Translations under genes and position numbers: made by a program | Assembly (NCBI GenBank): GCA_020446945.1 | Contig: JAGRDS010000013.1 | Location: 1-64,000 of the forward strand | Reading direction: 5' to 3' | Length of the DNA: 64,000 nucleotides | Origin: Parvularculaceae bacterium | Lineage (GTDB): Bacteria; Pseudomonadota; Alphaproteobacteria; Caulobacterales; Parvularculaceae | Notes under the pieces: model-generated | What the model was told of the DNA's origin: nothing | Database searches by the model: none | What the model saw: the letters and a program-made list of their open reading frames with translations, nothing else | In this document: positions 1-64,000 of the stretch, piece after piece | Position numbering within the stretch: position 1 is the first letter of the stretch | Layout: each line of letters begins with the position of its first letter

Positions 1-555
1 GCCGGCCGGCCGGACGTCATGTTCGTCATTCAGCGCGTCCTCGAAGCGGAAGGCCGCCTGACGCTGCTCGACCAGAACAAGGTGTTGCACCCCAATCCCT
101 GGTTCCGACTTTTCGCAACAACAAATACGGTCGGTCTCGGAGACACGACGGGCCTCTATCACGGCACGCAGCAGCTTAATCAGGGACAGATGGACCGCTG
201 GTCGATCGTCACGACATTGAACTATCTTGCGCATGACGAGGAAGTTGAAATCGTCATCGCCAAAGTGCCGCTCTATAATTCGAAAGAGGGGCGCGAGGCG
301 GTGAATGCGATGGTGCGTGTCGCCGACATGACGCGCAACGCCTTCATCAATGGCGATCTTGCGACGGTGATGAGCCCCAGAACCGTCATCACATGGGCGC
401 AGAACGCCGAAATTTTCCAGGATGTCGGCTACGCCTTCCGTGTCACATTCCTGAACAAATGCGACGAACTGGAGCGTCCGACTGTCGCCGAATTCTATCA
501 GCGCGCCTTTGGCGAGGACCTCCCCGAAGCGGCCTATCAGATTGAAGTCGCCTGA
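1..555 (+). CDS. cobS: Cobaltochelatase CobS subunit, C-terminal part (5' end outside window)
   Basis: The reading frame is open from base 1, so the gene starts upstream; 184 codons remain. The product is the C-terminal half of CobS, the AAA+ ATPase subunit of the aerobic cobaltochelatase, which works with CobT and CobN to insert cobalt into hydrogenobyrinic a,c-diamide in the cytoplasm. Visible family features are the stretch beginning [15 protein letters not shown] at base 1, the sensor-like segment [10 protein letters not shown] (near base 110) and the conserved end [14 protein letters not shown]. CobT normally follows cobS in alphaproteobacteria, but here the next gene on the same strand is an unrelated amidohydrolase. 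The family call is secure; the N-terminal Walker motifs are not visible. Confidence 0.93.
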
Positions 556-648
556 CTAGTAGAATTTGCGCGTCGGTCCTTTCGGGATCAAATGCGCCGA
601 TAACAGATGCGGGACTGGCGTTCTTGCATCATCTGGAGGGCCAAGATC

Positions 649-2091
649 ATGCGTCGTATTTTCTTTATTGCGGCGAGCGCCGCGCTCATCCCGTTGGCCG
701 CCGCCGCGGACGAGCAGGGGCTAACCCCGGAAGCGAAAACCGTCATCGCGGGTATCGACGCAAGATATGGCGAAACTGTCGGCCTGGCCGAAAAGATCTG
801 GGGTTACGCAGAAGTCGGCTACAAGGAAGAGCGTTCTTCCTTGCTGTTGCGCGAGGCGCTTGAAGCCGAAGGTTTTTCGATCAAATCCGGCGTCGCCGGA
901 ATACCGACGGCGTTTGTCGCCGAATGGGGGGCGGGCGGACAGACAATCGGCGTACTTGCCGAATTCGACGCCCTGCCCGGCATCAATCAGGATGCGATCG
1001 CCGTCCGCGCGCCGATTGAAGGCAAGGCCGCCGGCCACGCCTGCGGCCACAATCTTTTCGGCGCAGGATCGGTCGCCGCCGCGATCGCGATCAAGGACTG
1101 GCTTGAAAGATCGAAAACGCCGGGCGTCATCCGCCTTTATGGGACACCCGCCGAAGAAGGCGGCAGCGGCAAGGTCTACATGGTGAGAGACGGCCTCTTT
1201 GACGATGTGGATTTCGCGCTCCATTGGCATTCCGATGATGAGAATTCCGCCGAGGCGCGCACCAGCCTCGCCAACCGATCAGCCAAGTTCCGATTCACCG
1301 GAACATCTGCGCATGCGGCGGGCGCGCCGGAACGCGGGCGCTCGGCTCTCGACGGCGTCGAAGCCTTCGACATGATGGTCAATATGATGCGCGAACATGT
1401 CGATCAGGACGCGCGCATTCATTATGTTATAACGAAAGGCGGAAACGCCCCGAACGTCGTTCCCGACGAGGCGGAAGTTTTTTACTATGTGCGCCATCCA
1501 GACCCGAAAGGCGTTGAAAGTATCTGGGCCCGGGTCGAGGACGCGGCGCGCGGCGCCGCGCTCGGTACAGGTACGAAAGTCGAATGGGAAATCATTCACG
1601 GCAACAACCCGCTTTTGATAAATGAAACTCTCGCCCGGATGGTGGATGAGAAACTGAACGCAGTCGGCGGCGTCAAATACACGAAAGATGAAGAAGCGTT
1701 CGCCAGAAAGATATTCGCGACTTTCGATGCGCCTGACGCCGCGCTTGGGGATCAGGAAACGATCAAGCCCTACAAAAAATCACTCGGTTACGGGTCGACT
1801 GATGTCGGCGATGTTTCCTACGCTGTCCCTACCGTCGGCGTGCGTACGGCGACATGGGTGCCAGGCACGGCGGCGCACTCGTGGCAGGCGGTCGCGGCGA
1901 GCGGAATGTCGATTGGATTTAAGGGTGCAAATGTCGCCGCAAAAACGCTGACGCTCGCGGCGATTGAGATATATCGCAATGCAGAGCTTCGCGAGAGTGC
2001 GCGCGCTGAATTCGATGCGGCGCGCGGTAAAAATTACAAATACAGATCGCTCCTCGGCGAGCGCAAACCGCCGCTCGATTACCGCGACTAG
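649..2091 (+). CDS. M20 family amidohydrolase, AbgB-like, exported
   Basis: 480 residues with an N-terminal signal peptide (MRRIFFIAASAALIPLAAAA). The start at 649 is preferred over the in-frame ATG at 607 because GGAGGG lies 8 bases upstream and the signal peptide begins there. The body is a di-zinc M20 peptidase fold: EFDALPG, GHACGHN, GTPAEEGG and the later GTSAHAAGAPERGRSALD dimerisation domain entry. This combination is typical of the p-aminobenzoyl-glutamate hydrolase subunit B group, enzymes that cleave amide bonds of acylated amino acids. The substrate is not known; a periplasmic dipeptide or N-acyl amino acid hydrolase is equally possible. No partner AbgA-like gene is adjacent. Confidence 0.85.
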   Translation: MRRIFFIAASAALIPLAAAADEQGLTPEAKTVIAGIDARYGETVGLAEKIWGYAEVGYKEERSSLLLREALEAEGFSIKSGVAGIPTAFVAEWGAGGQTIGVLAEFDALPGINQDAIAVRAPIEGKAAGHACGHNLFGAGSVAAAIAIKDWLERSKTPGVIRLYGTPAEEGGSGKVYMVRDGLFDDVDFALHWHSDDENSAEARTSLANRSAKFRFTGTSAHAAGAPERGRSALDGVEAFDMMVNMMREHVDQDARIHYVITKGGNAPNVVPDEAEVFYYVRHPDPKGVESIWARVEDAARGAALGTGTKVEWEIIHGNNPLLINETLARMVDEKLNAVGGVKYTKDEEAFARKIFATFDAPDAALGDQETIKPYKKSLGYGSTDVGDVSYAVPTVGVRTATWVPGTAAHSWQAVAASGMSIGFKGANVAAKTLTLAAIEIYRNAELRESARAEFDAARGKNYKYRSLLGERKPPLDYRD

Positions 2092-2167
2092 CTTCTCGGC
2101 TGCTCCGCATTCTTGCGCGCCGGCGCCGCCGCGCTTAGCTTCCGCGGAGCATCGCCCGGAGCATCGA

Positions 2168-3130
2168 ATGACGACGTTCGCCGAAATTAAAACCAGATTA
2201 CGCCTGCCGGTTATCGGCGCTCCCTTGTTTATCGTTTCCAATCCGAATCTCGTGATCGCGCAATGCAAGGCGGGAATAATCGGATCATTCCCTGCGCTCA
2301 ACGCGCGGCCGCAAGCCGAACTTGACGAATGGATCATCCAGATCAAGGAGGCTCTGGCAGATCATGACGCGAAGAACCCGGACCGGCCGGCCGCGCCCTT
2401 CGCCGTCAATCAGATCGTCCATCGATCGAATGACCGGCTGGCGCAGGATATGGAAACCTGCGTGAAGCAAAAGGCGCCGATTGTCATTTGCTCTCTCGGC
2501 GCGCGCGAGGATGTCTATAAGGCGATCCATTCCTATGGCGGGCTAGTTCTTCATGATGTAATCAACGATACCTTCGCGCGAAAAGCGATCGAGAAAGGCG
2601 CCGACGGCCTTATCACCGTTGCAGCCGGCGCCGGAGGTCATGCGGGCGTCATCTCCCCTTTCGCGCTCGTCCAGGAAATTCGCGAATGGTTCGAAGGGCC
2701 AATCGCCCTTTCCGGATCGATCGCGACGGGCGGCGCCGTACTCGCAGCCGAGGCGATGGGCGCGGATTTCGGCTATATCGGCTCGCCTTTCATTGCGACG
2801 GACGAAGCGAACGCGAGCGAAGCCTACAAGAACGCAATCGTCGGGTATGGCGCGGACGATATCGTTTACACCAACCTTTTTACGGGCGTTCACGGCAATT
2901 ACCTCAAACCGTCAATTGTCGCCGCCGGCCTGGATCCGGACAACCTTCCCCAGAGCGATCCATCAAAAATGAATTTCGGATCCGGCGGCAATTCAGCCGC
3001 CAAGGCGTGGAAGGATATATGGGGCTGCGGACAAGGTATCGGCGCCGTCAAAAAGCGCGCGCCGGCCGCAGAATATATCGAATTGCTGGCGCGCGAATAT
3101 GAAGCCGCAAGGAAAAGGGTTTGCGGCTGA
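2168..3130 (+). CDS. Nitronate monooxygenase-like FMN enzyme
   Basis: 320 residues. The start at 2168 gives the usual family N-terminus (KTRLRLPVIGAPLFIVSNP); upstream codons in the same frame belong to the end of the previous gene read in another frame. The protein has the TIM-barrel FMN pattern of nitronate monooxygenase / 2-nitropropane dioxygenase: the GAGGHAG segment around residues 155-160 (His being the proposed catalytic base), then ALSGSIATGGAVLAAEAMGAD and GYIGSPFIAT for phosphate binding. Such enzymes oxidise propionate 3-nitronate or related nitronates; some members instead act as enoyl reductases. Likely cytoplasmic and transcribed with, or just after, the amidohydrolase upstream. 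Confidence 0.82.
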   Translation: MTTFAEIKTRLRLPVIGAPLFIVSNPNLVIAQCKAGIIGSFPALNARPQAELDEWIIQIKEALADHDAKNPDRPAAPFAVNQIVHRSNDRLAQDMETCVKQKAPIVICSLGAREDVYKAIHSYGGLVLHDVINDTFARKAIEKGADGLITVAAGAGGHAGVISPFALVQEIREWFEGPIALSGSIATGGAVLAAEAMGADFGYIGSPFIATDEANASEAYKNAIVGYGADDIVYTNLFTGVHGNYLKPSIVAAGLDPDNLPQSDPSKMNFGSGGNSAAKAWKDIWGCGQGIGAVKKRAPAAEYIELLAREYEAARKRVCG

Positions 3131-3201
3131 GCCGGCATCTTCACGGCGCGCGCCGATTTGGTTTAGGGTTCGGACGAAACTGATTCGCCGGACCCTTTTT
3201 C

Positions 3202-4623
3202 ATGCGTAAACGCCAATGCAAGATCGTCGCGACCGTCGGGCCGGCGAGTTCCGCCCCGTCGATGCTGAAGCTTCTTCATCAAGCGGGCGTTGACATTTTT
3301 CGCCTCAATTTTTCGCATGGCGCGCCTGAAAAGAATGAGAAAATCATCGCGGCGGTGCGCGAAATCAGCCGCGAGACCGGATCGCCGATTGCCGTTTTCG
3401 CCGATCTTCAAGGGCCGAAGATCAGGATCGGCGTCCTGAAGGATGATGCAATAGATCTCAAATATCGCGAGACCTATCGTCTCATTCTCGCAAAAGAAAG
3501 CGCCGAAAGCGACGCCATTCCGATCCCGCAGGAAGAAATCCTGAACGTTCTCGAAACAGGCGATATTCTGAAACTCGACGACGGCAAGCTCCAACTGACG
3601 ATCGTCAGCCGAGACAAGAACGCGGTTCTGGCGCGCGCCGATACGCCGGGGCGCCTTTCGAGCCGCAAAGGCATAAATATTCCCGGACGAAAGCTGCCGA
3701 TTTCGGCGCTGACTGAAAAGGACCGCGCCGATCTGGAATTCGCGCTGAATATCGGCGTAGACTATATTGCGCTTTCATTCGTTCAGCGCCCGGAAGATAT
3801 AGAAGAAGCGCGCGCACTGATCGCCGGTAAAGCCGGCATAATAGCGAAAATCGAAAAACCCTCCGCCGTCACCCATCTTGACGAAATCGTCGCGCTCTCG
3901 GATGCGCTGATGGTCGCCCGCGGCGATCTCGGCGTCGAATTGCCGCCCGAAGACGTGCCGAATATTCAGCGTCGGATCGTGCGAGCCTGTCGGCGCGCCG
4001 GCAAGCCGGTGATCGTAGCGACGCACATGCTGGAATCGATGATCGAATCTATCGCGCCGACGCGCGCCGAAGCCTCGGACGTCTCGACGGCGGTTTTTCA
4101 GGGCGCGGACGCAGTTATGCTTTCAGCCGAGACCGCGGTCGGGCGCCATCCGCCGACCGCAGTCGCGATTATGGACCGCATTATCAAAGCGACGGAGAGC
4201 GATCCCGAATGCGCGTCCTTCGCTTCGCTCGACGATCCGGCGTCCGATCACACGACAGCGGATGCGATCACCTTGTCGGCGCGGCGCATCGCCGAAGTCC
4301 TCGATTGCAAGATCGCTGTCGCCTATACGAAAACCGGATCAACCGCGCACCGTCTTTCGCGCGATCGGCCGCGCTGCGCGATTCTCGCCGCGACGCCCGA
4401 CGCCAAGGTCGCCAGTCGCCTTGCGCTTTATTGGGGTGTTTCGCCCGTGATAACCGACGATATTTCACATTTCCACGAAATGCTGGCCAAGGCGGACGTC
4501 CTGTCGATGTGTCACGGCGCCAACGAAGGCGATCGGATCATAATAATCGCTGGTTATCCGTTCGGCCGGCGCGGCAAGACCAACACGCTGAAAATCAGCC
4601 GCGTAGGCGCTCACGGCGAATAG
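3202..4623 (+). CDS. pyk: Pyruvate kinase
   Basis: 473 residues, a normal length for bacterial pyruvate kinase, which transfers phosphate from phosphoenolpyruvate to ADP. Diagnostic segments: the start RKRQCKIVATVGPASS, FRLNFSHGAPE, DLQGPKIRIG, the catalytic-lysine region GIIAKIEKPSAV, VARGDLGVELP, and ATHMLESMIESIAPTRAEASDV. A C-terminal allosteric domain is present (residues about 350-473). There is no strong Shine-Dalgarno sequence in front of the ATG, which lies at the end of a T-run. The gene stands alone and is followed by a large hairpin at 4686-4732. Confidence 0.97.
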   Translation: MRKRQCKIVATVGPASSAPSMLKLLHQAGVDIFRLNFSHGAPEKNEKIIAAVREISRETGSPIAVFADLQGPKIRIGVLKDDAIDLKYRETYRLILAKESAESDAIPIPQEEILNVLETGDILKLDDGKLQLTIVSRDKNAVLARADTPGRLSSRKGINIPGRKLPISALTEKDRADLEFALNIGVDYIALSFVQRPEDIEEARALIAGKAGIIAKIEKPSAVTHLDEIVALSDALMVARGDLGVELPPEDVPNIQRRIVRACRRAGKPVIVATHMLESMIESIAPTRAEASDVSTAVFQGADAVMLSAETAVGRHPPTAVAIMDRIIKATESDPECASFASLDDPASDHTTADAITLSARRIAEVLDCKIAVAYTKTGSTAHRLSRDRPRCAILAATPDAKVASRLALYWGVSPVITDDISHFHEMLAKADVLSMCHGANEGDRIIIIAGYPFGRRGKTNTLKISRVGAHGE

Positions 4624-4685
4624 AGGCGCGGCGCCAGGTCCGCCGTATTTGCGCCATCAATCACGCAATCCCATCTTGAAATTTC

Positions 4686-4732
4686 GGGAAAACGCCGCAA
4701 ATCCGCCATTCGGATGGATTACGGCTTTTCCC
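4686..4732 (+). terminator. Long imperfect hairpin downstream of pyk
   Basis: GGGAAAA-c-GCCG at 4686-4697 pairs with CGGCTTTTCCC at 4722-4732 (one bulged C), continued inward by AATCC/GGATT, leaving a loop of about 11 bases. It lies in the 275-base gap between pyk and the next gene, in which I found no convincing gene. There is no clear U-run after the stem, so it may be a factor-independent terminator of weak type, an mRNA-stabilising structure, or part of a small RNA. Confidence 0.4.
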
Positions 4733-4898
4733 ATCGTAAACGAATGTTGAGTGCGTCAGATGACAAGCCGGATTGTTGAATGTGCGGACAGTGAAATGCT
4801 TTTTGTCGTTCCTGAAGGATCGCCCCTTTGGCGCGCGCTTGAAGTCGAACGGCGCCAGCCTATAGTTTGCTCCGAGCAACCCTTGCGAGATAAGCTTG

Positions 4899-5618
4899 AT
4901 GCCTGTTTCAACTCGACTGGTCGAATACAATTACTCAAGGAAAAAATTTGAAGGCCTTCTGGCTGTCGACAACAACTCGCCCGGCTCGCGACCGACGGTT
5001 CTGATCTCGCACGCCTGGGCCGGTCGCGGTCCGGTTGAGGAAGAATACGCACAGCGGATCGCGAGCCTTGGATATGCGGGATTTGCGCTTGACCTCTACG
5101 GCAAAGGCGTTCTTGGCGAGACAAATGAAGAATGTCAGGCGCTAATGAACCCGCTTGCGAACGATCGCCCTGGTTTACAGGCGCGCCTTTTAAACGTGAT
5201 TGACGTCGTAAAAAAACTGCCTGAAGTCGACTCGTCGAAGATCGTCGTTATGGGTTTTTGTTTCGGCGGGCTTTGCGCGCTTGATGTCGCGCGCACAGGC
5301 GCCGACATCAAAGGTGTTGCCGCCTTTCACGGATTATTCAGCGCGCCAGAAAACACGCGGGGCGTCAAGATTAAAGCAAAAGTCATCGCTTTTCATGGCT
5401 GGGACGATCCAATGGCGACGCCTGACGATGTGAAAGCGCTCGGCGCGGAACTGACGCAAGCGGACGCCGACTGGCGAATTCACGCCCATGGCGGTACGAT
5501 GCACGCTTTCACCAATCCAAACGCCGCTAATCCGGGTTTCGGCACCGTCTATAACAAGCGCGCCGCGGACCGGTCTTGGAATTCGTTCAAGCTATTCCTT
5601 GAAGAATGCTTTGCATAG
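4899..5618 (+). CDS. Dienelactone hydrolase family protein
   Basis: 239 residues; the ATG at 4899 is chosen over the TTG immediately before it. It is an alpha/beta hydrolase of the dienelactone hydrolase type: the nucleophile motif GFCFGG (Cys as nucleophile, around residue 118), the Asp region AFHGWDDPMATP and the catalytic His in GGTMHAF. Characterised relatives hydrolyse carboxymethylenebutenolide in chloroaromatic breakdown, but most genomic copies like this one, with no catabolic neighbours, have unknown substrates. No signal peptide is seen, so it is probably cytoplasmic. It converges with the threonine synthase-like gene. Confidence 0.85.
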   Translation: MPVSTRLVEYNYSRKKFEGLLAVDNNSPGSRPTVLISHAWAGRGPVEEEYAQRIASLGYAGFALDLYGKGVLGETNEECQALMNPLANDRPGLQARLLNVIDVVKKLPEVDSSKIVVMGFCFGGLCALDVARTGADIKGVAAFHGLFSAPENTRGVKIKAKVIAFHGWDDPMATPDDVKALGAELTQADADWRIHAHGGTMHAFTNPNAANPGFGTVYNKRAADRSWNSFKLFLEECFA

Positions 5619-5714
5619 ATTTCAGGCGACGCGATCAGCGCCTTTCAACGGACAACGGTTGTTCGGGTCCTGACCGGCTTTCAAAATCCGTCTTTCGAAA
5701 CCGGGACCCGGTTC

Positions 5715-6932
5715 TCAACCGAATTGGTTCCAGTCAATCGGCTGGGTGCGATCAATAAACTTCATCGCCGCCGGCATCGGATATTTCAGTCCGGTCGCGC
5801 AATTGAACAGGATCGCGCTTTCGGATCTTGAAATCAGCCCCTCGCTTAGCGCGCGGCGATAGGCGGCGTAGGTCGCGGCCCCTTCGGGACATAAAAGTAC
5901 GCCCTCTTCACGCGCCATTTCTTTCTGCGCATCGATTATGTCGTCGTCTTCGACGGCGATTCCAAAACCGTCCGATTCGCGCACCGCCCGAATGATAAGG
6001 AAATCGCCGACCGCGACGGGGACGCGAATACCGGCGGCGACAGTCGCCGCATTCTCCCAAAGCGGCGCATGCTCCTCGCCTTTTTCCCAGGCGCGTACGA
6101 TCGGCGCGCAACCGGTAGCCTGCACCGCGACCATACGCGGGCGTTTCGGCCCTATCCATCCGATTTTCTCCAACTCATCGAACGCCTTCCACATGCCGAT
6201 AAGTCCGGTGCCGCCGCCGGTCGGATAGAAAATAACATCCGGCAGCTCCCAACCTAACTGTTCGGCGAGTTCAAGACCCATCGTTTTTTTGCCTTCGATC
6301 CGATAGGGCTCCTTAAGCGTCGAGACGTCGAACCAGCCGACTTTTTCCTTCCCCTCGCCGACAATCTTGCCGCAATCGTTTATAAGGCCGTTGACGCGAT
6401 AGACGTCGCCGCCTTGCAAAGCGATCTCCTCGACATTCACCGACGGCGTATCATCGGGGCAGAAAATAGTCGTCCGCAATCCCGCGCGCGAGGCGTAAGC
6501 GGCCATCGCCGCGCCGGCGTTTCCATTCGTCGGCATCGCAAGATGCGAAATCCCGAATTCCTTCGCCATTGCAACAGCGAGCGCCAGTCCCCTCGCCTTG
6601 AACGAACCGGTAGGCAGTCGGCCTTCGTCTTTCACCATGATCGCGCCGCCGCCGAGACGTTTTTCAATACGTCCGGTTCTGATCAGCGGCGTTACAACCT
6701 CGCCGAGGCATATGCGGTTTTCCGCGCGTTCCACGGGAAGGAATTCGCGATAGCGCCAGAACCCTTCCGTTCGTTTGGCGAGCGTCTCCTTGCTGATGCC
6801 GGCGCGCAGGCGTTCAAGATCGTAACGCACGAGTAGCGGGCGCCCCGCTTCAGACAAACCATGAACGCGCCGCGCTTCATAATTCTTGCCGGTGATTGAA
6901 CATTCCAGATGGGATACGAATGATTCAGCCAT
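5715..6932 (-). CDS. Threonine synthase-like PLP enzyme (fold type II)
   Basis: 405 residues. The ATG at 6932 fits the family N-terminus (MAESFVSHLECSITGK); an upstream in-frame ATG at 6992 would add 20 unrelated residues. The PLP lysine lies in LPTGSFKARG, the phosphate-binding loop in YPTGGGTGLIG, and PTNGNAGAAMAAYA is a typical fold-type-II segment. Threonine synthase converts O-phosphohomoserine to threonine. The N-terminal zinc-ribbon-like region of this subgroup is reduced here: only one cysteine of the usual pairs remains before LLVRYDL. A related ammonia-lyase activity cannot be excluded from sequence alone. Confidence 0.82.
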   Translation of the reverse strand: MAESFVSHLECSITGKNYEARRVHGLSEAGRPLLVRYDLERLRAGISKETLAKRTEGFWRYREFLPVERAENRICLGEVVTPLIRTGRIEKRLGGGAIMVKDEGRLPTGSFKARGLALAVAMAKEFGISHLAMPTNGNAGAAMAAYASRAGLRTTIFCPDDTPSVNVEEIALQGGDVYRVNGLINDCGKIVGEGKEKVGWFDVSTLKEPYRIEGKKTMGLELAEQLGWELPDVIFYPTGGGTGLIGMWKAFDELEKIGWIGPKRPRMVAVQATGCAPIVRAWEKGEEHAPLWENAATVAAGIRVPVAVGDFLIIRAVRESDGFGIAVEDDDIIDAQKEMAREEGVLLCPEGAATYAAYRRALSEGLISRSESAILFNCATGLKYPMPAAMKFIDRTQPIDWNQFG

Positions 6933-7079
6933 AAACCCGCTCGCCCGTTTAATTGTTGCAAACTTTTTAGTTGCGCGACGTTCGCGGCGCAAGTGCGCAT
7001 ACGGGTGCGTAGTAGCGACAAAATGGGCGCATTTATTTTAAAGGGCGGCGGCGGCGCTATAGATTTCGACTATGCTCGG

Positions 7080-7676
7080 TTAGTCTTGGTCCGCTTCGCC
7101 GCCACCTATTTTCTTTTGCGCCGGCGCAAAATCGGACTGGATCGAAAGCGAGGTGCGATAAGCATCCTTCGCCTTTAGCGTGTCTTTCTTCGCCTCATAG
7201 GCGAGACCGATATTGTACCATGCGATATGCGCCTTGGTGAGTTCGTATTTCAGCGCAGCGTCGTAATCAGCGATCGCCTCGTCATAACGCTTGAGAAAAT
7301 AATAACTGTTGCCGCGATTGAGATACGCCTCGGCGAGCGTCTCGTTTCGCTCGAGCGCATAATCAAATTCATCAATCGCTTCGCCGACGCGCCCGCTGCG
7401 GTTCAGCAGGACGCCGCGATTTACATGCGTTGCAAGTTCATCGCGCACGCTGAGATTGCCGCGCTTGAGTGCCTGATCACATTCAAGCGTCGATGTCGTC
7501 AAAGGATCTTGAGCCGCCTCATAGCACAATCGCGCATCCGTCGCGCCGATCGTCGTCACCGACATCTGGGCCATCGCCGGCGCGCCAGCCAAAGAGAGTG
7601 CGCCAGCCGACATGAGCGCGCGAGCCGACAATAGCGCGCGAGCCGAAAAAAACACAGGTGTTACTGGATTTCTCAT
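7080..7676 (-). CDS. Exported tetratricopeptide repeat protein
   Basis: 198 residues. The start at 7676 is preceded by GGAGGCGAAG, which is a better site than the in-frame GTG at 7688. The N-terminus is a signal peptide built from hexapeptide-like units (SARALL, SARALM, SAGALS, LAGAPA) ending at an AMAQ-type cleavage site. The mature part carries about three TPR units (ALERNETLAEAYLNRGNSYY, RYDEAIADYDAALKYEL, AHIAWYNIGLAYEAKKDT). Such proteins are periplasmic scaffolds; no partner is evident. It is transcribed away from the 3-hydroxybutyrate dehydrogenase gene. Confidence 0.8.
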   Translation of the reverse strand: MRNPVTPVFFSARALLSARALMSAGALSLAGAPAMAQMSVTTIGATDARLCYEAAQDPLTTSTLECDQALKRGNLSVRDELATHVNRGVLLNRSGRVGEAIDEFDYALERNETLAEAYLNRGNSYYFLKRYDEAIADYDAALKYELTKAHIAWYNIGLAYEAKKDTLKAKDAYRTSLSIQSDFAPAQKKIGGGEADQD

Positions 7677-7800
7677 CTTCGCCTCCACAGCGGTTTCAGC
7701 GGTAAAAGACTACGGCCGACATAATGACATTTCCAGCCCCTGTTGTCCTCAAAACCGGGCGCGCCTATGGTCCGCCGCGCCTAATCCCGGGATACTTATC

Positions 7801-8583
7801 ATGCTGAAGAAAATGTCCGCCCTCGTCACAGGCTCCACCTCCGGAATCGGGCTCGGCGTTGCGCGAGCGCTCGCTGCCGAAGGCGCCGACGTCGTATTGA
7901 ATGGTCTCGGCGACAGGGACGAAATCGAGACCATACGCGCAGGCGTAGAAAGGGATTTCGGCGTCAAGGCGCTTTATGACGGCGCCGACATGACAAAGCC
8001 CGCCGAGATCATCGAAATGATTGAGCGTACGCAAGGCGCCTTCGGCAAGCTTGATATTCTCGTCAATAACGCCGGCATCCAGCACGTTGCGCCGATAGCG
8101 GAATTCCCAACTGAAAAGTGGGATGCAATAATCGCGATCAATCTTTCTTCTTCGTTCCATACAATTCGCGCAGCGTTTCCGGGTATGAAGGAGCGCAAAT
8201 TCGGCCGCATCATCAACATCGCCTCCGCGCATGCTCTCGTCGCGTCGCCATTCAAATCCGCCTACGTCGCCGCAAAACATGGCGTTTACGGTTTGATAAA
8301 GGTCGTCGCGCTTGAAGGAGCGGAATTCGGCGTCACCGCCAATGCTATCTGCCCGGGTTACGTGAAGACGCCGCTTGTTGAAAAGCAGATCCCGGATACG
8401 GCGAAAGCGCGTGGAATGAGCGAAGAGGAAGTCGTACAGAAAGTCATTCTCGCGGCGCAGCCGACCCGGAATTTTGTCGCAATCGAAGAAGTCGCCGCGC
8501 TCACCGTTTTCCTCGCCAGCCCTAACAGCGGCTCGATCACGGGCGCAGCTTATCAAATTGACGGCGGATGGGTCGCGCAATAG
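7801..8583 (+). CDS. bdhA: D-3-hydroxybutyrate dehydrogenase (SDR)
   Basis: 260 residues of the classical short-chain dehydrogenase family: cofactor motif TGSTSGIG near residue 10, NNAGIQ, the catalytic SAHALVASPFKSAYVAAKHG segment with the Y-x3-K pair, and NAICPGYVKTPLVEKQIPD, which is characteristic of 3-hydroxybutyrate dehydrogenases. The enzyme interconverts 3-hydroxybutyrate and acetoacetate with NAD. It would let the cell use monomers released from a PHA granule; the PHA genes lie about 10 kb downstream. In-frame codons upstream of 7801 are not homologous to the family and are left out. Confidence 0.9.
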   Translation: MLKKMSALVTGSTSGIGLGVARALAAEGADVVLNGLGDRDEIETIRAGVERDFGVKALYDGADMTKPAEIIEMIERTQGAFGKLDILVNNAGIQHVAPIAEFPTEKWDAIIAINLSSSFHTIRAAFPGMKERKFGRIINIASAHALVASPFKSAYVAAKHGVYGLIKVVALEGAEFGVTANAICPGYVKTPLVEKQIPDTAKARGMSEEEVVQKVILAAQPTRNFVAIEEVAALTVFLASPNSGSITGAAYQIDGGWVAQ

Positions 8584-8730
8584 CGCAACAAAACAACGAT
8601 GCATGACGCACGCGTCAGGCGCCGCCGGGAACACAGTTTCGCCTCAATCAGAAAATTTCTTCGCCTTCCCCTTTGTGTCGTTTCCGCTTTCCAGTCGCGT
8701 ATTGACCGCGGCGCTCACTCAAAAACCGGA

Positions 8731-8756
8731 ACGTCATGAAAAATGTGTCATGACGT
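8731..8756. promoter_or_regulatory. Perfect 9-bp inverted repeat upstream of the EF-hand gene
   Basis: ACGTCATGA at 8731-8739 and TCATGACGT at 8748-8756 form a perfect dyad with an 8-base spacer. It sits 118 bases before the EF-hand gene start, in a 290-base gap (8584-8873) with no other gene that I can support. The two half-sites are centred 17 bases apart, which would suit a dimeric regulator, but no regulator gene is adjacent. It could also form an RNA hairpin. Confidence 0.4.
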
Positions 8757-8873
8757 ATGCTTAACTGGCGCAATCGACTGCAAGTTATCTATTACGGTCG
8801 TGCTGATGCCGTTCAGCATAGCTTGCGTCGCAATGAATTGTGCGTGAAGCGTTGTGTAACAAGGGAGACTCGC

Positions 8874-9362
8874 ATGAAGAATATTTTTCTGGCAGGCGTC
8901 GCCGCAGGCGCGCTCGCGATTTCCGCCGCCGTTGCAAATCCGGCTGAAAAGACCGCATCCGGACCTGTTTATGAACCGTCACAAGCCGCGCAAATGATCG
9001 CTCCGGTCGCTGTTACGACGAAAGAAGACTCCGCGCTGCTCGCCGAACAGCAATTTGCGGCGGCGGATTCAAACGCCGATGGTTCAATAGATGCGCATGA
9101 ATTCGCCGCATTCGTCGCTGACGCCGCCAAAGCGAGCGCCGGCCTTCCCAGCGCGCCCGACGATAATTCAGCGACGGCCGACGAGGCTTTTAAGGCGATC
9201 GCAAAAGACGACATGAAAATCAGCAAAGAAGAACTTGTCGAAGCACGCGCTCAAAGCTTTAAAGCGGCCGACGCTGATGGCGACAAAGCGCTCGACGCGC
9301 TTGAGCAACAGCGCTTCGCCTCACTTGTCGCGGCGAAACCGGACCAATCCGGCGAACACTAA
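8874..9362 (+). CDS. Exported EF-hand domain protein
   Basis: 162 residues; the start at 8874 has AAGGGAGA seven bases upstream and opens a signal peptide (MKNIFLAGVAAGALAISAAV). The mature protein carries EF-hand-type calcium loops: DSNADGSIDAHE (near residues 63-74) and DADGDKALDALE (near residues 135-146), each with acidic residues at the first, third, fifth and last positions; the region between, around DDMKISKEEL, looks like a degenerate hand. It is most likely a periplasmic calcium-binding protein. Function unknown; no operon partner. Confidence 0.8.
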   Translation: MKNIFLAGVAAGALAISAAVANPAEKTASGPVYEPSQAAQMIAPVAVTTKEDSALLAEQQFAAADSNADGSIDAHEFAAFVADAAKASAGLPSAPDDNSATADEAFKAIAKDDMKISKEELVEARAQSFKAADADGDKALDALEQQRFASLVAAKPDQSGEH

Positions 9363-9389
9363 CCCCAGGCGCGCACCCCCCGTCGCGCT

Positions 9390-9425
9390 GAGCAGGTTTC
9401 GCGCGCCTGAGCGCGAAACCTGCTC
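9390..9425. terminator. 15-bp perfect hairpin after the EF-hand gene
   Basis: GAGCAGGTTTCGCGC at 9390-9404 is perfectly complementary to 9411-9425, with a six-base loop GCCTGA. It begins 28 bases after the EF-hand stop codon and lies between convergent genes. Neither side has a long T-run, so it is a strong RNA hairpin that may mark the 3' end of the EF-hand mRNA, possibly acting together with the next hairpin. Confidence 0.5.
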
Positions 9426-9431
9426 CCCCTG

Positions 9432-9473
9432 AAAAAAATGCGGCGAGGCGTTGCGTTGTATCGCCTTCGCCGC
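9432..9473 (-). terminator. Rho-independent terminator of the infA-maf-RNase G-yacG operon
   Basis: On the minus strand the stem GCGGCG-aa-GGCG pairs with CGCC-t-CGCCGC (plus coordinates 9462-9473 and 9440-9450) and is followed by seven T (the A7 run at 9432-9438). On the plus strand the same stem is followed by CTTTT, so it may also work for the EF-hand gene. It is the most canonical terminator of three hairpins packed between 9390 and 9510. Confidence 0.7.
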
Positions 9474-9479
9474 CTTTTA

Positions 9480-9510
9480 AGGCCCGTCCCTGCGTATTCG
9501 GGACGGGCCT
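9480..9510. terminator. 11-bp hairpin overlapping the yacG stop codon
   Basis: AGGCCCGTCCC (9480-9490) pairs perfectly with GGGACGGGCCT (9500-9510) around a nine-base loop. The stem includes the last bases of yacG, so on the minus strand it forms as translation ends, just ahead of the T-rich terminator at 9432-9473. On the plus strand it is followed by ATTCTT. Confidence 0.5.
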
Positions 9511-9709
9511 ATTCTTCGTTAAGGTCGCGGTCATCCGCGCCTTCAACAGCAGGGATCGCGTAGTCGCCTGCAAGCCAGCGATGAAGATCGACATCCGCAC
9601 AGCGCTTGGAGCAAAACGGTTTGTAGGCCTGCGTCGCCGCCTTTTTGCAGACAGGACACGACGCTGAACTCGAATTGTCATTGACGGCGGTTTTATTCGG
9701 CGATGTCAT
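9509..9709 (-). CDS. yacG: DNA gyrase inhibitor YacG (zinc-binding)
   Basis: 66 residues with the family zinc ligands CPVC and CSKRC (C-x2-C ... C-x3-C). In Escherichia coli YacG binds GyrB and inhibits gyrase. The start overlaps the end of the RNase G-like gene by 17 bases, so the two are translationally linked, and the gene is the last of the operon infA-maf-RNase G-yacG, an order common in alphaproteobacteria. The C-terminal tail is acidic and probably disordered. Confidence 0.93.
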   Translation of the reverse strand: MTSPNKTAVNDNSSSASCPVCKKAATQAYKPFCSKRCADVDLHRWLAGDYAIPAVEGADDRDLNEE

Positions 9710-10907
9710 AAGCTCCAGACTTCAACGTTTCGCTTCTGATTATATCAAATCGCGCACTGAACTTGTCCGCGATGCGCGCGCGCCATTGCGGGCGGTCGTG
9801 TTCGAGATACTCGAACATATCCGCGGCGACGATCAAGCGCGGGCGCAAAGCGGGTTGTGTGCGGAGCGCGCGTTCGAGCGCGCGAATTCCCGCTTTCGCA
9901 GACCAGTCGAGCGTAAACCGCCGCCCGCATACCGGCCATCCCTCCCCGACGGGTTCGCTCGCCTGTTCAAGAAGCGTCTGGCGCTCGCGCGGCAACGTGA
10001 AATCGGCGAGCCCATCCGGCGCGACCCGTCCGAATCGCGCTCGATCAATCCCTTTCAGCCTGTCTTTCAACAATCGGGCGAGCGATTCGCGCGCGCCGGC
10101 GCCCCCGGGCGGCAGAAAGTCGATGACGACGCGGCCACCGATCGATCGGCGAGATATTTCGGTCATAATCCGATCCAGCGCGAGCGCATTCGTTTTTTCA
10201 TTGAGCCGCGCGCCGGAGCGAGCGACGGCGGCGGCGCTGTCGATGTCGATCATCGCGCCGGCGGCCGTTTCCTGAATTCGCACGCGCGCCCCTCCCGTCA
10301 GTTCGACCGAAGCGCAAAGGCTTTCTTCGATCACGCAATCGATATTTTCTAAAGCGAAGGGCGCCTGCGTCAGTTTCGTGCGCTCAAATCCGCTGGCGTT
10401 TATCAGCATTTTCGCGCTTGGATCGTCGATGGCGATCTCGACATCGCCCTTGTCGGCCCCCGTTGCGCAGGAGAAAAACGCACAGAGCGCGGCATCGCGC
10501 CGCTCGCCGATCTCGCCGCGCGCGCCGTTCGCCGCTTTGCTTTCAATGTCCGCAATCGCCGCGCTTGACAGTCCTTTTCGCCAATCGGAAGACAAAACGG
10601 CGCCCTTTCCGTCAATCGGCGGACGGCGAATGCGGAACACACCATGAGCGCCTTCAACAGGCGGCGCGGCGTTTTTACCGAGCGGCAGGAATGCGTCATC
10701 GCCGGCGCCGATATCGACAAACGCTGCATTGAGCGCCTTCGATACGGATTTAATGCGGCCCGCGAAAACATCCCCTGGCGATGGCGAACGCGGCAGGTGT
10801 TCGTCGCCGCGCGCCGGTCCGAACCAGAAATGCGTAACGACGCCGCGATCTAGGAACGCCGCGCGCGTTTCGGCCGCACCGCATTCGATCAGCATTCGCC
10901 GCGTCAC
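9693..10907 (-). CDS. rng: Ribonuclease E/G family protein
   Basis: 404 residues, shorter than classical RNase G (about 490). The likely start is the GTG at 10907, giving MTRRMLIECGAAETRAAFLD, which matches the family N-terminus; it overlaps the maf stop by four bases (GTGA). An S1-like start (GDVFAGRIKSVSKALNAAFVDIG) is followed by a catalytic-like region (GAMIDIDSAAA, GRVVIDFLPP), where Asp residues would bind magnesium. The cysteine pair for the zinc link is not obvious, and sequence conservation is low, so catalysis is uncertain. This smaller paralogue regularly sits between maf and yacG in alphaproteobacteria; the full RNase E is encoded at 56.7 kb. Confidence 0.82.
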   Translation of the reverse strand: MTRRMLIECGAAETRAAFLDRGVVTHFWFGPARGDEHLPRSPSPGDVFAGRIKSVSKALNAAFVDIGAGDDAFLPLGKNAAPPVEGAHGVFRIRRPPIDGKGAVLSSDWRKGLSSAAIADIESKAANGARGEIGERRDAALCAFFSCATGADKGDVEIAIDDPSAKMLINASGFERTKLTQAPFALENIDCVIEESLCASVELTGGARVRIQETAAGAMIDIDSAAAVARSGARLNEKTNALALDRIMTEISRRSIGGRVVIDFLPPGGAGARESLARLLKDRLKGIDRARFGRVAPDGLADFTLPRERQTLLEQASEPVGEGWPVCGRRFTLDWSAKAGIRALERALRTQPALRPRLIVAADMFEYLEHDRPQWRARIADKFSARFDIIRSETLKSGAYDIAE

Positions 10908-11488
10908 GGCGCGCGCCAGCCGGCGCCCTTCAGAAGGTTCGCCGTTTCATAAAGCGGCAGGCCGACAATGTTGGAATATGACCCGATAATCGAAACGACA
11001 TGTTTCGCGAATATTCCCTGTATAGCGTAACCGCCCGCTTTGCCGTTCCATTCCTGAGACGCGAGATAGGCGTCAATGTCTTGCGCCTCAAGGCGCGCGA
11101 CTTTAACGCGCGACTGGACGACGCGCGCACGCACCTCTTCGCCCGGCCCGGCCAGAATGACCGCAGACCACACGCGATGCGACCGGCCGGATAACAGCGA
11201 AAGGAAACGGCGCGCCGTTTCTTCATCTTCCGCTTTTCCGAGAATTCGCCGCCCGCATGCGACGGCCGTGTCGGCGGCTAGGACGAGCGCGCCGTCTCGC
11301 CCCGCCGCAACAGCCGCCGCCTTTGCGCGCGCCACGCGCTCGACATAGGCGGGCGCAAGCTCTTGCGGCTTTACGCTTTCATCCGCGTTTGCGGCGACCA
11401 CGGCGCCGGGTTCAACGCCGATCTGGCGAAGCAAATCGAGCCGGCGCGGCGACGCGCTGGCAAGCACCAATCTCGCCGGCGCGGCCAT
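10904..11488 (-). CDS. maf: Maf-like nucleoside triphosphate pyrophosphatase
   Basis: 194 residues. Family signatures are the N-terminal LVLASASPRRLDLLRQIG, the DESVKP segment, VLAADTAVACGRRILGKAED with its metal-binding Asp, and YAIQGIFAKHVVSIIGSYSN near the end. Maf proteins hydrolyse dTTP, UTP or modified nucleotides and influence division. It lies five bases after infA and overlaps the RNase G-like gene, so all four genes probably share one mRNA. Confidence 0.95.
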   Translation of the reverse strand: MAAPARLVLASASPRRLDLLRQIGVEPGAVVAANADESVKPQELAPAYVERVARAKAAAVAAGRDGALVLAADTAVACGRRILGKAEDEETARRFLSLLSGRSHRVWSAVILAGPGEEVRARVVQSRVKVARLEAQDIDAYLASQEWNGKAGGYAIQGIFAKHVVSIIGSYSNIVGLPLYETANLLKGAGWRAP

Positions 11489-11493
11489 CGGTT

Positions 11494-11712
11494 TTATTTG
11501 AAGCGGAAAGTGATCCGGCCCTTGGTCAGATCATAGGGCGTCATTTCAACAAGAACCTTGTCGCCCGCGAGTACGCGGATGCGGTTCTTGCGCATCTTGC
11601 CGGCCGTATGAGCGATAATCTCGTGCCCCTGATCGAGTTTGACGCGAAAGGTCGCGTTCGGCAGGAGTTCCTCAACGGTCCCCTCAAATTCTAATAGTTC
11701 TTCCTTCGCCAT
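11494..11712 (-). CDS. infA: Translation initiation factor IF-1
   Basis: 72 residues, the exact family length, with the OB-fold sequence [19 protein letters not shown], the [20 protein letters not shown] core and GRITFRFK at the end. IF-1 binds the ribosomal A site during initiation. The start codon is preceded on the minus strand by GAGGAGCC, and its leader contains a hairpin at 11725-11758. It heads the infA-maf-RNase G-yacG operon. Confidence 0.98.
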
Positions 11713-11724
11713 AGGCTCCTCGGG

Positions 11725-11758
11725 TCGGGCGATCCCCCCCTCCTTCGGGGGCGCCCGA
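11725..11758 (-). promoter_or_regulatory. Hairpin in the infA leader
   Basis: TCGGGCG (11725-11731) pairs with CGCCCGA (11752-11758), and an inner run of C (11736-11740) pairs with G (11747-11751), leaving a bulge on one side. It lies between the phosphatase stop and the infA start on the minus strand. The loop region of the minus-strand RNA reads GAAGGAGG, itself purine-rich like a ribosome binding site. It could be an attenuator or a processing site; no U-run follows. Confidence 0.35.
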
Positions 11759-11817
11759 ACCTCGGGCTTTCACGGATCTTGGAATTCGCCGGAAAATGGT
11801 CGCGCCGGCCGCCAAAA

Positions 11818-12243
11818 TCAAGGTTTTTCATAAAGGCCGGGAAAGCGGACCTGAATGCGGGCGCGCAAATCATCACGCACCGCGCGATAGGCGTTCAAGA
11901 GCGCCTCTCTCCCGCCGATTGCGTCGCTTGGATTGTCGATCGGCCAATACTCGATTTTCTCGCGCGCCATGCTCCGCCGCAATTCGCCGGCCGCCTCGGG
12001 GGTCAGCGCGATTACGAGGTCGAAAGAATCGAGCCGGGTATCGGTGATCGCCTTGGGCTCATAGTCGCCGAGAATCATGCCGGCCTCGCCCAATACCGCG
12101 CCGATAAACGGGTCGAGGCCGCCCTCATAGACGCCGGCGGAATCGACCCGCATTTTTCCGCGCGCATCATGCTCCAGGATCGCCGCCGCCATGGGAGAGC
12201 GCACCGAATTCATATTGCAGACGAACAGGACTGACTTGATCAT
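11818..12243 (-). CDS. Low molecular weight protein tyrosine phosphatase / arsenate reductase-like protein
   Basis: 141 residues. The N-terminal P-loop CNMNSVRSPMA gives the C-x5-R-S signature of the low molecular weight phosphatase fold shared with thioredoxin-linked ArsC. The general acid Asp region would be in WPIDNPSDA. The phosphatase and arsenate reductase roles cannot be told apart here; no ars genes are adjacent. The gene follows the UPF0262 gene after seven bases and precedes infA, a conserved order in alphaproteobacteria, so a general signalling or housekeeping role is more likely than arsenic resistance. Confidence 0.85.
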   Translation of the reverse strand: MIKSVLFVCNMNSVRSPMAAAILEHDARGKMRVDSAGVYEGGLDPFIGAVLGEAGMILGDYEPKAITDTRLDSFDLVIALTPEAAGELRRSMAREKIEYWPIDNPSDAIGGREALLNAYRAVRDDLRARIQVRFPGLYEKP

Positions 12244-12250
12244 TCGGCGT

Positions 12251-12796
12251 CTATCTCATGTAAAAACTGCAAATAAGCGTGAAAAGGCGTCGCGCCGTGT
12301 TGAGATCCAGATTGATTTTGTCGTTCAGGCGCTCGCGAAGGATATCCGATCCTTCGTTGTGAAGGGATCGCCGCGCCATATCGATCGTCTCAATCTGCGC
12401 CGGCGCCGCGGTGCGAATGGCGTCATAATAGCTTTCGCACAGCATAAAGTAATCTTTGATGATCTTGCGAAACGGCGTCATCGACAGATGCACCTGTCCG
12501 AGCGCTTCGCCGCCGGTATTTGCGCCGCCATGGCGACGCACATCGAATACGAGGCGATTTTCGACATAGGAAAGATAGAGTTCGAACGGCCCTTCGCCGG
12601 CGCCCACCGGTTCGAAAAAATTCTCCTCAAGGAGATCGTAGATCGCGACCTTGCGCTCGTGCTCGATATCGGCGGTCGCGCGGGCGAGACTGCGCTCATC
12701 GAGGTCGATATGCGCAATGCGTCGATTCCCGATCTGGTTCTCGCCGTCGTCAGACACGTTCCGTTCCGTTGCAAAGCCGGCATCCGTCATAGGCAT
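12251..12796 (-). CDS. UPF0262 family protein
   Basis: 181 residues matching the alphaproteobacterial UPF0262 family: IAHIDLDERSLARATADIEHER near residue 27, then ERKVAIYDLLEENFFEP and FRKIIKDYFMLCESYYDAI. No function is known. It is soluble, without signal or membrane segments. In relatives hisD usually lies directly upstream; here the upstream neighbour is a DUF481 gene on the other strand. It is seven bases from the phosphatase gene and probably co-transcribed. Confidence 0.88.
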   Translation of the reverse strand: MPMTDAGFATERNVSDDGENQIGNRRIAHIDLDERSLARATADIEHERKVAIYDLLEENFFEPVGAGEGPFELYLSYVENRLVFDVRRHGGANTGGEALGQVHLSMTPFRKIIKDYFMLCESYYDAIRTAAPAQIETIDMARRSLHNEGSDILRERLNDKINLDLNTARRLFTLICSFYMR

Positions 12797-12902
12797 TCGC
12801 GCCTCGTCAGGAAAGGCGGTTGTGAACCTATCGCCGAATCCCGTTAGCCCGGCGCGGCGAATTCATCACTTCCGCAGGGAAAATGCGTCGAAAGGACCAG
12901 AA

Positions 12903-13868
12903 ATGAACCGGTTTATCCTCGCCGGGTGCGTATCAATCGTCGCCGCGCCCTCATTCGCCGAAGAGGCTGAAACCCCGACCGGCCTCGCCGCCGCGTTAAT
13001 CGAGGCGGCCGCGCAGACCGGCGATGCGTCCCAAATCTCGGCCGTCGCGAATGCAGCCAGGGAAGTATTTGCGGACGACGCCGATGCGATCGACGCCTTC
13101 GCCGCGGCGAAGATCGCCGCCCTCGTCCCGCCCGAAACGACCCCCGGGCCGAATTCCGAGACTGCGCCGGACATGACGGCGGCGGCCGAGGCCGAAATAC
13201 CCGCCGCCGCGCCGGAACGAAAATCCGCCTCCTGGTCAGGTAAAATGGCGGCGTCCGCCGTGCTTGCAAACGGCAATTCCGAAAATATGGCCGTTGGGCT
13301 GCTTCTCGACGCGCGCCGCGAAAACGGACAATTGGCGCATAACATAGACGGATATATCGATTACGGGCGTTCGGACGGCGTCCAGAATCTGAAACGCTGG
13401 GGCGGCGCCTACCAGCTCGATTACAAATTCAGCGATCGCGCTTTCGCCTATGGCCGCATATCCTACGACGAAGATCAATTCTCCGGGTTCGACTATCGCC
13501 TATTCGCCGGCGCCGGCGCCGGATATTTCCTCGCCCAATCGGATATGCTGAAATGGAAAATCGAAGGCGGGCCTGGATATCAATATTCACCGGTCGACGA
13601 TACGCGCCAGGTCCAGAAGGAACTCGCGCTTTACGGCGGGACCGAGCTCGACTGGACGATTCGCGAAGGGTTGATATTTGAACAGGACGTCAAAATCGTC
13701 TGGACCGAACCGACGACGACAATCGTTTCATTGACTGGCCTGTCTGCGGCCCTGACAGAAAAACTCGCCGCCGGGATCGCCTATGAATATCGCTATGAGA
13801 CGAGCCCGCCGCCCGGCAGGAAAAACACCGACACGGTCTTTAAGGCCAATATCAGCCTTGGATTTTAA
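12903..13868 (+). CDS. DUF481 family outer membrane protein
   Basis: 321 residues with a signal peptide (MNRFILAGCVSIVAAPSFAE). The ATG at 12903 has an AAAGGACC ribosome binding site. After an Ala/Glu-rich linker (residues about 20-100) comes the DUF481 beta-barrel, recognisable by WSGKMAASAVLANGNSE, YQLDYKFSDRAFAYGRISYDEDQFSGFDYR and the end in an aromatic residue (NISLGF), as for BamA-inserted proteins. The related E. coli YdiY is described as salt-induced, but its role is unknown. The gene interrupts, on the opposite strand, a block that is otherwise all on the minus strand. Its end overlaps the DUF2948 gene end by four bases. Confidence 0.85.
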   Translation: MNRFILAGCVSIVAAPSFAEEAETPTGLAAALIEAAAQTGDASQISAVANAAREVFADDADAIDAFAAAKIAALVPPETTPGPNSETAPDMTAAAEAEIPAAAPERKSASWSGKMAASAVLANGNSENMAVGLLLDARRENGQLAHNIDGYIDYGRSDGVQNLKRWGGAYQLDYKFSDRAFAYGRISYDEDQFSGFDYRLFAGAGAGYFLAQSDMLKWKIEGGPGYQYSPVDDTRQVQKELALYGGTELDWTIREGLIFEQDVKIVWTEPTTTIVSLTGLSAALTEKLAAGIAYEYRYETSPPPGRKNTDTVFKANISLGF

Positions 13869-14317
13869 GTATCGTGATCCGGCCGGGCCTGCGTCGGCCA
13901 TGGCGCTGTGATATCGGCGGCCTGCGCATTCAGGCTCTCGACCTCAAGGCGGATCGCGCCGCCGCCGGCGAAATCGAGCCTGACGGCGCCGGCGCCATCG
14001 GCGCCGGCGTCAAACCGGATCGCAAGCAATTCGACGACGCCGTCTTTCGCATCGGGCCGCAAATTCAACTGCTGCGCGGAAACTACGTCATCGAAATGAC
14101 ATCCCGCACGTACGCGCAAATACGGCCCGCGCTTTTTTCCGTCAGCGTTCTCCCAGATGAACCGGTTGGCGACGAAGGCGAACCGGCGTCGGTGCGGAAG
14201 ATATGCGAAATCCCCGATTTTAGCGATCGCGTCCTGAAGGACGCTGGACAGGACGTTGAGATCATCCGCATCCTCGACCATCAATCGAAGCGGCCTGTAG
14301 CCGTGTCGCTCCGTCAT
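13865..14317 (-). CDS. DUF2948 family protein
   Basis: 150 residues. ATG at 14317 overlaps the murA stop by one base (TGATG). The sequence PLRLMVEDADDLNVLSSVLQDA followed by YLPHRRRFAFVANRFIWE is typical of DUF2948, a small alphaproteobacterial family of unknown function that is normally translated directly after murA and before hisD. No catalytic motif is apparent. Co-transcription with murA is nearly certain from the overlap. Confidence 0.88.
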   Translation of the reverse strand: MTERHGYRPLRLMVEDADDLNVLSSVLQDAIAKIGDFAYLPHRRRFAFVANRFIWENADGKKRGPYLRVRAGCHFDDVVSAQQLNLRPDAKDGVVELLAIRFDAGADGAGAVRLDFAGGGAIRLEVESLNAQAADITAPWPTQARPDHDT

Positions 14318-15579
14318 CAATCGCCCTTCACGCGCTCGATCAGCGCTCCGCAGTGGCTGAGTTTTTCTTCGAGTCGTTCAAAGCCGCGGTCAAGATGATA
14401 AACGCGGTTGATGATCGTCTGGCCTTCCGCACCGAGGCCGGCGAGAACCAGGCTCATCGACGCCCTGAGATCGGTCGCCATCACCGGCGCGCCTTTCAGC
14501 TTTTTCACACCGCGCACCGTCGCGCTTTGACCATCGACGGAAATATTCGCGCCCATGCGCGCGAGTTCCGGCGCATGCATGAAGCGGTTTTCAAAAATCG
14601 TCTCCTTGATGACGGAAACGCCGTCCGCCATTGTCATCAACGCCATGAACTGCGCCTGGAGATCAGTGAAGAATCCCGGATAGGGCTGCGTCACGATATT
14701 GACCGAACGACACCGATCGAGCACGCGCTTCACCCTCACGCCGCCGTCTTCTTCCTTCAGGTCGAGCCCTGCCTCCGCCAAAACGCCGGCGGCCGCACCA
14801 AGTAGATCGAGCCTGCCGTTGCGAAGGAAAAGCTCGCCCCCGGCCGCGCCTACGGCCATCGCGTAAGATCCGAACTCAATCCTGTCCGGCACGACCAGAT
14901 GACGAGCGCCAGATAGGCGATCAACGCCGGTTATGCGGATTGTCGAATGTCCCGCATTCGTCACATTCGCGCCCATCGCGTTCAGGCAATCGGCGAGATC
15001 GACGATTTCGGGTTCACGCGCCGCATTTTTCAATACGGTTTCGCCCTTTGCGAGCGCGGCGGCGAGCATCGCATGTTCCGTCGCGCCGACCGAAACGAAC
15101 GGGAATTCGATCGTTGCGCCGTGCAGCCCGTCGCGCGCCAAGGCGATGACGTATCCTTCGTCGAGTTCGATTTCGGCGCCCATCGCCGCAAGCGCCTTCA
15201 AATGAAGGTCGACAGGTCGCGCGCCGATGGCGCACCCGCCGGGCAGCGATACGCGCGCCTTCCCCTCCCGCGCGAGCAAAGGGCCAAGCACGTTGAAAGA
15301 CGCGCGCATCTTTCGCACGAGGTCATACGGCGCCTCGGTCGATTTGATCGTCCCCGCTCTAAGCGTCAGCGTCGCGCCGTCAAAATTGATTTCAACGCCA
15401 TGTTGCGCGAGCAGCTTCAGCAACATATCTACATCGGCGAGACGCGGCGTGTTCTCGATGACGAGCGGCTCGTCCGTCAAAAGCGCGGCGGCCATCAGCT
15501 TGAGCGCCGAATTCTTCGCACCGCTGATGGCGATCTCGCCGAAAAGCGGCCTGCCGCCGATAATCGCCAGCCTGTCCAT
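14317..15579 (-). CDS. murA: UDP-N-acetylglucosamine 1-carboxyvinyltransferase MurA
   Basis: 420 residues, the normal length. MurA transfers enolpyruvyl from phosphoenolpyruvate to UDP-GlcNAc, the first committed step of peptidoglycan synthesis. Features: [20 protein letters not shown] at the N-terminus with the conserved Lys, the catalytic cysteine in [16 protein letters not shown] (the fosfomycin target), and the C-terminal GFERLEEKL. The start immediately follows the stop of a 65-residue gene, and the stop overlaps DUF2948, giving a three-gene unit. Confidence 0.98.
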
Positions 15580-15777
15580 TCAATCCGTTTCCTTGCAGTC
15601 GGTTTTGTCAGCGCGCGCCGTTTTGCGCCGACGCAGATTTTCGCGCAGCGCGGCAGCCAGCCGCGCTTCACGTTTTTCCCATCCGCCTTTCGCCGGGCCC
15701 GGCGCCTTTTTCAAGGCTTCCTTCGGGCTGTTTTGCGCATTTTCGGCCGTATCCGTGGGCCGCTTGTCTTCCTGCAT
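15580..15777 (-). CDS. Small basic protein of unknown function preceding murA
   Basis: 65 residues starting at ATG 15777; an in-frame TTG at 15813 is less likely. The C-terminal half (EKREARLAAALRENLRRRKT) matches small alphaproteobacterial proteins that commonly precede murA. It is highly charged, probably helical, with no signal peptide. Its stop codon directly abuts the murA start, so it is translationally linked. Function unknown. Confidence 0.65.
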   Translation of the reverse strand: MQEDKRPTDTAENAQNSPKEALKKAPGPAKGGWEKREARLAAALRENLRRRKTARADKTDCKETD

Positions 15778-15925
15778 GGCGCGCGACCTTAGGGGCGCAG
15801 GCCGAGGGGTCAAGCCAGAGCGCGGCGGCTGACCTTGGGCCGGCGCCGGAATTTTCGCCCCGCCTTTTCATTCAGGCATCACCGGGCTATATCGCCGCCT
15901 CCGCCGGCGGCCGCCGCCGGCGCGG

Positions 15926-16000
<75 letters not shown>

Positions 16001-16080
16001 TTTTCCCTATCTCGCGCCAATTCGCTTCGCTCATGGCTCTGATGGGGCGCGCTGGCCGCGCGGGGCCCGATCGGGCGCCC

Positions 16081-17613
16081 TCAACAAAAAAGGCCGAGGC
16101 GCTGCAGATCGGGCAGTCTTTCGGCGCGGAAGCCGATTTGCGCTTCACTCAAATAGGCCCGGAACCGTTCAAGCGACATTATTTCCCGGCCGCCATCCGA
16201 TCTAACGCCGGCGCCTTTTTCTTCGATCAGCGCCCACGCGGCCTCGACGTTTTCACAGGCCATTGATGTCAGAATAACCCGGTCGCGCAATGCGAGCGGC
16301 ACGCAGTTGCCAAGGCTTCGAGATGGAAACGGCTGCGGTTTTTCATATCGAAGCGATTCGAAGAGGATCCGCTTTTGCTGCGCCGAAAATACGGGGTTCG
16401 CCGCGCCGCGAGGCTCAGCGAGCGCAGCCGCGCTGAAACCGATCAATCCAAGTGCGAACAGGCTTCTTAATATGCGGCGCGCCGCTTCCGCGCCCGCGCC
16501 TACGCTCATCCGGTTGGCCATCAGCCCGAACGCAACCTCTCCATCTGCGACCATATCAAGCGCGAAATCAAAGGCGGGATCGGTGAGATCAACGGCGACG
16601 CGCCCCGATAGCGCTTGACGCGGCCCCTTGTGATCGCGCCCGGCAAGCCCGCGCACGAAAAGTCCTTGCAACACATCCGGCTCAGTTTCATCGGATGAAT
16701 CGCCATGGGGCTTCACAAAAAGATCCCAGCGCGAACCGGCGTTCACCGCCAGATTAACAAGTTCCTGCCAGACGATCGGATCGTTCCGGTTTTCAGCGAC
16801 GCTGGACATACGGCGCGCAAGTTGCGGCTCCAGCAGGTCCGGGCATGCGTTCATTTGCGGACGCAATTGCGCGACAAAGCCTAGACCGGCCCGCCGAAAT
16901 TCCTCAGCGACCTGATGAAACCAGACGCCGGCGTAATCGGCGTTCAATATATCATGAGCGAGATAATCGGGATCAGCCGCGAGTTGTTCCTTCAAATGTT
17001 CTCTCGCAGTCGGGTTGACCTTGTTGAAGGCGAGGTCCGGCGCGTCGATTATGTGTGAAACCGCCGAAAGCGCAGACACGATGCGCGCCGAACTGGCTCC
17101 TGACGCCCTTCCGGCGAGAAAAGTTGCAAGCCCGTCCGTGGTAAGTCGGCTGGCGGATCCGGGCATGCATCGATATTGCAACGCGCATGCGCCGCCGTCT
17201 TTCAATCCGCCCGCAATGATGCACGCAAGACGACGTCGCTTTTCGGCCGGCAGCCACGAATAGACGCCGGAGACCGCCGCAAAATCCAACAGGGGAAGAT
17301 CGCCGGAATTCATCGAAAGAAAATCGGCTTCGATGAACTCGACATTTTCAATCGAACAGCTCGACGCGAAAGCGCGCGCCGTTTCAATATGCGCGCTATT
17401 CATGTCGACGCCGAAAAACTGCGCCTCGGGATAGCACGCGGCGACGAGGGCGAGCGTCAGCCCCTGCCCGCAGCCATAGTCGCAATATGTGAACCTTCCT
17501 TTGAAGTCGCGACGGACCCCGTGAAGGGCTGCGACGGCGGATATGTGAATCGGCGCCTGTTGCGGCGAAAAGGTCGCGGGAAACGAAACATCCCTGGTGT
17601 AGGCGCTCGTCAT
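16081..17613 (-). CDS. SAM-dependent methyltransferase with methyltransferase regulatory domain
   Basis: 510 residues from ATG 17613 (upstream in-frame codons lack family similarity). The N-terminal Rossmann-fold part has the SAM motif YCDYGCGQGLTLALVAA (near residue 43) and FFGVDMNSAHIETARAF, then an acidic EADFL step. The middle part (about 215-300) resembles the predicted methyltransferase regulatory domain found in bacterial lysine methyltransferase-like proteins, and the C-terminal third is a winged-helix-like region (MSVGAGAEAARRILRSLFAL). The substrate is unknown; protein lysine methylation, or methylation of a cell-surface molecule, is possible. It stands alone between tRNA-Thr and the structured intergenic region. 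Confidence 0.75.
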   Translation of the reverse strand: MTSAYTRDVSFPATFSPQQAPIHISAVAALHGVRRDFKGRFTYCDYGCGQGLTLALVAACYPEAQFFGVDMNSAHIETARAFASSCSIENVEFIEADFLSMNSGDLPLLDFAAVSGVYSWLPAEKRRRLACIIAGGLKDGGACALQYRCMPGSASRLTTDGLATFLAGRASGASSARIVSALSAVSHIIDAPDLAFNKVNPTAREHLKEQLAADPDYLAHDILNADYAGVWFHQVAEEFRRAGLGFVAQLRPQMNACPDLLEPQLARRMSSVAENRNDPIVWQELVNLAVNAGSRWDLFVKPHGDSSDETEPDVLQGLFVRGLAGRDHKGPRQALSGRVAVDLTDPAFDFALDMVADGEVAFGLMANRMSVGAGAEAARRILRSLFALGLIGFSAAALAEPRGAANPVFSAQQKRILFESLRYEKPQPFPSRSLGNCVPLALRDRVILTSMACENVEAAWALIEEKGAGVRSDGGREIMSLERFRAYLSEAQIGFRAERLPDLQRLGLFC

Positions 17614-17729
17614 GATGTGTTCCGGATTGCCAATGGTCCGGGCGCTTATAGCCGCATTTGGCGTCGAGAAAGCCAAGCCCGTCGCCAACAGGGATCGTCA
17701 CGCAATCTTCATGTTACAGACATGCGCGC

Positions 17730-17911
17730 GTCGCATCCGGCGAATAGACGAATTCGCGGCAGGATCGACGCCAAATGGCGACCGCCGCCAGAACGATCCA
17801 GCCGGCGCCGTCTCCGCCCGACCGGCGTCACTCGTCTTTAGGACGGGCCCGAGCCCGTTCGCCTAAGTAGCGCGTAAAGCCGGTCCTCCTCCCTGAGGGC
17901 CGGCTTTTTTT
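17730..17911 (+). ncRNA. Candidate small RNA with a CCTCCTCCC anti-Shine-Dalgarno loop and intrinsic terminator
   Basis: This lies in a 359-base gap (17614-17972) with no convincing protein gene. On the plus strand there are nested stems: GGATCG/CGATCC (17762-17767 with 17794-17799) enclosing CGCC-AAAT-GGCG; an 8-bp hairpin GGACGGGC-CCGA-GCCCGTTC at 17841-17860; and a terminator hairpin AAAGCCGG/CCGGCTTT followed by a T-run to 17911. The terminator loop carries CCTCCTCCC (17885-17893), the motif that marks alphaproteobacterial 'cuckoo' small RNAs as I remember them. The 5' end is a guess, no promoter is clear, and known members usually carry more than one such loop. Confidence 0.4.
17876..17911 (+). 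terminator. Intrinsic terminator without an upstream protein gene
   Basis: AAAGCCGG at 17876-17883 pairs with CCGGCTTT at 17899-17906, the stem extending further by CCTC/GAGG through a G-U pair, and seven T in total end at 17911. The nearest plus-strand gene upstream is tRNA-Thr, almost 1.9 kb away, so the terminator must end an otherwise unrecognised transcript, or sit in the 5' leader of the repeat-protein gene at 17973. Confidence 0.75.
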
Positions 17912-17972
17912 CGCACGCCTTTTTTCCGCCCTCGCTATCCGGTCTGTTGGCGCGCCGCGATGGAGGTTATGC

Positions 17973-18272
17973 ATGGTAGAACCGGCGATATTGATTCCCC
18001 TGCTTCTCGCAGCCGCGCCAGGCGCCGACGATTGCGCGCTCAATGGCGTTCCCCTTCACGGGCGGGTCCAGATTGTCGAGAGTTTCCCGGATTTCGAGGT
18101 CAGCATCGTGGACCGTTTTCCCGATCTCAGGGTCAAAAAGACGGACAGTTTTCCCGATAATTGCGGCGAATGGCGGTTCGTCGACAGTTTTCCCGATTTC
18201 ACTATCCGTTATGTCGACAGTTTCGCTGACCTGAAAATCATGTTCGTTGATAGTTTTCCGGGTCTTCCATAA
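17973..18272 (+). CDS. Small exported 11-residue-repeat protein, probable 7(1) septoil knot family
   Basis: 99 residues; TGGAGG lies six bases before the ATG. A hydrophobic N-terminus (AILIPLLLAAAPGA) looks like a short signal peptide. The rest consists of six units of the form V-D-S-F-P-D-x-x-V/I starting at residues 35, 46, 57, 70, 81 and 92, that is an 11-residue period with one 13-residue step containing CGEW. Cys21 and Cys64 are the only cysteines. The pattern, with NCGEWRFVDSFPDFTIRYVD in the middle, matches what I recall of the family named after its 7(1) torus-knot fold. No enzymatic function is known. Identical DNA in several units suggests recent repeat exchange. Confidence 0.65.
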   Translation: MVEPAILIPLLLAAAPGADDCALNGVPLHGRVQIVESFPDFEVSIVDRFPDLRVKKTDSFPDNCGEWRFVDSFPDFTIRYVDSFADLKIMFVDSFPGLP

Positions 18273-18308
18273 AGCTAATCCATTGTAATTTAATGTTTTT
18301 CACTAAAC

Positions 18309-18323
18309 TTGTGCGCTGCACAA
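18309..18323. promoter_or_regulatory. Palindrome upstream of phasin gene, PhaR-like operator candidate
   Basis: TTGTGC-GCT-GCACAA is a perfect dyad in the AT-rich stretch 86 bases before the phasin start. Its core TGC-N3-GCA is the pattern reported for PhaR binding at phasin and PHA gene promoters in Paracoccus and Rhodobacter (CTGC-N3/4-GCAG). The flanking bases differ, and no phaR gene is in the window; the PhaD regulator encoded 3.7 kb downstream is another candidate ligand. Confidence 0.45.
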
Positions 18324-18408
18324 AAAATTGGATGATCATTCTAGTTCCTGCGCCTATCTAGGCTTTAGAAAACCGGCGCGCTCGCCGGGCCGTGGAAGGA
18401 ACGACAAA

Positions 18409-18816
18409 ATGACGAAGCGCAAGGATTCCGCCGACAAGGCGGTTGTTGAAACGAAAGAACTGAACCCGGTCGAGGCAATCCGCAAAGGCTGGCTCGCCTA
18501 TCTCGGCGCCTATGGCCTCGCATTCGAGCGCGCCAGGCCGGCATTCGCCAAGCTGAAAACGAGATATGCGGATCTGATCGAAGACCTCGTCGAAAAAGGC
18601 GAGGAAGTCGAGACGACGGCGAAAGAACAGTTCGTCGATGCGCGAGACCGCGCAAAAGGCGTTTACGGCGCCGGTTACGAAAAAGTCCGCGCTTTCATTC
18701 CGGCCCGCGCCGCGAATGATCGCGTCAAGGAGCTTGAAGCCGAAGTGGAAGCGCTGACGCAAAAACTCGCGGCGGTCAAAAAGCCGGCCCGCACGAAGCG
18801 CGCGAAAGCGGCGTGA
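18409..18816 (+). CDS. Phasin family protein (PHA granule-associated)
   Basis: 135 residues from the ATG at 18409. The helical N-terminal part NPVEAIRKGWLAYLGAYGLAF is the phasin signature shared with the PhaI/PhaF group, followed by a coiled-coil-like region (RVKELEAEVEALTQKLAAVKK) and a lysine/alanine-rich basic tail (KPARTKRAKAA) recalling the DNA-binding end of PhaF. Phasins coat PHA granules in the cytoplasm and control their size and partition. The gene is followed by a strong terminator at 18861-18896, so it is a single-gene transcript ahead of the phaC operon. Confidence 0.88.
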   Translation: MTKRKDSADKAVVETKELNPVEAIRKGWLAYLGAYGLAFERARPAFAKLKTRYADLIEDLVEKGEEVETTAKEQFVDARDRAKGVYGAGYEKVRAFIPARAANDRVKELEAEVEALTQKLAAVKKPARTKRAKAA

Positions 18817-18860
18817 TCCCCTCTCTCCTCCCCCACCCGTATTGTTGCGTAGAGTAGCAG

Positions 18861-18896
18861 AACGGGGCGTTCCCCCTGAGCGCCCCGTTTTTTTTT
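18861..18896 (+). terminator. Rho-independent terminator after phasin gene
   Basis: AACGGGGCG (18861-18869) pairs with CGCCCCGTT (18881-18889) around an 11-base loop and runs into a stretch of nine T (18888-18896). It separates the phasin gene from the phaC operon. Confidence 0.85.
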
Positions 18897-19006
18897 GCGC
18901 CGCAAAAGCCCGGGCATTTGCCAAGAGGTCGCGAAGGGCGAATACTTCAAAACGCTAAGGTCAGGGATTTCAAACGCTTGCGGCTGCGACCCGCGCGGGA
19001 GGGATT

Positions 19007-20686
19007 ATGTCGAAGTCGAGCGACGAACTTGGCGAACAGGCGGCTGAAACGCCGACGGCGCTCAACCCGATAATCGGCGTGCGCCGATCGGAACTCCTGA
19101 AATCGCTCGGCGTTCTGATTGGACACGCGGCGAAACAGCCAGCCCCTTTCGCCCGGCATCTCGCCAATTACGGCAAAGACCTTGTCGAAATCGTCAAGGG
19201 CGATAGCGAGATCGCGCCGGACGGAAAGGACCGTCGTTTCAAGGATCCGACCTGGCGCTACAATCCGCTTTACAAATACACGATGCAATCCTGGCTCGCG
19301 ATGCGAAAGGGATTCGAAGGCTGGATCGCCGATTCCGGCGTCGATGAAGCAGACAAGGTGCGCGCAAAATTCGTCCTCGATATTATCGCCGATGCGATGG
19401 CGCCGACTAATACGCTGATCGGCAACCCTGCGGCGATCAAGCGCGTATACGAAACGGGCGGCGCTTCGCTCGTCAAAGGCTTGCAAAATGCGCTTCACGA
19501 TATTCGCCACAATAATGCAATGCCGAGCCAGGTCGATGGACGTCCGTTCAAGGTCGGTGAAAACCTCGCGACGACCCCGGGAGCTGTCGTTTTCAAAAGC
19601 GAAATGCTGGAGCTTATCCAGTACGCGCCGACGAGCGAGGATGTTTACGAAATTCCGATGATGGTCGTTCCGCCGCAGATTAACAAATTCTACGCCAACG
19701 ACCTGTCCCCCGACAAAAGCGTCGTTCGTTTCCTGTTGAGCCAGGGCTTCCAGACTTTCGCCATATCCTGGCGCAACCCGCAAAAAGAACATGCGCACTG
19801 GGGGCTTGAAGATTATGTCGGCGCGCTCATCGAAGCGGCCGAGGCGATCTGCAAGATAACGAAATCAAAGCAGATCAACGTGTCCGGCGCATGTTCCGGA
19901 GGTATCACGACGGCAAGTTTTCTTTCGGTGCTGGCGGCGCGAAAGTCAAACCTTGTCAATTGTTTCACATTGCAGGTTTGCGTCCTGGACGGTCACAAGG
20001 AGGACAGCGAGATCGGCCTGTTCGTCACCGACGAGGCGATAGAGGGCGCGCGAAAATACTCCAGGAAGAAAGGCGTGCTTTCGGGCGACGATTTGTCGAA
20101 AACATTCGCCTGGCTGCGCCCGAACGATTTAATCTGGAATTACGTCGTCAATAATTATCTGATGGGCGACAGTCCGCCGCCATTCGACATACTTTATTGG
20201 AATAACGATTCGACCAACCTTCCCGCGCAGCTTCATTCTGATTATCTAGACATGTATTTCGACAAGCGTTTCGCCAATCCGGGCGAGGTCGATTTCATGG
20301 GCGGCGAGATCGATCTATCGAAAGTAAAACAGGATGCGTTTATGGTCGCCGCCGTCACCGATCACATCACGCCATGGCGCGCATGCTACAGGAATGTGCA
20401 TTTGTTCGGCGGCGAGGTGAAATTCGCGCTCTCAAACAGCGGCCATATTCAGGCGCTTTTAAATCCGCCCGGAAATCCGAAAGCGCAATATTTCACCAAT
20501 GCGGCGCTGCCGGAGAACGCTGACGAATGGCTTGCCGGCGCGCAGGCGCAATCCGGCTCCTGGTGGCCATTATGGACGAACTGGCTGGGCGGGCGTTCCG
20601 GCGTAAAAAAGCCGGCGCCGTCGAAGCTCGGCTCGAAGAAATTTCCCCCGATCTCCAAAGCGCCTGGCGAATATGTTTTCGGTTAA
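19007..20686 (+). CDS. phaC: Class II polyhydroxyalkanoate synthase PhaC
   Basis: 559 residues, the length of Pseudomonas PhaC1. The lipase-like box is SGACSGG with the nucleophile at Cys296; the general-acid/base residues fall at Asp452 (VTDHITPW) and His480 (SNSGHIQ), which are the same numbers I know for P. aeruginosa PhaC1. The enzyme polymerises 3-hydroxyacyl-CoA to PHA at the granule surface. Length, spacing and neighbours (phaZ, phaD and small phasins rather than phaA/phaB or phaE) indicate the medium-chain-length type. The ribosome binding site is GGAGGGATT. Substrate range cannot be read from sequence with certainty. Confidence 0.93.
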   Translation: MSKSSDELGEQAAETPTALNPIIGVRRSELLKSLGVLIGHAAKQPAPFARHLANYGKDLVEIVKGDSEIAPDGKDRRFKDPTWRYNPLYKYTMQSWLAMRKGFEGWIADSGVDEADKVRAKFVLDIIADAMAPTNTLIGNPAAIKRVYETGGASLVKGLQNALHDIRHNNAMPSQVDGRPFKVGENLATTPGAVVFKSEMLELIQYAPTSEDVYEIPMMVVPPQINKFYANDLSPDKSVVRFLLSQGFQTFAISWRNPQKEHAHWGLEDYVGALIEAAEAICKITKSKQINVSGACSGGITTASFLSVLAARKSNLVNCFTLQVCVLDGHKEDSEIGLFVTDEAIEGARKYSRKKGVLSGDDLSKTFAWLRPNDLIWNYVVNNYLMGDSPPPFDILYWNNDSTNLPAQLHSDYLDMYFDKRFANPGEVDFMGGEIDLSKVKQDAFMVAAVTDHITPWRACYRNVHLFGGEVKFALSNSGHIQALLNPPGNPKAQYFTNAALPENADEWLAGAQAQSGSWWPLWTNWLGGRSGVKKPAPSKLGSKKFPPISKAPGEYVFG

Positions 20687-20707
20687 CGCAAAGCGACTGG
20701 AAGAAGT

Positions 20708-21568
20708 ATGAGTATCGATGACATGCGCCTGCCGGAATTCAGCTACGTAACCGTAGGTTTTCAAAAACTGCGTACGGCGATCTGGCGCGGGCGCGGCGGC
20801 GCGCGCCCACTCCTGTATTTCAACGGCATCGGCGCCAATCTGGAAATCGCCCAACCGCTCGCGGACGCGCTTCCCGACCGCGACATCATTACTTTCGATC
20901 TGCCGGGCGTCGGCGGATCGCCGGGGCCGGTCGCGCCATATCGCCCGTGGTGGGTGGCGCATGCGGCGAAATCTATCCTGCTTCGCTACGGATTTGACCG
21001 GCCGGTCGATGTGATGGGCGTTTCCTGGGGCGGCGGCGCTGCGCAGCAATTCGCCTTTCAATACCAGCGCCGCGTCAACAGGCTGGTCCTTTGTGCGACT
21101 TCGCCGGGCGCGATCATGGTCCCCGGCAAACTGGAATCGCTTTCAAAAATGGCTGACCCCAAACGCTATCTGGACCGCGATTTTCTCGCCCGGAATTTCG
21201 AAACGCTCTACGGCGACGAGCCCGAAGGCGCGGCGCTATTCGCCGCGCGAATGAAAGCGCCGACGCGCTCGGGGTATCTTTATCAGTTGATGGCCATGAT
21301 CGGCTGGACAAGTCTTCCGTTCCTGAGATTTCTGCCGCACGAAACGCTGATCATGGCCGGCGACCGGGACCATATCGTGCCGCTCGCCAACGCAAAAATT
21401 CTCAATTTCATGATTGCGAATTCGCAGCTTCATGTCGTTGAAAACGGCGGCCATCTGTTCGCCTTGTCACGCGCGAACGAGGTGATCCCGGTCTTGAAAG
21501 ATTTTCTCGACCGCCCGGCGATGGCGAAAGCGCCGGCGCGTCATTATGAACCTGCGACCGCGAGTTAG
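20708..21568 (+). CDS. phaZ: Intracellular PHA depolymerase PhaZ
   Basis: 286 residues, alpha/beta hydrolase. The nucleophile box is GVSWGGG with Ser106, the Asp lies in MAGDRDHIVPLANAK, and the His in VENGGHLFAL. An oxyanion/lid region around residues 130-190 resembles the lid of Pseudomonas mcl-PHA depolymerase. PhaZ releases 3-hydroxy acids from stored granules. It starts 21 bases after phaC with GGAAGA as binding site, so it is in the phaC operon. PhaZ and PhaC together allow turnover of the polymer. Confidence 0.9.
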   Translation: MSIDDMRLPEFSYVTVGFQKLRTAIWRGRGGARPLLYFNGIGANLEIAQPLADALPDRDIITFDLPGVGGSPGPVAPYRPWWVAHAAKSILLRYGFDRPVDVMGVSWGGGAAQQFAFQYQRRVNRLVLCATSPGAIMVPGKLESLSKMADPKRYLDRDFLARNFETLYGDEPEGAALFAARMKAPTRSGYLYQLMAMIGWTSLPFLRFLPHETLIMAGDRDHIVPLANAKILNFMIANSQLHVVENGGHLFALSRANEVIPVLKDFLDRPAMAKAPARHYEPATAS

Positions 21569-21578
21569 GAGCTGACCA

Positions 21579-21995
21579 TTGTCGAAAAAACCTGCGCATT
21601 CGACCGACACCGCCCGCAAAATCTGGCTCGCCGGCATCGGCGCCTATGGTCGCGCATTTTCCGAGGCGCAGGAAACCGTCGCTCGGCTGACGGGAGATTC
21701 GGCGCGCGTCTTTGACGAGCTCGTAGCAAAGGGCGAGGCGATCGAAAAACAAGTCGAGGAACGCGGACGTCAGGTAGCGGCGAAAGTCGCGCCGGGGGCA
21801 TTATCCTTCGACGATCGGATCAAACGCATGCGCGAGCGGATCGGTCTCGGCGAAGTGCAAGGCTCGCTTGCTGACGAGGTTTACGAATTGCGTCTGCGCG
21901 TTGCAGATCTTGAAGCGAAGTTCGAGGACTTGTCGCACCGCACCCCGAAGACTGGCGCGAAAAAGAAAAAAGCTCCGAAGAAAAAGACGTCCTAA
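21579..21995 (+). CDS. Second phasin family protein (PhaI/PhaF-like), TTG start
   Basis: 138 residues. The likely start is TTG at 21579, with AGGAGCTGACC immediately upstream. ARKIWLAGIGAYGRAFSEAQ is the phasin motif also seen in the 18409 gene; DEVYELRLRVADLEAKFEDL forms a coiled-coil leucine pattern; the tail is very basic (TGAKKKKAPKKKT). It lies ten bases after phaZ in the same operon. The two phasins are paralogues: this one is operonic and ahead of phaD, the other monocistronic. Confidence 0.87.
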   Translation: MSKKPAHSTDTARKIWLAGIGAYGRAFSEAQETVARLTGDSARVFDELVAKGEAIEKQVEERGRQVAAKVAPGALSFDDRIKRMRERIGLGEVQGSLADEVYELRLRVADLEAKFEDLSHRTPKTGAKKKKAPKKKTS

Positions 21996-22005
21996 GGTCC
22001 GACGA

Positions 22006-22686
22006 ATGGACGGCCCGGCGAAAAGCGCGAAAAAAAAACTGATCAAGGTCAAAACGCGCGACCGCATTTTGAAAACTTCGCTGGCGCTATTCAACAACGA
22101 GGGCGAGGCGCAGGTCTCAACCGTCGACATCGCCGCCGTTCTCGGCATTTCGCCTGGAAATCTCTATTATCATTTCAAGGGCAAGGAAGCGATCATCGAA
22201 GCCCTATTCGATGATTTCGAATCCGAATTGCGTCAGGTTTTATCTGCCCCGATCGAAAAGCCCCTATCTCTCGAAGACAACTGGATTTTCATTTACATCA
22301 TATTCGAGGAAATCAACGATTTCCGTTTCTTCTACGAAGGAATGTCGTCAATCCTCGAACGCTGCCCGTCCTTGCGTGGACGCCTGTCGCGATTGCTTGC
22401 GCTCAAGAAATCGACGACGCTCGCGATCCTTACTTCTCTTGAGAGGCAAGGGCTCATCGCCTTCATCGCAGATGAAAAAGACCGTCTTGCTGATCGTATC
22501 GCAGCGCATCTTACGTACTGGCTGCAATACCGCGCCGTCACTGTACGTGAGCAAACGGATCGCGCACGAATTCATGACGGCGTGTTTTCTACGATCTTGC
22601 AGATTGCGCCTTTCATCGTCGCCGGGCGCGAGGAATATCTCGCCGGCGCCGGCGCCTATTTTGCAAAACAGGGCGCGAAAAGATAG
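22006..22686 (+). CDS. phaD: TetR family regulator PhaD
   Basis: 226 residues. A lysine-rich start is followed by the TetR helix-turn-helix (residues about 18-62): TRDRILKTSLALFNNEGEA, then VSTVDIAAVLGISPGNLYYHFKGKE. The C-terminal ligand domain matches the PhaD type (WIFIYIIFEEINDFRFFYEG). In Pseudomonas PhaD is an activator of the phaI-phaF promoter responding to an acyl-CoA metabolite. It ends the phaC-phaZ-phasin-phaD operon and starts ten bases after the phasin stop. Confidence 0.85.
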   Translation: MDGPAKSAKKKLIKVKTRDRILKTSLALFNNEGEAQVSTVDIAAVLGISPGNLYYHFKGKEAIIEALFDDFESELRQVLSAPIEKPLSLEDNWIFIYIIFEEINDFRFFYEGMSSILERCPSLRGRLSRLLALKKSTTLAILTSLERQGLIAFIADEKDRLADRIAAHLTYWLQYRAVTVREQTDRARIHDGVFSTILQIAPFIVAGREEYLAGAGAYFAKQGAKR

Positions 22687-22691
22687 CGCGA

Positions 22692-23465
22692 TTATTGCGC
22701 GGTGATGCCGCCGTCGATCTTGAATTCAGACGCCGTAACGAAGCGCGACTCGTCCGAGGCGAGATATAAAACGGCGTAACCGACATCTTCCGGCTCGCCG
22801 AGGCGCTGCAAGGGAATTTGGCGCGTAAGTTTTGTTTCTCCCTCCGCTCCGCCGCCGCCCATCGTTACAAGCGGATCGATAATCGGCGTGCGGGTGAAAG
22901 CCGGGTGAACGGAATTTGACCGAATGTCGTAGCCCTGTCTGGCGCAATGGAGCGCGATTGATTTCGACATCATCCAGACAGCCGCTTTCGCAGTATTATA
23001 TGAAAGCATCTCGCTATGCGCGATCATGCCGGCGACGGATGATATATTAATAATCGAGGCGGGTTGCGATTCCTTCAGATACGGCATTGCGAGCTGCGTG
23101 CCGACATAGATGGAATCGACGTCGATATTAAGCGTGCGCCGCCAGTTCTCCGGCGTTTCCGTTTCAATATTCCCCCACCCGCCGACACCGGCGTTATTGA
23201 TCAGGACGCTGACGCCGCCCATGAATTCAGCCGCCATCGCCAATGCGTTTTCCCAGTCTTCTTTTCTGGTCACATCATGATGACAGAAGGATGCCGCGCC
23301 CGGATACGCCCTGTCGATTTCAGAGGCGGTTTTCTCCGCGTCGGCGACATTAACGTCGGTGAGAAAAACCTTCGCGCCCTCCGCCGCCAGCATGCGGCCG
23401 AAACAGGCGCCGAGCCCTTGCGCGCCGCCGGTGATGAAAGCTTTTTTTCCTTCGACGCGGCCCAT
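22692..23465 (-). CDS. SDR family oxidoreductase
   Basis: 257 residues from ATG 23465 (the longer frame upstream lacks homology). Classical short-chain dehydrogenase: TGGAQGLGACFGRMLAAEGA cofactor motif, NNAGVGGWG, catalytic Ser in INISSVAG, Tyr-x3-Lys in SYNTAKAAVW, and VHPAFTRTP. The C-terminal DGGITAQ is standard. Substrate unknown; relatives include cyclopentanol and glucose dehydrogenases. It converges with phaD five bases away, so it is not part of the PHA operon, although a hydroxyacid substrate is possible. Confidence 0.83.
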   Translation of the reverse strand: MGRVEGKKAFITGGAQGLGACFGRMLAAEGAKVFLTDVNVADAEKTASEIDRAYPGAASFCHHDVTRKEDWENALAMAAEFMGGVSVLINNAGVGGWGNIETETPENWRRTLNIDVDSIYVGTQLAMPYLKESQPASIINISSVAGMIAHSEMLSYNTAKAAVWMMSKSIALHCARQGYDIRSNSVHPAFTRTPIIDPLVTMGGGGAEGETKLTRQIPLQRLGEPEDVGYAVLYLASDESRFVTASEFKIDGGITAQ

Positions 23466-23581
23466 GGCGAAACTCCCGAATTGGCGTTGATTTGTTCGGC
23501 GCCGACCTTTGCATGCGCTCCGCCCGGGCGCCATAATTTCCCGCAGTCGCCTATTCGCTCATGGCGATGATCCAGCGCTCG

Positions 23582-24205
23582 TCAGCGACCGTCGATGATC
23601 AGCAATCTTGCGCCCAGCGCGCCGAACATCGCCGCGGCGATCGCACCGAACATTGAGCGAAGGCGCGCCGAATTCGCGAGCCGGCCGCGAACGGCGCCCG
23701 CTCCAAGCGCGACGCCAGCGAGTACGAGCGTGCCGGATACCGAAAACAGCGCGCCGAGCGCCAGAATTTGCAGCCAGACCGGCCCCGCCGCCTCATTCGT
23801 AAAACCGGGCAGGAAGGCGAGAAAGAAAAGCCCGACCTTTGGATTGAAAAGGTTTGTGATGAGGCCCGATCTGAATGCCGCGGTTAGGCCGCGCGCGCCG
23901 TCGGCATCCTTGAATTCATGTCGGGTCTTGAACGCGCGCCAGGCCAGATAAAGCAGGTAAAGCCCGCCAACCATTCGCAATACCGCATAAGCGGCCTGCG
24001 AAGCTTCAAGCAGGGCGGCGAGCCCGACCGCTGTGAGCAAGGCCCAGACTAGCGACCCCACCCCAACGCCCGCTGCGGCGGCCAACCCGACCCGCGCGCC
24101 GGCGCGCGACGCCGAGGCGAGTGTGAACGCCATATCCGGACCCGGCGTCACATTGAGAACAAGCGCGCCCGCGAGAAACAGCCAGAATGAGGCGGGATCG
24201 AGCAA
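23582..24205 (-). CDS. LysE/RhtB family amino acid exporter
   Basis: 207 residues, beginning at a TTG (24205) with GGGGGAGC upstream. Six hydrophobic segments and the family motif NVTPGPDMAFTLASASRAG near the N-terminus, followed by GLYLLYLAWRAFKTRHE and LITNLFNPKVGLFFLAFLPGF. The family exports lysine, homoserine, threonine or other amino acids across the inner membrane. No regulator is adjacent and the substrate cannot be predicted. Confidence 0.88.
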   Translation of the reverse strand: MLDPASFWLFLAGALVLNVTPGPDMAFTLASASRAGARVGLAAAAGVGVGSLVWALLTAVGLAALLEASQAAYAVLRMVGGLYLLYLAWRAFKTRHEFKDADGARGLTAAFRSGLITNLFNPKVGLFFLAFLPGFTNEAAGPVWLQILALGALFSVSGTLVLAGVALGAGAVRGRLANSARLRSMFGAIAAAMFGALGARLLIIDGR

Positions 24206-24222
24206 CGCCGCTCCCCCGCTCC

Positions 24223-24546
24223 CTAGCCCGCGTCCTGAATTTCGCGAATCGCCCTGGAGAGGAACTCATCCATATGCCGGCGGATCTGGTGATCGGACTG
24301 CTCGACGCCGGCGGCATCCAGATCGCCCTTCACCTTGCGGAAAACGTCCTCGTCGCCCGCCTCTTCAAAATCGGCCCTGATGACCGAGCTGGCGTACTCG
24401 TCGGCTTTGTCTCCGGTGAGGCCCATCAACTCAGCGGCCCATAGTCCGAGCATCTTGTTCCGCCGTGCTTCGGCTTTGAACCGCAACGCTTCGTCATGGG
24501 CGTATTTCTTCTCGAAATTGTCCTTGCGGTCGTCGAAAGTCGTCAT
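24223..24546 (-). CDS. DUF1476 protein, F1-ATPase zeta inhibitor-like
   Basis: 107 residues from ATG 24546. The sequence FDDRKDNFEKKYAHDEALRF and RRNKMLGLWAAELMG is typical of DUF1476; the zeta subunit, a natural inhibitor of the F1-ATPase in Paracoccus denitrificans, belongs to this family. The N-terminal inhibitory segment (first about 19 residues) is present. It is an all-helical, cytoplasmic protein. It is divergent from purC, a common alphaproteobacterial arrangement, with a 236-base gap (24547-24782) that must hold both promoters. Confidence 0.9.
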   Translation of the reverse strand: MTTFDDRKDNFEKKYAHDEALRFKAEARRNKMLGLWAAELMGLTGDKADEYASSVIRADFEEAGDEDVFRKVKGDLDAAGVEQSDHQIRRHMDEFLSRAIREIQDAG

Positions 24547-24782
24547 AAACGTTGTATTCCTTGCGTTTTGGCGGCGGGGACCGCCCCTTCTAGCTGTGCG
24601 GAGCCGCGCTCGCAATCCGGCTCCGTGCCCGGTCTGGACAAGAGCCGATAGACGCCGGCCCGCAGTTGGATGTAGGGGTTTTCTTGGGCGAACCAAGCGC
24701 GTATAGCCGCCCGCTCCGGTCGCAGAGCGAACGAATATCCCCGCGCCGACGCGACCCATGTGTTTTGAAGGACCAGGCCCAA

Positions 24783-25559
24783 ATGGCGCGCCGCAAGCAG
24801 GTATACGAAGGCAAAGCGAAAATCCTGTTCGAGGGACCGGAACCCGGCACCTTGATTCAGTATTTCAAGGACGATGCGACCGCTTTCAACAACCAAAAGC
24901 GCGCAGTCCTTGAAGGAAAAGGCGTTCTAAACAACCGCATTTCCGAATTTATCATGCAGGGCCTTGAGCGGATTGGCGTTCCGACCCACTTCATCCGCCG
25001 CCTGAACATGCGCGAACAACTGATTCGCCATGTCGAGATTATCCCGCTCGAAGTCGTTGTCAGAAATGTCGCGGCGGGAACGCTTTGCAAGCGGCTCGGC
25101 CTGGAGGACGGCGCGCAATTGCCCCGTTCGGTGATTGAATTTTATTATAAGAACGATGCGCTCGGCGATCCCCTTATCGCCGAGGAACATATCACAGCGT
25201 TCAACTGGGCGACGCCTCAGGAGATCGACGACATGATGGCGCAGGCGCTCAGGATCAATGATTTCCTTTGCGGCCTGTTCGCCGGCGTCGGCATCAAGCT
25301 GGTCGACTTCAAGGTCGAGTTCGGCCGCCAGTATGACGGCGACCTGGTGCGCCTCATTCTCGCCGACGAAATCAGTCCCGATTCCTGCCGCCTGTGGGAC
25401 ATGGAAACCGGGGCGATCATGGACAAGGACCGGTTTCGCAAGGATCTCGGCGGCGTGACTGACGCCTATCGCGAAGTCGCCAAGCGCCTCGGCGTTCTCA
25501 AGGACAACGGCCATGGCGGCGCGACGGGCCCGGTCCTTGTTGCGGACAACGAAAAATAG
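24783..25559 (+). CDS. purC: Phosphoribosylaminoimidazole-succinocarboxamide synthase
   Basis: 258 residues from ATG 24783. SAICAR synthetase motifs: [30 protein letters not shown], the catalytic [17 protein letters not shown] and [12 protein letters not shown], and [14 protein letters not shown]. It performs the ATP-dependent joining of aspartate to CAIR in purine synthesis. purS and purQ follow about 2.4 kb downstream, separated by two unrelated genes; in many relatives purC-purS-purQ are adjacent. Confidence 0.97.
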
Positions 25560-25575
25560 TCGCGTCTCGAAACGT

Positions 25576-25590
25576 TTACGTCGCCGTTAA
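25576..25590. promoter_or_regulatory. CtrA-like box upstream of the 25678 gene
   Basis: TTAC-GTCGCCG-TTAA matches the alphaproteobacterial CtrA consensus TTAA-N7-TTAA with one mismatch. It lies 88 bases before the unknown exported protein. The flanking CGAAACG / CGTTTCG (25568-25574 and 25602-25608) forms an inverted repeat around it. Chance occurrence cannot be excluded. Confidence 0.3.
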
Positions 25591-25677
25591 TCGTTCTTCA
25601 TCGTTTCGTAATCAAAGCGTCACAATTCCTTCATGCACGATCAATAGGCCGCCGCCTGTGAGGCGATCTGGCGGGCG

Positions 25678-26412
25678 ATGCGGTCGATTCTTTCAATTGC
25701 TGCGGCGATATTGGGGCTGACGACGTCAATGTCGCACGCGCTCGCGCAAAGCGTATCCGGCGTGTCCGGCACGGATGTGACGCCTGGTGACGGCGTTGAA
25801 TACCGCTTCGCCTATTCGCCGGAAAACGACGGTAAAGACGAAGGCTTTACCCACCGGCTGAATTACCACCATTCTTTCGACGAAGCCTGGCGCGTGCGCG
25901 GCTTTGTCGTCATGAACCGGCGCGGCGCGCAGGCGCTGAAGGCGAAATCGGCGACGCTCGAAGTCCTCTACCAGTTCTTTGAGGACCAGGAGCATCACGG
26001 CTGGGATTCCGGCATTCGCGCCGACGGGGTAATTCCGTTGGAAGATAACCGGCCCGGCCGGGCGCGTCTCGCCTGGCTGAATGCTTTCCATCCTGACGCG
26101 CAATGGGAAATTCGCGCGAATTTCTATATCGGCCGCGAATTCGGCGTTCGGGCCAAGGACGGCTTCATCATCGAGACGCGCGAGGAAGTGACTTACAAAT
26201 TACCGTCCGGGCTGAAAATCGGCGCGCATATGCTCGATAATTACGGCGCGAGCGCGCATTTCGGTTCTTTCAACGACCAAAAGCATCAGCTTGGACCGAT
26301 CGTCAAAGGCAAACTCGGCGCGAACTTAAAATACGAATTATCGGCGCTGTTCGGCCTGTCGCGCGCCGCCTCCGACGCCGACTTCCGTTTCTTCATTAGC
26401 TGCGCGCTTTAG
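25678..26412 (+). CDS. Exported protein of unknown function, beta-rich
   Basis: 244 residues. Signal peptide MRSILSIAAAILGLTTSMSH with cleavage after ALA. The mature part alternates hydrophobic and charged residues with many aromatics (HRLNYHHSFDEAWRVRGFV, SATLEVLYQFFEDQEHHGWD, WEIRANFYIGREFG), as in an outer membrane barrel of about eight to ten strands, and it ends in FRFFISCAL. I do not recognise a named family; a porin-like protein is the best guess. Its last four bases overlap those of the convergent M20 gene. Confidence 0.6.
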   Translation: MRSILSIAAAILGLTTSMSHALAQSVSGVSGTDVTPGDGVEYRFAYSPENDGKDEGFTHRLNYHHSFDEAWRVRGFVVMNRRGAQALKAKSATLEVLYQFFEDQEHHGWDSGIRADGVIPLEDNRPGRARLAWLNAFHPDAQWEIRANFYIGREFGVRAKDGFIIETREEVTYKLPSGLKIGAHMLDNYGASAHFGSFNDQKHQLGPIVKGKLGANLKYELSALFGLSRAASDADFRFFISCAL

Positions 26413-27827
26413 TTAGCGCCGGGCCCGCCCGCGAGCGCCTTTATCAACAACACCCAGTGATCGAGACCGTCATAAAAGGTTTTGACGCGCACGCGCTCAT
26501 TAAGGCCATGGGCGTTTTCACTTTCGCCGATCGTACTGAATCCGGCGCTGACGCCATAGGTCGGAACGCCGGCTATCCGAAAATGCATGCCGTCCGTGCC
26601 GCCCGAACTCATCGCCGGAACAATCTTGATTCCCGGATGGCGCGCATCCAGCGCCGCTTGCAAAGCGGCGTTCACATCCGCGCGCGGTTCGGAAACGGGG
26701 CTCGCCGTATAATTTTCCTCAACCGGTACGATTTCAAGTTCAGGGTTTTTCATCACCTCGCCAAGCGTCAGGCGAACATCGTCGACGGATACGCCCGGAA
26801 AAATCCGGCAATTCACAATCGCTTCTGCCGATTGCGGTAAGGCGTTTTCGGCGTGGCCGCCTTTTAGTTGCGTCGCAACGCATGTCGTCGAGAGCATGTG
26901 GCCGTAATCGTAACTGGCGCGAAGTGTTTTAATCGCCTTTTTGTTTTTCGGATCATCAGCGAACGCGATGAGCGCCGCGCCGATTTCGCCGCCTGTCAAC
27001 GCGCCTTCGGCGCGCATCGATTCGCGCGTCACCTCATTCGACATGACCGGAAATTTGTAAGCGCTGATCTTCAGTAGCGCACTTGCGAGATCGTAAATCG
27101 CGTTGTCCGGCCGCGGCGCCGAGGAATGCCCGCCGGGATTGCGGGCCGTAACACGGAAGGAGGCGTAGGTTTTTTCCGCCGCCTGCATGAAATAGGGAAG
27201 AACGGCGCCCTCCGGCGTCAGGGCGCCGCCGCCAGCGTCGGAATTAAGCGCGAATTCAGCCTCCGCGAGGTCGGGACGTTCGAACGCCAGAAAGCGCGTC
27301 GACGCCATTTCGGTTTCTTCATCGCCCGTGAAAACGAGAATAAGGTCGCGGTCGGGCGTAAACCCCTCACGCTTGAGGCGCATAAAAGCCTGTGTAAGGT
27401 TTACGACGCCGTATTTGTTGTCGGCGACGCCGCGGGCGATGAACCAGCCATCCTCTTCTCTCAGCGTAAATGGGTCATGGTCCCAATCGGCGGGATCAGC
27501 CTCCACGACATCCATATGGGCGAGAAACAGGACCGGCTTCTTCGCCTTGCCCTGCTTTCGCCCGTCAGGCGCCCCGCGATAGCGCGCGACGAGCGCAGCT
27601 GTGCCCGCGATCTCGACAACCTCGACATCCCCGGCCGCGAACCCCGCCCCGACCAGCTCGGACTTTAAAAAACCCGCCAGAGCCGGCGTTCGCACGTGTT
27701 GCGCGGTCGATTTGAAGGAGACGACCTTTTCATAAAGCGCCCGTGCGGCGGCTTGTTCGTCTTCCGTCGCCGCTAGCGCGCTGGAGACCGTCAAAAGCGC
27801 TGAAAGCGCGCCGAATAGCATCTTCAT
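26409..27827 (-). CDS. M20 family metallopeptidase, exported
   Basis: 472 residues with a signal peptide (MKMLFGALSALLTVSSALA). M20 di-zinc peptidase: LFLAHMDVVEADPADWDHDP (His and Asp ligands), IARGVADNKYGVVNLTQAF, VFTGDEETEM, and a dimerisation insert (NPGGHSSAPRPDNAIYDLA). MSSGGTDGMHFR near the end supplies the last zinc ligand region. The closest type is carboxypeptidase / acetylornithine deacetylase-like, probably periplasmic peptide breakdown. It is the second M20 hydrolase in the window, together with the AbgB-like one at 649. Confidence 0.85.
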   Translation of the reverse strand: MKMLFGALSALLTVSSALAATEDEQAAARALYEKVVSFKSTAQHVRTPALAGFLKSELVGAGFAAGDVEVVEIAGTAALVARYRGAPDGRKQGKAKKPVLFLAHMDVVEADPADWDHDPFTLREEDGWFIARGVADNKYGVVNLTQAFMRLKREGFTPDRDLILVFTGDEETEMASTRFLAFERPDLAEAEFALNSDAGGGALTPEGAVLPYFMQAAEKTYASFRVTARNPGGHSSAPRPDNAIYDLASALLKISAYKFPVMSNEVTRESMRAEGALTGGEIGAALIAFADDPKNKKAIKTLRASYDYGHMLSTTCVATQLKGGHAENALPQSAEAIVNCRIFPGVSVDDVRLTLGEVMKNPELEIVPVEENYTASPVSEPRADVNAALQAALDARHPGIKIVPAMSSGGTDGMHFRIAGVPTYGVSAGFSTIGESENAHGLNERVRVKTFYDGLDHWVLLIKALAGGPGAN

Positions 27828-27984
27828 GGATCATTTCTTTCCGCAACCGCCCGGCCAGACTAACCCCGGCCGGACGCCGCGCAAATAGGCGGCGTTCGAC
27901 ATTGCGATTCGCGGGCGGGCGGCGTAACAAGCCTCGAAATCCATCGAACGCCGTCACCGCACCAAATCACCGCATGGGCCCGAG

Positions 27985-28227
27985 ATGAAAGCGAAGATCA
28001 CCATTACTTTGAAAAACGGCGTCCTCGACCCGCAGGGCAAGGCCATAGAGGGCGCGTTATCGGGGCTCGGTTTCTCCGGCGCCGGCGATGTCCGTCAGGG
28101 TAAAATCATCGAATTGAAACTTGACGAAACGGACGAGGCGGCGGCGCGCGCGAAAGTCGAAGACATGTGCAGGCGTCTGCTCGCCAATCCGGTTATGGAA
28201 AATTATTCAATCGAACTGACGGCCTGA
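27985..28227 (+). CDS. purS: Phosphoribosylformylglycinamidine synthase subunit PurS
   Basis: 80 residues, the usual length. ITITLKNGVLDPQGKAIEGA, then LGFSGAGDVRQGKIIEL and a C-terminal CRRLLANPVMENYSIEL. PurS bridges PurL and PurQ in the FGAM synthase complex. It is three bases ahead of purQ; purL is not in the window. Confidence 0.96.
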   Translation: MKAKITITLKNGVLDPQGKAIEGALSGLGFSGAGDVRQGKIIELKLDETDEAAARAKVEDMCRRLLANPVMENYSIELTA

Positions 28228-28230
28228 TCC

Positions 28231-28893
28231 ATGAAAACCTCCGTCATCGTTTTTCCGGCCTCGAATTGCGACAGAGACGCCGTCGTCGCCCTGGAACAGG
28301 CGACCGGCAAGACGCCGGACATGGTCTGGCATGGCGATGCGGAATTGCCGGCGACCGATCTCATCGTGCTGCCGGGCGGATTTTCCTACGGAGACTATTT
28401 GCGATCCGGCGCCATGGCCGCGCGTTCGCCGATTATGCGTGCGGTTGTCGAAAAGGCGAAAGGGGGAACGCCCGTCGTCGGCATTTGCAATGGATTTCAA
28501 ATTCTTACAGAGGCCGGACTTCTGCCCGGCGCGCTGATGCGAAACGCCGGTCTCGATTTTGTTTGCCATTCCGTCACGCTGATGGTCGAAAATAATCAGT
28601 CGATTTTTTCAAGCGCTTTTGAAAAGGGACAGGCGGTGAATTTTCCCGTCGCCCATCACGACGGAAATTTCTTCGCCGATAGCGAAACGCTCGACCGCCT
28701 TGAAAGCGAAGGCCGCGTCGTTTTCCGCTACGTGGATAATCCGAACGGGTCGGCGCGCGATATCGCAGGGATTATCAACGACGCCGGCAATGTGCTTGGG
28801 CTGATGCCGCACCCCGAGCGCGTTATTTCTCCGCTTCTCGGCGGCGTCGATGGTGCGGCGTTCTTTAAAGGTCTCGTCGAGGCGGTCGGCTGA
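28231..28893 (+). CDS. purQ: Phosphoribosylformylglycinamidine synthase subunit PurQ
   Basis: 220 residues, class I glutamine amidotransferase. [20 protein letters not shown] at the N-terminus, the catalytic Cys in [20 protein letters not shown], and the His/Glu pair in LMPHPERV. It supplies ammonia to PurL for FGAM synthesis. Converges with the amidase gene 25 bases downstream. Confidence 0.97.
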
Positions 28894-28918
28894 GTTCGAT
28901 CGCAACGCCCGCGCCGCT

Positions 28919-30400
28919 CTAGCCGAAAATGGGCGGGCGGCGGGCGCTCCATGGCGCCGCCTGTTCCAGCTCATAGGAAAGTTCGAGCAAGGTTTTCTCC
29001 TCGCCCTTGCGCGCGCCGAACATTGCGCCGATGGGCAGCCCCGCCGCCGACATGGAAAGCGGAAGCGAAATCGCCGGTGCGCCGACAATATTATATAGCC
29101 CTGTGAACTGCGCGTAGTCGGTGACCCGGGCGAGATGTTCGTCGAAGGAAAGGCCGGCGTCGAGATAGCCGAGCCGTATCGGCGGCGACGCGAGCACCGG
29201 CGACAGGATCACATCCGCCGTCTCGAACATGGCGTTGAATTCAGCTTCGACAGCCAGAAGCCGCGCGACCGCAGAGTCGAATTCATCCGCATGCGCTTCA
29301 TAGTGATCGACAAGGCCGAGCGTGAAGCGCTCGAACGCGAGCCCATTGCGTTTAAGGCCCGTCGTCTCCTCCCAGGCCTTGACCGCAATGGCGGCGTTTT
29401 TCGCCCAGTAGAGAACGAACGCCTCCTCTATTCCCGGCCTGTATGGCAGCGCGATCTCCTCCACGCGATGGCCAAGCCCCTCGCAAAGGCGCGCAACATT
29501 CTCCGTCGCCGCCACGACTTCCGGATCGACGCGCCGGTCATAGGGGCCCTTCAGATAAAATCCGATCGAGACGCGTTTATCGGCGGGCCCGGTCACAAGG
29601 CCGACATCCGGCAATGACGGATCGGTGCGACCGGCCTCCAGCGCGGCGATCGCGGTCGCCGTGTCGCGCACCGTCCGCGACTGAACGCCATGGACCGAAA
29701 TAGTTATCGGGCCAGCCGTTTCCGGGCGCGCCTGCTGATGACGCCCGCGCGAGACCTTAAGTCCGACATTGCCGCAACACGACGCCGGGATGCGTATCGA
29801 TCCGCCGCCATCGCTCGCATGGGCGATCGGCGTGACGCCAGCCGCGACAAGCGCGGCCGCCCCGCCCGACGAACCGCCGGTAGAATGTTCCGTATTCCAA
29901 GGATTTCGCGTCTTGCCGGTGCTTACCGGTTCCGTCGTCGCGGTAAGCCCGAATTCCGGCGTCGTTGTTTTGCCGAGACTGATAACGCCGAGCGAAAGAA
30001 ACGAATCCATGAATGGCGTTTGCGCCTTTCCCTTGTAGCCTGGAAAAGCGCGGCTGCCGAAACCCGTCGGGACGCCGATGACATCATCAAGATCCTTGAC
30101 GAAACTCGGCACGCCCGCCCATGGACCGGACGTTGTTCCCGCCTCCTCACGCGCTCGATCAAATGTTTTAAACGCAATCGCGTTCAGTTTTTTATCAACC
30201 CGCGACGCGCGTTCGATCGCCGCATCGACAGCCTCCTTCGCGGACAATTCGCCGGACCTTATGCGCGCAGCCGTTTCAACGGCGTCGAGTTCGGCGAGAT
30301 CGTTCGATGCGGCCTGATCCGGGCGCGCGCAAGCCGCTGCGGCGGCCGCGAGCGCGCCGCCCGCTCCCATTTCCATTGCGCGACGACGCGACATTGACAT
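28919..30400 (-). CDS. Amidase signature family protein with Tat-type lipoprotein signal
   Basis: 493 residues. The catalytic triad of the amidase signature family is visible: Lys in [19 protein letters not shown], Ser in [19 protein letters not shown] and Ser in [15 protein letters not shown]. The N-terminus has SRRRAME followed by a small-residue stretch ending in AAAAACARP, suggesting Tat export and a lipobox cysteine, so it may act on the periplasmic side. This group is often annotated as GatA-like or 6-aminohexanoate-cyclic-dimer hydrolase-like, but the lack of gatB/gatC and presence of a signal argue against tRNA amidation. It probably cleaves external amides. Confidence 0.82.
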
Positions 30401-30653
30401 CTACACACCTTTCGTTCGCTGACGGAATTTTTCAGCTCCGATGGTCGGGCGGTGCGCAGGCGGCGTCAATACTCGGGCGCAGCCCGGTGCGCGAAGATGA
30501 AAATCTCGCGCCGCAAGGCGATAAAGGGACGATGAATTCGGCGACGAGTTTGCTCGCGCGCTGGGGTTCGGCGCCGCCGACGCGGCTGCATCACGCCCTT
30601 CTCGCCGCGGCTCAATCGCCGCATACTGGCGGGCCTGATCATGGGAGAAATCT
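30401..30653. other. Intergenic region between amidase and beta-helix gene
   Basis: 253 bases with no gene I can support. A 41-codon frame at 30533-30657 overlaps the next start codon by ATGA, but its composition is like non-coding frames and it has no recognised family, so I do not call it a gene. The region should carry the divergent promoters of both flanking genes. Confidence 0.5.
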
Positions 30654-31895
30654 ATGACGCCCTATCTTCGCGCCGCCGTCCTTGCGCCATTGGCGCTCGC
30701 TGGTTGCGGTCGGAAAGAGGCCGCGCCGGCGCCCTCGGCCGCCGACGCATCCTACAAGGAAAAACTGATCGCGCAGCTTATCGACGCGAGTCCCGGAGAC
30801 GTTATCGAAATTCCGGAAGGCCGCTTTTCATTCGACCGCTCTTTATCGCTCGCCGTCGATGGCGTGACGATCCGCGGCGCGGGCATGGACAAAACGGTCC
30901 TGTCGTTCAGGGATCAGATCGCCGGCGCCGAAGGCCTGCTCGTCACAGCGAGCGATTTCACGATAGAAGACCTCGCCATTGAAGACACGAAAGGCGACGC
31001 TCTCAAAGTCAATGAGGGTGAAAACATCATTATACGCCGAGTTCGAACCGAATGGACCGGAGAGCCGAAAACCGAAAACGGCGCATATGGCATATATCCG
31101 GTTCAGACCAGAAACGTGCTTTTAGAAAGTAATGTAGCGATTGGCGCATCGGATGCGGGGATTTATGTCGGCCAGTCGCAGAATGTAATCGTTCGATACA
31201 ATCGCGCTGAGAAGAATGTCGCAGGCATCGAAATCGAAAATACGTTTGACGCCGACGTCTATGAAAATATCGCAACCGACAATACCGGCGGCATCTTGAT
31301 CTTCAACATGCCGAACCTTTCCCAGCCCGGCGCGCGCACGCGCATTTTCAACAATGAAGCGAACGCCAATAACCGCAAGAATTTCGGGCATCCCGGAACG
31401 CCGGTCGCGACCATTCCCGCCGGATCAGGCGTGGTCGTCAATTCGAACGATCGGGTCGAAATCTTCGACAATGACATAAGAGACAACAAGACGGCGAACA
31501 TCATCATCGCGTCGGTCTTTTCATCGGGCCTCAGCCGGGACGGTATGAGCGCGGATTTCGACGGCTATCCGGAAGGCGTTTACGTCTACGCCAACCGGAT
31601 GGGCGGCGGCGGCAAGAACCCTGACGGGTTGGACCTTCAGGCGTTGAAGCTGGCGAAATTCGGTCCGATGGGCGCAATTCCCGACGTGCTGTGGGACGGT
31701 TATGTCGATCCTGCGAAACAGGTGGACGGGCGAACGCCCGCTTCCTTGCGGGTCTGCATCGACAACGACGCGGCGGAAGTCCTTAATGTCGATGCGCCGA
31801 ATAAATTCGCCGATCCGCAGATCGTCACCGACGAGGTCCGATGCGCGCTTGAAAAGCTACCCGCCGTATCGCTCGCCAATGGTCTCGGGAACTAG
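30654..31895 (+). CDS. Parallel beta-helix lipoprotein (TIGR03805-type)
   Basis: 413 residues. Lipoprotein signal MTPYLRAAVLAPLALAGCGR with lipobox cysteine 18. After a short Ala/Pro linker come many right-handed beta-helix turns: DGVTIRGAGMDKTVLSF, NIIIRRVRTEWTGE, NVLLESNVAIGASDAGIYVG, NVIVRYNRAEKNVAGIEIEN, RVEIFDNDIRDNKTANIIIA. The pattern resembles pectate-lyase-like and carbohydrate-binding helices, but no lyase active site is clear. As I recall, this family (TIGR03805) is paired with the HNE_0200/SO2930 family, and here the dihaem protein indeed starts right after the stop codon. A joint surface function is suggested by this linkage. Confidence 0.8.
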   Translation: MTPYLRAAVLAPLALAGCGRKEAAPAPSAADASYKEKLIAQLIDASPGDVIEIPEGRFSFDRSLSLAVDGVTIRGAGMDKTVLSFRDQIAGAEGLLVTASDFTIEDLAIEDTKGDALKVNEGENIIIRRVRTEWTGEPKTENGAYGIYPVQTRNVLLESNVAIGASDAGIYVGQSQNVIVRYNRAEKNVAGIEIENTFDADVYENIATDNTGGILIFNMPNLSQPGARTRIFNNEANANNRKNFGHPGTPVATIPAGSGVVVNSNDRVEIFDNDIRDNKTANIIIASVFSSGLSRDGMSADFDGYPEGVYVYANRMGGGGKNPDGLDLQALKLAKFGPMGAIPDVLWDGYVDPAKQVDGRTPASLRVCIDNDAAEVLNVDAPNKFADPQIVTDEVRCALEKLPAVSLANGLGN

Positions 31896-33017
31896 ATGCG
31901 CCTGCTTGTCGCGCTTGTTTTGCTTCTGGTTTGCGCCTGTGCGCGGCGCGAAGCGCAAACTGCGCCCGTTTTTCACGCCGATGGATATCCTGAAAAACTT
32001 TCAGACTGGCGCCTGTTGTCGGTTGAAGACGGCGTTCTGGCCTTGTCGCCAGGCGTTACGCCCTATGATCTCGCAACGCCGCTGTTCACCGATTACGCGC
32101 TCAAGCTTCGAACGATAACGCTGCCCGCCGGGCAAAGCGCCGTCTATGACGAGAATGACGTATTCGATATGCCCGTCGGCACAATCATCTCGAAGACATT
32201 TTATTATCCGACACCCGAATTGGAATGGACCGGCGATGTGGCGGCCGGGCCTTCGCCCGGCCTCTCGAACGACGCGATGCCGCTCGCCGCAGTGCGCCTA
32301 GTCGAAACGCGCCTGCTCGTGCATCGCGCCGAAGGCTGGGTCGCCATTCCCTATCTCTGGAACGAAGAGCAGAGCGAAGCGGTCCTTCACCGCACCGGCG
32401 CGGCGATTGCGATGACTTTGCACCGGCCGGACGGGCGCAAGGAGGAATTCGCTTATGTCGTACCGAACCAGAATCAATGCGCAGGCTGTCACGCGACAAA
32501 CAATACGACGCGCGCGATAAAACCGATCGGGCCGAAAGCGCGCCACCTGAACAAGGCGTCGACTTTCGTCGCCGGATTCAATCAGCTCGACTGGTGGCTG
32601 GCGGCGGGACTATTGTCGGGCGCGCCGGCCGACGCATCGCCGGCGCCGAAAAACGCCGATTGGACCGACGAAACCGCCAGCCTGGACGCGCGCGCGCGCG
32701 CCTATCTCGATGCGAATTGCTCGCATTGCCATTCCGATGTCGGCGCGGCGGACACCTCCGGCCTCGATCTGCGTCCGACGGTCGCATTCGGCCCGCAATT
32801 CGGCGCTTGCAAAACGCCGGTCGCAGCCGGCGGCGGATCTGGCGGACGGGCGTTCGACATCGTACCAGGCGACCCCGAACAGTCGATTTTCATCTACCGC
32901 ATGACGACATCGAGGCCCGGCGACATGATGCCCGAGCTCGGCCGTTCAACGACGCATGAAGAAGGCGTCGCGCTGATCGCCGACTGGATAAGCGCAATGG
33001 CGGGCGGCTGTAACTGA
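31896..33017 (+). CDS. SO2930/HNE_0200 family dihaem c-type cytochrome lipoprotein
   Basis: 373 residues. Lipoprotein signal (MRLLVALVLLLVCACAR). Two haem c motifs are visible, CAGCH around residue 195 and CSHCH around residue 275, with a further Met-containing end (DMMPELG) that could supply a ligand. The middle segment (TPLFTDYALKLRTITLPAG) is characteristic of this family. It starts immediately after the beta-helix gene's stop, with no gap, so the pair is translated from one mRNA. Redox partner and substrate are unknown; a periplasmic or outer-membrane oxidase-like function is inferred only. Confidence 0.83.
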   Translation: MRLLVALVLLLVCACARREAQTAPVFHADGYPEKLSDWRLLSVEDGVLALSPGVTPYDLATPLFTDYALKLRTITLPAGQSAVYDENDVFDMPVGTIISKTFYYPTPELEWTGDVAAGPSPGLSNDAMPLAAVRLVETRLLVHRAEGWVAIPYLWNEEQSEAVLHRTGAAIAMTLHRPDGRKEEFAYVVPNQNQCAGCHATNNTTRAIKPIGPKARHLNKASTFVAGFNQLDWWLAAGLLSGAPADASPAPKNADWTDETASLDARARAYLDANCSHCHSDVGAADTSGLDLRPTVAFGPQFGACKTPVAAGGGSGGRAFDIVPGDPEQSIFIYRMTTSRPGDMMPELGRSTTHEEGVALIADWISAMAGGCN

Positions 33018-33092
33018 ACTTGCGCTGGCCAATCGACAGATTGTTCGTCATAGTGCGCGGAGCAAGACGCGGGCGCGCGCGGGGGCTGCATC

Positions 33093-33908
33093 ATGGCGTT
33101 TGTCGAGCCGGCTTTGGCGGCGGTTTCACAACATGGTCCAATGCTGCTGTTGATCGAGGGATCGCGGTACGTTCTCGGCTCGCTCGCCGTATTTCTTTTG
33201 GTCTGGGTCGCATTTCACAAGAAACTGGCCGCCCGCAAGATAAACCCGCCGACGCCGCGCAAACGGCAGATCCGCCGCGAACTCGCCTATTCGGCGAGTA
33301 CGGTTCTCGTATTCGTTGCAATTGGAATCGGCGTCTACGCCGGCGCGGAACACGGCGTCTTCAAATTCTACCCGAATATATCAGATCGCGGCTGGGCTTA
33401 TTACATTTTCACGATCGTATTTCTTGCGATCGTTCACGATGCATTTTTCTATTGGGCGCATCGCGTGATGCACCATCCGAAACTGTTCCGGCATTTCCAC
33501 GCCGTTCATCATCGCTCTGTCAACCCGACGCCGTTTGCGGCGTATTCATTCAATCCGACCGAGGCGGCGGTCGAATTTGCAATCCTGCCGCTCTATGTCG
33601 CTTTCGTTCCCGTCCATTTCTCGGCGATCTTCATCTATATGTGGCTGATGCTCCTGCGCAACGCGGTCGGCCATTGCGGCTATGAGCTGATGGCGAAAGG
33701 ATGGACACGCAATCCCTGGCTCAGCTGGTCGACCACCGTCACGCACCATCACATGCATCATGAGAAAATGACCGGCAATTACGCGCTCTACTTTACGTGG
33801 TGGGACAGATGGATGGGCACCGAACACGCCGACTATCACGAGCGATTCGACAAGGCTGTCGGCGCGGCGACGGATAAAGCGAACGCCGCGGCCGTGCCGG
33901 CGGAGTGA
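33093..33908 (+). CDS. Sterol desaturase / fatty acid hydroxylase family membrane protein
   Basis: 271 residues with about four membrane helices. The di-iron histidine clusters are present: HDAFFYWAHRVMHH, HFHAVHH, and TVTHHHMHHEK, ending with YFTWWDRWMGTEH. Enzymes of this superfamily insert oxygen into sterols, fatty acids, carotenoids or other lipids. It is preceded by GGGGGCTGCATC and lies 75 bases after the dihaem gene, possibly in the same transcript. Because it converges with squalene-hopene cyclase, a hopanoid or other triterpenoid could be the substrate, but that is inference. Confidence 0.88.
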   Translation: MAFVEPALAAVSQHGPMLLLIEGSRYVLGSLAVFLLVWVAFHKKLAARKINPPTPRKRQIRRELAYSASTVLVFVAIGIGVYAGAEHGVFKFYPNISDRGWAYYIFTIVFLAIVHDAFFYWAHRVMHHPKLFRHFHAVHHRSVNPTPFAAYSFNPTEAAVEFAILPLYVAFVPVHFSAIFIYMWLMLLRNAVGHCGYELMAKGWTRNPWLSWSTTVTHHHMHHEKMTGNYALYFTWWDRWMGTEHADYHERFDKAVGAATDKANAAAVPAE

Positions 33909-33955
33909 TCCGCTTCGCGTATTGCGGCGAACGCCGCTGGTTCGGTCCTGCGATC

Positions 33956-35989
33956 TTATGCGCTGGCGCGTTTCCAGCGTCCCATGGCCATCAGCGGAAA
34001 ATAATGCCGGTAAAGGTTATAATTGATCATAAAAGCGCGCGAGAGTTCCGGGCCCTGTTTCAGCCGCTCGCGCAATAAGGGGTCGCCAAGCCTGATCGTC
34101 GCGCCGACGCCGTAACCGGGAAATCCCGTACCCGTATATTCAGCTTCTTTCCATGTGCCGTTTTGCTGGCGCTCGATAAGAAAGGCGAGGCCTTTCTCGA
34201 TCGCGTCCTTGTCCTGCGCGCGCCCGGCGGCGATCAAACCCATCAGCGCCCACGCCGTCTGCGAGGCTGTCGCCGCACCGCGGCCCGACAATTCCGGGTC
34301 CATATAGGAGCCGCAGCTCTCGCCCCAGCCGCCGTTTTCCTGTTGCCGCGAGAGCAACCATTCGACGGCGCGCCGAATATAGGGCTGCCCCATATCTTCG
34401 CCGATCGCCTCCAGAGCGGGAAGAACCGCGCCGGTTCCGTAAATGTAATTCACGCCCCAGCGGCCGAACCAGGAACCGTCCGTTTCCTGTTCGCGTTTCA
34501 GATAATCTATCGCGCGCACCATCGAAGGATGGTCTCTTCCAAGGCTCAGCTTTCCGAACGCCTCGACGATATGCGCCGTGACATCGACGGAAGGCGGGTC
34601 CAGCGCTTCGCCGAAATCGCAGAACGGGATCTTGGTGAGGAAGGCCTTGTCATTATCCTTGTCGAACGCACCCCAGCCGCCATTCACGCATTGCATGCCG
34701 ACGAGCCAGTTGACGCCGAGATGTATGGCGCGTTCAATTTCCTTGGCGCGCCATTTTTCCTCGCCCCTGAATTGCGACAACGCGATTAGCGCCACTGCGG
34801 TATCGTCCGTATCTGGATAAAAATAGTTCTTGTATTCGAACGCCCAACCACCCGGCGCCAGTTTGGGCTGTTTCCGGCTCCAGTCGCCCTTTCTTAAAAC
34901 CTGCTGGGCGAGAACCCAGTCGACCGCCTTTTCGACTTCTTCCGGATAGGCGCCGTTCAAACCGCAATCATCGAAAGCGAGCAGCGTTAGAACCGTATCC
35001 CAAACCGGCGATGTCGACGCCTGAATCCAGCTCGCATCGCCGACATCGACGCGCCAGCGCGGATCGTCGAGCGCGCCGAGCGCCTTAGCGAGAACCGGGT
35101 GATCAAGCGCATAGCCTTCGTTGAATATCGCCATCGTCGAATAAATCCAGGGAGGCTGTATGCCGCCCCAGACGCCGTCCGCGTCCTGATGCTCGATGAT
35201 CCATTCAAGCGCGCGCTTCACCGATCCGTTTCGCCCGAACGATAGCCCGGCCGAGGCGGCGAAAGATTGCAGGCGATGCAAAATGCGATCGACGGTACGG
35301 AAAAACCTGTCCCAGAAATCGGCGCCCGGTTTGCCCGGCAATTCGTAATCGAAATTTTCGCGCCCGCCCGGAAATAGATCGTCGCACCGGTTTTCCGCCG
35401 GCAAAGGCCGCGCAGGCCGCCGCGCGGAAAGAACCGCAATAGGCATCAGCGTGGCGCGCGCCCATTGGGCGAAATTATAGATTGAGAAGACGAACCAATT
35501 CGGGAAGTGAATAACCTCGGGCGGAATATTCGGCGTTTTCTCCCAAGGCCATTCGCCGACTAGCGCCAGCCAATAGCGCGTGAAAACGCGCACGTTCTTT
35601 AGGCCGCCCTTGGAAAGTATCCAGTCGCGCGCTTTCATCAATTGCGGGTCGCCCGCCGGAACGCCGCAAGAGCGTAACGCGGCGTAAGCTTCGACAGTCG
35701 TATTGATGTCGCCCGCCGGCGCGTCGTGATAAATCTCCCAGGAACCGTCCGCGCGCTGCGTTTTCTTCAGCGACTGGGCGAGGCGTGGACGCAGATGGTG
35801 ATCTTCAAGCCCGATAAACCAGAGGCAGAGAATCCATTGCGCCTCCATGCAGGCGTTGGATTCCAGCCGGCCTACCCAATAGCCTTCCGGCTTCTGGTTC
35901 GCTTTCAGCCAGTCGGCCGCCGCCTTGATAGAGGCGTCGAGCTGCGCTTCGAAATTCCCGTGCGCCGGCTCCAATCCGTTTTCGTACAT
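33956..35989 (-). CDS. shc: Squalene-hopene cyclase
   Basis: 677 residues, close to family length. The catalytic DXDD motif is in YPDTDDTAVALIAL, and several QW repeats are seen (QQENGGWGE, QMQCVNGGWGAFD-type, EQETDGSWFGRWGVNYIYGT). The enzyme cyclises squalene to hopene and diplopterol at the inner membrane. No other hopanoid genes (hpnC, hpnD, hpnE, hpnH) are adjacent; in many bacteria they are clustered. It has a single-gene transcription unit within this window. Confidence 0.96.
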   Translation of the reverse strand: MYENGLEPAHGNFEAQLDASIKAAADWLKANQKPEGYWVGRLESNACMEAQWILCLWFIGLEDHHLRPRLAQSLKKTQRADGSWEIYHDAPAGDINTTVEAYAALRSCGVPAGDPQLMKARDWILSKGGLKNVRVFTRYWLALVGEWPWEKTPNIPPEVIHFPNWFVFSIYNFAQWARATLMPIAVLSARRPARPLPAENRCDDLFPGGRENFDYELPGKPGADFWDRFFRTVDRILHRLQSFAASAGLSFGRNGSVKRALEWIIEHQDADGVWGGIQPPWIYSTMAIFNEGYALDHPVLAKALGALDDPRWRVDVGDASWIQASTSPVWDTVLTLLAFDDCGLNGAYPEEVEKAVDWVLAQQVLRKGDWSRKQPKLAPGGWAFEYKNYFYPDTDDTAVALIALSQFRGEEKWRAKEIERAIHLGVNWLVGMQCVNGGWGAFDKDNDKAFLTKIPFCDFGEALDPPSVDVTAHIVEAFGKLSLGRDHPSMVRAIDYLKREQETDGSWFGRWGVNYIYGTGAVLPALEAIGEDMGQPYIRRAVEWLLSRQQENGGWGESCGSYMDPELSGRGAATASQTAWALMGLIAAGRAQDKDAIEKGLAFLIERQQNGTWKEAEYTGTGFPGYGVGATIRLGDPLLRERLKQGPELSRAFMINYNLYRHYFPLMAMGRWKRASA

Positions 35990-36055
35990 AGCTTCGCCTG
36001 TTTAACGCTCATGACGGCCGACTTATGGCGATGACGGCGCGCGATCTCAAGCGTG

Positions 36056-36466
36056 TCAGCGGCGCGCCAGACCGTCTTTCACCGCCATTCCGGCGAACAT
36101 CGCAATCAGGAAGACGTATATTTCCACTTTCCCGAGCGAGATCGCCGATACGGCCGGTCCCGGACACAATCCGGCGAGCCCCCAGCCGACGCCGAATAAT
36201 CCCGCCCCGATAATCAGCGGGCGGTCGATCGTCGATTTTGACGGTAATTGAAACGCTGCGCCGAAAAGCGGCGCCCGGCGCGACAGCGCGATGCGATAAC
36301 CGACAAAGGAAACCGCGAGCGCCGAGGCCATGACGAGAAGAAGGCTTGGATCCCACTTTCCCGAAACGTCCAGAAAAGCGATTATCTTCGCCGGATTGAT
36401 CATTTCCGAAATCGTCAGGCCGAGGCCGAAAAGGACGCCGACGAAAAGAGCCGAAAGAACGCGCAT
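36056..36466 (-). CDS. YeeE/YedE family half-transporter (DUF6691 type)
   Basis: 136 residues with about four hydrophobic segments: RVLSALFVGVLFGLGLTISE, GLFGVGWGLAGLCPGPAV with the conserved cysteine of the YeeE/YedE fold, and EIYVFLIAMFAGMAVKDG. YeeE-type proteins import thiosulfate or move other sulfur compounds through a cysteine relay. It is the second of two half-length genes, one base after the first, and probably pairs with it as a heterodimer. It diverges from the sulfide-responsive regulator. Confidence 0.87.
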   Translation of the reverse strand: MRVLSALFVGVLFGLGLTISEMINPAKIIAFLDVSGKWDPSLLLVMASALAVSFVGYRIALSRRAPLFGAAFQLPSKSTIDRPLIIGAGLFGVGWGLAGLCPGPAVSAISLGKVEIYVFLIAMFAGMAVKDGLARR

Positions 36467-36467
36467 G

Positions 36468-36911
36468 TTAAAACCCCATCACTCGATTGACGATGAATAC
36501 GGTGACGATCGCCGTCGCCATGAAAGTGATGGTCGCCGCGATCGACCGCTTTGAAAGCCTCGCGACGCCGCAAACGCCATGCCCGCTTGTGCAGCCGGAG
36601 CCAAGGCGCGTTCCGTAGCCGACGAACAGGCCGCCGATCGCCATCATCCACGCCGGATGCGCCGCCGCGATGGCGACAGGTTCTCCGGTCGCAAAACGTG
36701 CGATCAACGGCGCCAGGGCGAGGCCGGCGATAAACGCAAGACGCCACGCAAAATCCTCGCCCGCCTCGCCGCGCAATGGCGCCAGAACGCCGGCGACAAT
36801 ACCCGAGACACCCGCGACGCGACCGTTCAGCGCCATGAGCAGGACCGCGCCCGCACCGATCAAGGCGCCGCCGAACGCGGCGGAACCCGGCGTAAATCCG
36901 ACAATTTCCAT
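36468..36911 (-). CDS. YeeE/YedE family half-transporter
   Basis: 147 residues. Contains the family motif YGTRLGSGCTSGHGVCGVARL, with two cysteines that in YeeE-like proteins bind or pass on a sulfur atom. Other segments: AFGGALIGAGAVLLMALNGR and RSIAATITFMATAIVTVFI. It is first of the pair and reads away from the arsR gene, sharing the 88-base control region. Function inferred: movement of thiosulfate, sulfite or sulfide equivalents. Confidence 0.88.
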   Translation of the reverse strand: MEIVGFTPGSAAFGGALIGAGAVLLMALNGRVAGVSGIVAGVLAPLRGEAGEDFAWRLAFIAGLALAPLIARFATGEPVAIAAAHPAWMMAIGGLFVGYGTRLGSGCTSGHGVCGVARLSKRSIAATITFMATAIVTVFIVNRVMGF

Positions 36912-36958
36912 AACCGCCCATCCTTTCCTCTTGAAAGCGCTGACCGATAATATCTATA

Positions 36959-36975
36959 TCATATATCAAATATGA
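36959..36975. promoter_or_regulatory. AT-rich dyad between yeeE and arsR, likely regulator operator
   Basis: TCATAT-ATCAA-ATATGA is a perfect inverted repeat within an unusually AT-rich run (36948-36975) in otherwise GC-rich DNA, and GATA-A-TATC just upstream adds a second short dyad. It sits in the divergent promoter region, 25-41 bases before the ArsR start and 48-64 bases from the yeeE start. AT-rich dyads of this kind are the binding sites of BigR-type sulfide repressors. Confidence 0.6.
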
Positions 36976-36999
36976 CAAGTATCGAGAGGCCGGCGTCGT

Positions 37000-37338
37000 A
37001 TGACCGCCAATTTGAACATTGATGAGCTTCGCGAACGGGCCGAGGAAGTCGCGGGATTGCTGAAATTCCTTTCGCACCCGACGCGCCTCCTCATCGCGTG
37101 CGAACTCGCGGACGGCGAACGCACCGTCAGCGCGCTTGAGTCGGCGATCGGCGCGGCGCAGTCAAATCTGTCTCGCGATCTCGCGCGCATGCGCACGGAA
37201 GGGCTTGTGAACTCGCGTCGCGAATCGAAATCGGTCTTTTATCGCCTCGCAGATGATCGACTCGCGCGGGTTCTTATCGCATTGTGCGCCGCATTCGGAC
37301 CCGGATCGGCGCAAACGAAAATAAGGATAAAAAGATGA
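37000..37338 (+). CDS. bigR: ArsR family repressor, BigR/SqrR-like persulfide sensor
   Basis: 112 residues. Winged helix-turn-helix core: FLSHPTRLLIACELADGERT then SNLSRDLARMRTEGLVNSRR. BigR and SqrR sense reactive sulfur by joining two cysteines into a tetrasulfide. Here the only two cysteines are Cys34 (in LIACEL) and Cys96 (ALCAAFG). Cys34 is at the expected place; the second is 62 residues later rather than 66, one helical turn earlier than in SqrR and BigR. The gene overlaps the next by ATGA. It would repress both the persulfide dioxygenase operon and the divergent yeeE pair. Confidence 0.85.
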   Translation: MTANLNIDELRERAEEVAGLLKFLSHPTRLLIACELADGERTVSALESAIGAAQSNLSRDLARMRTEGLVNSRRESKSVFYRLADDRLARVLIALCAAFGPGSAQTKIRIKR

Positions 37339-38204
37339 CAGCCAAACCGGAAGTAAAGACATTTTTCGATGAAGAAACATTCACCGCCTGCCATATCGTC
37401 AGCGATCCGGCGACCGGCAAGGCGGCGATTATCGATTCCGTTCTGGACTTCGATCCGGCGTCGGGCAGAACGTCGACCGCCAGCGCCGAGGCGATCGTTG
37501 AATACATAAAGACGAACGGCCTCGCAGCCGAATGGATCCTGGAAACGCATGTGCATGCCGACCATTTGACGGCGGCGCCGTTCCTCAAAGAAAAGCTGGG
37601 CGGAAAAACAGCCATCGGATCGAATATCACCCTCGTCCAGAATACTTTCGGCGATCTATTCAATGCGGAACCGGAATTCATGCGCGACGGCAGCCAGTTC
37701 GATGCATTGTTCGACGACGGCGCCGAATTCAAACTCGGCTCTATCGACGCGCGGGTCATCTGGACCCCCGGCCATACGCCCGCGTGCCTGACTTATTTGA
37801 TCGGGGATGCGGCGTTTGTCGGCGACACATTATTTATGCCCGATTACGGTACTGCTCGGTGCGATTTTCCGGGCGGCGACGCGGCGACGCTCTACAAGTC
37901 CATCCAGAAATTGTTCGCGCTTGCGGACGAAACACGCCTGTTCATGTGCCATGACTACAAGGCGCCGGGCCGGGACGAATATGTCTGGGAAACGACCGTG
38001 AAAGATGAACGCGAAAAAAATATTCATGTCGGCGGCGGAAAGTCGCAATCTGAGTTCGTGAACATGCGGACCGAACGCGACGCGACGCTCGCGATGCCGC
38101 GCCTTATCCTGCCGTCCGTTCAGTTGAATATGCGGGCGGGCGAATTTCCGCCGCCCGATTCCAACGGTGTGCGTTATATAAAACTGCCGCTCAACAAATT
38201 TTGA
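37335..38204 (+). CDS. Persulfide dioxygenase-like metallo-beta-lactamase protein (Blh/ETHE1 type)
   Basis: 289 residues. Metal-binding motif HVHADHLTAA, then WTPGHTPACLTYLIGDAAFV, DTLFMPDYGTARCDFPGG and FMCHDYKAPG with further ligands. This arrangement is that of the Blh/ETHE1 group, which oxidises glutathione or protein persulfide to sulfite in the cytoplasm using non-haem iron. Start codon overlaps the arsR stop (ATGA), so expression is coupled to the regulator. No fused rhodanese domain is seen and no separate one follows. Confidence 0.88.
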   Translation: MTAKPEVKTFFDEETFTACHIVSDPATGKAAIIDSVLDFDPASGRTSTASAEAIVEYIKTNGLAAEWILETHVHADHLTAAPFLKEKLGGKTAIGSNITLVQNTFGDLFNAEPEFMRDGSQFDALFDDGAEFKLGSIDARVIWTPGHTPACLTYLIGDAAFVGDTLFMPDYGTARCDFPGGDAATLYKSIQKLFALADETRLFMCHDYKAPGRDEYVWETTVKDEREKNIHVGGGKSQSEFVNMRTERDATLAMPRLILPSVQLNMRAGEFPPPDSNGVRYIKLPLNKF

Positions 38205-38229
38205 AAGCGGCGAAACAGGGAGGGACGCC

Positions 38230-39471
38230 ATGAAGTGCCAGATAGCGATCATCGGCGGCGGTTCGGCCGGCATTGCGGTCGCCGCGAGCTTGTTGAAGCG
38301 GCGGCGCGATCTCGATATCGCGATCATCGAACCCAAAGAGCAGCATTACTACCAGCCCGGCTGGACGATGGTCGGCGGCGGCGTATTCGATTTTGATTTC
38401 ACTGTCCGCCCGGAATCATCCTGCATTCCAAGGCGCGCAAAATGGATCAAAAGCGCGGCGAAAGAATTCGTTCCGGAAAGTAATACGGTCGTAATCGACG
38501 ACGGAACGCGCGTCGAATACGATTATCTCATCGCGGCGCCTGGCCTGAAACTGAATTTCGCCGCCATTCCCGGACTGGAAGAAACGCTGGGCGAGAATGG
38601 GGTTACGTCCAACTACAAGCCGGGGTTGGCGCGCTACACCTGGGATCTGGTGAAAAATTTCAATGGCGGCAAGGCGATTTTCACGCAAGCGCCGTTGCCG
38701 TTCAAATGCCCCGGCGCGCCGCAAAAGGCGATGTACCTCGCCGCGCATAATTGGAAGAAGCGGGGCGTTCTGGAAAATTCGACGGTTTCCTTTTGCACGG
38801 CCGCACCGGGCATGTTCGGCGTCGCGGCCTTTGTGCCGGCGCTTCTGCAATATGTCGAGTCATACGGAATCGATGCGAATTTCGGCTCCACGCTGGTCGC
38901 AATCGACGGCGCTGCGAAGAAAGCGACATTCAAGGAGAAAGGCGAAGGAGATGTCGAGCGCGAAGTTGTGCGCGAATTCGACATGATCCATGTCTGCCCG
39001 CCGCAAGTCGCCGCCGATGTCGTCCGCGGATCGCCGCTCGCGGATGCGGGCGGCTGGATAGATGTCGATCAGCAGACATTAAGACACAAAAAATACGCCA
39101 ATGTTTTCGGCCTCGGCGACGCGATCAACGCGCCGAACTCGAAAACGGCCGCCGCCGCGCGCAAACAGGCGCCGGTCGTCGCAGAAAATCTGCTCGCCGT
39201 TATGAACGGAGCTGATCCCGAATTTGTTTACGACGGCTATGCATCCTGCCCGCTTACTGTCGCGCGCGGCAAAACGGTTTTCGCCGAGTTTGGTTATGGC
39301 GGAAAACTTCTTCCGACATTTCCGGCCTGGCTTAATGAAAACACGAAGGCGACCCTTTTCGGCTGGCTGATGAAGGCGGAGATTCTTCCCTGGGTTTACT
39401 GGGAATTGATGCTCGACGGACATGAATGGTTCGCGAAACCGAAACGACGCGAGCAAACGGCGGCGCAATAA
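38230..39471 (+). CDS. Sulfide:quinone oxidoreductase-like FAD flavoprotein
   Basis: 413 residues. FAD-binding GGGSAGIAVAASLLKRRRD at the N-terminus, the middle segment YLIAAPGLKLNFAAIPGLEE, cysteines in FKCPGAPQKAMYLAAHNW and FAEFGYGGKLLPTFP near the end, and VFGLGDAINAPNSKTAAAARK for FAD ribityl contact. These match the type-II-like sulfide:quinone oxidoreductases that pass electrons to quinone and make persulfide. It is 25 bases after the dioxygenase, with GGGAGGG as binding site. Function as SQR is well supported by context; exact type cannot be fixed. Confidence 0.88.
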   Translation: MKCQIAIIGGGSAGIAVAASLLKRRRDLDIAIIEPKEQHYYQPGWTMVGGGVFDFDFTVRPESSCIPRRAKWIKSAAKEFVPESNTVVIDDGTRVEYDYLIAAPGLKLNFAAIPGLEETLGENGVTSNYKPGLARYTWDLVKNFNGGKAIFTQAPLPFKCPGAPQKAMYLAAHNWKKRGVLENSTVSFCTAAPGMFGVAAFVPALLQYVESYGIDANFGSTLVAIDGAAKKATFKEKGEGDVEREVVREFDMIHVCPPQVAADVVRGSPLADAGGWIDVDQQTLRHKKYANVFGLGDAINAPNSKTAAAARKQAPVVAENLLAVMNGADPEFVYDGYASCPLTVARGKTVFAEFGYGGKLLPTFPAWLNENTKATLFGWLMKAEILPWVYWELMLDGHEWFAKPKRREQTAAQ

Positions 39472-41244
39472 ATGACGAGCATCGCGCAATCGATCGCGAA
39501 ATACGCCCCGATACTGAAATGGGCGCCGCGCTATAATCGCGCTGCGTTCGCGGACGATTTTCTGGCCGCGGTTATCGTCACCATCATGCTGATCCCGCAA
39601 TCTCTCGCCTACGCGCTGATTGCGGGACTGCCGCCCGAAGCGGGTCTCTACGCCTCGATGGCGCCGCTTGTTCTTTATACGATTTTCGGAACCAGCACGG
39701 CGCTCGCTGTCGGGCCGGTCGCGGTCATATCGCTGATGACTGCTGCGACAGTCGGGGATTTCGCCGCGCGCGGAACGGCGGAATACGGAACGGTCGCGCT
39801 CGCCCTCGCCTTTCTCGTCGGACTCATATTATTGACGCTTGGCGTCCTGAGACTGGGGTTTCTCGCAAATTTTCTGAGCCACCCGATAATCTCCGGATTT
39901 ATCACCGCATCGGGCGTTCTAATCGCCGCAAGCCAGCTTAAACACATTCTCGGCGTAGACGCCGGCGGCGACAATCTCGTTGAGATCGGCATGTCGCTCG
40001 CGGCGCATCTGCCGGCGACCCATTGGCCGACGTGTTTTATCGGCGTCGGCGTAATCGCATTCCTGTTCTGGACGCGCTCGAATTTGAAGCCGCTGCTCGC
40101 CGCCTTCGGACTAAGCGATAGAACCGCCGCGCTTTTCGCGCGCGCCGCGCCGCTGCTCGCCATTATAGCAACGATTATCCTCGTTTCCGTTTTCGGGCTT
40201 GACGCGGCGGGTGTTTCGATCGTCGGGAAAACGCCGCGCGGCCTTCCGGCGATCGCGCTCCCCGATTTCGACTGGACGCTTTGGCGCGCGCTTATCGGGC
40301 CGGCGCTACTTATCGCCGTCATCGGCTATGTAGAATCCGTTTCCGTCGCGCAAACGCTCGCGGCGCGCCGGCGAGAGCGTATCGATCTCGATCAGGAGTT
40401 GATCGCGCTCGGCGCATCGAATGTCGCGGCCGGCGTTGCGGGCGGCTTTCCCGTCACCGGCGGCTTCGCCCGCTCCGTCGTCAATTTCGACGCTGGCGCG
40501 AGAACGCCCGCGGCGGGCGCCTTCACTGCGATCGGCATCGCAGTCGCCGCAATGTTTTTCACGCCGCTCCTGTTCAATCTTCCCAAGGCGACACTCGCCG
40601 CGACAATCATCGTCGCTGTCTTGAGCCTCATCGATATCGACGCGATCCGCCGCACATACGCCTATTCAAAAGCAGATTTCTTCGCGATGGCGACGACGAT
40701 CCTCGGGGTTTTCGGCTTCGGCGTCGAAGCGGGCGTAATGGCCGGCGTCATCTTGTCGATTATCCTGCTCATTCATCGCGCAAGCCGTCCGCATTCGGCC
40801 GTTGTCGGACAGGTTCCGGGAACCGAGCATTTTCGGAATATCCTGCGCCATGACGTTATCACCTCGCCGCGGGTCGTTTCGGTTCGAATCGACGGCGATC
40901 TCTTTTTTGCAAACGCGCGTTTTATCGAAGATCGTCTTACGGCGATGGCGCCTGAAGGGTCGAGCGTACGCCATGTCGTTTTGATGTGTTCGGCGATCAA
41001 CTCAATCGATTCAAGCGCGCTCGACGCGCTCAACGCCGCCAATCGCCGTCTTAGGGAAAATGGCGTCCTGTTGCATCTGACGGAAGTCAAAGGCCCGGTT
41101 ATGGATGCGCTAAAACGCTCCGCTTTTCTATCCGAATTGTCGGGCGAGGTTTATTTAAGCCAGTTTGAGGCGATGAATGCGCTCGATCCCGAACGATTCT
41201 TCCAGAATGGCGCGGCGATTTCCAGGACGCAGCCCGCATCATGA
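39472..41244 (+). CDS. SulP family anion transporter with STAS domain
   Basis: 590 residues, about 12 membrane segments (ALIAGLPPEAGLYASMAPLV, ALAVGPVAVISLMTAATVGD) followed by a C-terminal STAS domain (about 450-570; LMCSAINSIDSSALDALNAA). SulP proteins move sulfate, bicarbonate or other anions. Its start directly follows the SQR stop, placing it in the sulfide operon, so sulfate or sulfite export after sulfide oxidation is the obvious hypothesis. It overlaps the downstream ligase by ATGA. Confidence 0.93.
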   Translation: MTSIAQSIAKYAPILKWAPRYNRAAFADDFLAAVIVTIMLIPQSLAYALIAGLPPEAGLYASMAPLVLYTIFGTSTALAVGPVAVISLMTAATVGDFAARGTAEYGTVALALAFLVGLILLTLGVLRLGFLANFLSHPIISGFITASGVLIAASQLKHILGVDAGGDNLVEIGMSLAAHLPATHWPTCFIGVGVIAFLFWTRSNLKPLLAAFGLSDRTAALFARAAPLLAIIATIILVSVFGLDAAGVSIVGKTPRGLPAIALPDFDWTLWRALIGPALLIAVIGYVESVSVAQTLAARRRERIDLDQELIALGASNVAAGVAGGFPVTGGFARSVVNFDAGARTPAAGAFTAIGIAVAAMFFTPLLFNLPKATLAATIIVAVLSLIDIDAIRRTYAYSKADFFAMATTILGVFGFGVEAGVMAGVILSIILLIHRASRPHSAVVGQVPGTEHFRNILRHDVITSPRVVSVRIDGDLFFANARFIEDRLTAMAPEGSSVRHVVLMCSAINSIDSSALDALNAANRRLRENGVLLHLTEVKGPVMDALKRSAFLSELSGEVYLSQFEAMNALDPERFFQNGAAISRTQPAS

Positions 41245-42746
41245 AAAACGAGAATTTTTTTCAGCTCATCGCCGGCGGCCTCGCTGCGCGAAGAGAAAAG
41301 TCTTTTCTCGCGACGCCCGATAATCGCGTATGGACCTTCGGTGATATCGACGCGCTTTCCGCAAAGATCGCGCGGGCGCTTGTCGACGCCGGCGCGCGGC
41401 CCGGGGACCGCGTCGCCGCACAGGTTGAAAAAAGCGCCGAGAATGTCGCGCTTTATCTCGCCGCCTTGCGCGCGGGACTAGTCTATCTGCCGCTCAACAC
41501 CGCCTATACGCCGCAAGAGATCGACTATTTCATCAAGGATGCGGAACCGGCGATATTCGTCTGCGATCCCGCGCGCGCTGAAAATGCGGCGTCTGGCCCC
41601 GCGACGTTCACGCTTTCGAGCCAGGGCGCAGGAACGCTGATTGATGCGGCGCGGCGCGCGCCGCCGCTATATGATATCGAACCGCGATACGCTGACGATC
41701 TCGCCGCCATTCTCTATACGTCCGGCACGACCGGCCGGTCGAAAGGCGCCATGCTGACGCATCGAAACCTTTCGTCCAATGCGCTCGCCCTTATTGACGC
41801 CTGGAAGATCGAGTCGTGCGACGTCCTGCTTCATGCGCTCCCGATCTTCCACATTCACGGGCTTTTCGTCGCGCTCAATACGGCGTTGATAAAAACCTGC
41901 TCGATCATTTTCCTGCCGAAATTCGACGTCGGCGCCGTGCGCCGCGCGCTGCCCGGCGCCACCTTGATGATGGGCGTTCCGACTTTCTACGCGCGCCTTC
42001 TGGCGGAGAATGATTTCAGCGCCGATGAATGCGCCGGCGTTCGACTGTTCATTTCCGGGTCGGCCCCGCTGACCGCCGAAACGCATCGCGCGTTCGAAAA
42101 ACGAACGGGTTTCAAGATCCTTGAACGCTACGGCATGTCCGAAGCCGGGATGATTGCGTCGAACCCGCTTGCGGGCGATCGCGTCGCGGGAACGGTCGGC
42201 TACGCGCTCGCCGGGGTCGAATTGCGAGTCTGCGCGAACGGCGCGCCGCTCGCGCCCGGCGAAACGGGAATTGTCGAAGTCAGGGGAGCCAATGTCTTCA
42301 AAGGCTATTGGCGCATGCCGGAAAAAACAGCGCGGGAATTTCGCGGCGGCGGATGGTTTTCCACCGGCGATGTCGGCTTTCTTTCCGAAGACGGCCGGTT
42401 GACGCTGTCCGGCCGCGCAAAAGACCTGATCATCGTAGGCGGCATGAATGTCTATCCGAAGGAAATCGAGGATATTCTGGGCGCTCTTCCCGGAATCGCC
42501 GAATGCGCCGTAATCGGCGCGGCGCATGCCGATATGGGTGAGGGCGTCGTCGCGGTTCTTGTTCCGGCGCCAGCGCGCGCAAGCGATCCGCCGCCAGACG
42601 AAGCGGCGCTGCGAGACGCGCTTGCGGGACTTGCACGTTTCAAGCAGCCGCGACGGTTTTACTGGTTAGACGCCCTGCCGCGAAACGCCATGGGCAAAGT
42701 GCAAAAACAGGTCTTGCGCGACATGTACGCGGACGCTTTTGCGTAA
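41241..42746 (+). CDS. matB: Malonyl-CoA synthetase-like AMP-forming ligase
   Basis: 501 residues. ANL superfamily motifs: AILYTSGTTGRSKGAMLTHR (P-loop), FHIHGLFVALNTALI, ISGSAPLTAETH, ERYGMSEAGMIASNPLAGDR and the catalytic Lys near NAMGKVQKQ. Length and the sequence around RYGMSEAGMI resemble malonyl-CoA synthetase (MatB) more than long-chain ligases. Activating malonate for acyl chain extension would be the normal role. Its translational coupling to a sulfur anion transporter is unusual; nothing in its sequence ties it to sulfur. Confidence 0.78.
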   Translation: MKNENFFQLIAGGLAARREKSFLATPDNRVWTFGDIDALSAKIARALVDAGARPGDRVAAQVEKSAENVALYLAALRAGLVYLPLNTAYTPQEIDYFIKDAEPAIFVCDPARAENAASGPATFTLSSQGAGTLIDAARRAPPLYDIEPRYADDLAAILYTSGTTGRSKGAMLTHRNLSSNALALIDAWKIESCDVLLHALPIFHIHGLFVALNTALIKTCSIIFLPKFDVGAVRRALPGATLMMGVPTFYARLLAENDFSADECAGVRLFISGSAPLTAETHRAFEKRTGFKILERYGMSEAGMIASNPLAGDRVAGTVGYALAGVELRVCANGAPLAPGETGIVEVRGANVFKGYWRMPEKTAREFRGGGWFSTGDVGFLSEDGRLTLSGRAKDLIIVGGMNVYPKEIEDILGALPGIAECAVIGAAHADMGEGVVAVLVPAPARASDPPPDEAALRDALAGLARFKQPRRFYWLDALPRNAMGKVQKQVLRDMYADAFA

Positions 42747-42833
42747 CCCGCGCGCCGCGCCGGGTTCCCTCGCGCGTCAAGCCGCTATAGAAATGCCGCC
42801 CGAAGCGAAGCAACAAAAATGAACCGGGCGAAA

Positions 42834-44078
42834 ATGGCGTTCAAATCCGATTTTTTGCGTGTGATGGAGGAGCGCGGCTTTATCCATCAGGGAACGAACC
42901 TGGAAGGGCTCGACGAGCGCCTCTCGAAAGGCGTTGTCACCGGCTATATCGGCTTTGACGCAACGGCGAGGTCGTTGCATGCGGGCAGTCTCGTCCAGAT
43001 CATGCTGCTCTACTGGCTGCAGGCGACTGGCGGAAAACCGATCGCGCTGATGGGCGGCGGCACGACGAAGGTCGGCGATCCAAGCGGCAAGGACGCCCAG
43101 CGCACCCTGTTATCCGACGCGGATATCAATTCGAATATCGAAGGCATCAAAGGCGTCTTTGAAAAATTCCTGAATTTCGGGTCCGGCCCGACCGACGCGA
43201 TCATGGTCAATAACGACGACTGGCTTTCCAGGCTCGGCTATGTCGAATTCCTGCGCGACTTCGGCACCGAGTTTACGATCAACCGCATGCTGACCTTCGA
43301 TAGCGTCAAATTGCGGCTTGAACGCGAAAGCCCAATGACGTTTCTCGAATTCAATTACATGCTGATGCAGGCGTACGATTTTCATGAGCTTTTGCGCCGC
43401 CATAACTGCCTGTTGCAAATGGGCGGCTCCGACCAGTGGGGCAACATCATCAATGGCGTCGAATTATGCCGGCGCAAGGCCGGCGTTGAAGTTTTCGGTC
43501 TGACTACGCCCCTGCTGACAACAGCCTCGGGCCGAAAGATGGGCAAAACCGAACAAGGCGCCGTCTGGCTCAACGCGGATATGCTTTCGCCCTATGATTA
43601 TTGGCAATACTGGCGCAATTGCGAGGACGCGGACGTCGGATTGATGTTGGCGCGCTTCACCAGACTGCCGATGGATGAGGTTCGCCGACTCGCCGCGCTG
43701 GGCGGCGCGGAGGTGAATGAAGCCAAAAAAATTCTCGCAACAGAAGCAACCGCCTGGCTGCATGGACACGCTGCGGCGGATGCGGCGGCGGAAACCGCTC
43801 GGCGCACCTTCGAAGAGGGCGCAGCGGCGGCGGGCCTCCCGACGATTGCGCTCGCGCGCGCCGAATTGGATGCTGGCGCCGCACTGCTAGACGCTTTCAT
43901 CAAGGCTGGACTGATCGGGTCGAAAGGCGAAGGACGTCGCCATATGAAGGCAGGAGCGCTGAAAGTGAACGATATTCCCCTGACGGACGAACGCGCGCTT
44001 GGCGCCGGCGATGTCAAGGACGGCGTGATCAAGTTGTCGATCGGCAAGAAAAAGCACGCGCTGGCGAAGCCGGAATGA
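42834..44078 (+). CDS. tyrS: Tyrosyl-tRNA synthetase
   Basis: 414 residues from ATG 42834 ([16 protein letters not shown], the usual start); an in-frame ATG at 42819 would add five residues. Class I signatures: [15 protein letters not shown] for the HIGH region, [19 protein letters not shown] for the active site, [12 protein letters not shown] as the KMSKS-like loop, and a C-terminal S4-like domain ([19 protein letters not shown]). Essential aminoacylation enzyme in the cytoplasm. Confidence 0.97.
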
Positions 44079-44085
44079 GGTGCGA

Positions 44086-47000
44086 CTAATTCGTCTCTTC
44101 TCTGCTTGCTTCTTCGCCGACTTTTTCTGTTTCGCCTGTTTCGGCTGTCTCGCCGTTCGTTTCCGCGCGCCCTTCGAACATGCGGCGGAATACGCCGGGC
44201 GTAAACGCGGATAGCGGATTTACCGTGACGCGCGGCTCCGACGCTGGTCCGCCGACATCATAGGACAGCGCGAGCAATCCCTCGCCTTTCCTGCTGACGA
44301 ACAGGCCGCCGATGACAGGCGCCTTGCCGAGCAGCGAATTGACGCCGTAAGCGGGCGCGACTGCGCCTTTAAGCGCAATCAACTTTTCGCCCTCAAGATC
44401 GAACTCGCCCTTCGCGGTAATTCCGACCGACGGGCCGGTTGCGCGCGATTCATGTACTTCAACCTCGCCGCCGGCTATCGTGAAACGCGCCATTGCGTTC
44501 CTGAATTCGATCCCCTCGCCATTCAGAAGATCAGCAAGACCGGTCAACGAACCAGCGGCGAATATCTTGGCGAAGAGCGGCGCGCGGACGACGCGAAGAT
44601 CATGCGCCTCAAGCGCACCTTCGCCCGGCGCGTTTTTATCGCCGGGCGTGAACGCGAAATCGAGCCGGCCGGTTCCGCCTTTCACCGATGAGAGACCGAA
44701 AATCGCACCGAGCATCGATCCGACATCTTCAGACTTCGCCTCAATCGCATAGGCGGCGCCATCTTCGGCGGTTTTTAGATCGGCCGACAAGGGCGCCCCC
44801 TCTGCGCCGGACGCTGAAAGATGGAGATTTTCAATATAATCCGCGTTACGCGCGAAATTGAGCGTCGCATTTGAATATTCGACGCCGCCGCGCATGGTGA
44901 GGCGGTCGATCTTCGCGGTCAGATTTGTCGCCGTCTTAACGCCCTCACCCGCGCCTTCATCGATGAACGTGCGGACAAGTTCGCCGGCGTTTAGAAATCG
45001 CCCTTCGACATTCACCGCGAGAACGCCCGCCTCGTCGCGGCCGCCGTTCATCGAAAGATCGGCGGCGTTCGCGAGTTTAAACACAGGCATTTCGAATACG
45101 CGTATCGCCCCGTCCGCGTCGAAGGCCGCCGAACCATTTACTTTCGTCCCATCGGCGTCGAGCGAAAAGGCGGAGATTTCGTTGCCGGTTTTCGCATAGA
45201 GGACCGTCGCTGAACCGTGTGCGCTGACGCCGGCCGGCTTGATCCAGCCGAGCGGCGCTGAAACAAGTACCGCATCGGTAAAGTCGGCGGCAATTTCCAT
45301 TCGGCGCAAGGCGTCCACTCCGCCGACAGCCTCGGCGGTAAACGGCACTTCGCCCTGCACGATCTGGCGCGTCGGAATTCCGAGAAGATCCGCCGCTGCG
45401 GCGCTCGCCCTGCCGCTGACGGATATTTTCGTTTTGTCGCCATCTCCAAAAAAACTCTGACGCCAGTCAATTTCGACCTGCGCGTCGGCGACGAACGCAT
45501 CGCCCAGTATCGCCATTCCTTCTGTCTTGAGATCAAGTTCGCCTTTCGCCCCCGTCAGCGTCGCATCGCCGATGATGTTTTCAACTTGAAGTTCGGAAAA
45601 AGTCGCCGTTCCCCGGTATTGATAGGAATCGGGAGGCGCAACGCGAAGATTTGGCCGAATGATTTCGGCGCGGGCGCGAACGGGGCCGGAAAATTGTTCC
45701 GCCTTGAAATGACTATCCTTCAAAACTGCAAGCGGCTCTTCATCGAGTATGGCGAGCATGGCGCCCGCGTCGCCTTCAGCGGAGAACCTGTAATAGGCCG
45801 GCTGACCTTTCGGAGCCAGTACGGGTATATCGACCTCACCTTCGATAATTCGAACCGCGCCGACGCGCGCGTTTTCGGCGTCAAACCTGAAACTGTTGCC
45901 ACGAAGAATTCCTTTGCCGCTGACGCCTTTCATGGTCGTCATGCCTGGCGCGAAATCGACTTCGGCGCTGTCGGCGCGAAACCTAATTTCCAGCGCCTCG
46001 TCAGGAATGGCGCCGTTCGCGCCGATAAGGTCAGGCTGTAGATCGACGCGGAACTCAATCTCGCTCAATACGCCGCTTCTCATGCGCGTTGCGATAAATT
46101 CGCGCGCACCGTTCGCAATTTTGGTCGGCCAGAATTTTAAAAGCTTGGCTGGACCCAATTTTTCGCCAAGTTCAATTGCGGCCTTGAAACGGGTGGGTTC
46201 GGCCCCATTGCTTAAGATCGACAAATCGCCGCTAAGCGACAGACCAAGAAAACTTGCGCCGATTTTTTCAATCTCAAGTGTTTTGGCGCCGACATCAAAG
46301 TCGCCGATGGCGGCCGCCTCGTCTATCTTGAGCGGCGCATCAAGCGCACCTGGAAAATCAATCGTAGTCTCGCGAGCAGCGAGGTTGAATTTCACATTTC
46401 CAACGCCGCGGCCGTTTTCTTTCGGCGTCAGGGAAATAAGCCCCGTCAGCTCGCCCGCGCCGACGCCGCCATTCCAGGTTATGTTCTCGACATTGAATTC
46501 GTTACGCGACGGATCGAAATCGGCGACCGCATCAAATCGTTCGATCGGCGTCGACCAGCCCCCGATTGTCAACCGCCCTTCACCGGCGCTTAAATCGACA
46601 TGCGAGGATCGCACGGCGCCGCTGCTCGAAATTTCTATCGCCGCGCTGCCGGAAATCGGCGATGTAAGCGGTTCCGCATCCGATCCGAAAAACACAGCGA
46701 GAAGATCGCCGACGGGCGCCTTGTCGACCATGACAAGCGCCGCGATAATGTCATCGTCGATATTATAGGTTGAGCGCAGATCAAGCGATGCGGCCTGCTC
46801 GCCGAATTTGAAATTCGTTTTCGCATCGGCCGCATATCCATCTTGAGTGCGTACCACGCTGACCGCGCCATTGCGGCCGTACCATGTCCGCCCCGTCGCC
46901 TCATCCAGGAAATCGATCGATACGTTTTTCAATTCGGCGCGTTCGAACGCCTGCCGGAAATATCGCCCGCCCGTCAGCGCTCGGAATGCGTCGGCGCGTT

Positions 47001-47439
47001 CTTCGCCTGCGCCGCCGAGTTTCAATTCAAGTTTAAAGTCGGCGCGCCTCAAAATCTGCAAATGCGCGCCATCGACAAGAATGCGCCGCGGACCGGCTTT
47101 GCCGGCGACGAAATCCTGCGGAAAGAAAACAACCTCAACAGTCGGCAAATTTGCGCGGGCAGGATCCTCCGGCGTTCCGACGGCCACATTTTCAAGCAAC
47201 AATCGATAGCCGCCATTGTCGTGCGTTCGCGAAAGAGACGCCTCGCCTATCGATTTGACCGAGTTTTCTTCAAGCGCGGCATTTGCTGCGGCGCGGATCG
47301 CCGGCGCGGCCCAGCCAAGATCGCTGGGCCCGGACTGCGCGCGCCAGAAAACAAATGCGACGATTGCGAGCGTTGCGGCGATAACAAGCCCCAGCGCTTC
47401 GGCCGCTATCAACCCCGCGCGTGCCAAACGCGATTTCAT
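44086..47439 (-). CDS. AsmA/YhdP-like inner-membrane-anchored DUF3971 protein
   Basis: 1117 residues. One N-terminal membrane anchor (AEALGLVIAATLAIVAFVFW), then a long periplasmic beta-rich region (DUF3971) and an AsmA-like C-terminal domain (FDLEGEKLIALKGAVAPAYG) ending in a Glu/Thr-rich tail. AsmA-like and YhdP proteins form extended beta-grooves that move phospholipid from inner to outer membrane. It converges with tyrS and is divergent from the peroxiredoxin gene. Confidence 0.87.
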   Translation of the reverse strand: MKSRLARAGLIAAEALGLVIAATLAIVAFVFWRAQSGPSDLGWAAPAIRAAANAALEENSVKSIGEASLSRTHDNGGYRLLLENVAVGTPEDPARANLPTVEVVFFPQDFVAGKAGPRRILVDGAHLQILRRADFKLELKLGGAGEERADAFRALTGGRYFRQAFERAELKNVSIDFLDEATGRTWYGRNGAVSVVRTQDGYAADAKTNFKFGEQAASLDLRSTYNIDDDIIAALVMVDKAPVGDLLAVFFGSDAEPLTSPISGSAAIEISSSGAVRSSHVDLSAGEGRLTIGGWSTPIERFDAVADFDPSRNEFNVENITWNGGVGAGELTGLISLTPKENGRGVGNVKFNLAARETTIDFPGALDAPLKIDEAAAIGDFDVGAKTLEIEKIGASFLGLSLSGDLSILSNGAEPTRFKAAIELGEKLGPAKLLKFWPTKIANGAREFIATRMRSGVLSEIEFRVDLQPDLIGANGAIPDEALEIRFRADSAEVDFAPGMTTMKGVSGKGILRGNSFRFDAENARVGAVRIIEGEVDIPVLAPKGQPAYYRFSAEGDAGAMLAILDEEPLAVLKDSHFKAEQFSGPVRARAEIIRPNLRVAPPDSYQYRGTATFSELQVENIIGDATLTGAKGELDLKTEGMAILGDAFVADAQVEIDWRQSFFGDGDKTKISVSGRASAAAADLLGIPTRQIVQGEVPFTAEAVGGVDALRRMEIAADFTDAVLVSAPLGWIKPAGVSAHGSATVLYAKTGNEISAFSLDADGTKVNGSAAFDADGAIRVFEMPVFKLANAADLSMNGGRDEAGVLAVNVEGRFLNAGELVRTFIDEGAGEGVKTATNLTAKIDRLTMRGGVEYSNATLNFARNADYIENLHLSASGAEGAPLSADLKTAEDGAAYAIEAKSEDVGSMLGAIFGLSSVKGGTGRLDFAFTPGDKNAPGEGALEAHDLRVVRAPLFAKIFAAGSLTGLADLLNGEGIEFRNAMARFTIAGGEVEVHESRATGPSVGITAKGEFDLEGEKLIALKGAVAPAYGVNSLLGKAPVIGGLFVSRKGEGLLALSYDVGGPASEPRVTVNPLSAFTPGVFRRMFEGRAETNGETAETGETEKVGEEASREETN

Positions 47440-47594
47440 GCGCCAGATTTGTCCGCCCTTGCTCGTTTGACCGCCCCTCCGCCCCGTCCATCCGTAGTGA
47501 CATTATAACGCGCGATCAAGCGACAATCGCAAAGCCGCGCCTTGATCGTTCCGAATACGACTGTCTAGGTGTAATTCGTAATAACGGAGAGTTT

Positions 47595-48077
47595 ATGGCG
47601 ACCAGCGCAAAGACGCTAATGGAGGGCTCGAAAGCGCCCAAATTTAAATTGCCGACGGATGGGGGCGGCGAAGCGAGCCTGTCCGATTTCGCCGGCGCGC
47701 CGCTTGTTCTTTATTTCTACCCGAAAGACGATACGTCCGGCTGCACGAAAGAAGCGCTCGATTTCAGCGCCAAAATTCGTTCTTTCGCAAAACTCGGCGT
47801 GAAAATCGTAGGCGTTTCGAAAGACAGCGTTGCGCGTCACGACAAATTCAAGGCCAAGCACAAACTGAAAGTGACGCTGGCCTCGGACGAGGACGCGAAG
47901 GTGATAAATGCGTACGGATCGTGGGTGGAAAAGACGCTCTACGGGCGAAAATATATGGGCATCGACCGCTCTACATTTCTTATAGACGCGAAAGGCGTCA
48001 TCCGGAATATCTGGCGGAAGGTTCGCGTTCCCGGCCATGTTGAGGCGGTCCTTGAAGCCGCCGGAAACCTCGATTGA
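47595..48077 (+). CDS. bcp: Peroxiredoxin, Bcp/PrxQ type
   Basis: 160 residues from ATG 47595, with CGGAGA upstream. The peroxidatic Cys is in YPKDDTSGCTKEALDFS; the usual resolving Cys five residues later is replaced by Phe/Ser, so it is probably a one-Cys type or uses an external thiol. GRKYMGIDRSTFLID is typical of the family. It reduces hydroperoxides in the cytoplasm. The stop overlaps the next start (TGATG). Confidence 0.92.
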   Translation: MATSAKTLMEGSKAPKFKLPTDGGGEASLSDFAGAPLVLYFYPKDDTSGCTKEALDFSAKIRSFAKLGVKIVGVSKDSVARHDKFKAKHKLKVTLASDEDAKVINAYGSWVEKTLYGRKYMGIDRSTFLIDAKGVIRNIWRKVRVPGHVEAVLEAAGNLD

Positions 48078-48910
48078 TGGACTGGCGCGCGGCGGCTTTT
48101 CGCGTTCTGCAAACGGGCGCGCCTGCGGATAAGTGCGCCGCCGCATCAGCTGCGCCGGATGTTCTGGGCGCTGATCCCATCAAGGTGGACCGCGCTGCAG
48201 CGCCGCCTCCGCCGCGCCCCGAGAGACCGTCCGCGCCGGAGCTTTGCACGCCGACAAAAGTCCCGAAACGGCGATTTGGTTCACCCGAAGGGCGCGCGGC
48301 TGTGCTGCATGCGCTCGCGCATATTGAGTTTAACGCGATTGACCTCGCCTTTGACATGGCGGCGCGTTTTGCACCCGAGATAGACGCCTTGGGACTAGGG
48401 ACAGGTGATTTCGTCCGCGACTGGTTTGCGATCGGCGCGGAAGAAGCCGGCCATTTCGCGATGATTTCCCGCCGTCTCGCCGAACTGGGCTCGTCTTACG
48501 GGGACTTTGCAGCGCATGACGGGCTGTGGGACGCTGCGAAGGAAACCAGCGACAGCGCGCTGGCTCGGCTCGCGATTGCGCCGATGGTTCTGGAAGCGCG
48601 CGGACTGGATGTGACGCCCGATATCGCCCGGCGGTTCCGGCGGGCAGGCGACGAGCGAAGCGCGTTGATCATCGATCAAATCCTGGCTGACGAGGTCGGA
48701 CACGTCGCCGCAGGCGTTCGATGGTTCGGACGGATCTGCGCGGCGCGCGATCTGGAGCCTGCCGCGACCTTTCGAAATATCGTTAAGGAGCGGTTTCGCG
48801 GCGGACTAAAGCCGCCTTTCAATCGGGAGGCGCGCGAGCGCGCCGGGTTTTCGGCGTCATTTTACGGCGACTGGAACGCTCCTTGCGATGCGTCGGATGC
48901 GTCGTGCTAA
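48077..48910 (+). CDS. DUF455 ferritin-like protein
   Basis: 277 residues from ATG 48077, overlapping bcp by one base; an alternative TTG three bases upstream gives the same protein with one more residue. The ferritin-like four-helix core has metal-ligand residues in HALAHIEFNAIDLAFD, IGAEEAGHFAM, LEARGLDVTP and LADEVGHVAAG, the Glu/His pattern of a di-iron site. Function unknown; coupling with a peroxiredoxin suggests an oxidative-stress or iron role, which is inference. Confidence 0.88.
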   Translation: MDWRAAAFRVLQTGAPADKCAAASAAPDVLGADPIKVDRAAAPPPPRPERPSAPELCTPTKVPKRRFGSPEGRAAVLHALAHIEFNAIDLAFDMAARFAPEIDALGLGTGDFVRDWFAIGAEEAGHFAMISRRLAELGSSYGDFAAHDGLWDAAKETSDSALARLAIAPMVLEARGLDVTPDIARRFRRAGDERSALIIDQILADEVGHVAAGVRWFGRICAARDLEPAATFRNIVKERFRGGLKPPFNREARERAGFSASFYGDWNAPCDASDASC

Positions 48911-49068
48911 GCGCCTTGCCGGGCGGCCTGCGCGCCAGCGGCCGGAATTCATTAAAAAACTATGGTTATTACATCACATAACTGTTGCGAAATGCGGCCA
49001 GATCGGGTGCAATATCTTAAGGGGTGTAATCGTAAAACGCTGTGGGCGTTTATCAGGGGCGACTTTGA

Positions 49069-50388
49069 ATGAGCCGCAGGAAATCCGGCCAGGCGAAGCG
49101 TTTTATCAGTCGCTGGTTTAAAGAACGGCAGATTTACCACCGCAGCGACGGTGTGGTTCACTTCATCTCGATGTCGGCGCGCACGCAGATCGCGCTTGCG
49201 ACCGTAATCGGCGCGGCCCTTCTCTGGGTCGCCTATGCCTCGGTAAACGTTGTTTTCAAAGAACAAATCATCGTCGCCAAGGAGCGCGACCGGCGCGTCG
49301 TCGAAACCGTTTTCAACAAGCGCCTGGCCCAGTCGCAACGCGCCTATGACGATGTAAGTTCGCTCAACGTCATCATGCAGCAGGAATTCGACGCCACGAT
49401 GGCCGAAATTTCTGCGCGGCACCAAACACTTAAGAGCATGGTCGAGCGCAAGGCGTCCGCCGATACGGACCTCAGCGCCCTGTCGAAGGGCCTTTCGGAG
49501 GCCGGATCGCCCAACGGGCAGCGGCCTTCGAACGGCAATCGCGTGATGATCGACGTCGCGCCGTCCGAGCCGACGCCGCGCCAGTCGCGCGTTTCGCTGC
49601 TTCGCAAGCAGGCCGAGCGCGAGGCGATGGCGCAGGGCGCCCAGATCCCGGCGAACAGCCCTGTCGCCCCGGCCCTGATGCAGATGCGCGCCGCTTCGGC
49701 CAATCTGTATGTCGAGCAGGTCCTCCTCCTCGCCTCGCTTGAAGAGGCGGCGGAAAAGCAGGTCAGCGAGTTGAGAATGGTGCTGGCGAGTACGGGCGTC
49801 GATGTCGATAACCTCGTTTCATCGCCGAAAATATCCAATATGGTTTTGGCTCAGGGCGGGCCGTTCGTTGACGCCTCGAACCTTTCCAGCGCCTCGACCG
49901 CCTTTTTCCGCTACGCCAACCGCGCCGGCCTTCTCGTCGATGAACTTCGAGACATCCAGGACGCGGTTAACTCGGTCCCGCTGTCCTCCCCCCTTACGGT
50001 CAGCCGAAAGTTTACGAGCGGGTTCGGCGTGCGCCGCGACCCGATAAACGGGCGGGCGGCCAGCCATCACGGCATCGATTTTTCGGCCGCCTGGGCGTCG
50101 CCTATTACGGCGACCGCCAGCGGCGTCATAAAATTCGCCGGCGTGCGCCACGGCTTTGGACGTGTCGTTGAGATCGATCACGGCAATGGTTTCATGACCC
50201 GTTACGCACATCTTAACCGGATTACGGTAAAACAGGGACAACGAGTGAAGCTCCACCAAAAGGTCGGCGAGCTCGGCAGCAGCGGTCGCAGTACGGGACC
50301 GCACGTCCACTATGAGGTCTTGTTCCGCGGTCAGCCGCGAAACCCTCAGCGTTTTATCGAGGCTGGAAGATATGTTTTCGAAAGCTAA
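49069..50388 (+). CDS. M23 family peptidoglycan endopeptidase-like protein
   Basis: 439 residues. N-terminal membrane anchor (ALATVIGAALLWVAYASVNV), coiled-coil periplasmic part (residues about 60-250) and a C-terminal LytM domain: SHHGIDFSAAWASPITATAS, HVHYEVLF. The His residues of HHGID and HVHYE with an Asp are expected zinc ligands. The 158-base region upstream (48911-49068) is AT-rich and has no gene. Its 3' end overlaps the bactofilin start by 17 bases, a conserved pairing linking wall cleavage to a cytoskeletal scaffold. Confidence 0.9.
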   Translation: MSRRKSGQAKRFISRWFKERQIYHRSDGVVHFISMSARTQIALATVIGAALLWVAYASVNVVFKEQIIVAKERDRRVVETVFNKRLAQSQRAYDDVSSLNVIMQQEFDATMAEISARHQTLKSMVERKASADTDLSALSKGLSEAGSPNGQRPSNGNRVMIDVAPSEPTPRQSRVSLLRKQAEREAMAQGAQIPANSPVAPALMQMRAASANLYVEQVLLLASLEEAAEKQVSELRMVLASTGVDVDNLVSSPKISNMVLAQGGPFVDASNLSSASTAFFRYANRAGLLVDELRDIQDAVNSVPLSSPLTVSRKFTSGFGVRRDPINGRAASHHGIDFSAAWASPITATASGVIKFAGVRHGFGRVVEIDHGNGFMTRYAHLNRITVKQGQRVKLHQKVGELGSSGRSTGPHVHYEVLFRGQPRNPQRFIEAGRYVFES

Positions 50389-50965
50389 GCAAAAAACGGC
50401 GAATGAAGAGCGTCCGGGCGCGGCGCCGCATGAAGCCGCCGCAACGGCGTCGGGCGCTCCGTCCACTCAATCAAAAAGGTCTAGCTCCATGAAGGCCGCC
50501 GGCGTTCCGTCCATCATTTCCGCCGATGTCGTATTGCGCGGCAACATCAATTCCGCCGGTGAGATTCAGCTGGACGGCGTTCTGGAAGGCGATTTGAAAG
50601 CCTCGACCCTGATCGTCGGTGAAAAGGCGTCTGTGAAAGGCGAAATCGCCTGCGACAGCGTCATCGTTCGCGGACGGGTCGAAGGCGGCATTCGCGCCAA
50701 GCAGGTCGCGCTCGCGGCGACCGCGCACATCATGGGCGATATTCTGCATAGCTCCCTTTCGGTCGAAAGCGGCGCGCATTTTGAAGGCAATTGCCGCCAC
50801 AGCGACGATCCTTTGTCGGAAGCCGCCGCCAGCGACTTCAGAAAGTCGCGCCCGATCGGCGGGCAGCCGCCGCGCCCGATCGCTTCCGCCGGCGACGACA
50901 ATTCAAGAAATCCGGCGAACGAAGCGCCGGCGTTCCTCAGCCAGTCGCGTTCGCCGTTGCGCTAA
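50372..50965 (+). CDS. Bactofilin family cytoskeletal protein
   Basis: 197 residues from ATG 50372. The core (about 50-150) is a right-handed beta-helix of short turns: ISADVVLRGNINSAGEIQLD, GVLEGDLKASTLIVGEKASV, KGEIACDSVIVRGRVEGGIR. Flanking N- and C-terminal tails are low-complexity. Bactofilins polymerise on the cytoplasmic membrane and position wall enzymes. It overlaps the M23 gene, so both are made together. Confidence 0.93.
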   Translation: MFSKAKQKTANEERPGAAPHEAAATASGAPSTQSKRSSSMKAAGVPSIISADVVLRGNINSAGEIQLDGVLEGDLKASTLIVGEKASVKGEIACDSVIVRGRVEGGIRAKQVALAATAHIMGDILHSSLSVESGAHFEGNCRHSDDPLSEAAASDFRKSRPIGGQPPRPIASAGDDNSRNPANEAPAFLSQSRSPLR

Positions 50966-50990
50966 CCGCGCCGCTCCGGAGCGCACGCAT

Positions 50991-52101
50991 CTATGCGCCC
51001 TCGCCGGCGACGCGCTGCGCTAACGCAGCCGCCATATAAGCATCGAGATTACCGCCTAGCACATCATCGGGATCGGAGCTTTCCACATTCGTCCGCAGAT
51101 CCTTGACCATCTGATAGGGTTGAAGGACGTAGGATCGAATCTGGTGGCCCCAGCCGATATCCGTCTTCGCATCTTCGCTCGCGCGCGCGGCCTCCTCGCG
51201 CTTTTGAAGTTCCAGCTCATATAAACGCGCACGCAGCATCGCCCAGGCGGTCGCCCTGTTTTTGTGCTGCGATCTTTCGTTCTGACACTGAACGACGATA
51301 TTCGTCGGGATATGGGTGATGCGAACCGCGGAATCCGTCGTGTTGACGTGCTGGCCGCCCGCGCCGGATGCGCGAAACGTGTCGATCCGAACATCGCTTT
51401 CATTGACATCAACTTCGATCGCATCGTCGATCACAGGATAGGCCCAAACCGACGCGAACGAAGTATGCCGGCGCGCATTTGAATCGAACGGTGAAATGCG
51501 GACAAGGCGATGAACGCCCGACTCCGTTTTCAACCAGCCATAGGCGTTAAATCCGGAAATCTTTATCGTTGCGGATTTGATTCCCGCCTCCTCCCCCGCC
51601 TGCTGTTCGATAACATCGGTCGAATATCCGCGTTTTTGCGCCCAGCGCAAATACATCCGCAACAGCATCGACGCCCAGTCATTGGATTCCGTACCGCCGG
51701 CGCCGGGATGTATTTCGAGGAAGCAGTCATTGGAATCGGCTTCACCGGACAGCAACGCTTCCGTTTCGGCGTTCGCCGCGCGTTCGGCGAGCGCCGCCAT
51801 CAACTGAAATATTTCGTTCGCCGCATCCTCGTCGTTCTCCGACGACGCAAGTTCGGCAAGACCTTCGAGGTCGTCGCGTTCGGTAGAGATTTCTTCAATC
51901 GCTTTGATCTGGGCTTCGAGCGCCGTACGCTCTTGCATCAGTTTTCGCGCAGTTTGCTGATCGTTCCAGAAGTCCGGCGACTCCGAACGCGCATTCAGCT
52001 CTTCAAGGCGTTTGTTCGCGTAATCCCAGTCAAAGACGCCTCCTCAGCAGATCAAGCGACTGCTTGATCTGCTCTGACAGCGTTTCAAGATCGGTTCTCA
52101 T
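50991..52101 (-). CDS. prfB: Peptide chain release factor 2, with programmed +1 frameshift
   Basis: The start is ATG at 52101; 23 codons lead to CTT TGA (52035-52030). Reading continues in the +1 frame from GAC at 52031, skipping the T at 52032, down to 50991, giving 369 residues. An internal AGGAGG lies just before CTTTGAC, as in the autoregulated prfB of E. coli. RF2 features: [13 protein letters not shown] anticodon-like motif and the catalytic GGQ in [16 protein letters not shown]. Low RF2 favours the shift and makes more RF2. The downstream frame alone would start at 51938 and lack about 54 residues. Confidence 0.95.
52030..52043 (-). promoter_or_regulatory. prfB: Programmed +1 frameshift signal of prfB
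   Basis: On the minus strand AGGAGGCGTCTTTGAC: an internal Shine-Dalgarno-like AGGAGG three bases before CTT, then in-frame UGA and C. This is the classic autoregulatory element of RF2, where the ribosome slips from CUU to UUU. Confidence 0.93.
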
Positions 52102-52146
52102 CGAATTCCTTAATTTATCCGCTAGCGCGCGTCGCGTTCCGGGCGA

Positions 52147-54690
52147 TCAATAAAGGCCGTTCAGATCTTCCGCGGAAGTCTGGTCGGTTTGGTCGGCAGG
52201 CGATACCGGCTTTGCGCTTAGCGGGTCAAGGCTGAGATCGTCGAATGACGGGCCCGATGAAATCGTGTCCTCGGCCTTGAAAGCTTCGAGTATGACATTC
52301 GGATCGCCCGGCTGCGCAGGCCGGCCGGTTTTCGCATTGACGCGCACCAGGCGAATGCCAGACGGAATACGAAACGGTATGCCCGGCTGGTCGGCGAGTG
52401 CGGCGGCCATGAAGTCGCCGAAAATCGGCGCCGCAACACGCCCGCCTGCTTCGCCCTGCCCCATCGTCTGCGGCATGTCGAACCCGACATAAACGCCCGC
52501 CGCGAGATCAGGAGAAAAGCCGAGAAACCAGGCGTCCTTGTATTCGTTCGTCGTTCCCGTCTTTCCGGCGATCGGCTTGTGGACGACTTTCCTGACGGCA
52601 GTGCCGGTGCCGCGCGCGACCGCACCTTCAAGGATCGATACGATCTGATAGGCCGTACGCGGATCCATAACCTGTTCGCGCAAATCGGCGAGTTGGGGTT
52701 CGGCCTGCCCGGACCAGACCTGATCGCGGCAGTTCAGGCATTCACGCTCATCGTGACGATAGATTGTCTTTCCCGTCCGGTCCTGAACGCGGTCGATTAC
52801 AAACGGGGAAATATGTTTGCCGCCGTTTACGAACGTCGAATAACCGGCCGTAATCCGCATCAGCGTGGTTTCGCCCGAACCGAGCGAAATCGCCAGTTCA
52901 CGAGGCAAATTGTCGGACAGATCGAATTTGGAAACATAATCGACAATGCGTCCGATCCCCAGATCCTGGGCGAGGCGCGCCGTCATCGTATTGCGCGACT
53001 GTTCGATCCCGAGGCGCAAGGTGCTTTCGCCGTAAAACCGCCCCTCCGCATAGTTTCCGGGTTTCCACCAGCTATCGACGCCCGGCGCGACGAACGGCGC
53101 GTCAAGCACAATGCTTGACGGCGTGTATCCGCTGTCGAGCGCTGTCGCATACACGAATGGCTTGAAGGTCGAGCCCGGTTGACGCTTCGCCTGAATGGCG
53201 CGGTTGAATTCAGACATCTGGAACGAAAACCCGCCGACCATGGCGAGAACGCGGCCGGTATGCGGGTCGATCGCGACAAGTCCGCCATTCACGGCGGGGG
53301 TTTGGCGCAATGTAAACTCGCCTTCTTTTTCAAGAGGCTCGACATAGACGACATCGCCGCGCTTCAGCACTTGTTCAATTGCGGTGATTTCCGGGCCCAA
53401 TTCGTCTACGGACTTGTAGGCGCGCGCCCACATAACGCTTTCAAGGGCGATCGACCCTTCGGCGCCGTCTGGAAACCCGATACGCGCCGCGCCGCCTTTC
53501 GCTTCAAGAACCAATGCCGGGCGCCATGGCGCAAGATCGGGCGAAATTCGCTTGTTCGCCGCCAGCGTTTTTACAACCTCTTCGAATTGCGCGGCCCAGT
53601 CATCCGTCACCGACATTGAAGAAATGGCGCCGCGCCAGCCATGACGCTGGTCATATGTGACGAGCCATCGCCGCAACGCCTCACCGGCGGCTTGCTGGAA
53701 TTGCGGATCAAGCGTCGTTCGCACGGCCAATCCGCCGTCGTAAAGCGCATCGGCGCCGTAGCGCTCAGCGATCTGCTTGCGAACTTCTTCGGCGAAATAT
53801 TCTGACGCCCAATCACGCGCGCCGAGGGGCGGCGCGATGCGCGCGGTCAGCGGTTCGCCCGTCGCCTTTTCCCTTTCCTCATCAGAAATCTTGCCGTCTT
53901 CGTAAAGTCGGCCGATGACCCAGTTTCTGCGCTCCACCGCCCGGTCATAATTATAGACCGGATGGTAGTTGCTCGGCCCTTTGGGAATCGCGGCGAGATA
54001 CGCAGCTTCTTCGACGGTCAATTCATCAAGCGGTTTATCGAAATAATTCAGCGCGGCCGCTGCGACGCCGTAAGAGCGGTTGCCGAGATAAATCTCATTC
54101 AAATAGAGTTCGAGAATGTGGTCCTTGGTGAAGGATTTTTCGATCCGCCGCGTCACCAGCCATTCTTTCATCTTCCGTTCGATTTTTTGTTCGCTCGAAA
54201 GAAGGAAGTTTTTTGCGACTTGCTGCGTGATCGTCGAGCCGCCTTCCAGGCGACGGCCCCGCAAAAGATTTCCGATATTGGAAATCTGCGCTCTCGCGAT
54301 ACCTTTAAGATCAAGGCCGGCGTGAATGTAAAAGTTCTTGTCTTCGGCGGAAATGAATGCGCTTTTGACAAGATCCGGCATCGACTCGATCGGAACGTAT
54401 AGGCGGCGTTCGCGCGCAAATTCCGCGACCAGCTCGCCATTATTCGCGTAGACGCGCGTCGTCACGGGCGGCTCGTATTCCGCCAGGACTTCATAGTCCG
54501 GCAAATCCTGGCTGAGCGAAAACAGATACACGCCGAATGCGCCGACAGCGACCAGCGATACGAGAAATCCAGCCGCGATGAGGCCGGCGATGATTTTCAG
54601 GGCGAGCGGCATTCGCCAACCGCCGCCGGCGCGCATCGGCGTTTCGGACCGGTCATCCCTTGGTTCGGCGATAAGCGACTCGTCAGACAT
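52147..54690 (-). CDS. mrcA: Penicillin-binding protein 1A (bifunctional)
   Basis: 847 residues. A short cytoplasmic tail and one membrane helix (LKIIAGLIAAGFLVSLVAVG), then the glycosyltransferase GT51 domain (EDKNFYIHAGLD, KNFLLSSEQKIERKMKEW, EIYLGNRSYG) and the transpeptidase domain with SxxK in GSTFKPFVYATALD, SRN and KTG in AGKTGTTNEYKDAWFLGFS. It polymerises and cross-links peptidoglycan. A proline/aspartate-rich tail ends the protein. It lies between prfB and amiC, a common alphaproteobacterial grouping. Confidence 0.96.
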   Translation of the reverse strand: MSDESLIAEPRDDRSETPMRAGGGWRMPLALKIIAGLIAAGFLVSLVAVGAFGVYLFSLSQDLPDYEVLAEYEPPVTTRVYANNGELVAEFARERRLYVPIESMPDLVKSAFISAEDKNFYIHAGLDLKGIARAQISNIGNLLRGRRLEGGSTITQQVAKNFLLSSEQKIERKMKEWLVTRRIEKSFTKDHILELYLNEIYLGNRSYGVAAAALNYFDKPLDELTVEEAAYLAAIPKGPSNYHPVYNYDRAVERRNWVIGRLYEDGKISDEEREKATGEPLTARIAPPLGARDWASEYFAEEVRKQIAERYGADALYDGGLAVRTTLDPQFQQAAGEALRRWLVTYDQRHGWRGAISSMSVTDDWAAQFEEVVKTLAANKRISPDLAPWRPALVLEAKGGAARIGFPDGAEGSIALESVMWARAYKSVDELGPEITAIEQVLKRGDVVYVEPLEKEGEFTLRQTPAVNGGLVAIDPHTGRVLAMVGGFSFQMSEFNRAIQAKRQPGSTFKPFVYATALDSGYTPSSIVLDAPFVAPGVDSWWKPGNYAEGRFYGESTLRLGIEQSRNTMTARLAQDLGIGRIVDYVSKFDLSDNLPRELAISLGSGETTLMRITAGYSTFVNGGKHISPFVIDRVQDRTGKTIYRHDERECLNCRDQVWSGQAEPQLADLREQVMDPRTAYQIVSILEGAVARGTGTAVRKVVHKPIAGKTGTTNEYKDAWFLGFSPDLAAGVYVGFDMPQTMGQGEAGGRVAAPIFGDFMAAALADQPGIPFRIPSGIRLVRVNAKTGRPAQPGDPNVILEAFKAEDTISSGPSFDDLSLDPLSAKPVSPADQTDQTSAEDLNGLY

Positions 54691-54794
54691 GTTCGTTCCT
54701 TGACAGGGCTTACGCGCGCGCCGGCTCGGGCGAATCGATCTGACGCGGCGAAAGCATAGGCTTTATACTCAATATTTGAGGCGAAAATCGAGCG

Positions 54795-56141
54795 TTACCG
54801 CGGCGATCCTCCGGCCGCATTGTTGGCCTGGCGCACGATACCCTTTTGCTGAAAATAAGCGTCTATCGCCGTAGCGGCCGCCGTCATGGTCTTTCTGCGC
54901 CAGGCGGGCGAATTCAAATTCGCCTCGTCCCTCGCGTTGGAAACGAACGCAAGCTCCAAAAGGACGGCCGGCACGTCGGGCGCGAGCAGAACCTTGAAAT
55001 TTCCCCGACGATGCGTGTTGTTGAGCAGCGGCGTTACGCCGGCGAGGCCGTCGATCAAAAGTTCGGCGAATTTGTCCGACTCATTGCTCGTGCGCCGCTG
55101 CGCCAGAGTGTAAAGTATGCCGCTCACCTCCGGCCCGGCTTGTGCGACATCAAGATCGAACAGGATATAGTCGCCGCTTTCGCGCGCCTCGCGCGCCGAC
55201 CGCGCCGTCCCCTCGTCGGACAGGGTGTAAACCGACCCGCCGCGTACTTTCCTGTCGGCGATGGCGTCGGCATGCAGCGAGATGAAAAGTCCCGCATTCG
55301 CCTCGCGCGCTATTCGCGACCGTTCCTCATGGGCGAGCCGAATATCGCTCGAACGGGTCAGGACGACATCGTAACGCCCGGTCTCGCGAAGCGCATCGGC
55401 GAGCGCCAGCGCGGCTTTCAGCGTCAGGTCGCTTTCCTTCGATCCGTTCGATCCCGCCGCCCCCGGATCGCTCCCGCCATGACCGGCGTCGACGACGATA
55501 ACAGGTTTCTTCTCTTCCTGACCGACGGGACGGGTCGCGGGCTCGACCACCGGTTTGCGCGTCGGCGGCTCGATTGACGCAGCGGGCGAAGCGGTCGGCG
55601 ATGTAACGGAACCGGCGGCCTGGGCGGTGTCTTCGGGCTTTGAAACCGAGGCGATGACATCCGTGATTGAATCGAATTTCCTGGGCGGAAGGCTCGCGGT
55701 CAGTTCGGACAATGGCGCGCTTGCAAGGTCGATCACGAGGCGATGGCGCGCGTTCGCTGCGCTGGGCGCCAGCGGCAGGATCTGGGCGATCTTCGCGCTT
55801 TTCTTTAGATCGACGGTGATTACGGCCGCCCGGGCGCCGGTGACGGAGACCGCGTAGCCGGCCGCATGGCCGCGCCCGCGCCCGCTCGCCGCCAAATCGG
55901 GCGCCAGCTCTACATTGGAAAGGGAGACGATGAGGCGGCCGCTTCCGGCGGCGTCCGCGTCCAGCGAATAATCCAGCAACCCATTGGAATCCAGAACGAT
56001 TCTGGTTTGCGTCGGCGACGTAATTCCGAACCGCACGCCCGTAAGCTCGGCGGCGGACGCAGCGGTCGCCACACCCCAGATCGCCAGGCAGCCTGCGAAA
56101 GCGCGTGCTAACGCTTTGATTTTCAAATGATAATCAGACAC
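54795..56141 (-). CDS. amiC: N-acetylmuramoyl-L-alanine amidase AmiC-type with AMIN domain
   Basis: 448 residues. The start codon is probably GTG at 56141; a TTG at 56126 is an alternative. A signal peptide (FAGCLAIWGVATAASAAEL) precedes the AMIN domain (residues about 32-130, LTGVRFGITSPTQTRIVLDS) and a Thr/Pro-rich linker; the zinc amidase_3 domain covers about 210-440 with VVDAGHGGSDPGAAG, SLHADAIA and ALLELAFVSNARDE (catalytic Glu). It cleaves the amide bond of septal wall peptides. A CtrA-like box lies at 56199-56213. Confidence 0.95.
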   Translation of the reverse strand: MSDYHLKIKALARAFAGCLAIWGVATAASAAELTGVRFGITSPTQTRIVLDSNGLLDYSLDADAAGSGRLIVSLSNVELAPDLAASGRGRGHAAGYAVSVTGARAAVITVDLKKSAKIAQILPLAPSAANARHRLVIDLASAPLSELTASLPPRKFDSITDVIASVSKPEDTAQAAGSVTSPTASPAASIEPPTRKPVVEPATRPVGQEEKKPVIVVDAGHGGSDPGAAGSNGSKESDLTLKAALALADALRETGRYDVVLTRSSDIRLAHEERSRIAREANAGLFISLHADAIADRKVRGGSVYTLSDEGTARSAREARESGDYILFDLDVAQAGPEVSGILYTLAQRRTSNESDKFAELLIDGLAGVTPLLNNTHRRGNFKVLLAPDVPAVLLELAFVSNARDEANLNSPAWRRKTMTAAATAIDAYFQQKGIVRQANNAAGGSPR

Positions 56142-56694
56142 AACGCCGCCATTTTCCGTTCGCGCTCGCCGTCCGGGCGTCAGTTTTTCGCCTCTTCGTT
56201 AACGCTCCGTTACGGCGAATTCCACAAAAGATGAGAAGGTGAGTCGATATTAACCAGTGCTTTTCTTTTTCCACGTGCTAATGCATCGTCGATCAGCGTG
56301 AATTGCGGCGGCGGTTAAAGCCCCCATATTACGCTAGGAATTCCCGCCGCAGCCCCCCGTGTTGCGGCATCGGAAATGCGGCGCGCGGCCTGAGATTCAA
56401 GGTGCGGCGCCCGCGAACGCGCCGGTCGCTGGCGACCTGGCGCGCAGCAGCGGCGGCGTCTGGCTATGCCGGGCGAACCGCCCCAGAAGTCGTTCAAGGC
56501 GCTTCGGCGTCGAGAATTTGAAGCGCTTTCCCGGAAGGGACGGCAAGGATGAACAAAGAGCCCTATGGCGCCTGAATTCGCAATGCCCGGTCTGGCGGAT
56601 CCTTTCGGATCGCGCGACCCGTTTGCGCGGCCGCCATCGCTCGCCTTTCAAGCCGGACACAGAGCGAAAGCCCCTGTCCGCACAAGAGAATTTA
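56142..56694. other. Long leader region of rne and divergent amiC promoter
   Basis: 553 bases without a supported gene. The rne reading frame stays open back to 56359, but the residues before 56695 resemble no RNase E. The part next to amiC is AT-rich and carries a CtrA-like box at 56199-56213. A weak promoter for rne could be TTGCGG (56303-56308) and TATTAC (56327-56332), 18 bases apart. The long rne leader fits the well-known autoregulation of RNase E through its own 5' leader, but no conserved hairpin is recognisable. Confidence 0.5.
56199..56213. promoter_or_regulatory. CtrA-like box upstream of amiC
   Basis: TTAA-CGCTCCG-TTAC differs in one position from the TTAA-N7-TTAA consensus of the alphaproteobacterial cell-cycle regulator CtrA. 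It lies 58 bases before the amiC start, a wall amidase likely needed at division. Chance occurrence is possible. Confidence 0.35.
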
Positions 56695-59406
56695 ATGACA
56701 AAGACAATGCTTATCGATGCGGCGAACCCCGAAGAGGTCCGCGTCTGCGTTCTTCAAAACGGAAAAGTTGAAGACTTCGATTTCGAGTCGGCTTCGCGTA
56801 AGCCGCTTCGAGGAAACATCTACCTCGCAAGAGTGACGCGGGTCGAACCCTCGCTCCAGGCGGCGTTTGTAGAGTATGGCGGAAACCGTCACGGCTTTCT
56901 CGCCTTCAATGAAATCCATCCGGACTATTACCAGATCCCGGTTTCCGACCGTCAACAGCTTCAGGAAGCGGAAGCCGAAGAAGCCGCGCTCGCCGCCGCA
57001 CTCAATCTCGCTGATGACGGCGAAGGCGACAGCCCGATCGACGAGGTCGACGCCGCGCTTGAGCGCGAACGCGGCGCCCGCTCGCCCGACGATGAAAGCG
57101 ACGGCGACGGCGAAGACCATGGAGAGGAAGGCCGCGGCGAGGAAGCCTCCGGCGAGGATGCGGGAGAACCGGCGGGCGAACTTTCCGCCGACGAGACGGA
57201 ACACGCGAACGACGCGGCCGACGCCGGCGATCAGGACGATGACGACGGCGAGGATGTCGCGTCGGACATGGAAATCATAGAGGCCGGTTCGGACGACGAG
57301 GACCGCCAGCAGGCCGACGATGAAGCCGATGAAGACGAAGCGGGCGAAGACGAAACAGATGAAGGCGAACGCCCGGCTGCGAAGGCGGCGAAATCCGGCG
57401 ACGTCGCGCTCAGCAAGCTTTCCCGCGGGCAGTTGATCGAAAAATACAAGGAAGCGCGCCGCAAGCGCGCGCGCCTGCTGCGAAACTACAAAATCCAGGA
57501 GGTCGTAAAGCGTCGCCAGATCCTGCTGGTCCAGGCCGTCAAGGAAGAGCGCGGCAACAAGGGCGCGGCGCTGACGACGTATCTTTCCCTCGCGGGCCGG
57601 TATTGCGTTTTGATGCCGAACACGGCGCGCGGCGGCGGCATCTCCCGAAAAATTCCGGTCGCCGCCGACCGCAAACGCCTGAAGCGGATCGTCGACGAAC
57701 TCGAAGTCTCCGACGGCATGGGGCTTATCATCCGCACCGCCGGCGCCAAGCGGACAAAAGCGGAGATAAAGCGGGATTATGATTATCTCGTCAGGCTATG
57801 GGAGAATATTCGCACGCTGACGCTGAAGTCGATCGCGCCATGCCTGATCTATGAAGAAGCGAGCCTGATCAAGCGCGCAATCCGGGATCTTTACGACAAG
57901 GACATTTCTTCCGTCCAGGTTGAAGGCGACAACGGATATCGTGAAGCCAAAGACTTCATGAAAATGCTGATGCCCTCGCACGCGAAAAACGTGCAGCCCT
58001 ACAAGGACAAGACCCCGCTGTTCCTGAAACACGGCGTCGAATCGCAACTCGACGCCATGTATCGTCCTACCGTTCGGCTGAAATCCGGCGGCTATATCGT
58101 TATCAATCAGACAGAGGCGCTGATCGCCATCGACGTGAACTCCGGCAAGGCGACGCGCGAACGCAATATCGAACAGACTGCGTTGCGCACAAACCTTGAG
58201 GCGGCCGATGAAGCCGCGCGCCAGTGCCGATTGCGCGACCTTGCGGGCCTGATCGTCATCGACTTCATCGACATGGAGGAATCGCGGAACAACCGTTCCG
58301 TCGAAAAGCGTCTCAAAGACGCCCTGCGCGCCGATCGCGCGCGAATTCAGATGGGGCGGATTTCAGGTTTCGGCCTGCTCGAAATGTCGCGTCAGCGTCG
58401 CCGTTCGGGAATTGTCGACGGCACGACGCATATGTGCCCGACCTGCGGCGGCGCCGGCGCCGTTCGATCTCACGAGATGGCCGCTCTTCGAATTTTGCGT
58501 TCGGCCGAACACGAAGCGCTATCGAGCAAGGCCGGCAATCTCCAGATACGCGCTGCGCTTGATGTGACGCTCTATATTCTCAATCACAAACGCGAATGGC
58601 TGCGCCGCATCGAAACCGACTACGGCGTTTCGATCGAACTGACTTCGGATTCGACGAAAGCCGGCGACAATTTCGAAATCGAGAAAACGGGCGTTCGCAG
58701 CGAAACCCCGCAGGCGCCGGTTGTTGTCCGCGCCGATACGACGGAAACGATCGAACCCGACGACGCAGATGAGGTCGCAGACGATGGCGATGCGCAGGCC
58801 GGCGAAAAAGCGCAGGACGGCGAAGAAAAAAGCGGCCGGCGCCGACGCAGACGCCGGCGCAAACGCGCCGACGGAGCGGCCCGTCAATCCTCCGATAACG
58901 CAGACGCGCCGCCGCCCGCCGACGACGAAAACGGCGATGAGCAACCGTTTATAGAAGCAGCGACGGACGAAGACGACGCGCCGGCGCGCGACGAGGAAGA
59001 ACGGCCGTCGAAAAAACGCCGCCGCCGCGGACGCAGGGGCGGCCGGCGCGGACGGCGCGCCGATCAAACGGGCGATAATGAGGACGACGCCGAAAAGTCC
59101 GCTGACGCGATCGGTCCCAATGATGATAACGCCGATGAAAACGGCGAATCGTCCGGCGAAACGGCGCCGGAGGTCAGCGACGGCGTAGAGCCGGCGCCGG
59201 AAGAGATCGAAAGCGCAATTGCGCCGGACGAGGCGCCGCTTGCGCAAGAGCGGGACGAAACCCCCGCGCCGCAGGTCCGCCCCGCCGAAGCGGCGATTGA
59301 GGCGCCGCTTGAAGTTGAACCCGCGCGCCAACCGGCGGCGGCTGAAGACGCGCCCGCGCCCGCCAAATCGACGAGAAAAGGCTGGTGGAACCGGGCTTTG
59401 GGATGA
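56695..59406 (+). CDS. rne: Ribonuclease E
   Basis: 903 residues from ATG 56695 (TKTMLIDAANPEEVRVCVLQ). The S1 domain is split by an extremely acidic insertion (residues about 98-235), typical of alphaproteobacterial RNase E. The catalytic part has AIDVNSGKATRERNIEQTAL and GLIVIDFIDMEE with the Asp pair that holds magnesium, and CPTCGGAG for the zinc link around residue 580. The C-terminal third (about 675-903) alternates acidic stretches with arginine-rich blocks (GRRRRRRRRKRADG), the usual degradosome scaffold and RNA-binding region. It starts mRNA decay at the membrane or in condensates. Confidence 0.96.
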   Translation: MTKTMLIDAANPEEVRVCVLQNGKVEDFDFESASRKPLRGNIYLARVTRVEPSLQAAFVEYGGNRHGFLAFNEIHPDYYQIPVSDRQQLQEAEAEEAALAAALNLADDGEGDSPIDEVDAALERERGARSPDDESDGDGEDHGEEGRGEEASGEDAGEPAGELSADETEHANDAADAGDQDDDDGEDVASDMEIIEAGSDDEDRQQADDEADEDEAGEDETDEGERPAAKAAKSGDVALSKLSRGQLIEKYKEARRKRARLLRNYKIQEVVKRRQILLVQAVKEERGNKGAALTTYLSLAGRYCVLMPNTARGGGISRKIPVAADRKRLKRIVDELEVSDGMGLIIRTAGAKRTKAEIKRDYDYLVRLWENIRTLTLKSIAPCLIYEEASLIKRAIRDLYDKDISSVQVEGDNGYREAKDFMKMLMPSHAKNVQPYKDKTPLFLKHGVESQLDAMYRPTVRLKSGGYIVINQTEALIAIDVNSGKATRERNIEQTALRTNLEAADEAARQCRLRDLAGLIVIDFIDMEESRNNRSVEKRLKDALRADRARIQMGRISGFGLLEMSRQRRRSGIVDGTTHMCPTCGGAGAVRSHEMAALRILRSAEHEALSSKAGNLQIRAALDVTLYILNHKREWLRRIETDYGVSIELTSDSTKAGDNFEIEKTGVRSETPQAPVVVRADTTETIEPDDADEVADDGDAQAGEKAQDGEEKSGRRRRRRRRKRADGAARQSSDNADAPPPADDENGDEQPFIEAATDEDDAPARDEEERPSKKRRRRGRRGGRRGRRADQTGDNEDDAEKSADAIGPNDDNADENGESSGETAPEVSDGVEPAPEEIESAIAPDEAPLAQERDETPAPQVRPAEAAIEAPLEVEPARQPAAAEDAPAPAKSTRKGWWNRALG

Positions 59407-59412
59407 ATTCAC

Positions 59413-59449
59413 CGCGTGAAAGGCGGTCACATTTCCGCCATTTCACGCG
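59413..59449 (+). terminator. Hairpin at the end of rne
   Basis: CGCGTGAAAGGCGG (59413-59426) pairs with CCGCC-a-TTTCACGCG (59435-59449), one bulged A, loop of eight bases. It lies seven bases after the rne stop. No U-run follows, so termination may need Rho or the hairpin may protect the mRNA end. Confidence 0.5.
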
Positions 59450-59491
59450 ACCAGTCTTGAAGCGAATGGCCGTATCCGCTTGGGTTGATCG

Positions 59492-60910
59492 ATGAGTTTC
59501 GTGAAGTACGCAAAAATCGCCATTGCGAGCGCGATTGCGGCGATCTGCCTTGCGGCGAACGCATCCGCGCAGACCTTGCTTCGCGACGCCGAGATCGAGC
59601 AATTCCTGGATGATTATTCGCGGCCCGTATTTAAAGCCGCCGGACTGCCCGCCGATCAGATTCATATTCTGTTGATCGGCGATCAGTCCTTCAACGCTTT
59701 CGCCGGCGGACTTGTCATGGGTGTTAATACGGGGCTGCTGACGATGTCGGAAACGCCCCGGCAAATACAGGGCGTCATCGCACACGAGGCGGGACATATC
59801 GCAGGCGGCCATTCGGCGCGTTCGGATGAAGCCATCGCTTCGGCGACGCGGCCAATGCTGCTCAGTCTCGTTCTGGCGGCCGGCGCAATCGCCGCCGGCG
59901 CGCCGGATGCAGGCGTCGGCATCCTGGGGCTTGGACAGACAATCGGCATTGCAAACGCGCTCAAATACAGCCGCGGCCAGGAATCGAGCGCCGATCAGGC
60001 CGCGCTGACTTATCTGAACGCGATCGGCCGGTCCGGCGCCGGCCTTGTCGAGTCATTCAAAAATCTCAGCAATGAGCAGATCATACACGGGCGGCGCATC
60101 AACCCGTATATGCAGACCCACCCGCTCGCGCTGCAACGTGTGACGGCGCTCGAGGAAAGGGCGAAAACCTCGCCCTTTTACGATGTCGAGGATTCGCCCG
60201 AAGAAATAGAACGCCTGCGCTTAATACAAGCCAAGATAAAAGGCTTTATGCAGGACGCGAATTCGACATTGCGCGAATATCCTTATTCCGACCAGTCGGA
60301 ACCGGCGCATTACGCGCGCGCCGTCGCCTATTACCGTTCGGCCGATCTGGAACGCGCCCTCAGTGAAATCAACCGGCTTCTCGCCGATCATCCGGACAAT
60401 CCCTATTACAACGAACTCAAGGGGCAGATGCTGTTCGAATTCGGCCGCATCGACGAATCGATCGAACCGCACCGCAAATCTGTGGAGCTCGCGCCCGGAA
60501 AAGCGCTTTTGCTGATCAACCTCGCGCGGGCGCTTTCCGCAACCGAAGAACCCGGCAAACTCCAGGAATCGGTGAAAGACCTGAAATCCGCTTTGTTGCT
60601 GGAGCCGGACAATTCGTTCGGCTGGTTCGAACTGGCGCGCGCTTACGGCGCACTCGGAGAGGAGCCGTTGGCCGACCTGGCGATGGCGGAATCTCATTAC
60701 AATTCGGGATCAAAGCAGCAAGCGGCCAGTTTCGCGATGCGCGCGCGCACAAAACTGCAAAGCGGGACGCCGGAATGGCGCCAGGCGACGGATATCATCG
60801 TTGCAAGCCTTGGATCGGATCCCGCAGCGGGCGGAAAACGCGATACGCGCGCGCCGGCGCCGAAACCGGAAACGGAACGCCGGCCCGGCGAAGTTCCGGA
60901 CCCGCAATAG
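59492..60910 (+). CDS. M48 family metalloprotease with TPR domain, BepA-like
   Basis: 472 residues. Signal peptide up to about residue 27 (AICLAANASAQ). The zinc-binding motif is IAHEAGHIAGGH with a downstream Glu in SRGQESSADQAALTYL. The C-terminal half has TPR helices (RSADLERALSEINRLLADHP, LVINLARAL-type repeats). BepA-like enzymes check outer membrane protein assembly in the periplasm. The gene follows rne and precedes the DsbA-like gene. Confidence 0.92.
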   Translation: MSFVKYAKIAIASAIAAICLAANASAQTLLRDAEIEQFLDDYSRPVFKAAGLPADQIHILLIGDQSFNAFAGGLVMGVNTGLLTMSETPRQIQGVIAHEAGHIAGGHSARSDEAIASATRPMLLSLVLAAGAIAAGAPDAGVGILGLGQTIGIANALKYSRGQESSADQAALTYLNAIGRSGAGLVESFKNLSNEQIIHGRRINPYMQTHPLALQRVTALEERAKTSPFYDVEDSPEEIERLRLIQAKIKGFMQDANSTLREYPYSDQSEPAHYARAVAYYRSADLERALSEINRLLADHPDNPYYNELKGQMLFEFGRIDESIEPHRKSVELAPGKALLLINLARALSATEEPGKLQESVKDLKSALLLEPDNSFGWFELARAYGALGEEPLADLAMAESHYNSGSKQQAASFAMRARTKLQSGTPEWRQATDIIVASLGSDPAAGGKRDTRAPAPKPETERRPGEVPDPQ

Positions 60911-60970
60911 AATTTGACATCCCGGCGAAATTGAACCGATAGAATCCGACGCGCTCATGAGGCTCAAACG

Positions 60971-61738
60971 ATGAAGCAACGAATTTTGATAATAGCCGCC
61001 CTAATGGGCTCGGCGTTTTTCGGCGCGATCGGCGCGAATGTGCTTTTGGCTCAGCAGTCGAAACGCGAGGCGCCGGGAGACCTTGATCGCGAGGCGATCG
61101 CCGAAATCGTTCGCGAGACTTTAAGGGAAGACCCTTCGATTATCGTCGAAGCGCTTAATCTTTATTCGGAAAATCACGTCAAGGACACGGTCGTCCGCTA
61201 CCTGCCCGAATTCCTGTCTGAGAAAAGCGGATACGTCACGGGCAAAAACCCGGCGGCGGCGAAAGTCGCCGTCATTGAGCTGTTCGATTATCATTGCGGG
61301 TTTTGCAAAAGAAGCGCCGAATTCGTGCGCGACCTCACCAAAAGCGACGCGGCGGTGAAAGTTGCGTTTCGTGAATTTCCGATCTTGCGCGAAGAATCCG
61401 ATACAGCCAGCCGGTACGCGCTCGCCGCCCGCGAGCAGGGAAAATATTCCGAACTGCATTTTGCAATGCTGAAGGAAACCGGCGTCGTCACGAAAGAGCG
61501 TATCCACGAAATTGCAAAAAAGCTCGGCCTTGACGTAAAGAAGCTGGAGGCCGACTCGCAAAATCCGGAATTTTCATCCTATATTGCGACGGATCGTCAG
61601 GCCGCGCAGGAACTCGGCATTGACGGTACGCCGACATTCATCGTCGCATCACTCGACGGTTCATTTGTCGAAATCATTCCCGGTTATCGTCCGGACGATG
61701 TGAAGGCGGCGATCGCGGAAGCGAAGAAACAGCGCTGA
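60971..61738 (+). CDS. DsbA family thioredoxin-fold protein (Com1-like)
   Basis: 255 residues. An N-terminal hydrophobic segment (ILIIAALMGSAFFGAIGANV) acts as signal or anchor; the redox motif CGFC is in FDYHCGFCKRSAEFV and the cis-Pro loop in GIDGTPTFIVA. It may make or correct disulfides in the periplasm. It converges with thiG four bases away. A conserved neighbour of aroQ-accB in alphaproteobacteria, here separated from them by thiSG. Confidence 0.9.
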   Translation: MKQRILIIAALMGSAFFGAIGANVLLAQQSKREAPGDLDREAIAEIVRETLREDPSIIVEALNLYSENHVKDTVVRYLPEFLSEKSGYVTGKNPAAAKVAVIELFDYHCGFCKRSAEFVRDLTKSDAAVKVAFREFPILREESDTASRYALAAREQGKYSELHFAMLKETGVVTKERIHEIAKKLGLDVKKLEADSQNPEFSSYIATDRQAAQELGIDGTPTFIVASLDGSFVEIIPGYRPDDVKAAIAEAKKQR

Positions 61739-61742
61739 CCGC

Positions 61743-62513
61743 TCAGATCAGGCCGGCGAGCGGCGAAGAAGGATCGGCGTATTTCTTCTTCGCCATGCGC
61801 CCGGCGAGATAGGCTTCGCGCCCGGCGATGACTGCGTGACGCATCGCCGACGCCATCAATATCGGATCTTTCGCTTCGGCGATCGCCGTATTCATCAAAA
61901 CGCCGTCGCATCCAAGCTCCATCGCGAAAGCGGCGTCGGACGCGGTGCCGACGCCGGCGTCGACGATAACGGGTACGCGCGACTGCTCAACGATAAGGCG
62001 AATATTGACGGGGTTTAAAATTCCAAGCCCCGAGCCGATCAACGATCCGAGCGGCATGATCGCGCAGCACCCCGCATCTTCCAGCTTGCGCGCGTAAACG
62101 GGATCGTCAGAGCAATAGACCATGACCTCAAAGCCCTCGCTGATGAGGAGCCTGGCCGCTTTCAACGTTTCCTCCATCTCCGGATAGAGCGTTTTCTGGT
62201 CGGCGAGAACTTCTAGCTTCACCAGCGACCAGTCCCCCGCCTCTCGCGCAAGGCGCAAGGTGCGGACGGCCTCCTCGGCGGTGAAACAGCCGGCCGTATT
62301 CGGCAGGTAAACGTATTTCTTCGGATCGATGTAATCGACGAGCATCGGCTTGTCGCGATCCGTCAGGTTCACGCGCCGCACGGCGACCGTGACCATCTCG
62401 GCGCCGGCGGCCTCGGCGGCGCGCGCGTTTTCTTCGTAGGTCTTGTACTTTCCTGTGCCGATGATCAGGCGCGAGCTGAATTCGCGGCCGGCGATTGTGA
62501 GCGACGAGGACAA
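61743..62513 (-). CDS. thiG: Thiazole synthase ThiG
   Basis: 256 residues. The TTG at 62513, five bases after GGAGGAGG, is preferred; an ATG at 62546 would add 11 residues and overlap thiS. TIM-barrel motifs: [54 protein letters not shown] and [20 protein letters not shown]. It makes thiazole phosphate for thiamine from ThiS-thiocarboxylate and deoxyxylulose phosphate. Other thiamine genes are not adjacent. Confidence 0.95.
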
Positions 62514-62514
62514 A

Positions 62515-62715
62515 TCAACCTCCTCCAACAAAATGGACGATCTCAAACCGGTCGCCGTCGGCTATCGCCGTATTTCCATAAGCGGACTTTGGAACGATTT
62601 CGAGATTGCGCTCGACCGCGAGTTTGCGCGGTTCAAGGCCGAGCCGTTCGATAAGGTCGAGGACCGTCGCCGCCCCTTCGATCCGCATCGATTCTCCGTT
62701 AATTTGCAGTTCCAC
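62515..62715 (-). CDS. thiS: Sulfur carrier protein ThiS
   Basis: 66 residues starting at GTG 62715, giving [14 protein letters not shown], the normal ThiS start; a longer frame upstream (to 62769) lacks similarity. The C-terminus IVHFVGGG ends in the Gly-Gly that is turned into a thiocarboxylate. It is one base before thiG. The 116 bases upstream show no thiamine riboswitch. Confidence 0.92.
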
Positions 62716-62831
62716 AATCGACCGCCGTTTGCACTCGGATAACGAACGCAGTTGTATGTGTAGGCTCAACGCTGCGGTTGCAAGCGCCGAACCCCTATGA
62801 GCTTACGCGCCGCGAAAGGAACGCGCCGGAT

Positions 62832-63293
62832 ATGACGATCCCGGATATGACGATTTACGTGCTGAATGGTCCGAACCTCAACCTGCTGGGGACGCGCGAG
62901 CCGGAAATCTACGGCGCCGCGAGCCTCGACGATATTCGCTCAGCCGTATCGGATGCGGCGCGCGGACGCGGCGCGAGCGTCGAGTTCCGACAGTCGAACC
63001 ATGAGGGCGTCCTCATAGACTGGGTTCAGGAGGCTGCGGGCAAGGCGGCCGGCCTGATCGTCAACCCCGGCGCTTACACCCATACCTCGATCGCCCTTCA
63101 CGACGCGCTCAAAACCGTGAAAATCCCGAAGATCGAACTCCACCTCTCCAACATTCATGCGCGGGAGGCTTTTCGGCGCCATTCCTATATCAGCCCCGCC
63201 GTGGACGCGGTTATCTGCGGCCTCGGCGCACAAGGTTACCTGACAGCGCTTGACGCCCTCATCCGGCTCATCGACAAGAAACCCTTTCCCTAG
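62832..63293 (+). CDS. aroQ: 3-dehydroquinate dehydratase type II
   Basis: 153 residues from ATG 62832, with GAAAGGAA eight to nine bases upstream; a later ATG at 62847 is possible. Type II dehydroquinase motifs: [20 protein letters not shown], the catalytic Tyr, [16 protein letters not shown] and [37 protein letters not shown]. It dehydrates 3-dehydroquinate in the shikimate pathway. It is upstream of accB as in other alphaproteobacteria. Confidence 0.96.
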
Positions 63294-63319
63294 ACGGCCA
63301 AAGGGGGCCCAAAGGCACA

Positions 63320-63799
63320 ATGAGCGCCTATAAACCGAATTCGATGGAAGCGGCGTGGATACGCGAACTCGCAGCGATCCTGGATCAGACCGGTCTCACA
63401 GAGATCGAGATCGAAAAATCCGATTTTCGGGTTCGCGTCGCGCGGGGACCGGCCGGCCCGGCGATCGCCTACGCGCCCGGTTCTGCGCCCGCGCTCCCCG
63501 CCGCAGCAGCGCCCGCCCCGGCCGATAGGCCCGCCGCGCAGGCCGAGACGCCGGCGGCGCCGCTCGCCGGCGTCGTAAACTCGCCCATGGTCGGCACGGT
63601 CTACCTTTCGCCCTCGCCGGGCGCCGATCCTTTCGTGAAGGTCGGCGACAAGGTCGCAGAAGGCCAGACCCTGATGATCGTCGAAGCGATGAAGACGATG
63701 AACCCGATCGCCGCCCCCTCAGCCGGCGTCGTCAAGCAGATCCTCGTCCGCGATGCGCAGCCGGTCGAATTCGGCGAGCCGCTGATCGCCGTCGAATAA
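63320..63799 (+). CDS. accB: Acetyl-CoA carboxylase biotin carboxyl carrier protein
   Basis: 159 residues. N-terminal helix, an Ala/Pro-rich flexible linker (about 60-85) and the biotinyl domain with EAMKTMNPI, the Lys being biotinylated. Start 27 bases after aroQ. The carrier brings biotin to the AccC carboxylase in fatty acid synthesis. AccC follows 32 bases later. Confidence 0.97.
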
Positions 63800-63831
63800 T
63801 TACAGCGCACGTCAAAAATCTGGGCGCAGAC

Positions 63832-64000
63832 ATGTTTCAAAAAGTCCTAATTGCCAACCGAGGCGAAATTGCGCTGCGCGTTCACCGGGCGTGCAAGGAA
63901 CTCGGCGTATCGACGGTCGCGATACATTCGACGGCCGACACCGAGGCGCTGCACGTAAAGCTCGCAGACGAAAGCGTTTGCATCGGACCGCCCGCGCCCA
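63832..64000 (+). CDS. accC: Biotin carboxylase, N-terminal fragment (cut by window end)
   Basis: 56 codons remain in the window from ATG 63832. The start [20 protein letters not shown], followed by [20 protein letters not shown], is the N-terminal biotin carboxylase domain. The rest lies beyond base 64000. It forms the accBC operon and carboxylates biotin on AccB with ATP and bicarbonate. Confidence 0.96.

Follow-up and report, generated by a model that had tools for sequence, protein, structure and literature searches.

The 7_1 torus knot is, to our knowledge, known from a single solved protein, UU089.1 of Ureaplasma, which is also the most complex knotted protein known to us. The earlier note on this DNA had called a knot of this type the deepest; the proper description is the most complex. 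UU089.1 is reportedly strongly resistant to unfolding (Hsu et al., 2024). The protein (Q9PR55, Ureaplasma urealyticum) is represented by PDB entries 8IWA, 8IWB, 8IWC, 8JRM, and 8W68, and the title of 8JRM is 'Solution structure of a 7_1 knotted Q9PR55'. Brems et al. (2022) predicted a 7_1 knot for Q9PR55 and a 5_1 knot for its 112-residue homologue P73136, the latter type being that of an AlphaFold model (PMC9278004).

The window was the whole stretch of DNA analysed, 64,000 nucleotides of a Parvularculaceae bacterium (contig JAGRDS010000013.1), and the features of the locus are collected in Table 1. The translation agreed with the 99-residue protein read previously, whose membership in the knotted family had been proposed in the earlier note. 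Against solved structures, phmmer returned only UU089.1 (8IWA and related entries) at an E value of 1.9e-7 over 31–88, and a 60-sequence family profile returned it as the sole PDB match at an E value of 7e-17. This relation showed that the family lead was right, and the sequence comparison supports placing the window protein in the UU089.1/Q9PR55 knotted family. The search against a named septoil-knot model of Pfam or NCBIfam gave no match above cut-off: Pfam returned one sub-threshold chance match to an unrelated family and NCBIfam none. The only library match was PHROG 6462 ('unknown function'), over residues 11–99 at an E value of 3.7e-30. Functional annotation of the family was absent from Pfam, NCBIfam, PHROGs, and PADLOC, and PADLOC, which covers anti-phage defence, had no match at E values up to 1.

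Table 1. Features of the knotted-family locus in the window.
Feature	Position	Strand	Basis
ORF of the exported knotted-family protein with six repeats (99 aa and stop codon)	17973..18272	+	homology, purifying selection
GGAGG, ribosome-binding-like site, 6 bases 5' of ATG	17962..17966	+	read in sequence
Probable signal peptide, residues 1 to ~18, putative cleavage site	17973..18026	+	hydrophobic stretch
Cys21 codon, invariant partner of Cys64	18033..18035	+	spacing always 43
Repeats 1-3, motifs at residues 35, 46, 57; strands 30-34, 41-45, 52-56	18075..18158	+	
Extended N-C-G-E-W-R-F step; no variation at G65 and W67 across the 91 aligned cores	18159..18179	+	
Cys64 codon, within the conserved C-G-E-W step that links repeat 3 to repeat 4	18162..18164	+	
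Repeats 4-6, motifs at residues 70, 81, 92; strands 66-69, 76-80, 87-92	18180..18263	+	

The ORF is a real, conserved gene under purifying selection. Its open frame contained a single possible start. Comparison with relatives gave dN values of 0.15–0.29 and dS values of 1.0–2.4, and the dN/dS ratio was about 0.01–0.24 overall and 0.01–0.12 between near neighbours. These ratios were well below 1 and hence supported the coding status. The antisense strand was also open throughout in the same codon register, and the conservation was that of the plus-strand reading. The Rfam and tRNA scans gave nothing at the locus, their only result being a tRNA-Thr at 15926. A terminator-like hairpin followed by a T run was located about 60 bases 5' of the ORF (window 17887–17912), with no annotated gene or RNA family directly 5' of it. 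Farther upstream, a methyltransferase gene with a MethyTransf_Reg domain (PF10119; window 16081–17688, minus strand) was divergent from the knotted-family gene.

The motif [VT][DE][SR]F[PA][DG] occurred six times, at exactly the positions noted previously (residues 35, 46, 57, 70, 81, and 92), and the spacing was 11 residues except for 13 at the CGEW step. None of the 100,000 shuffles of the window protein contained two or more matches. The units combine a predicted beta-strand with an S-F-P-D turn, six strands in all, in keeping with the UU089.1/Q9PR55 family. Ninety-one cores, which were chosen for having the cysteine pair, were aligned. Counted from the first cysteine onward, they had a common length of 79 residues, apart from a few whose C termini differed by one or two residues in either direction, and the cysteines were 43 residues apart. 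L28, G30, V35, V46, C64, G65, W67, D75, P96, and G97 were invariant. In one divergent relative (L126:7785-8123), longer STGL/ALAD-type loops took the place of the SFPD turns while the cysteine pair and CGEW were kept, and the repeat loops may vary more than the main family suggests.

Cysteines were present at residues 21 and 64, as noted before. In a wider count of the family, both were present in 92 sequences, both were absent in 7, and a single one was never observed. Two complete phage members that apparently lacked a signal peptide (L029 and L123) had neither cysteine. Three others (L025, L026, and L033) retained the signal peptide and lacked the pair. From the constant spacing, the joint retention or loss, and the absence in L029 and L123, we infer a Cys21–Cys64 disulfide in the exported form, for which the indirect evidence is strong. 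A cytoplasmic form may also exist, as both of these phage proteins (L029:7884-8225 and L123:5772-6011) apparently had no signal peptide and had neither cysteine. The short signal peptide described previously was found in part: the N terminus was hydrophobic and close relatives had more classical signal peptides, whereas that of the window protein itself was weak, being short and without basic residues. The AlphaFold2 pLDDT was below 50 at residues 13–18. Taken over the family, the N-terminal sequences support export of the window protein. In three Spirochaetota members (L050, L060, and L065), the signal peptides ended near a cysteine, and these proteins might be lipoproteins.

The genome scan, with a profile from alignment A2 because alignment A1 was too diverse, gave at least 448 confirmed places, and 80 of these were retained. 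The gene was found in Pseudomonadota, Bacteroidota, Spirochaetota, Cyanobacteriota, Myxococcota, Ignavibacteriota, Chlorobiota, and Planctomycetota, a part of the loci being metagenome bins that are possibly misassigned. It was present in 37 of the 62 genomes of the window's own family, 51 of the 200 of its order, and 13 of 194 cyanobacterial genomes; a phylum sample, for which a narrower profile was used, matched in 5 of 299. The distribution among the sampled genomes was patchy. A second match in the window's own genome (G000:C28, 16 bits) lay opposite a transpeptidase-like ORF and was judged to be noise. Positive genomes carried one copy each (51/51 in the order, 13/13 in the cyanobacteria, and 9/9 in a further set). 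The tree of the 91 cores, built on a short alignment and with many weak forks, required 18 changes of phylum label against a minimum of 7, which fits horizontal spread.

The position of the gene ahead of a PHA operon, pointed out in the earlier note, was seen in the window, where the PHA synthase gene (PhaC_N, E 1.5e-60) starts at 19007 and a phasin gene (PF05597) at 21579; the link was confined to a few relatives. A small phasin-like gene ahead of phaC (window 18409–18816), which had no Pfam match, was conserved beside the knotted-family gene in close relatives. Conserved linkage to pha genes was absent outside this small group. Elsewhere, the neighbours were urocanase and 2-hydroxyacid dehydrogenase, peptide deformylase, PntB, UbiD, biopterin-dependent hydroxylase, glutathione peroxidase, and others, which were unrelated from clade to clade, and no gene neighbourhood was shared across clades. 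Hence, the PHA operon next to the window gene is coincidental and uninformative on function, and the gene most likely acts alone, without an operon partner, as judged from these gene contexts.

Copies in phages were also explored. About 17 of 2.9 million viral contigs carried the gene, and the phage copies mostly lay within or next to baseplate-hub genes. A viral scan with the alignment gave 13 loci, a scan with the single window protein as query gave nothing, and tblastn against a phage genome collection gave no match. In Leptospira prophages and an L. weilii plasmid, the gene was located between baseplate genes with a 4-base overlap with gene J. These copies (L034:7938-8252 and L027:5938-6252) were codirectional, just before gene J, and encoded a signal peptide, an unusual feature in a tail gene. 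Three copies (L031:5667-5960, L032:7884-8237, and L126:7785-8123) were antisense in the same slot between the baseplate-hub genes phrog_4930 and phrog_5233. The gene converged on a D-like tail protein gene (phrog_52) in L123 and on an Rz-like spanin gene in L033, and in L029 it was on the opposite strand to the nearby terminase and portal genes. The antisense copies are presumably expressed separately. From this placement and the signal peptide, the gene looks like an accessory cargo gene that is expressed alone.

The structures of the window protein and of a cyanobacterial homologue (L119) were predicted with AlphaFold2, and the pLDDT values were 92–96 for the core of the former and about 95–98 for the latter. 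In Foldseek, the window model matched 8IWA at an E value of 4e-6 with an rmsd of 10.1 Å in its register, and L119 matched at 3.3 Å over 68 columns (TMt 0.63). VIA-align placed residues 22–95 of the window model on residues 15–81 of the 8IWA chain (Z 7.2, 2.8 Å over 63 residues) with one 11-residue repeat skipped, and residues 36–112 of L119 on residues 12–84 at 2.4–2.6 Å over 65–66 residues. In both models, the C-terminal half was one repeat off from the sequence alignment (offset 14), with compatible identity counts. By sequence scoring, the plain register was ahead of the repeat-skipped one by about 13 bits (108 versus 96 before gap costs). UU089.1 may have lost repeat 4, which suits the structures, but the sequence scoring favours the plain register. 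A BFVD structure search gave no match with an E value below 0.001. The models support a knotted-family fold for the window protein, which would match the knotted core of 8IWA but take a different middle connection at the CGEW step.

According to the explanation that we prefer, and to which we would give about an even chance, the gene product is a member of the UU089.1/P73136 family that works by itself outside the cytoplasm, a disulfide-stapled and resistant torus-knot module that serves as a binder or inhibitor. The chain would be exported unfolded through Sec and lose its N-terminal peptide. Three beta-repeats would be laid down first, and the chain would then turn at CGEW. Repeats 4–6 would be threaded and wound about repeats 1–3 to form a (2,n) torus knot of the 5_1 or 7_1 type, and the Cys21–Cys64 disulfide would close a covalent loop around repeats 1–3 and lock the threading. 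The product would be a very stable module that resists unfolding and proteases and needs no operon partner, and it would most likely bind or inhibit a target that belongs to the envelope, is secreted, or comes from phages. In favour of this explanation are the homology to the solved 7_1 protein, the confident models that fit 8IWA at 2.4–2.8 Å with one repeat skipped, the rigid core with paired cysteines, the lack of both cysteines in the two complete members apparently without a signal peptide, the single copy per genome, the low dN/dS ratio, the unrelated neighbours across clades, and the antisense copies in phage tail modules. Export and the fold are supported by these data; the disulfide, the folding order, the stability of the window protein, and the target are what we infer. 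Against the explanation, the signal peptide of the window protein itself is weak, none of the observations singles out a target, and the libraries give the family no functional annotation.

The models fitted 8IWA only when one repeat was skipped; thus, the path between strands 3 and 4/5 would differ, and a winding may be gained or lost. One winding gained or lost is the difference between the 5_1 and 7_1 types of Brems et al.; therefore, either type may apply to the window protein. Moreover, AlphaFold is blind to topological barriers (PMC10672856), which adds caution. Homology to 8IWA by itself does not prove a 7_1 knot. By our estimate, a 5_1 knot in the window protein falls a little short of an even chance. 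The proposal of the earlier note, that the same fold carries exactly the 7_1 knot of UU089.1, is possible but doubtful. At about 40% identity, the sequence register spans the entire knotted core (27–83) of Q9PR55, the in-register alignment scores somewhat better, and about 65 residues across the core superpose on 8IWA. Nevertheless, the skipped repeat and the different strand path in both models do not suit it, and P73136, which probably has the same six-repeat form, was published as 5_1 (PMC9278004). Whatever likelihood the 5_1 and 7_1 types leave would go to another knot type or to none.

A bolder reading, which we consider rather unlikely, is that the torus knot (5_1, or less likely 9_1) of the widespread exported six-repeat form differs from that of the Ureaplasma protein, that the form becomes a cysteine-locked lasso after Sec export, and that it acts as phage cargo on the envelope. 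If true, several torus knots would occur in one natural family, differing by one repeat and the threading, and phages would have, beside the baseplate hub, a cargo gene whose product acts on the envelope.

The most concrete rival to the stand-alone module is a phage-related role. The gene would have originated in phages, coding for a periplasmic protein of superinfection exclusion or for one associated with the tail; prophages would have spread it, and the chromosomal orphans would be domesticated copies used against phages. The Leptospira prophage copies that overlap gene J, the antisense copies between hub genes, the L123 copy that ends beside a D-like tail gene, and the patchy distribution are consistent with this origin. 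However, the viral contigs with the gene are few against at least 448 genome places, PADLOC gave no match, and no phage genes were seen beside most chromosomal copies, which makes the reading distinctly improbable. It is more improbable still that the six-repeat form is truly an unknotted two-coil beta-solenoid or roll, with knotting confined to a few members. The 11-residue V-x-x-V repeats would suit a solenoid as well, and the blindness of AlphaFold to topological barriers (PMC10672856) leaves room for it; on the other side, the models fit the knotted crystal over the whole core at 2.4–2.8 Å, the published P73136 model is knotted (PMC9278004), and no solenoid was among the PDB matches. A function of the protein in serving PHA granules is hardly conceivable and was rejected on gene context: the gene adjoins the phasin-like gene and phaC only in the window, G007/L042, and L114, with the phasin-like gene alone adjacent in L074, whereas export is implied by the signal peptide and the two cysteines, the gene lies elsewhere in other members of the genus, and the neighbours in other clades are unrelated.

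The hundreds of relatives of this exported type, with a nearly constant core length and with cysteines lost only as a pair, would allow several questions to be posed: how a single repeat can shift a torus knot from one type to another, how knotting of a chain proceeds once Sec has exported it, and what purpose such a protein has.

Compared with known systems, the window protein resembled PHROG 6462 over residues 11–99, and all eight phage members tested matched; PHROG 6462 was built from phage and prophage proteins, whereas the window copy was in no visible prophage. The Knotted Solenoid fold (PNAS 2026, PMC13123833; Brevundimonas group) likewise comprises small knotted beta-repeat proteins of alphaproteobacteria with no assigned function, but it is a dimeric 3_1 beta-solenoid, and no sequence or structure match to the window protein was found. 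UU089.1 shared about 40% identity over the knotted core and the repeated V-x-S-F-P-D units. It differed in its length of 89 residues, in having no cysteine pair or CGEW in the part compared, in a two-residue insertion in the middle, in the lack of a final SFPGxP, and in a structural fit that was reached only by passing over one repeat of the window protein. P73136 is a homologue of Q9PR55 whose length of 112 residues (PMC9278004) fits the six-repeat exported form of the cyanobacteria found here, and it is probably the same form. Among the published homologues, it comes nearest to the window protein in length. The family is widespread in bacteria, occurs in some phages, and carries no family name, and the window protein is a further member of an already known knotted family.
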